Positions 1 to 16,448 of a stretch of DNA of 16,448 nucleotides are shown here, piece after piece. The position numbers and the translations under genes are program-made. Every line of letters begins with the position of its first letter. The stretch's first letter is position 1. The stretch is from an uncultured Clostridia bacterium (GTDB lineage Bacteria; Bacillota; Clostridia; Oscillospirales; Ruminococcaceae): positions 1 to 16,448 of the forward strand of contig CAMDZU010000003.1 of NCBI GenBank assembly GCA_945910715.1, written 5' to 3'. The notes below the pieces were generated by a model that had not been told where the DNA came from, ran no database searches, and saw nothing but the letters and a program-made list of their open reading frames with translations.

Positions 1-3000
1 AAGGGGGCAATGGCTGACCTTACAATTTACAACAATGCAGTAACTTCAGGCGGAGTTTTTGCTGCTGTAAGCGGCAGCGGCGACATCGGTCTTGCCTGCG
101 GAACAATGGAGGCAAGCTCGGTGCTTACAGTAAGCGTAAGCGGCAGCTGCACAGGCTTTGACGTTACCTCCTCAAGCGGCAATGCAGGCGGTCTTGTGGG
201 AAAAATGAACCCGGGCTCTGTGCTTACAGTAAGCCATTCGGAGGCTGATATCGCTATTGATGATGCAATGACCCTTGGCTTGTCCATTGACAGCGATGGG
301 CAGCAGGGCAGTGAACGTTTTTCCGCCGCTCCGAAATTAACTATCGGCTCTTCGCAGATGATGTTCAATGCCGCTCCCATAAACGGCGGCTTTAAAACAA
401 ACGGCACAATTTCCGCAGCAAAGTATGCAGGCGGAATTGCAGGCTATTCCGAAAACGGACAGGTATTCATCAACGGCAAGGTAAATACTGCGGTAAACGG
501 CGGAAGCGGCTCGGGCGGCGTTTTCGGCTACTACGGCAGCACTCTGCCTATACTTGAAATTTCGGGCTACGACATAACCTGTACCGCCAACGGCGCATAT
601 TCGGGCGGTATTTTCGGTGTGCTTGAAAATAACGGCGGCATTGTTTCGGTTGACGATACAAGCTCGGTTACTCTTTCAAGAACAGCGGACGAAAGAAGCA
701 ATAAGGACTACGGCGGCATTATCGGAAAATACTCCTCCGACCTTACAAGCCGCAGCCTTGAAATAAGCGGAATTACGGTAACCGTCAGCAGAGCGGCAAA
801 GGCAGGCTATTACGGCGGTATTATCGGCGTAATCAGCGACGATTCCTATGTAAAGCTTTCGGGAATTACCGTAAACGCTTCGTACTGCAAGGATAATCTG
901 AACAATGTGTTCGGCGGTCTTGCGGGATACAGCGAAACAGCCTTTATTGACGCTGTAAACGTTACCGTAAACACAAACGGTCAGTTTATCGGCGGCGGAG
1001 CTGTGGGCAAAATGAACAGCGGCGTACTGCGCTTCAGCGGCAAAACCAACCTTGGCGGTACGGAGGCGGTTTACGACGGCTCAAAGGGCGGCGGACAGAT
1101 AGTCGGCACAAGAGAAAACGCCCTTATTTACGCAAAGGACGGCTGGATTTTCATAAGAGGAACTGCTGTCGAGGTGGACGATATAGGCAACTGGGGCCAG
1201 GTTGTGCGCTTTAACGGCACAAACTTTACGGAAAGCAGCGTGCTTGATGTAAATGAAACCGAACATACCGTTAAGGTTAAGTCGGTTGACGTTGCAAACG
1301 TGTCGGGACTGTCGGGCTTCGGGGCGCTGGCACTTAATATGCAGCTGAATTACGGCAGCAATATGGGAACTCTGCTCTTTGACAGCGGCTCGTCATGCGC
1401 TGTGCTGCTGGGCTCGGCTATAAAGCTGTCGGGCAATTTTGACCTTACGGGCACGGGATTAACAGGTCTTACCAGAGATGACGGCGTAACAGTCAAGGTG
1501 CAGAATAATAAGCAGGTTTATTTCACGGGAAGTCTTACAGGCGAAAACTGCACCATTACTCTTGCAATAGGCGAGGCTTACGGCTATCGTTTAAGCGAAT
1601 CGGTGCTTGCTGTTCCGGTAGAAGCAGGCTGCGGCATTATCTACCGCCACAAATACAACAGCCTTATTTCAAAAACAGGTAACGGAGCTTCCTTCAGCAA
1701 TATTGCCGTAAACGGAAAAATCACCGTGAAGGTAATAGGTACAAACGACCATAACAATATAGGCGCATTTTCCGCTATACACATGGCAGGGGCTTTTTCC
1801 GCCGATAATGTAAATCTTTCGGAGGAAATCACTCTTTCGGGCAGCAACAGCAACAACAAATATTCCTTTGTGGGAAGTATGATGGGCAGAGTAGGCGAAA
1901 ATGTAAGCTCTTCCTCATTACCCGTCACAATAAGCATAACAAACAGCGTTTTCGGATCGGAGATAACCTGCACCGCAGACGCAAGGACAATGGCAAGCGG
2001 CGTAATCGGCGAGATAAGCACAAATTACAGCTTTTCCGTAATAGCCGATACGGTTACAATTTCAACAAAGGTATCAAATTCAAGCACAAACGACGCCGAC
2101 AGAACAGGCTGCTTCCTTGCAAATATAGCAAATTACGGCAACAGCTACGATACGGGCGCAAGAGAAATTACTCTTACAAACGTGACTGTAAGGGAAGCGT
2201 CGGTTTCTTCAAAGGGCATGGGCGGCGGACTTCTTGGCGAAACCTGGAACAATACCAAAGTCATAATCGGCGGCGATGGCGTAAATGGAATTACCGTTGA
2301 AAGCGGTACTGTGGAGCTTCTGACCTCCAATCCCTTTGCGGGAATATGCACTGCTGCAACAGGCTATTGGCAGGTTTACGACCTGAAAATAAACAATATC
2401 ACCGTCACGGGTACAAAAGCAAGCTCCTTCGGTATGCTTATAAACAGGGGAATTCACACCGATTACAGCAAGGAATACGCATTGTACCTCGAGCTGAAAA
2501 AGCCGGACGCTTTCGTTATAAATTCCGCTGACCTTTCGGGCTTAAAGAGCGGAATAACCTATGACGAGCTGTTAGCCACCTGCTCGGCAAATTACACTTC
2601 AGATATTTCCGCAAACGGCAAGGCTGTTGTTTCCGTACGCACCGAATCGGGCAGTGTGCAGATGGACGGAGCAGGCTGCAATACCTATCAGAATCAGTCG
2701 GGCAGAAACGTTACAAACAATAACACAAGATATTACTACAACCTTGACCTTATCAGGGAAAAGAGCGTAGCAGGCACACTCACAGACCCCGAAAAGCTTA
2801 TGCTGTGGAGCCTTAATGCCTATGCCCACACAAGAATACAGAAGTATTTCACCAATCCCTTCGGCGGAAATACCATACCTGCAGGAAGCTATGATATGAC
2901 GGGATATTCCTATTATCCCATTGACGTTTCATCGGCAGTTACCGCCACGGACGGCAGCTCCTTCACCTTCCGCAATTCGCAGATAGAAAGCGGCGAAAGC

Positions 3001-6000
3001 GGAACGGGCAATTCCGACGGCATGGTGCGCTCCACCTCGGACAAAACCACTCAGCATTACCTTATGCACGGCGGTCTGTTCAGAAACGTAACCGCCGCTC
3101 TTACGGTAAACGGCGCTTCCTTCTCGGGCAGCACGGGAGTGCTTGACGACAACGGCGGCTCGGGCGCACTTGTCTGCGGCACGGTTTCGGGCAGTACGGT
3201 AACCACAGTCCTGCTGAAGGTAAACAACATTGTCCTTAACGGAATAAAAATAAGGGATACAAGCGGCTATGCTCCGCTGCTCATAAATAATATGGGCAGC
3301 TATGTCAAGGCCACAATCAAGGGCGTTACCATGACAAACAGCGCCTATACCGATAAGGCGGCAACAAGTCTTATGGGCAACGTAGGCGGAAATGACGCCA
3401 ACGGCATAAATGTTGTTTTCAGCGGAATTGCGCTGGAGGCTATGCCCGAAAACAGTATTTTCAGCAGCGCAACCCTCCTTAACAGCTTTGTATATCCCGC
3501 AGGCAGCAGCTGTACGGTGGTTTACAACTTCAAGCACGGCGAGGACTGGGACTCGGGCGGAAACCATATTCGGAATGTAACCTACGGCAGGGAAATTTCG
3601 GAGTCGGTGGAATACGCCGACACAGCAGAGCACCCCTACTGGCAGAAGAAGTATATCGACAGCGAATACTTTACCTCTCCCGAAAACTCAGCAAGCAGCA
3701 GCGAATACAGCTTTGCAGGCTATCTTCCCTATGTGGCGGTGGGCTATAATGCAGTCAACAACAATCACGAAATAGAGGTTAACCACAAAAACGATACAAA
3801 CCTTGAAATGGGCTGCGGCACCTATAACGACCCGTATATTATCATAAGCGGCAATCAGCTTGCCCTTGCGGCAAATCTGATGTACGGCAATGAGCCCACA
3901 ACGGACGGAACAATCATCAATTTCCACGGGGATAATTACAAGTCGTGGTGCGGAATCGAATCGCCTCATACCGAATTTGTATGGGATTCGGAGCAGTCTG
4001 CTTTTGTTGACGCAGGCGGCAACAAGAAAACCGTTGCGGAAATGGCGGCGGCGCTTTCTACCGCTTATTACAAGCTGGATAACAATATTGTTCTGCCCAT
4101 ATCCTTTATCGGTCTTGGAAAAAGCGTTCCCTTTATGGGTGTAATCGAGGGCGCTGACCATACGGTAACCGCTCAGAATACAGTACCATTCATTTATCAG
4201 TCCACAGGCTCCGTTGTGAGAAACCTTACTGTAAATGTAACGGCTGAATTTACCACAACAAGCTACACCGCAAGCAGCAGGTATGAAACGGATAATGGCG
4301 GTACTGCGCCGTTTTACGGCGGACTTATAGGCATTGTAAACGGCGGCGACAATATAATCGACAAAGTCAGCGTTCAGTTTGAGAAAAGCAGCACCATAAG
4401 CGTAAAAGACGGCAGCTGCTACGGAAATATGGCAATAGGCGGCTATATAGGCGTTCTGAGATACGGCGGCGTTTATTTCAGAAATATGTCCGGAATAAAT
4501 CACAGCGGCATAACCGACAACAGCAACAACGACTTCACCGCCGTGGAATCAAACAGCTACAAGGGTAAGGACGGCGAGGTAAGGCTTTACCTCAACCATA
4601 TCATAGGACGTGTAATAGACGGATTTGCCGTAACCGAAACGAATAATTACGAGCCGGGCGAAGCAAACGTCACTATGCAGAACGGCACAAAGAATTATTC
4701 CATTGCCGACATTGATAAAAATGCTCCTCAGCTTTCCTTCGGCAGCTTTTCGCATCCCACGGGCAAAAACTCCATAAACCAGTCCACAATAACCGTTCCC
4801 AACGCACAGTCCCTGTTTATTATGGGCTGTATCGCAATGAGCGGCGCAGGCAGCGCAGGGCTTAACGGCGCTTACCCCAACTCCTACAGCTACGGCAATG
4901 GTCAGATGACCCGTCACGGAGAGTATAACGAAATCGGAAGCGCCTCCTCCGCCGATTACAGCCTTGCAAGCAAGGACGGCTATGCAAATACAAAGGATAC
5001 CGTTCCGTACATTATCTACAAATATACTCCGCAGATTTCGGACGGCTTGAATAATTACTATCCGGCAAGAAGCATAACCAACAACAACTGCGTATTCACC
5101 CTTGAGCTTGCAGGAGGAACTTATACTCTTCCTGACGGCTTCAGAGGAATAGGCTCAATGCATTCTACAAACGAGAACCTTGAAATGTACCTTTACGGCA
5201 TAAATGGCAACAACTCGGTAATAGAGCTGAATACGAGCTTTAATATGTACCGCTACAATTATGAGGCTTATTACAAAATCAACGGCAACAAGGATTTCAA
5301 ATTAGGTCTTGGTCTGTTCAATATGCTTATCCTCAATAAGAGCGACATTGTGCCTACCGATTTCACAACCGATACCACGGGCAAATATGACGGATATAAA
5401 ATTTCCGACCTTACCCTGACGGGAAATGTGAAGCACAGGGTATTTTACAGCGAGGCGGATACTTCCCCCGATTATGACGGTTCTTACTCGGGCTGTGCGG
5501 GAGCTCTCGGAGGTGCGTCCAATACAAACGGCACATTATACATGGAAAATATAAGTCTTGATAATCTTTCCGTAAGCGCTAACCAGACCGCAGGGGGCAT
5601 TGTTGGCTCGGTAAGATACGGTCTTACGACAATAAAGGGCTTCAGCGGAAACAATGTGTCTGTAACAGGAGGAAAATGGGCAGCCGGTCTTATAGGCGTA
5701 AGCAACAATTGCACGGTTGAAATAGACGGACAGACTTCGGGCGGAACAAGGGGAAGCTTCATCAACAGTACCGTGGGCAGCTCAAAAGGCGGAACCTTCA
5801 ACGACGGTTACGGAGCGGGAGGAATTTTCGGCGGTTCTTACAACGGCAAGGATATTACTGTAAGAAATGTGGATATCGAGAACGTAGCTATAGATATGAC
5901 CTCTGTTCCCAACAACACCGTTTTTGCGGGAGCTGTTATCGGAAACGCAGGGGAGGAGGACGATAAAGCAGCCAACCAAAAGGCGGCTATAATCGAAAAC

Positions 6001-9000
6001 ATTACCGTCAGAAGCACAAGCATTACCGTCAGCAACAATGCTGTCACCTTTAGCGGCGGTATTGCAGGCGCCTACAAGGACAGCGTTATGACAGGCAAAA
6101 TAACCAATTGCCACCTAATAGGCAACGAGGACGGCAGCTCCATAATAACGGGCAAATATGACTCCGGCGGACTTATGAGCATTTCACGAGGCAATCTGTT
6201 AATAGACAACTGTTCCGTTGAGAATTACACGATAAAATCATACTCATCCAGCGCAGAGGGCGCAGGCGGCTTGCTTGGAAAGATAGAAAAAAGCGCAAAC
6301 AAAACGAGAACAGCAGTTCTTAAAAACAGTCTTATTTCCGACTGTGTTATTATTCAGCAAAGCGGAAAGCCTGCAGGCGGTATTTTTGCCGCAGCCAAGT
6401 ATAATATGGGAATAGTCGGCAGAAATATTACGCTGAACAATGTGCAGGTAACCGATACAAACGGCAATGCAATGACAGGCAACTCGGGCGGCGACGCAGC
6501 AGGAACTCTTGACAGCGGCTGCTCTCTTGAGCTGGTGGGACTGTGCGTTCAGAAAGCGGAGAACGGCAAATATCCAAACCGGACTGTGGGAACAAACAAT
6601 GGCAGCATTTACGTCATTTATTCCGATTATGAGGGCAAATGCCTTGACCATGGGGCAAATACCGAGCCGCCGACCTTCAATACAGCGGCGGACGTTACCG
6701 ATATGGGAGCCTACCCCTATGCGGTAATAAACCCTGCTTTGAATGCGGACGGAGCAATGCTGCTTACAGGCGACGGAATAAGCCTTACCGCATTTACGAA
6801 TATTCTCAGCGATATTGAAAGCGGCAGCGATACACGGTATAAAAACGTTGACGCAGACGCAGGCACTTTCGAAAGCTACAAGTCCAAGCTGTCAACCTTC
6901 AAGGAGAAAACAGGCAGCGGTATTTCCGATGAGCAGAATTTCCCCGTGCTTGTAATAAACGACTCCAATTACAGCAACGTAACCTCTATGTTGAACAGCT
7001 ATATACGTCTTCTGACCAACAACAGGCTGACCAAGGACAAAAAGGATGTAAACTATGCGGGGGATAACAGCTCATTCAACGTGGAAATTTCCGTTTTACG
7101 GCTTGAAAACAATGTTTTTGTTGAACAGGCGGACGTAAGGACCCTTGAAATAAGCGGCGGCTTCTTCAAAATGACCGATACGGCTTACGACAGCGCATAC
7201 GACGCACAGTTCACCCTTATCGACGTTCAGTATTACGCCCCGGATCAGTCGGGCAAGGTGGCTTATCACCTTTATATTCCCGTTTATGTGGAGAAAATGC
7301 TGAAGTTCGACTTTATGGCGGCGGCTCTTTCGGGAACAAGATATAACGGCGAGCTTTACACCTACGGAAACCCTGTTCTTGAAAGCTACGGCACTCCCGT
7401 AACCGACTACATAACCTATTTCTACCGCAGAACGCCTCAGGAATGGGAGTCTGCTATAAACGGCGGCGAAAATCTCCTTTCGGGCTACGGAAAGTCGGTT
7501 ATTCTGTTATGCAGCAACGACCTTCCTGCCGATACAAGGCTTGTGCTGGTGGATAAGAACAATAAGGGAAAGGCTTATTATTCCACAATCGGAGAGGCTC
7601 TGAGGGACTTTGACCATAAGCTTGATTTCAGTCTGTTCAATTCATCCGACGGAACAGCCTTTGCTCCCGTGGACTTTGTGACGCTGCTTGAAAAAGCGGC
7701 GGATATAACGGCGGTACAGAATACAAACGGCACTCTTGTTATCTGCGAGGGCGATATTTCCGCTGCCACAATAAAGGTGGGCGAAAACTATTACAGGAAA
7801 AAGACAGATGGTGATACGGATACCTCGAAGCTGTACACCGTTACCGTTGCCGCAAAGGCGAATATGACGGACGAATCGGGACTGCTGAAGGTATATGAGG
7901 ATTATTACATCAGCTTCTTTACCGAGGACGACGGCACTCAGCCTATGAGGAACATTACGCTCAAGTGCAGCACAAGACTGGGCGACAGCGGAATGACCCC
8001 GTCCCGTATGAACAACACCGGCTCTGAGCAGAACAATGTCCATATGATACTTGGCAACCTGTATGACCAGGAGGTTACCTTTGTTACTACGGGGGATCAG
8101 GTAATCAACGAGAATAACAACAAGGTAACTGCCGAGATGAGAGCGGTTATTACCCTTAAATCCGAAAATGCGGAGGACGTAAAGGCTTATCTCCGTTACA
8201 GCTCAATTCATCTGTATCAGGCGTTTATAATCGAGGCGGACAGAACAGACGAAAACGGCACTGAAAAGGGCATAAAGGGCAGTCCGTATATCACAGGCTC
8301 CTATACCACAGGCGGCAATAGCTATAACGTGGGCTTCAACTGCAATGATTCGGTTATCTGCTTTACGGGCGGCAGCGGAGAAACCGCCGTTGACATCAAG
8401 GACCAGCTAATAAGCGGAAACAGCGCAGAAGTTATCTGCAATGATCTGCAGATAGTTTACGGCGACGGTACGGGCATAATAGAGCAATTCCCCGAGCGAA
8501 AGACAGAGGACAGCGGCTACGGCACTGCCTTCTCTGCAAGCTCCAACCTTGCCTATATACGGGATAACCTTGTTCACAGCAACATTTCCGCCGTTCCTCA
8601 GATAGCGGACGGAAAGCCTTACTACCGCGATAATATTTCCGGCGTATCGCTGAATTACAACATTTCCGCACTTACTCCAAACGAGCTTTCCAACTGCGGA
8701 ATAAACGGCAGGGAAACCAACGGCGAAATCAACGCTGTAGGCTATTACAGCGTCACAAACGTTCCCGAGGCCGACCTTGGCAGAGCGGAAAAGGTGAAAT
8801 TTACCCTGAGCCTTTTACGCAAGGACAATAACAAAACCTACGTTCCCGTGGATATTTCGGAATACCTTACGGAGGTAAGCCTTGAAAACACCAACGGAGT
8901 ATGGGAGCCCGGAGGAGCAGGCCAATATACCTTTACCTTTGACAAGAACCTGCTTAAATACGAGGCAGGCACCTATGAAATCGCTACCAAGTATTCCGTT

Positions 9001-9171
9001 GTGACAGGGGATATCTTTGAGCAGAAGGGCTACACATACGCAAACTACAAGGTGAAGCTTGAAGCGGAGCTGCTTGACGCTGAAGGAAACGCCATAAGCA
9101 ATACTCTTTGCAGCGATTACATTATCTATACCAATGCAAAGATTTATACAAATATGATTTCGGCAAGCTGA
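1..9171 (+). CDS. Giant GLUG-like beta-solenoid surface/secreted protein (5' partial)
   Basis: This is probably an extracellular adhesin-like or cell-surface repeat protein; no enzymatic motif was recognised. The frame is open to the left edge. The first in-frame ATG (base 10) has no signal peptide after it and the G-run before it sits too close for a normal ribosome binding site, so the true start probably lies upstream. Residues below count from that ATG. GGxxG turns recur at about 60, 141, 169, 199, 235, 269, 302 and 329, every 27-36 residues for most of them, each followed by a short beta-strand-like stretch rich in Thr, Ser, Val and Asn. More occur at 1437, 1477, 1862, 1937, 2016 and 2086. 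At 1270-1278 (GTYNDPYII) and 1353-1388 (YYKLDNNIVL, then GxIEGADHTV) the pattern matches the module that opens GLUG-repeat regions. From about 2330 to the end the sequence is non-repetitive and beta-rich. The C-terminus (end NMISAS) has no LPXTG motif, dockerin or terminal membrane helix, so its surface attachment is unclear. The coding call is secure; the role is inferred from the architecture. Confidence 0.9.
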   Translation, partial: KGAMADLTIYNNAVTSGGVFAAVSGSGDIGLACGTMEASSVLTVSVSGSCTGFDVTSSSGNAGGLVGKMNPGSVLTVSHSEADIAIDDAMTLGLSIDSDGQQGSERFSAAPKLTIGSSQMMFNAAPINGGFKTNGTISAAKYAGGIAGYSENGQVFINGKVNTAVNGGSGSGGVFGYYGSTLPILEISGYDITCTANGAYSGGIFGVLENNGGIVSVDDTSSVTLSRTADERSNKDYGGIIGKYSSDLTSRSLEISGITVTVSRAAKAGYYGGIIGVISDDSYVKLSGITVNASYCKDNLNNVFGGLAGYSETAFIDAVNVTVNTNGQFIGGGAVGKMNSGVLRFSGKTNLGGTEAVYDGSKGGGQIVGTRENALIYAKDGWIFIRGTAVEVDDIGNWGQVVRFNGTNFTESSVLDVNETEHTVKVKSVDVANVSGLSGFGALALNMQLNYGSNMGTLLFDSGSSCAVLLGSAIKLSGNFDLTGTGLTGLTRDDGVTVKVQNNKQVYFTGSLTGENCTITLAIGEAYGYRLSESVLAVPVEAGCGIIYRHKYNSLISKTGNGASFSNIAVNGKITVKVIGTNDHNNIGAFSAIHMAGAFSADNVNLSEEITLSGSNSNNKYSFVGSMMGRVGENVSSSSLPVTISITNSVFGSEITCTADARTMASGVIGEISTNYSFSVIADTVTISTKVSNSSTNDADRTGCFLANIANYGNSYDTGAREITLTNVTVREASVSSKGMGGGLLGETWNNTKVIIGGDGVNGITVESGTVELLTSNPFAGICTAATGYWQVYDLKINNITVTGTKASSFGMLINRGIHTDYSKEYALYLELKKPDAFVINSADLSGLKSGITYDELLATCSANYTSDISANGKAVVSVRTESGSVQMDGAGCNTYQNQSGRNVTNNNTRYYYNLDLIREKSVAGTLTDPEKLMLWSLNAYAHTRIQKYFTNPFGGNTIPAGSYDMTGYSYYPIDVSSAVTATDGSSFTFRNSQIESGESGTGNSDGMVRSTSDKTTQHYLMHGGLFRNVTAALTVNGASFSGSTGVLDDNGGSGALVCGTVSGSTVTTVLLKVNNIVLNGIKIRDTSGYAPLLINNMGSYVKATIKGVTMTNSAYTDKAATSLMGNVGGNDANGINVVFSGIALEAMPENSIFSSATLLNSFVYPAGSSCTVVYNFKHGEDWDSGGNHIRNVTYGREISESVEYADTAEHPYWQKKYIDSEYFTSPENSASSSEYSFAGYLPYVAVGYNAVNNNHEIEVNHKNDTNLEMGCGTYNDPYIIISGNQLALAANLMYGNEPTTDGTIINFHGDNYKSWCGIESPHTEFVWDSEQSAFVDAGGNKKTVAEMAAALSTAYYKLDNNIVLPISFIGLGKSVPFMGVIEGADHTVTAQNTVPFIYQSTGSVVRNLTVNVTAEFTTTSYTASSRYETDNGGTAPFYGGLIGIVNGGDNIIDKVSVQFEKSSTISVKDGSCYGNMAIGGYIGVLRYGGVYFRNMSGINHSGITDNSNNDFTAVESNSYKGKDGEVRLYLNHIIGRVIDGFAVTETNNYEPGEANVTMQNGTKNYSIADIDKNAPQLSFGSFSHPTGKNSINQSTITVPNAQSLFIMGCIAMSGAGSAGLNGAYPNSYSYGNGQMTRHGEYNEIGSASSADYSLASKDGYANTKDTVPYIIYKYTPQISDGLNNYYPARSITNNNCVFTLELAGGTYTLPDGFRGIGSMHSTNENLEMYLYGINGNNSVIELNTSFNMYRYNYEAYYKINGNKDFKLGLGLFNMLILNKSDIVPTDFTTDTTGKYDGYKISDLTLTGNVKHRVFYSEADTSPDYDGSYSGCAGALGGASNTNGTLYMENISLDNLSVSANQTAGGIVGSVRYGLTTIKGFSGNNVSVTGGKWAAGLIGVSNNCTVEIDGQTSGGTRGSFINSTVGSSKGGTFNDGYGAGGIFGGSYNGKDITVRNVDIENVAIDMTSVPNNTVFAGAVIGNAGEEDDKAANQKAAIIENITVRSTSITVSNNAVTFSGGIAGAYKDSVMTGKITNCHLIGNEDGSSIITGKYDSGGLMSISRGNLLIDNCSVENYTIKSYSSSAEGAGGLLGKIEKSANKTRTAVLKNSLISDCVIIQQSGKPAGGIFAAAKYNMGIVGRNITLNNVQVTDTNGNAMTGNSGGDAAGTLDSGCSLELVGLCVQKAENGKYPNRTVGTNNGSIYVIYSDYEGKCLDHGANTEPPTFNTAADVTDMGAYPYAVINPALNADGAMLLTGDGISLTAFTNILSDIESGSDTRYKNVDADAGTFESYKSKLSTFKEKTGSGISDEQNFPVLVINDSNYSNVTSMLNSYIRLLTNNRLTKDKKDVNYAGDNSSFNVEISVLRLENNVFVEQADVRTLEISGGFFKMTDTAYDSAYDAQFTLIDVQYYAPDQSGKVAYHLYIPVYVEKMLKFDFMAAALSGTRYNGELYTYGNPVLESYGTPVTDYITYFYRRTPQEWESAINGGENLLSGYGKSVILLCSNDLPADTRLVLVDKNNKGKAYYSTIGEALRDFDHKLDFSLFNSSDGTAFAPVDFVTLLEKAADITAVQNTNGTLVICEGDISAATIKVGENYYRKKTDGDTDTSKLYTVTVAAKANMTDESGLLKVYEDYYISFFTEDDGTQPMRNITLKCSTRLGDSGMTPSRMNNTGSEQNNVHMILGNLYDQEVTFVTTGDQVINENNNKVTAEMRAVITLKSENAEDVKAYLRYSSIHLYQAFIIEADRTDENGTEKGIKGSPYITGSYTTGGNSYNVGFNCNDSVICFTGGSGETAVDIKDQLISGNSAEVICNDLQIVYGDGTGIIEQFPERKTEDSGYGTAFSASSNLAYIRDNLVHSNISAVPQIADGKPYYRDNISGVSLNYNISALTPNELSNCGINGRETNGEINAVGYYSVTNVPEADLGRAEKVKFTLSLLRKDNNKTYVPVDISEYLTEVSLENTNGVWEPGGAGQYTFTFDKNLLKYEAGTYEIATKYSVVTGDIFEQKGYTYANYKVKLEAELLDAEGNAISNTLCSDYIIYTNAKIYTNMISAS

Positions 9172-9177
9172 ATTTGC

Positions 9178-9217
9178 AGGAGGATAAAAGGCTTATCCAT
9201 TTATCCTCCTCTTTTTA
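9178..9217 (+). terminator. Intrinsic terminator of the giant gene
   Basis: A perfect 11-bp stem (9178-9188, AGGAGGATAAA, with 9200-9210, TTTATCCTCCT) encloses an 11-nt loop and is followed by CTTTTT. It begins 7 bases after the TGA of the giant gene, the classic position for Rho-independent termination, and separates that gene from the downstream operon. Confidence 0.9.
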
Positions 9218-9225
9218 TGCCGGCT

Positions 9226-9269
9226 TATACTATTTCCTAATCAACCTATAGACAAAGTCTATAGGTTGA
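9226..9269 (+). repeat. Left terminal inverted repeat of the palindromic element
   Basis: This arm matches the reverse complement of 9369-9412. Over 9234-9269 it agrees at 30 of 36 positions, and the outer 8 bases agree at 6 of 8. It contains hairpin A, with core TATAGAC-AAA-GTCTATA at 9247-9263. The six differences in the 36-nt part are all in the hairpin stem and form three compensatory base-pair changes. Confidence 0.8.
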
Positions 9270-9368
9270 TCCCACCGCTTTGCGGTGGGTGCGGCAAAGC
9301 CGCAGGAAAGCCGTTCAATACTAATTCAGTCAAAACCATAGGTTTTGACTTGCCGCCTTTCAGGCGGC

Positions 9369-9412
9369 TCTCCTTATAGACTTTGTCTATAAGGAGATTA
9401 GGAATTAGTATT
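9369..9412 (-). repeat. Right terminal inverted repeat of the palindromic element
   Basis: This is the inverted partner of 9226-9269. It contains hairpin F (core TATAGAC-TTT-GTCTATA at 9375-9391, exactly the reverse complement of the core of hairpin A). It ends in GAATTAGTATT, which also pairs perfectly with 9317-9327. Confidence 0.8.
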
Positions 9413-9419
9413 AAATTGT

Positions 9420-9445
9420 GCATACAGCAATACAGTATGCTTTTT
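9420..9445 (+). terminator. Weak terminator-like hairpin
   Basis: GCATAC (9420-9425) and GTATGC (9435-9440) form a 6-bp stem with a 9-nt loop, followed directly by TTTTT. It could stop residual read-through from upstream before the operon promoter. The stem is short and AT-rich, so this is only a possible site. Confidence 0.35.
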
Positions 9446-9500
9446 GCCGAAATAAATATTCAATAATCCAACAAAAAGTTGCAAAACCCTACGAAACTCC

Positions 9501-9529
9501 TTGCTTTATGAGGAAAAGTATGGTATTAT
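9501..9529 (+). promoter_or_regulatory. Sigma70-type promoter for the lipoprotein-kinase operon
   Basis: TTGCTT (9501-9506) and TATTAT (9524-9529) are separated by an ideal 17 bp, with TGG just before the -10 (extended -10 type). Transcription would start near 9536, giving a leader of about 134 nt before the ATG at 9670. A 10-bp inverted repeat, ATTCAATAAT at 9458-9467 and ATTATTGAAT at 9525-9534, overlaps the -10 and could be a regulatory site, though it is AT-rich and may be chance. Confidence 0.6.
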
Positions 9530-9535
9530 TGAATT

Positions 9536-9669
9536 AAATCTATATAAAGTGCACGGGGTTATAAGGCAAACAAAAATATTATCATCAGGCAATGCCATTG
9601 AAAGCACGGGGTTTAACAGGCTTTCAATGGCGTTTTTGACGGTCTGACCGCCGTCGGAAGGGAAGAGGA
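9536..9669 (+). promoter_or_regulatory. Structured 5' leader with possible attenuation
   Basis: The predicted leader carries two direct copies of GCACGGGGTT (9551-9560 and 9604-9613), a small palindrome CAATGCCATTG (9590-9600) overlapping the 5' arm of the terminator hairpin, the terminator itself (9594-9637), and a last small hairpin GACGG/CCGTC (9638-9642 with 9651-9655) just before the ribosome binding site. No known riboswitch consensus was recognised. The leader may control read-through into the operon. Alternatively, promoter and terminator may define an independent small RNA of about 100 nt. Confidence 0.45.
9594..9637 (+). terminator. Intrinsic terminator inside the operon leader
   Basis: A perfect 11-bp stem (GCCATTGAAAG 9594-9604 with CTTTCAATGGC 9621-9631) has a 16-nt loop and is followed by G and TTTTT (9633-9637). 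It sits 32 bases before the lipoprotein start codon and downstream of the only good promoter in the gap. No complete ORF ends just upstream, so it is placed like an attenuator or the end of a small RNA. Confidence 0.75.
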
Positions 9670-11505
9670 ATGAAGAAAATAAGATTAAGGCTTGTTTCGG
9701 CAATTACGGCTGCTGTTATGGCAATAACGGCATTTGGCGGCTGCGGAGGGAACGTGGCTTCGGAAGAGGCGGACACCATTTCCGTTTATCTCTGGAGCAC
9801 CGCTATGTATGAAAGCTTCGCTCCCTATATTCAGGAGCAGCTGCCTGACATCAACATTCAGTTTGTGGTTGGAAACAACGACCTTGATTTCTATAAATTT
9901 CTCAACGAGAACGGACAATTGCCCGACATTATCACCTCACGCAGATTTTCTCTTCACGACGCTGCGGAGCTGAAGGATCAGCTTATGGATTTATCCACCA
10001 CCGAGGAGGCAGGGGCGATTTACGAATCCTATATCGGAAACTTCACCAACACCGACGGAACAATAAACTGGCTGCCCCTTTGCGGTGAGGCGGACGGTCT
10101 TGTTGCAAACAGAGCGCTGTTTGAACAGTACGGCATTCCTATGCCAACAGACTATGACAGCCTTGTTTCAGCCTGCAAGGAATTTGAAAAGGTAGGCATA
10201 AGAGGCTTTGTGGCGGACTTTGCCTATGACTATACCTGTATGGAAATACTTCAGGGTCTTTCAATTCCCGAGATTACTTCTATGGAGGGACGTATGTGGC
10301 GCAGCAGCTACGAGGACCCTGCCGACCCAATGACAGGTCTTGACGATAAAATATGGCCCGAAGCTTTTGAGCGTATGGAAAGGTTCATTAAGGACGTGAA
10401 CATTCTCCCCGAGGATGTTGAGTACGACTATACTCCCGTTATGGATATGTTCACCGAAGGAAAGGTTGCTGTTATCCGTTCAGGCGGCTCCAACACGGTT
10501 GCTTTGCAGGAAATGGGCATAGACGCCGTATTTCTCCCCTATTTCGGACAGAACGGGGAGCAATGGCTGCTTACATATCCTGCTTTCCAGGCTGCGCTGA
10601 ACAAGGACCTTGAAAAGGACAGCGCCCGCAAGGAAAAGGCTATGCGTGTGCTTAACGTTATGCTTTCCGAGGGCAGTCAGAACAATCTTGCCAAGGGCGA
10701 GGACGTTATTACCTACAGCCGGAACGTAAATCTGGAGCTTTCGCCCCACCTTTCCAATCTCGTTCCGCTTATGCAGCAGAACCACCTTTATATCCGTATT
10801 GCCTCAAACGACTTTTTTGCCGTGTCAAAGAACGTTATAACAAAGATGATTCAGGGGGAATACGACGCAAAGCAGGCTTACGAGGCCTTTGACTCACAGC
10901 TTAGACAGCCAGAGGAAAGCACCGATGAAACGGTGCTTACAATAGACAAGACTTATTCCAACGTATTCCACAAAAACGGCGGCAACGAGGCTTATTCCGT
11001 TATGGCAAATTCCCTGCGTAATTTCTTTGAAAGCGACGTGCTTGTCGCTCCTGCATACAGCTTTACAGGCTCGGTAGTCAAGGCTGACTATACCAAAAAA
11101 ATGGTTGGCTATATGATAATGCCAAATGCGCTGACGGCATGGCAGAGTGAAATGTCGGGGGAAGAGCTCAGCGCATATCTGAAAACAGCCGTTGAGGGCA
11201 TTGAGGGCGGCTTTACGCCTTTCAACAGAGGCTCGCTGCCCGTTGTAAGCGGAATTTCTGTTGAAGTTGAGGAAAAGGACGGAAAATATATCCTTAAGAA
11301 CGTTCTTAAGGACGGAAATACAATAAAGCCTACCGATACCTTTAAGGTGACCTGCCTTAACACATATGCATACATGGCTCCTTACCTTGACGAAGAAAAC
11401 CCCGTTTTTGAGGCAGTGGAAAAGAATGTAAAAGTACACTGGACTGATTATATAGCAGAGGGCGGCACAATTGCGGAACCCGAAAATTATATTACATTGA
11501 AATAA
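9670..11505 (+). CDS. Solute-binding lipoprotein fused to a 5'-nucleotidase C-terminal-like domain (paralog 1)
   Basis: This is a membrane-tethered extracellular ligand-binding protein of 611 residues. The start is supported by AAGGG (9658-9662) 7 nt upstream and by an immediate signal peptide: basic MKKIRLR, a hydrophobic stretch, then lipobox FGGC with the lipidated Cys at 25. Residues about 36-410 match the family-1 extracellular solute-binding fold (SBP_bac_1). Shared motifs include LPDIITSRRFSLHDAA at 84-99 and WLPLCGEADG at 134-143. A polar linker follows, and about 440-575 resembles the C-terminal substrate-binding domain of 5'-nucleotidases: a YSVMANSLR start, MSGEELSAYLKTAVEG, a LPVVSGISVEVE strand, then KPTDTFKVTCLNTYA. 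The catalytic metallophosphatase domain of those enzymes is absent, so nucleotidase activity is not expected. At 611 residues it is longer than typical solute-binding proteins because of the extra domain. No transporter permease or ATPase is adjacent; a paralog and a sensor kinase follow, so a sensing role is inferred. The ligand is unknown. Confidence 0.9.
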   Translation: MKKIRLRLVSAITAAVMAITAFGGCGGNVASEEADTISVYLWSTAMYESFAPYIQEQLPDINIQFVVGNNDLDFYKFLNENGQLPDIITSRRFSLHDAAELKDQLMDLSTTEEAGAIYESYIGNFTNTDGTINWLPLCGEADGLVANRALFEQYGIPMPTDYDSLVSACKEFEKVGIRGFVADFAYDYTCMEILQGLSIPEITSMEGRMWRSSYEDPADPMTGLDDKIWPEAFERMERFIKDVNILPEDVEYDYTPVMDMFTEGKVAVIRSGGSNTVALQEMGIDAVFLPYFGQNGEQWLLTYPAFQAALNKDLEKDSARKEKAMRVLNVMLSEGSQNNLAKGEDVITYSRNVNLELSPHLSNLVPLMQQNHLYIRIASNDFFAVSKNVITKMIQGEYDAKQAYEAFDSQLRQPEESTDETVLTIDKTYSNVFHKNGGNEAYSVMANSLRNFFESDVLVAPAYSFTGSVVKADYTKKMVGYMIMPNALTAWQSEMSGEELSAYLKTAVEGIEGGFTPFNRGSLPVVSGISVEVEEKDGKYILKNVLKDGNTIKPTDTFKVTCLNTYAYMAPYLDEENPVFEAVEKNVKVHWTDYIAEGGTIAEPENYITLK

Positions 11506-11526
11506 CCGCAGACGAAAGGAAAATAA

Positions 11527-13383
11527 ATGAAGAAACGAATTATCGCCGCACTTCTGATTCTTGCAGTATTTATGGGCTTCGGGGGCTGTGGAATTTCCGA
11601 CAAGAACGACAAGGTACACATAACCATGTACCTGTGGGACAAGTCCATGACCAAGGCGCTTACTCCTTGGCTGGAGGAGCAATTCCCTGATATTGACTTC
11701 ACCTTTATCGTGGGCTACAACACCATGGACTTCTACACCGACCTTAATTCAAGGGGAGCATTGCCCGATATAATCACCTGCCGCCGCTTTTCCCTCAACG
11801 ACGCAGCCCACATGTCAGATTTGCTTATGGATTTAAGCGAAACCAACGTGGCAGGCAGCTTTTACGACAGCTACATTGAAAACAACAGGGAAACAGGCGG
11901 AGCAATACGCTGGTTGCCTATGTGCGCCGAGGTTGACGGATATGTGGCAAACGCTGATATTTTCGAGGAAAACGGCATACCTCTCCCTACAAACTATGCC
12001 GAATTTGCAGAGGCCTGCAAGCGCTTTGACCGGCTGGGCATACGCTGCTATGTGAACGACTACCGTGAGGATTATTCCTGCATGGAGGCTCTTCAGGGCT
12101 GTGCAATCCCTGAGCTTATGACAATGGAGGGAACAATGTGGCGCACCTCCTACGAAAGCGAAACCGCCGATAACCCCGTGGGACTTGACGATAATGTCTG
12201 GGTTAAGGTGTTCGAAAGCTTCGATCGTTATATGAAGGACACTATGATAAAGCCCGAGGACGTGGAAATGTCCTATGCAGTAAATAAGTCGGAGCTGCTG
12301 GAGGGCAAGGCGGCAATTATGCGTGCCACAGCCAGCGACTGCGCCGTGTTAAGACGTGACAACAGCGTCAACACCGTTATGCTGCCCTATTTCGGCGAAA
12401 CCTCCGAGGAAAACTGGCTGCTTACCTACCCCACCTGTCAGGTTGCGGTAAACAAGGACGTGGAGCAGAACAAGGCTAAATCCGACGCAGTTATGCAGGT
12501 TCTTGAGGCAATGTTCAGCGAGGAGGGTCAGCGCTGTACCGCTTCGGGCGGCGCTGTGCTCAGCTACAATAAAAACGTCAATATGGAAATAAACGACGTA
12601 TTTTCACAGGTTATGGACTGCGTAAATCATAACCGTCTTTATATGCGCCTTGCCTCAACGGAAATGTTTGCCGTTTCCAAAAACGTTGTGCAGAAAATGA
12701 TAACAGGGGAATACGGCGCAAAGGAGGCCTACGAGGACTTCAACGCACAGCTTACCCGAAAGGAAAGCAGCGAAACCCCCGAAATTGTCACCACACAGCA
12801 GACGGAGTATGCTTATGAGGTAGGCGAGCACGGCAGTCCTGCCGCTTCCGCCGCCGCAAACACTTTCCGCAGACAATGGGGCAGCGATGTTGCCATAGGC
12901 TATTCCAACTTTATAGCCGCTCCCGTTTTCAGCGGAGATTACACAAGAGAGCAGCTTAACAGATTCCTTGCAAACCGCCTTGTTTTCAGAAGCGGCGAGC
13001 TTACGGGAGCGGAGCTTAAGCGGCTTATGGAATGGCTCGTCAACGTCGGGGAGGACGGCGCTAACCCAATACGCCACCGTAATCTTATCCCTGCTGCAAG
13101 CGGAATTGAGTATCAGCTTACCGACAACGGGGACGGTACCTATACTCTCGGTGAAATAACGGTAAACGGTCAGCCTCTTGACGAAGGCAGGACCTATTCC
13201 GTAATGACGGCAGGGGACAACGATTTTATTGAATCGGACATCTACTGCGGCTGTTCCATGCCGCAGGATTTAAGCGACAAAATGAAGGTAATGGACGACA
13301 ATATCTACACGCTGTTCTGTTCCGCTTTCGAGGGCGGAAAGCAGTTTGAAGCGCCCACGGATTATGTGACCTTTATAAGATAA
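11527..13383 (+). CDS. Solute-binding lipoprotein fused to a 5'-nucleotidase C-terminal-like domain (paralog 2)
   Basis: This is a tandem paralog of the preceding gene (618 residues), alike over its full length. It starts 21 nt after the upstream stop, with AAAGGA (11515-11520) 6 nt before the ATG, so the two genes are almost certainly co-transcribed. The signal peptide MKKRIIAALLILAVFMGFGG leads to a lipobox Cys at 21. Residues about 32-410 are the family-1 solute-binding fold, with LPDIITCRRFSLNDAA at 79-94 and WLPMCAEVDG at 129-138. About 433-575 is the 5'-nucleotidase C-terminal-like domain: ASAAANTFRRQWGSDVAI, ELTGAELKRLMEWLVN, LIPAASGIEYQL, then VNGQPLDEGRTYSV. It carries 13 cysteines besides the lipid-anchor Cys, against 4 in paralog 1; these include a CGC pair near the C-terminus. 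This suggests a changed ligand, metal or disulfide chemistry after duplication. No catalytic phosphoesterase domain is present. A receptor role with the downstream kinase is inferred. Confidence 0.9.
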   Translation: MKKRIIAALLILAVFMGFGGCGISDKNDKVHITMYLWDKSMTKALTPWLEEQFPDIDFTFIVGYNTMDFYTDLNSRGALPDIITCRRFSLNDAAHMSDLLMDLSETNVAGSFYDSYIENNRETGGAIRWLPMCAEVDGYVANADIFEENGIPLPTNYAEFAEACKRFDRLGIRCYVNDYREDYSCMEALQGCAIPELMTMEGTMWRTSYESETADNPVGLDDNVWVKVFESFDRYMKDTMIKPEDVEMSYAVNKSELLEGKAAIMRATASDCAVLRRDNSVNTVMLPYFGETSEENWLLTYPTCQVAVNKDVEQNKAKSDAVMQVLEAMFSEEGQRCTASGGAVLSYNKNVNMEINDVFSQVMDCVNHNRLYMRLASTEMFAVSKNVVQKMITGEYGAKEAYEDFNAQLTRKESSETPEIVTTQQTEYAYEVGEHGSPAASAAANTFRRQWGSDVAIGYSNFIAAPVFSGDYTREQLNRFLANRLVFRSGELTGAELKRLMEWLVNVGEDGANPIRHRNLIPAASGIEYQLTDNGDGTYTLGEITVNGQPLDEGRTYSVMTAGDNDFIESDIYCGCSMPQDLSDKMKVMDDNIYTLFCSAFEGGKQFEAPTDYVTFIR

Positions 13384-13422
13384 AAGCAATATGGAATTTC
13401 TTATTTTAAGGAGAATAGGCAA

Positions 13423-16344
13423 ATGAAAAAACGTGTTATTTCTGTTCTTGCATTAGCGGCAGTTTTTATTGTGGTTGCTGCGGCAAGCTCATTCTATTAC
13501 TCCTTTGTATCCGAAACCATTTATTCGGAGAGCGTTTCTCATCTTACCGAAATTTATCACCAGTCACAGCAATCCCTTTACTATGCCGTAAGCAAGAACT
13601 TTACTCACATGCATCTGTGGTCGGACTATCTTCGGGACGTTTCGGACGAGGACGAAATTACGGATTTTATCAGCCATGCCAAGGAGGAAACGGGCTTTAC
13701 CGATTTCTATTTCGTTTCCCGTGAGGGGAACTATCTTACGGCAGAGGGGGAAACGGGCTATCTTGACCTTAAGGACGACCTGCCCGAGCTGATACTCAAC
13801 GGCAGGGATATTGTTGTAAATGCCGTTGTGCCGGGGCAGCCCCAGATAATGGTTTTTGCTGCGCCTGCCGACAAGAACAGCTTCAGGGGCTTCAGCTACG
13901 AGGCTGTCGCCGTAAGCTTCAATAACGAGGATCTTGTCAACACGCTGAAAATATCCGCCTTTGACGGCAGAGCCAGCAGCTATGCAATTCATCCCGACGG
14001 ACGTGTTGTAATAGACAATTCCGCCGAAAAGCAGCAGGACGTTTACAACTTCCTTGCTATGCTGAGAAAATATTCGGATATGACCGAGGAGGAGATAAAC
14101 GCTCTTCAGGAAAATTTACGCAAGGGCATTCCGGGAGCGGATATTATCCGCTTGGGAGATACAAGCTACTACTTTATATACGAGCCAGCCGAATTTGAGG
14201 ACTGGACCCTTATCGGACTTGTTCCTGCAGGGCTTGTAAACGCAAGCATAAACAGCCTCCAGTGGAGCACCCTGCTGCTTGCCGCAGGAATCGCAATAGG
14301 CGTTGCGGCGCTGGCTCTGGCGGTAATCATAAGACGCAATCAGCTTCAGCTGAAAAAGAAGGATACTGAAATTCTGCTCCGTGACGAGCTGTTTTCAAAG
14401 CTGTCCGTAAACGTTGACGACGTTTTCCTTATGCTTGACGCTGAAACCTTCCGTGTGGACTACATCAGCCCCAACATTGAAAAGCTTTTCGGCATCAGCG
14501 AAAAGCAGGCCCGTGCTAATATCCGTGAGCTTGACCGCCTTGTGGGAAAAGGGGACACGGTGCATATTCTGGATCAGCTGCCTGCAATTATTCCGGGCGA
14601 GCAGGGCGAATGGGACAGGGAGTATATTCACCTGAAAACAGGGGAAATGCGCTGGTTCCACGTTATTGCACTTTGCAGCTACGTTCAGGACGAGAAAAAA
14701 TATATTCTTGTAATGTCCGACCGTACAAGGGACAAGAAGATAAATCAGGCTCTTGAGGACGCAGTAAATGCCGCCCAGAGCGCAAACAGGGCAAAGAGCA
14801 CCTTCCTCACCAATATGTCCCACGATATCCGAACGCCAATGAACGCCATTATCGGCTTTACCACCCTTGCAAGCGCCAATATAGGCAACGATGAGAAGAT
14901 AAAGGACTACCTTTCAAAAATTCTTTCCTCGGGCAATCATCTGCTTTCGCTGATAAACGACGTACTCGACATGAGCCGTATCGAAAGCGGAAAAATTCAT
15001 CTTGAGGAAACGGAAGTCAACCTATCGGATATTCTCCACGACCTTAAAACTATTGTAAGCGGACAGATTCACGCAAAGCAGCTTGAGCTGTATATGGACA
15101 CTTTGGACGTAATGGACGAGGACGTTTTCTGTGACAAGATACGTCTTAATCAGGTGCTGCTCAATCTCCTTTCCAATGCTGTAAAGTTTACCGCTCCCGG
15201 CGGCACGGTTTCGGTACGCATTTCACAGCTCCCCGCCAAATCCGCAGGCAAGGGACTGTACGAGCTGAGAATAAAGGACACGGGTATCGGAATGAGCGAG
15301 GATTTCGTGGAGCGTATCTTCAATCCATTCGAGCGTGAGCGCACCTCCACCGTAAGCAGAATACAGGGCACAGGTCTTGGTATGTCCATTGCAAAGAACA
15401 TTATTGACATGATGGGCGGCACTATTGAGGTACATTCCGAAAAGGGCAAGGGCACGGAATTTGTTATCCGTGTTGAATTAAGGCTCCGGTCCGAGCACAA
15501 AGCGGTTGAAAAAATCACGGAGCTGGAGGGACTTAAGGCTCTTGTTGTGGACGACGATTTCAACACCTGCGACAGTGTGACAAAAATGCTGCTTCGTGTG
15601 GGAATGAGATCGGAATGGACTGTTTCGGGCAAGGAGGCAGTGCTCCGAGCAAGACAGGCTATCGAGGTAAACGACGCATTTCACGCATACATTATCGACT
15701 GGCGGCTGCCCGATATGAACGGTATCGAGGTAACAAGACAGATACGCAGTCTTGGGGACCATACGCCTATAATTATCCTTACCGCCTACGACTGGACGGA
15801 TATTGAGGTTGAGGCAAGGGCGGCAGGCGTTACCGCCTTCTGCTCAAAGCCGATGTTTATGTCCGACCTGCGTGAATCTCTGCTTAACGCTTTGGGAAAA
15901 CAGCAGACCAACGAGGAACAGGTACTTCCCGTTACCGAAGAAACACGCAATTTCAAGGGCAAGCGGCTGCTGCTTGTTGAGGATAACGAGCTTAACCGAG
16001 AAATTGCCTATGAAATACTGAAGGAGTACGGCTTTGTTGTTGATATGGCGGAAAACGGTCAGCTTGCGCTGGACGCAATCTGCGCTTCAAAGGATTTCCG
16101 CTACGACCTTGTGCTTATGGATATTCAGATGCCCGTTATGGACGGCTACGAGGCAACAAGGCGCATAAGAGCCCTTGAGGACAAGGTCCTTGCGGAAACG
16201 CCTATTGTGGCAATGACTGCAAACGCCTTTGACGAGGACCGCAGAGCCGCCGCAGATGCAGGCATGAACGGCTTTATCTCCAAGCCTATCAATATGGAGG
16301 AGGTAATCCGGGCGCTTTTCGGCGTTTTCGGAAAGGAACAGTAA
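13423..16344 (+). CDS. Membrane hybrid histidine kinase (sensor-PAS-HisKA-HATPase-REC-REC)
   Basis: This is a 973-residue membrane sensor kinase. The start is set by AAGGAG (13408-13413) 9 nt upstream; it begins 39 nt after the lipoprotein stop, so it belongs to the same operon. TM1 is about 5-28, an extracytoplasmic Cache-like sensor region spans about 30-280, and TM2 is about 282-303. A PAS domain covers about 327-440. The dimerisation/phosphoacceptor box is SHDIRTPMNAIIGF with His467. The ATPase domain has the N-box (N585 in LLSNAVKFT), DTGIGM (D619) and GTGLGM (649-654). Receiver 1 (about 704-823) keeps D711/D712, phospho-Asp D759, T787 and K809. Receiver 2 (about 847-968) keeps E853/D854, phospho-Asp D900, T932 and K954. 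All key residues for autophosphorylation and phosphotransfer are present. There is no Hpt domain and no DNA-binding or cyclic-di-GMP output domain, so another protein must complete the relay. The upstream lipoproteins are the obvious candidates to supply its ligand input. Confidence 0.95.
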   Translation: MKKRVISVLALAAVFIVVAAASSFYYSFVSETIYSESVSHLTEIYHQSQQSLYYAVSKNFTHMHLWSDYLRDVSDEDEITDFISHAKEETGFTDFYFVSREGNYLTAEGETGYLDLKDDLPELILNGRDIVVNAVVPGQPQIMVFAAPADKNSFRGFSYEAVAVSFNNEDLVNTLKISAFDGRASSYAIHPDGRVVIDNSAEKQQDVYNFLAMLRKYSDMTEEEINALQENLRKGIPGADIIRLGDTSYYFIYEPAEFEDWTLIGLVPAGLVNASINSLQWSTLLLAAGIAIGVAALALAVIIRRNQLQLKKKDTEILLRDELFSKLSVNVDDVFLMLDAETFRVDYISPNIEKLFGISEKQARANIRELDRLVGKGDTVHILDQLPAIIPGEQGEWDREYIHLKTGEMRWFHVIALCSYVQDEKKYILVMSDRTRDKKINQALEDAVNAAQSANRAKSTFLTNMSHDIRTPMNAIIGFTTLASANIGNDEKIKDYLSKILSSGNHLLSLINDVLDMSRIESGKIHLEETEVNLSDILHDLKTIVSGQIHAKQLELYMDTLDVMDEDVFCDKIRLNQVLLNLLSNAVKFTAPGGTVSVRISQLPAKSAGKGLYELRIKDTGIGMSEDFVERIFNPFERERTSTVSRIQGTGLGMSIAKNIIDMMGGTIEVHSEKGKGTEFVIRVELRLRSEHKAVEKITELEGLKALVVDDDFNTCDSVTKMLLRVGMRSEWTVSGKEAVLRARQAIEVNDAFHAYIIDWRLPDMNGIEVTRQIRSLGDHTPIIILTAYDWTDIEVEARAAGVTAFCSKPMFMSDLRESLLNALGKQQTNEEQVLPVTEETRNFKGKRLLLVEDNELNREIAYEILKEYGFVVDMAENGQLALDAICASKDFRYDLVLMDIQMPVMDGYEATRRIRALEDKVLAETPIVAMTANAFDEDRRAAADAGMNGFISKPINMEEVIRALFGVFGKEQ

Positions 16345-16348
16345 AAAT

Positions 16349-16373
16349 AAACCGCCTTGTTGAAAGGCGGTTT
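16349..16373 (+). terminator. Possible terminator of the kinase operon
   Basis: A 10-bp stem (AAACCGCCTT 16349-16358 with AAGGCGGTTT 16364-16373) with a 5-nt loop starts 5 bases after the kinase stop codon. The T-tract is only three bases long, all within the stem, so termination may be partial. Its last two bases are shared with the next hairpin, so the two cannot be fully formed at once. Confidence 0.5.
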
Positions 16374-16408
16374 GAGCTTGTCGAAAAAGTATTTTTCGAC
16401 AAGCTCAA
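16372..16408. repeat. Long perfect palindrome with a 3-nt loop
   Basis: A 17-bp perfect stem (16372-16388 with 16392-16408) has loop GTA. It has the same architecture as the hairpins of the 9226-9412 element (long perfect stem, 3-nt loop, abutting another hairpin), so it may be the left part of a related element cut by the window edge. It has no T-tract after it and is not a convincing + strand terminator. Nothing further is recognised in 16409-16448. Confidence 0.55.
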
Positions 16409-16448
16409 GACTTCGAGAAACACACGCAGACAAGGAAACGCTCCCGAC

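Follow-up and report, generated by a model that had tools for sequence, protein, structure and literature searches.

A new family of MITE-type mobile repeats with a two-cloverleaf fold and a duplicated TTA

A 183-bp element from an uncultured Clostridia bacterium of the Ruminococcaceae is a real, mobile, structured repeat. It belongs to a new family of MITE-type elements, of which it is an unusual variant, and it inserts at TTA and duplicates this triplet, as seen at two genic insertions of other copies. The element lies at 9228-9410 of the window (the entire 16,448-nucleotide stretch of contig CAMDZU010000003.1 that we analyzed) and is bounded by two copies of TTA (9225-9227 and 9411-9413).

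The explanation that we consider likely is a non-autonomous MITE-type transposable element, made of tandem cloverleaves and inserting at TTA, whose pairing is renewed by DNA template switching together with selection. A transposase supplied in trans would move the 183-bp element, whose terminal inverted repeats continue into a hairpin, and insertion at TTA would duplicate the triplet. The two tandem modules, which are backed by covariation, would be its architecture. A polymerase that meets a hairpin could switch templates and copy one arm onto the other, and could turn the loop around, as the loop inversions and paired changes suggest. Selection on the folded element would keep the closing stems paired, and the TAA on the opposite strand would let the element settle in a stop codon with the gene intact.

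Copies, ends, and sites without the element

The preliminary description of this DNA, made from one copy, had proposed a structured mobile repeat. We searched the source genome and its relatives, and the many copies, the covarying stems, and the sites that lack the element bear this proposal out. The repeat is dispersed among gut bacteria, in uncultured Oscillospiraceae, with relatives in other genera. The source genome (1.72 Mb in 323 contigs, 68% complete) carries seven copies that are nearly full length (89-100% identical, the window copy among them), as well as partial copies, several of which end at contig ends. Including this genome, matches were found in 7 of the 71 genomes from the genus and in at least 11 of the 297 genomes from the family (at most two candidates were scored per genome, and some may have been missed). 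G355, which is from another genus, has 12 full-length matches at 93-98% identity; the full-length copies in G019, from the same genus, are only 71-73% identical. The patchy distribution and the high identity across genera suggest horizontal movement, although most or all of these genomes are MAGs and misbinning is possible.

A pattern scan of named genomes gave 103 stretches, and among the 80 that were listed, nearly all were from Oscillospiraceae, Ruminococcus, Clostridia, or Bacillota MAGs. The hits in Lactiplantibacillus, Polaribacter, and Butyrivibrio records look like chance matches. Searching with the end motifs of the copies (TTA, then TACTATTTCC...GGAATTAGTA, then TTA) identified 87 places, counting related and short forms, and the flanks were unrelated between copies. 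We found no match to the repeat in collections of phages, plasmids, or viruses, and no earlier description of it in the literature searched (titles and the openings of abstracts). The ends of the element are:

9225-9227, no strand: TTA, left copy of the 3-bp target duplication (TTA lies beside copies; duplication proven at two genic insertions of other copies)
9228-9410, + strand: the mobile element proper, TACTATTTCC...GGAATTAGTA (copies with the end motifs and joined empty sites)
9228-9237, + strand: outer part of the left terminal inverted repeat (conserved in the 55-copy alignment)
9401-9410, - strand: outer part of the right terminal inverted repeat (copies with the end motifs and the 55-copy alignment)
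9411-9413, no strand: TTA, right copy of the target duplication, TAA on the - strand (copies with the end motifs and joined genic sites)

The element had been placed at 9226-9412. It is real, but its true limits, with a TTA on each side, are slightly wider.

To fix the length of the duplication we rely on two copies within genes, neither of which is the window copy: one is of the window type and the other is from a sister family. On contig 61 of G355, a window-type copy splits a gene for a solute-binding protein (PF13531). Fusing its flanks with one TTA gives GVGIEMTYKGSVDIMNELK, which is identical in P0001 and P0002. The junction is also ungapped, with substitutions nearby, in P0003, P0005, P0006, P0016, and P0019, so that it is ungapped in 7 of the 7 homologs compared (of 120). 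No homolog of the interrupted gene was found in the 20 other genomes of that genus. On contig 2 of G062, a copy with the same ends and another core splits a PD-(D/E)XK family gene (PF12784), and its flanks plus one TTA are gap-free at the junction relative to three uninterrupted relatives (L359, L360, and L361). Because uninterrupted homologs match the joins with one TTA, the target duplication is 3 bp, TTA. We also found an orthologous intergenic site without the element, but because its spacer has diverged (9 bases with one TTA removed, versus 14), this site leaves the length of the duplication unfixed.

Could the element be a static regulatory palindrome or terminator, whose copies are similar by descent instead of by movement? 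An intergenic location near gene ends would suit this idea, but copies have unrelated flanks, interrupt genes, and are absent from an orthologous site, which makes it extremely improbable.

The element resembles prokaryotic MITEs as described in excerpts of PMC10969869 and PMC2229807: it is under 200 bp, carries no gene, has terminal inverted repeats and a target duplication, is mostly intergenic, and would form stable stem-loops in predicted transcripts. (There is no ORF of 60 amino acids within the 183 bp, and hence no internal transposase gene.) It differs from MITEs as a class in having two cloverleaf modules with covariation support from 55 copies, many loop inversions, and a 3-bp TTA duplication.

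REPIN and REP sequences consist of an inverted pair of tagged hairpins. The element shares this arrangement, but its end tag is different and it has a target duplication. A REPIN-like or IS200/IS605-type element, moved as folded single-stranded DNA by a Y1 transposase, would account for two inverted ends that each combine a short tag with a hairpin, and the fold is predicted to be stable as single-stranded DNA. To our knowledge, however, Y1 elements make no target duplication, while here there is a 3-bp duplication along with terminal inverted repeats. We view movement of this kind as very unlikely.

The two-cloverleaf fold and its paired changes

The preliminary description reported 30 identities over 36 positions between 9234-9269 and the reverse complement of 9369-9404, with the six differences forming three stem base pairs, each changed on both arms. 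On recounting, both statements are exact. The mismatches are at 9243, 9244, and 9246 and at 9264, 9266, and 9267; these are mirror partners about 9255, the center of the AAA loop, and together they make up three pairs in the stem of hairpin A. Within the intergenic region (9172-9669), the highest-scoring inverted match of 36 bases without gaps is 32/36, as compared to 25 or less in 200 mononucleotide shuffles. The inverted-end comparison and the 55-copy alignment both show terminal inverted repeats. Hairpin A near the left end and hairpin F near the right end look like diverged relatives of one terminal sequence, which is why the two ends of a single copy differ.

There were 61 copies with the internal tag, and we aligned 55 unique copies of 180-200 nt, selected by a slightly broader tag rule, and assessed folds by counts over named structures. 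The best-supported fold is two cloverleaves, each with a closing stem and three hairpins:

9233-9309, + strand: left cloverleaf, whose closing stem (9233-9238 / 9304-9309) encloses hairpins A, B, and C (stem 97.3% paired, with 3/6 pairs changed on both sides; the DNA minimum-energy fold has a 5-bp version)
9240-9270, + strand: hairpin A, with an AAA loop (9254-9256), a largely conserved apex TAGACNNNGTCTA, and a variable stem base (alignment and pairing counts)
9271-9289, + strand: hairpin B (94.6% paired)
9290-9304, + strand: hairpin C, core 9291-9303 (97.8% paired; the outermost pair, T9290-A9304, is from the DNA fold and competes with the sixth closing pair)
9310-9316, + strand: linker GCCGTTC that joins the two cloverleaves (alignment)
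9317-9412, + strand: right cloverleaf, whose closing stem (9317-9327 / 9402-9412) encloses hairpins D, E, and F (stem 99.3% paired; similar modules occur alone as five 97-98-nt copies)
9329-9349, + strand: hairpin D (99.4% paired)
9352-9368, + strand: hairpin E, poorly aligned between genomes (73.4% paired as aligned)
9369-9397, + strand: hairpin F, a relative of hairpin A (99.3% paired, with 8/13 pairs changed on both sides)

Across the 55 aligned full copies, 95.1% of 3974 cells are paired, although the fold was derived from one copy, so these percentages lean towards it, and related copies inflate the cell counts. Of the 73 pairs, 39 are altered on both sides. Two-sided changes occupy 313 cells, versus 83.4 in shuffles (standard deviation 6.6), and the covariation score is 0.258, versus 0.112 in shuffles. 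As a control, sliding the partners by 1-3 columns lowered pairing to only 35-46%.

A single palindrome closed from end to end is less well supported: its closing stem is 79.7% paired, compared to 97.3% and 99.3% for the stems of the modules. If the two of its 15 columns with hardly any pairing are set aside, the value is about 92%, and three of its pairs show two-sided changes. Column 13 is the most telling: paired to column 95 it fits 52/55 sequences, and to column 197, 32/54. For the window copy, the minimum-energy fold with DNA parameters is the two cloverleaves, while RNA parameters favor end-to-end closure. Relative to dinucleotide shuffles, the fold energy of 9226-9412 has z = -14.5 on the + strand and -14.1 on the - strand.

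Caulobacter CIR, according to excerpts of PMC2229807, also has two structured arms and a linker instead of one end-to-end stem. But the arms of CIR are described as long inverted repeats and it is listed as having no terminal inverted repeat, whereas each arm here is a three-hairpin cloverleaf.

The right module with its tag also occurs alone, as five copies of 97-98 nt. Since hairpins A and F are related and the right module is found alone, we infer that the two modules are related mini-elements that have fused, or at least they look like it. A 61-nt form, with five copies, amounts to a single hairpin that is a hybrid of A and F. In G062, G072, G267, and G321 there are sister families (158-182 nt) that keep the ends but have different cores. 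What all of the forms have in common is the terminal tag and the start of the end hairpin.

How did the paired changes arise? The preliminary description attributed them to selection or copying that preserves the hairpin. For loops A, D, and F, we compared 156 loops from 52 copies in four genome groups, each to the majority of its own group (leaving out L051, L052, and L290). Among the 58 divergent loops, 24 were exact three-base reverse complements, 6 had other three-base changes, and 28 had one- or two-base changes; this tally counts copies, not events. In pairwise comparisons within the group of G000, G355, and G161, 46% differ in loop A, 47% in loop D, and 35% in loop F, but only 1.6% in stem A and 3.0% in stem F. 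Excerpts of PMC8604942 and PMC8794818 describe both homogenization of arms and inversion of the spacer by template switching.

Mismatches also bear on this question. Across all helices but E (3590 cells), 3443 cells are Watson-Crick pairs, 55 are G·T, 36 are A·C, and 56 are other; as distinct column states, by our count, there are 24 G·T and 23 A·C. The loop inversions and the lack of a clear excess of G·T point to template switching in DNA replication as one source of the paired changes. Because template switching also makes paired changes, compensated pairs alone do not prove selection for the hairpin. The closing stems are another matter. Their arms are 65 and 74 nt apart, and local template switching does not easily explain covariation over such distances, so selection on the fold is still needed and best explains it. 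Together these results favor template switching and selection on the fold acting in combination over selection on an RNA alone.

One alternative is that selection alone produced the compensatory changes, with no coupling to template switches. Covariation per se cannot separate the two, and within genomes there are 39 distinct states with a one-sided stem change and 11 with a two-sided Watson-Crick change (hairpins A-D and F, with E left out, in G000, G355, CAMCFA01 with one CAMAGG01 copy, and G019). Two-sided changes lead only in G355 (4 versus 2), and all 6 in G000 are one-sided. Because of this count, we lowered our confidence in the MITE and template-switching explanation and raised that of selection alone. 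But whole-loop inversions (24, versus 6 other three-base changes) are not expected from separate point mutations, and we think selection alone somewhat unlikely.

The description had also left open whether this is a structured mobile element or a functional RNA. The copies, the covariation, and the empty sites support a mobile structured repeat. A functional RNA, such as a 3'-UTR or small RNA element that is incidentally mobile and whose stems are kept by selection on the transcript, would fit the strong covariation, including in the long-range closing stems, and the right closing stem has 22 G·T versus 2 A·C, although 14 of the 22 are from a single column. Yet G·T has no clear excess over the helices as a whole, both strands fold equally well, and no Rfam family matched the window above the gathering score. 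Also, the loops are often inverted here, while loops of rRNA are conserved and events that alter them are rare (excerpts of PMC8794818). A functional RNA therefore seems quite unlikely to us.

Compensatory change is routinely taken as proof of selection on RNA, and here, dozens of copies pair two-sided changes in the arms with full inversions of the loop. With this family of mobile repeats, the origin of two-sided changes in one template switch is directly testable in bacteria. What is most interesting about the repeat is its store of loop inversions and compensated stems, from which it may be possible to read how hairpins are corrected and inverted as DNA is copied.

Insertion at stop codons

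Read on the other strand, TTA is TAA, so an insertion can fall in a stop codon without disrupting the gene, and the element then always has the same orientation. Of 57 window-type insertions, we classified the 52 that have 320 bp or more of flanking sequence on each side. Using crude ORF calls, and with insertions from few genomes, 14 of the 52 coincide exactly with the TAA that ends a called ORF (100 codons or longer) and keep that stop; 30 are intergenic; and 8 are in called ORFs, some of which are probably spurious. As background, 486 of the 8768 TTA sites that are stop codons or intergenic (5.5%, in loci of at least 3 kb) are stops, which gives a binomial P of 6e-8 for 14/44. By a looser criterion, the stop frame holds 16 of 52 insertions and the remaining frames 0 and 3; among all TTA sites, the stop-frame share is 3.4%. 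We scanned eight of the host genes; three of them end no more than five residues from an almost full-length domain (ornithine carbamoyltransferase, GGDEF, and LytTR).

Among the 51 insertions with called neighbors, 24 are between tandem genes of the opposite direction, 8 are between tandem genes of the same direction, 11 are between convergent genes, and 8 are between divergent genes. The excess between opposite-direction tandem genes likely reflects the duplicated triplet, which reads TAA from the right end. The geometry itself is observed; a preference for landing in stop codons would explain the counts, but purifying selection against other sites may suffice.

A target triplet that is a stop codon in one orientation allows insertion at gene ends without altering the protein. 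BOX in Streptococcus pneumoniae is also an interspersed repeat that supplies stop codons (for 36 of 58 overlapping genes, according to excerpts of PMC3049150); we liken the two by description, not by sequence. Unlike in BOX, the stop codon here is the duplicated target itself, in one fixed orientation.

Candidate mobilizers and neighboring sequences

IS5-type DDE transposons have terminal inverted repeats and 3-bp target duplications, as does the element. The same two features are shared with PIF/Harbinger DDE transposons and their MITEs, as described in excerpts of PMC2213677. In 11 genomes, PF01609 matched in 7 and PF13586 in 2, at a total of 15 loci. The 3-bp duplication matches the IS5 and PIF/Harbinger groups, but none of the 15 loci shares these ends: no PF01609 or PF13586 transposase was bounded by a pair of them, and there were only isolated tag-like matches. 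(Our repeat check of these loci used the longest ORF, which was not always the transposase, and the tag was then sought over the whole loci.)

The terminal pattern, which misses ends of the G246 type, is present in at least 9 of 12 chosen genomes and at least 7 of 396 genomes from the family, including the source genome. Among the matches in these 12 and 396 genomes, there was no gene-bearing partner with these ends. In 4 genomes we also looked for lone ends, allowing 2 mismatches in the outer tag; in 15 regions chosen around such candidates among the matches listed, tag positions and ORF beginnings, judged by eye, showed no transposase. Short-read MAGs often lack long multi-copy elements.

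Two candidates were rejected. A 3.1-kb pair of ends on contig 29 of G355 encloses a gene that looks by eye like a regulator. G072 has two regions (L427/L430 and L429) where sister elements are within or close to a transposase gene, and L429, on contig 1, had resembled a 1.8-kb autonomous element. It is really three 106-bp sister elements (40-145, 1393-1498, and 1720-1825, with ends TAATACTAAACACCAATAAAACTATAGACAAA) in or beside a broken IS5-type transposase gene. Two of them interrupt this apparent gene, which was already broken.

A more speculative possibility, and a rather unlikely one, is that the fold itself is the mobile substrate: single-stranded DNA would extrude during replication, a transposase would read its shape (the tag and the TAGACNNNGTCTA apex) instead of the stem sequence, and template switching would renew the shape while the stems drift. 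If so, this would be a shape-encoded transposon that is able to settle in stop codons without harming genes.

Several other repeats adjoin or resemble the family. L203 and L283, two 284-nt copies at different genomic sites, share a palindromic insert nested in the right module, a sign that copy and insert may have moved together as one composite. In L418 (contig 106 of G062), an IS5-like transposase gene is flanked by GGCAACACCGCACAA repeats. Similar sequences, GGCAATACCGCA, lie beside some copies in G000 (contigs 1, 34, and 136), hinting at a second MITE family that adjoins the first. In G020 (L313, L321, and L334), among the matches listed, there are 159 tag-like ends with up to 2 mismatches, versus 38 for a control with the pattern reversed. 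Many of these form pairs roughly 60 or 130 bp long, which suggests that the tag is shared by several more small families.

The window has other features as well. Near the start of the contig, a 3053-amino-acid ORF (10-9171) has no match in Pfam and is rich in GG(I/L)xG-like repeats; from its sequence, it is possibly a giant surface protein. Downstream of the element are two tandem, related lipoprotein-like genes (9670-13383; 611 and 618 amino acids), one of which matches SBP_bac_1 and the other a C-terminal 5'-nucleotidase domain. They are followed by a hybrid sensor kinase of 973 amino acids, with HisKA, HATPase, and two receiver domains. Directly after the kinase gene, an inverted repeat (16372-16408; 17 bp, perfectly matched, 3-base loop) is probably its terminator.
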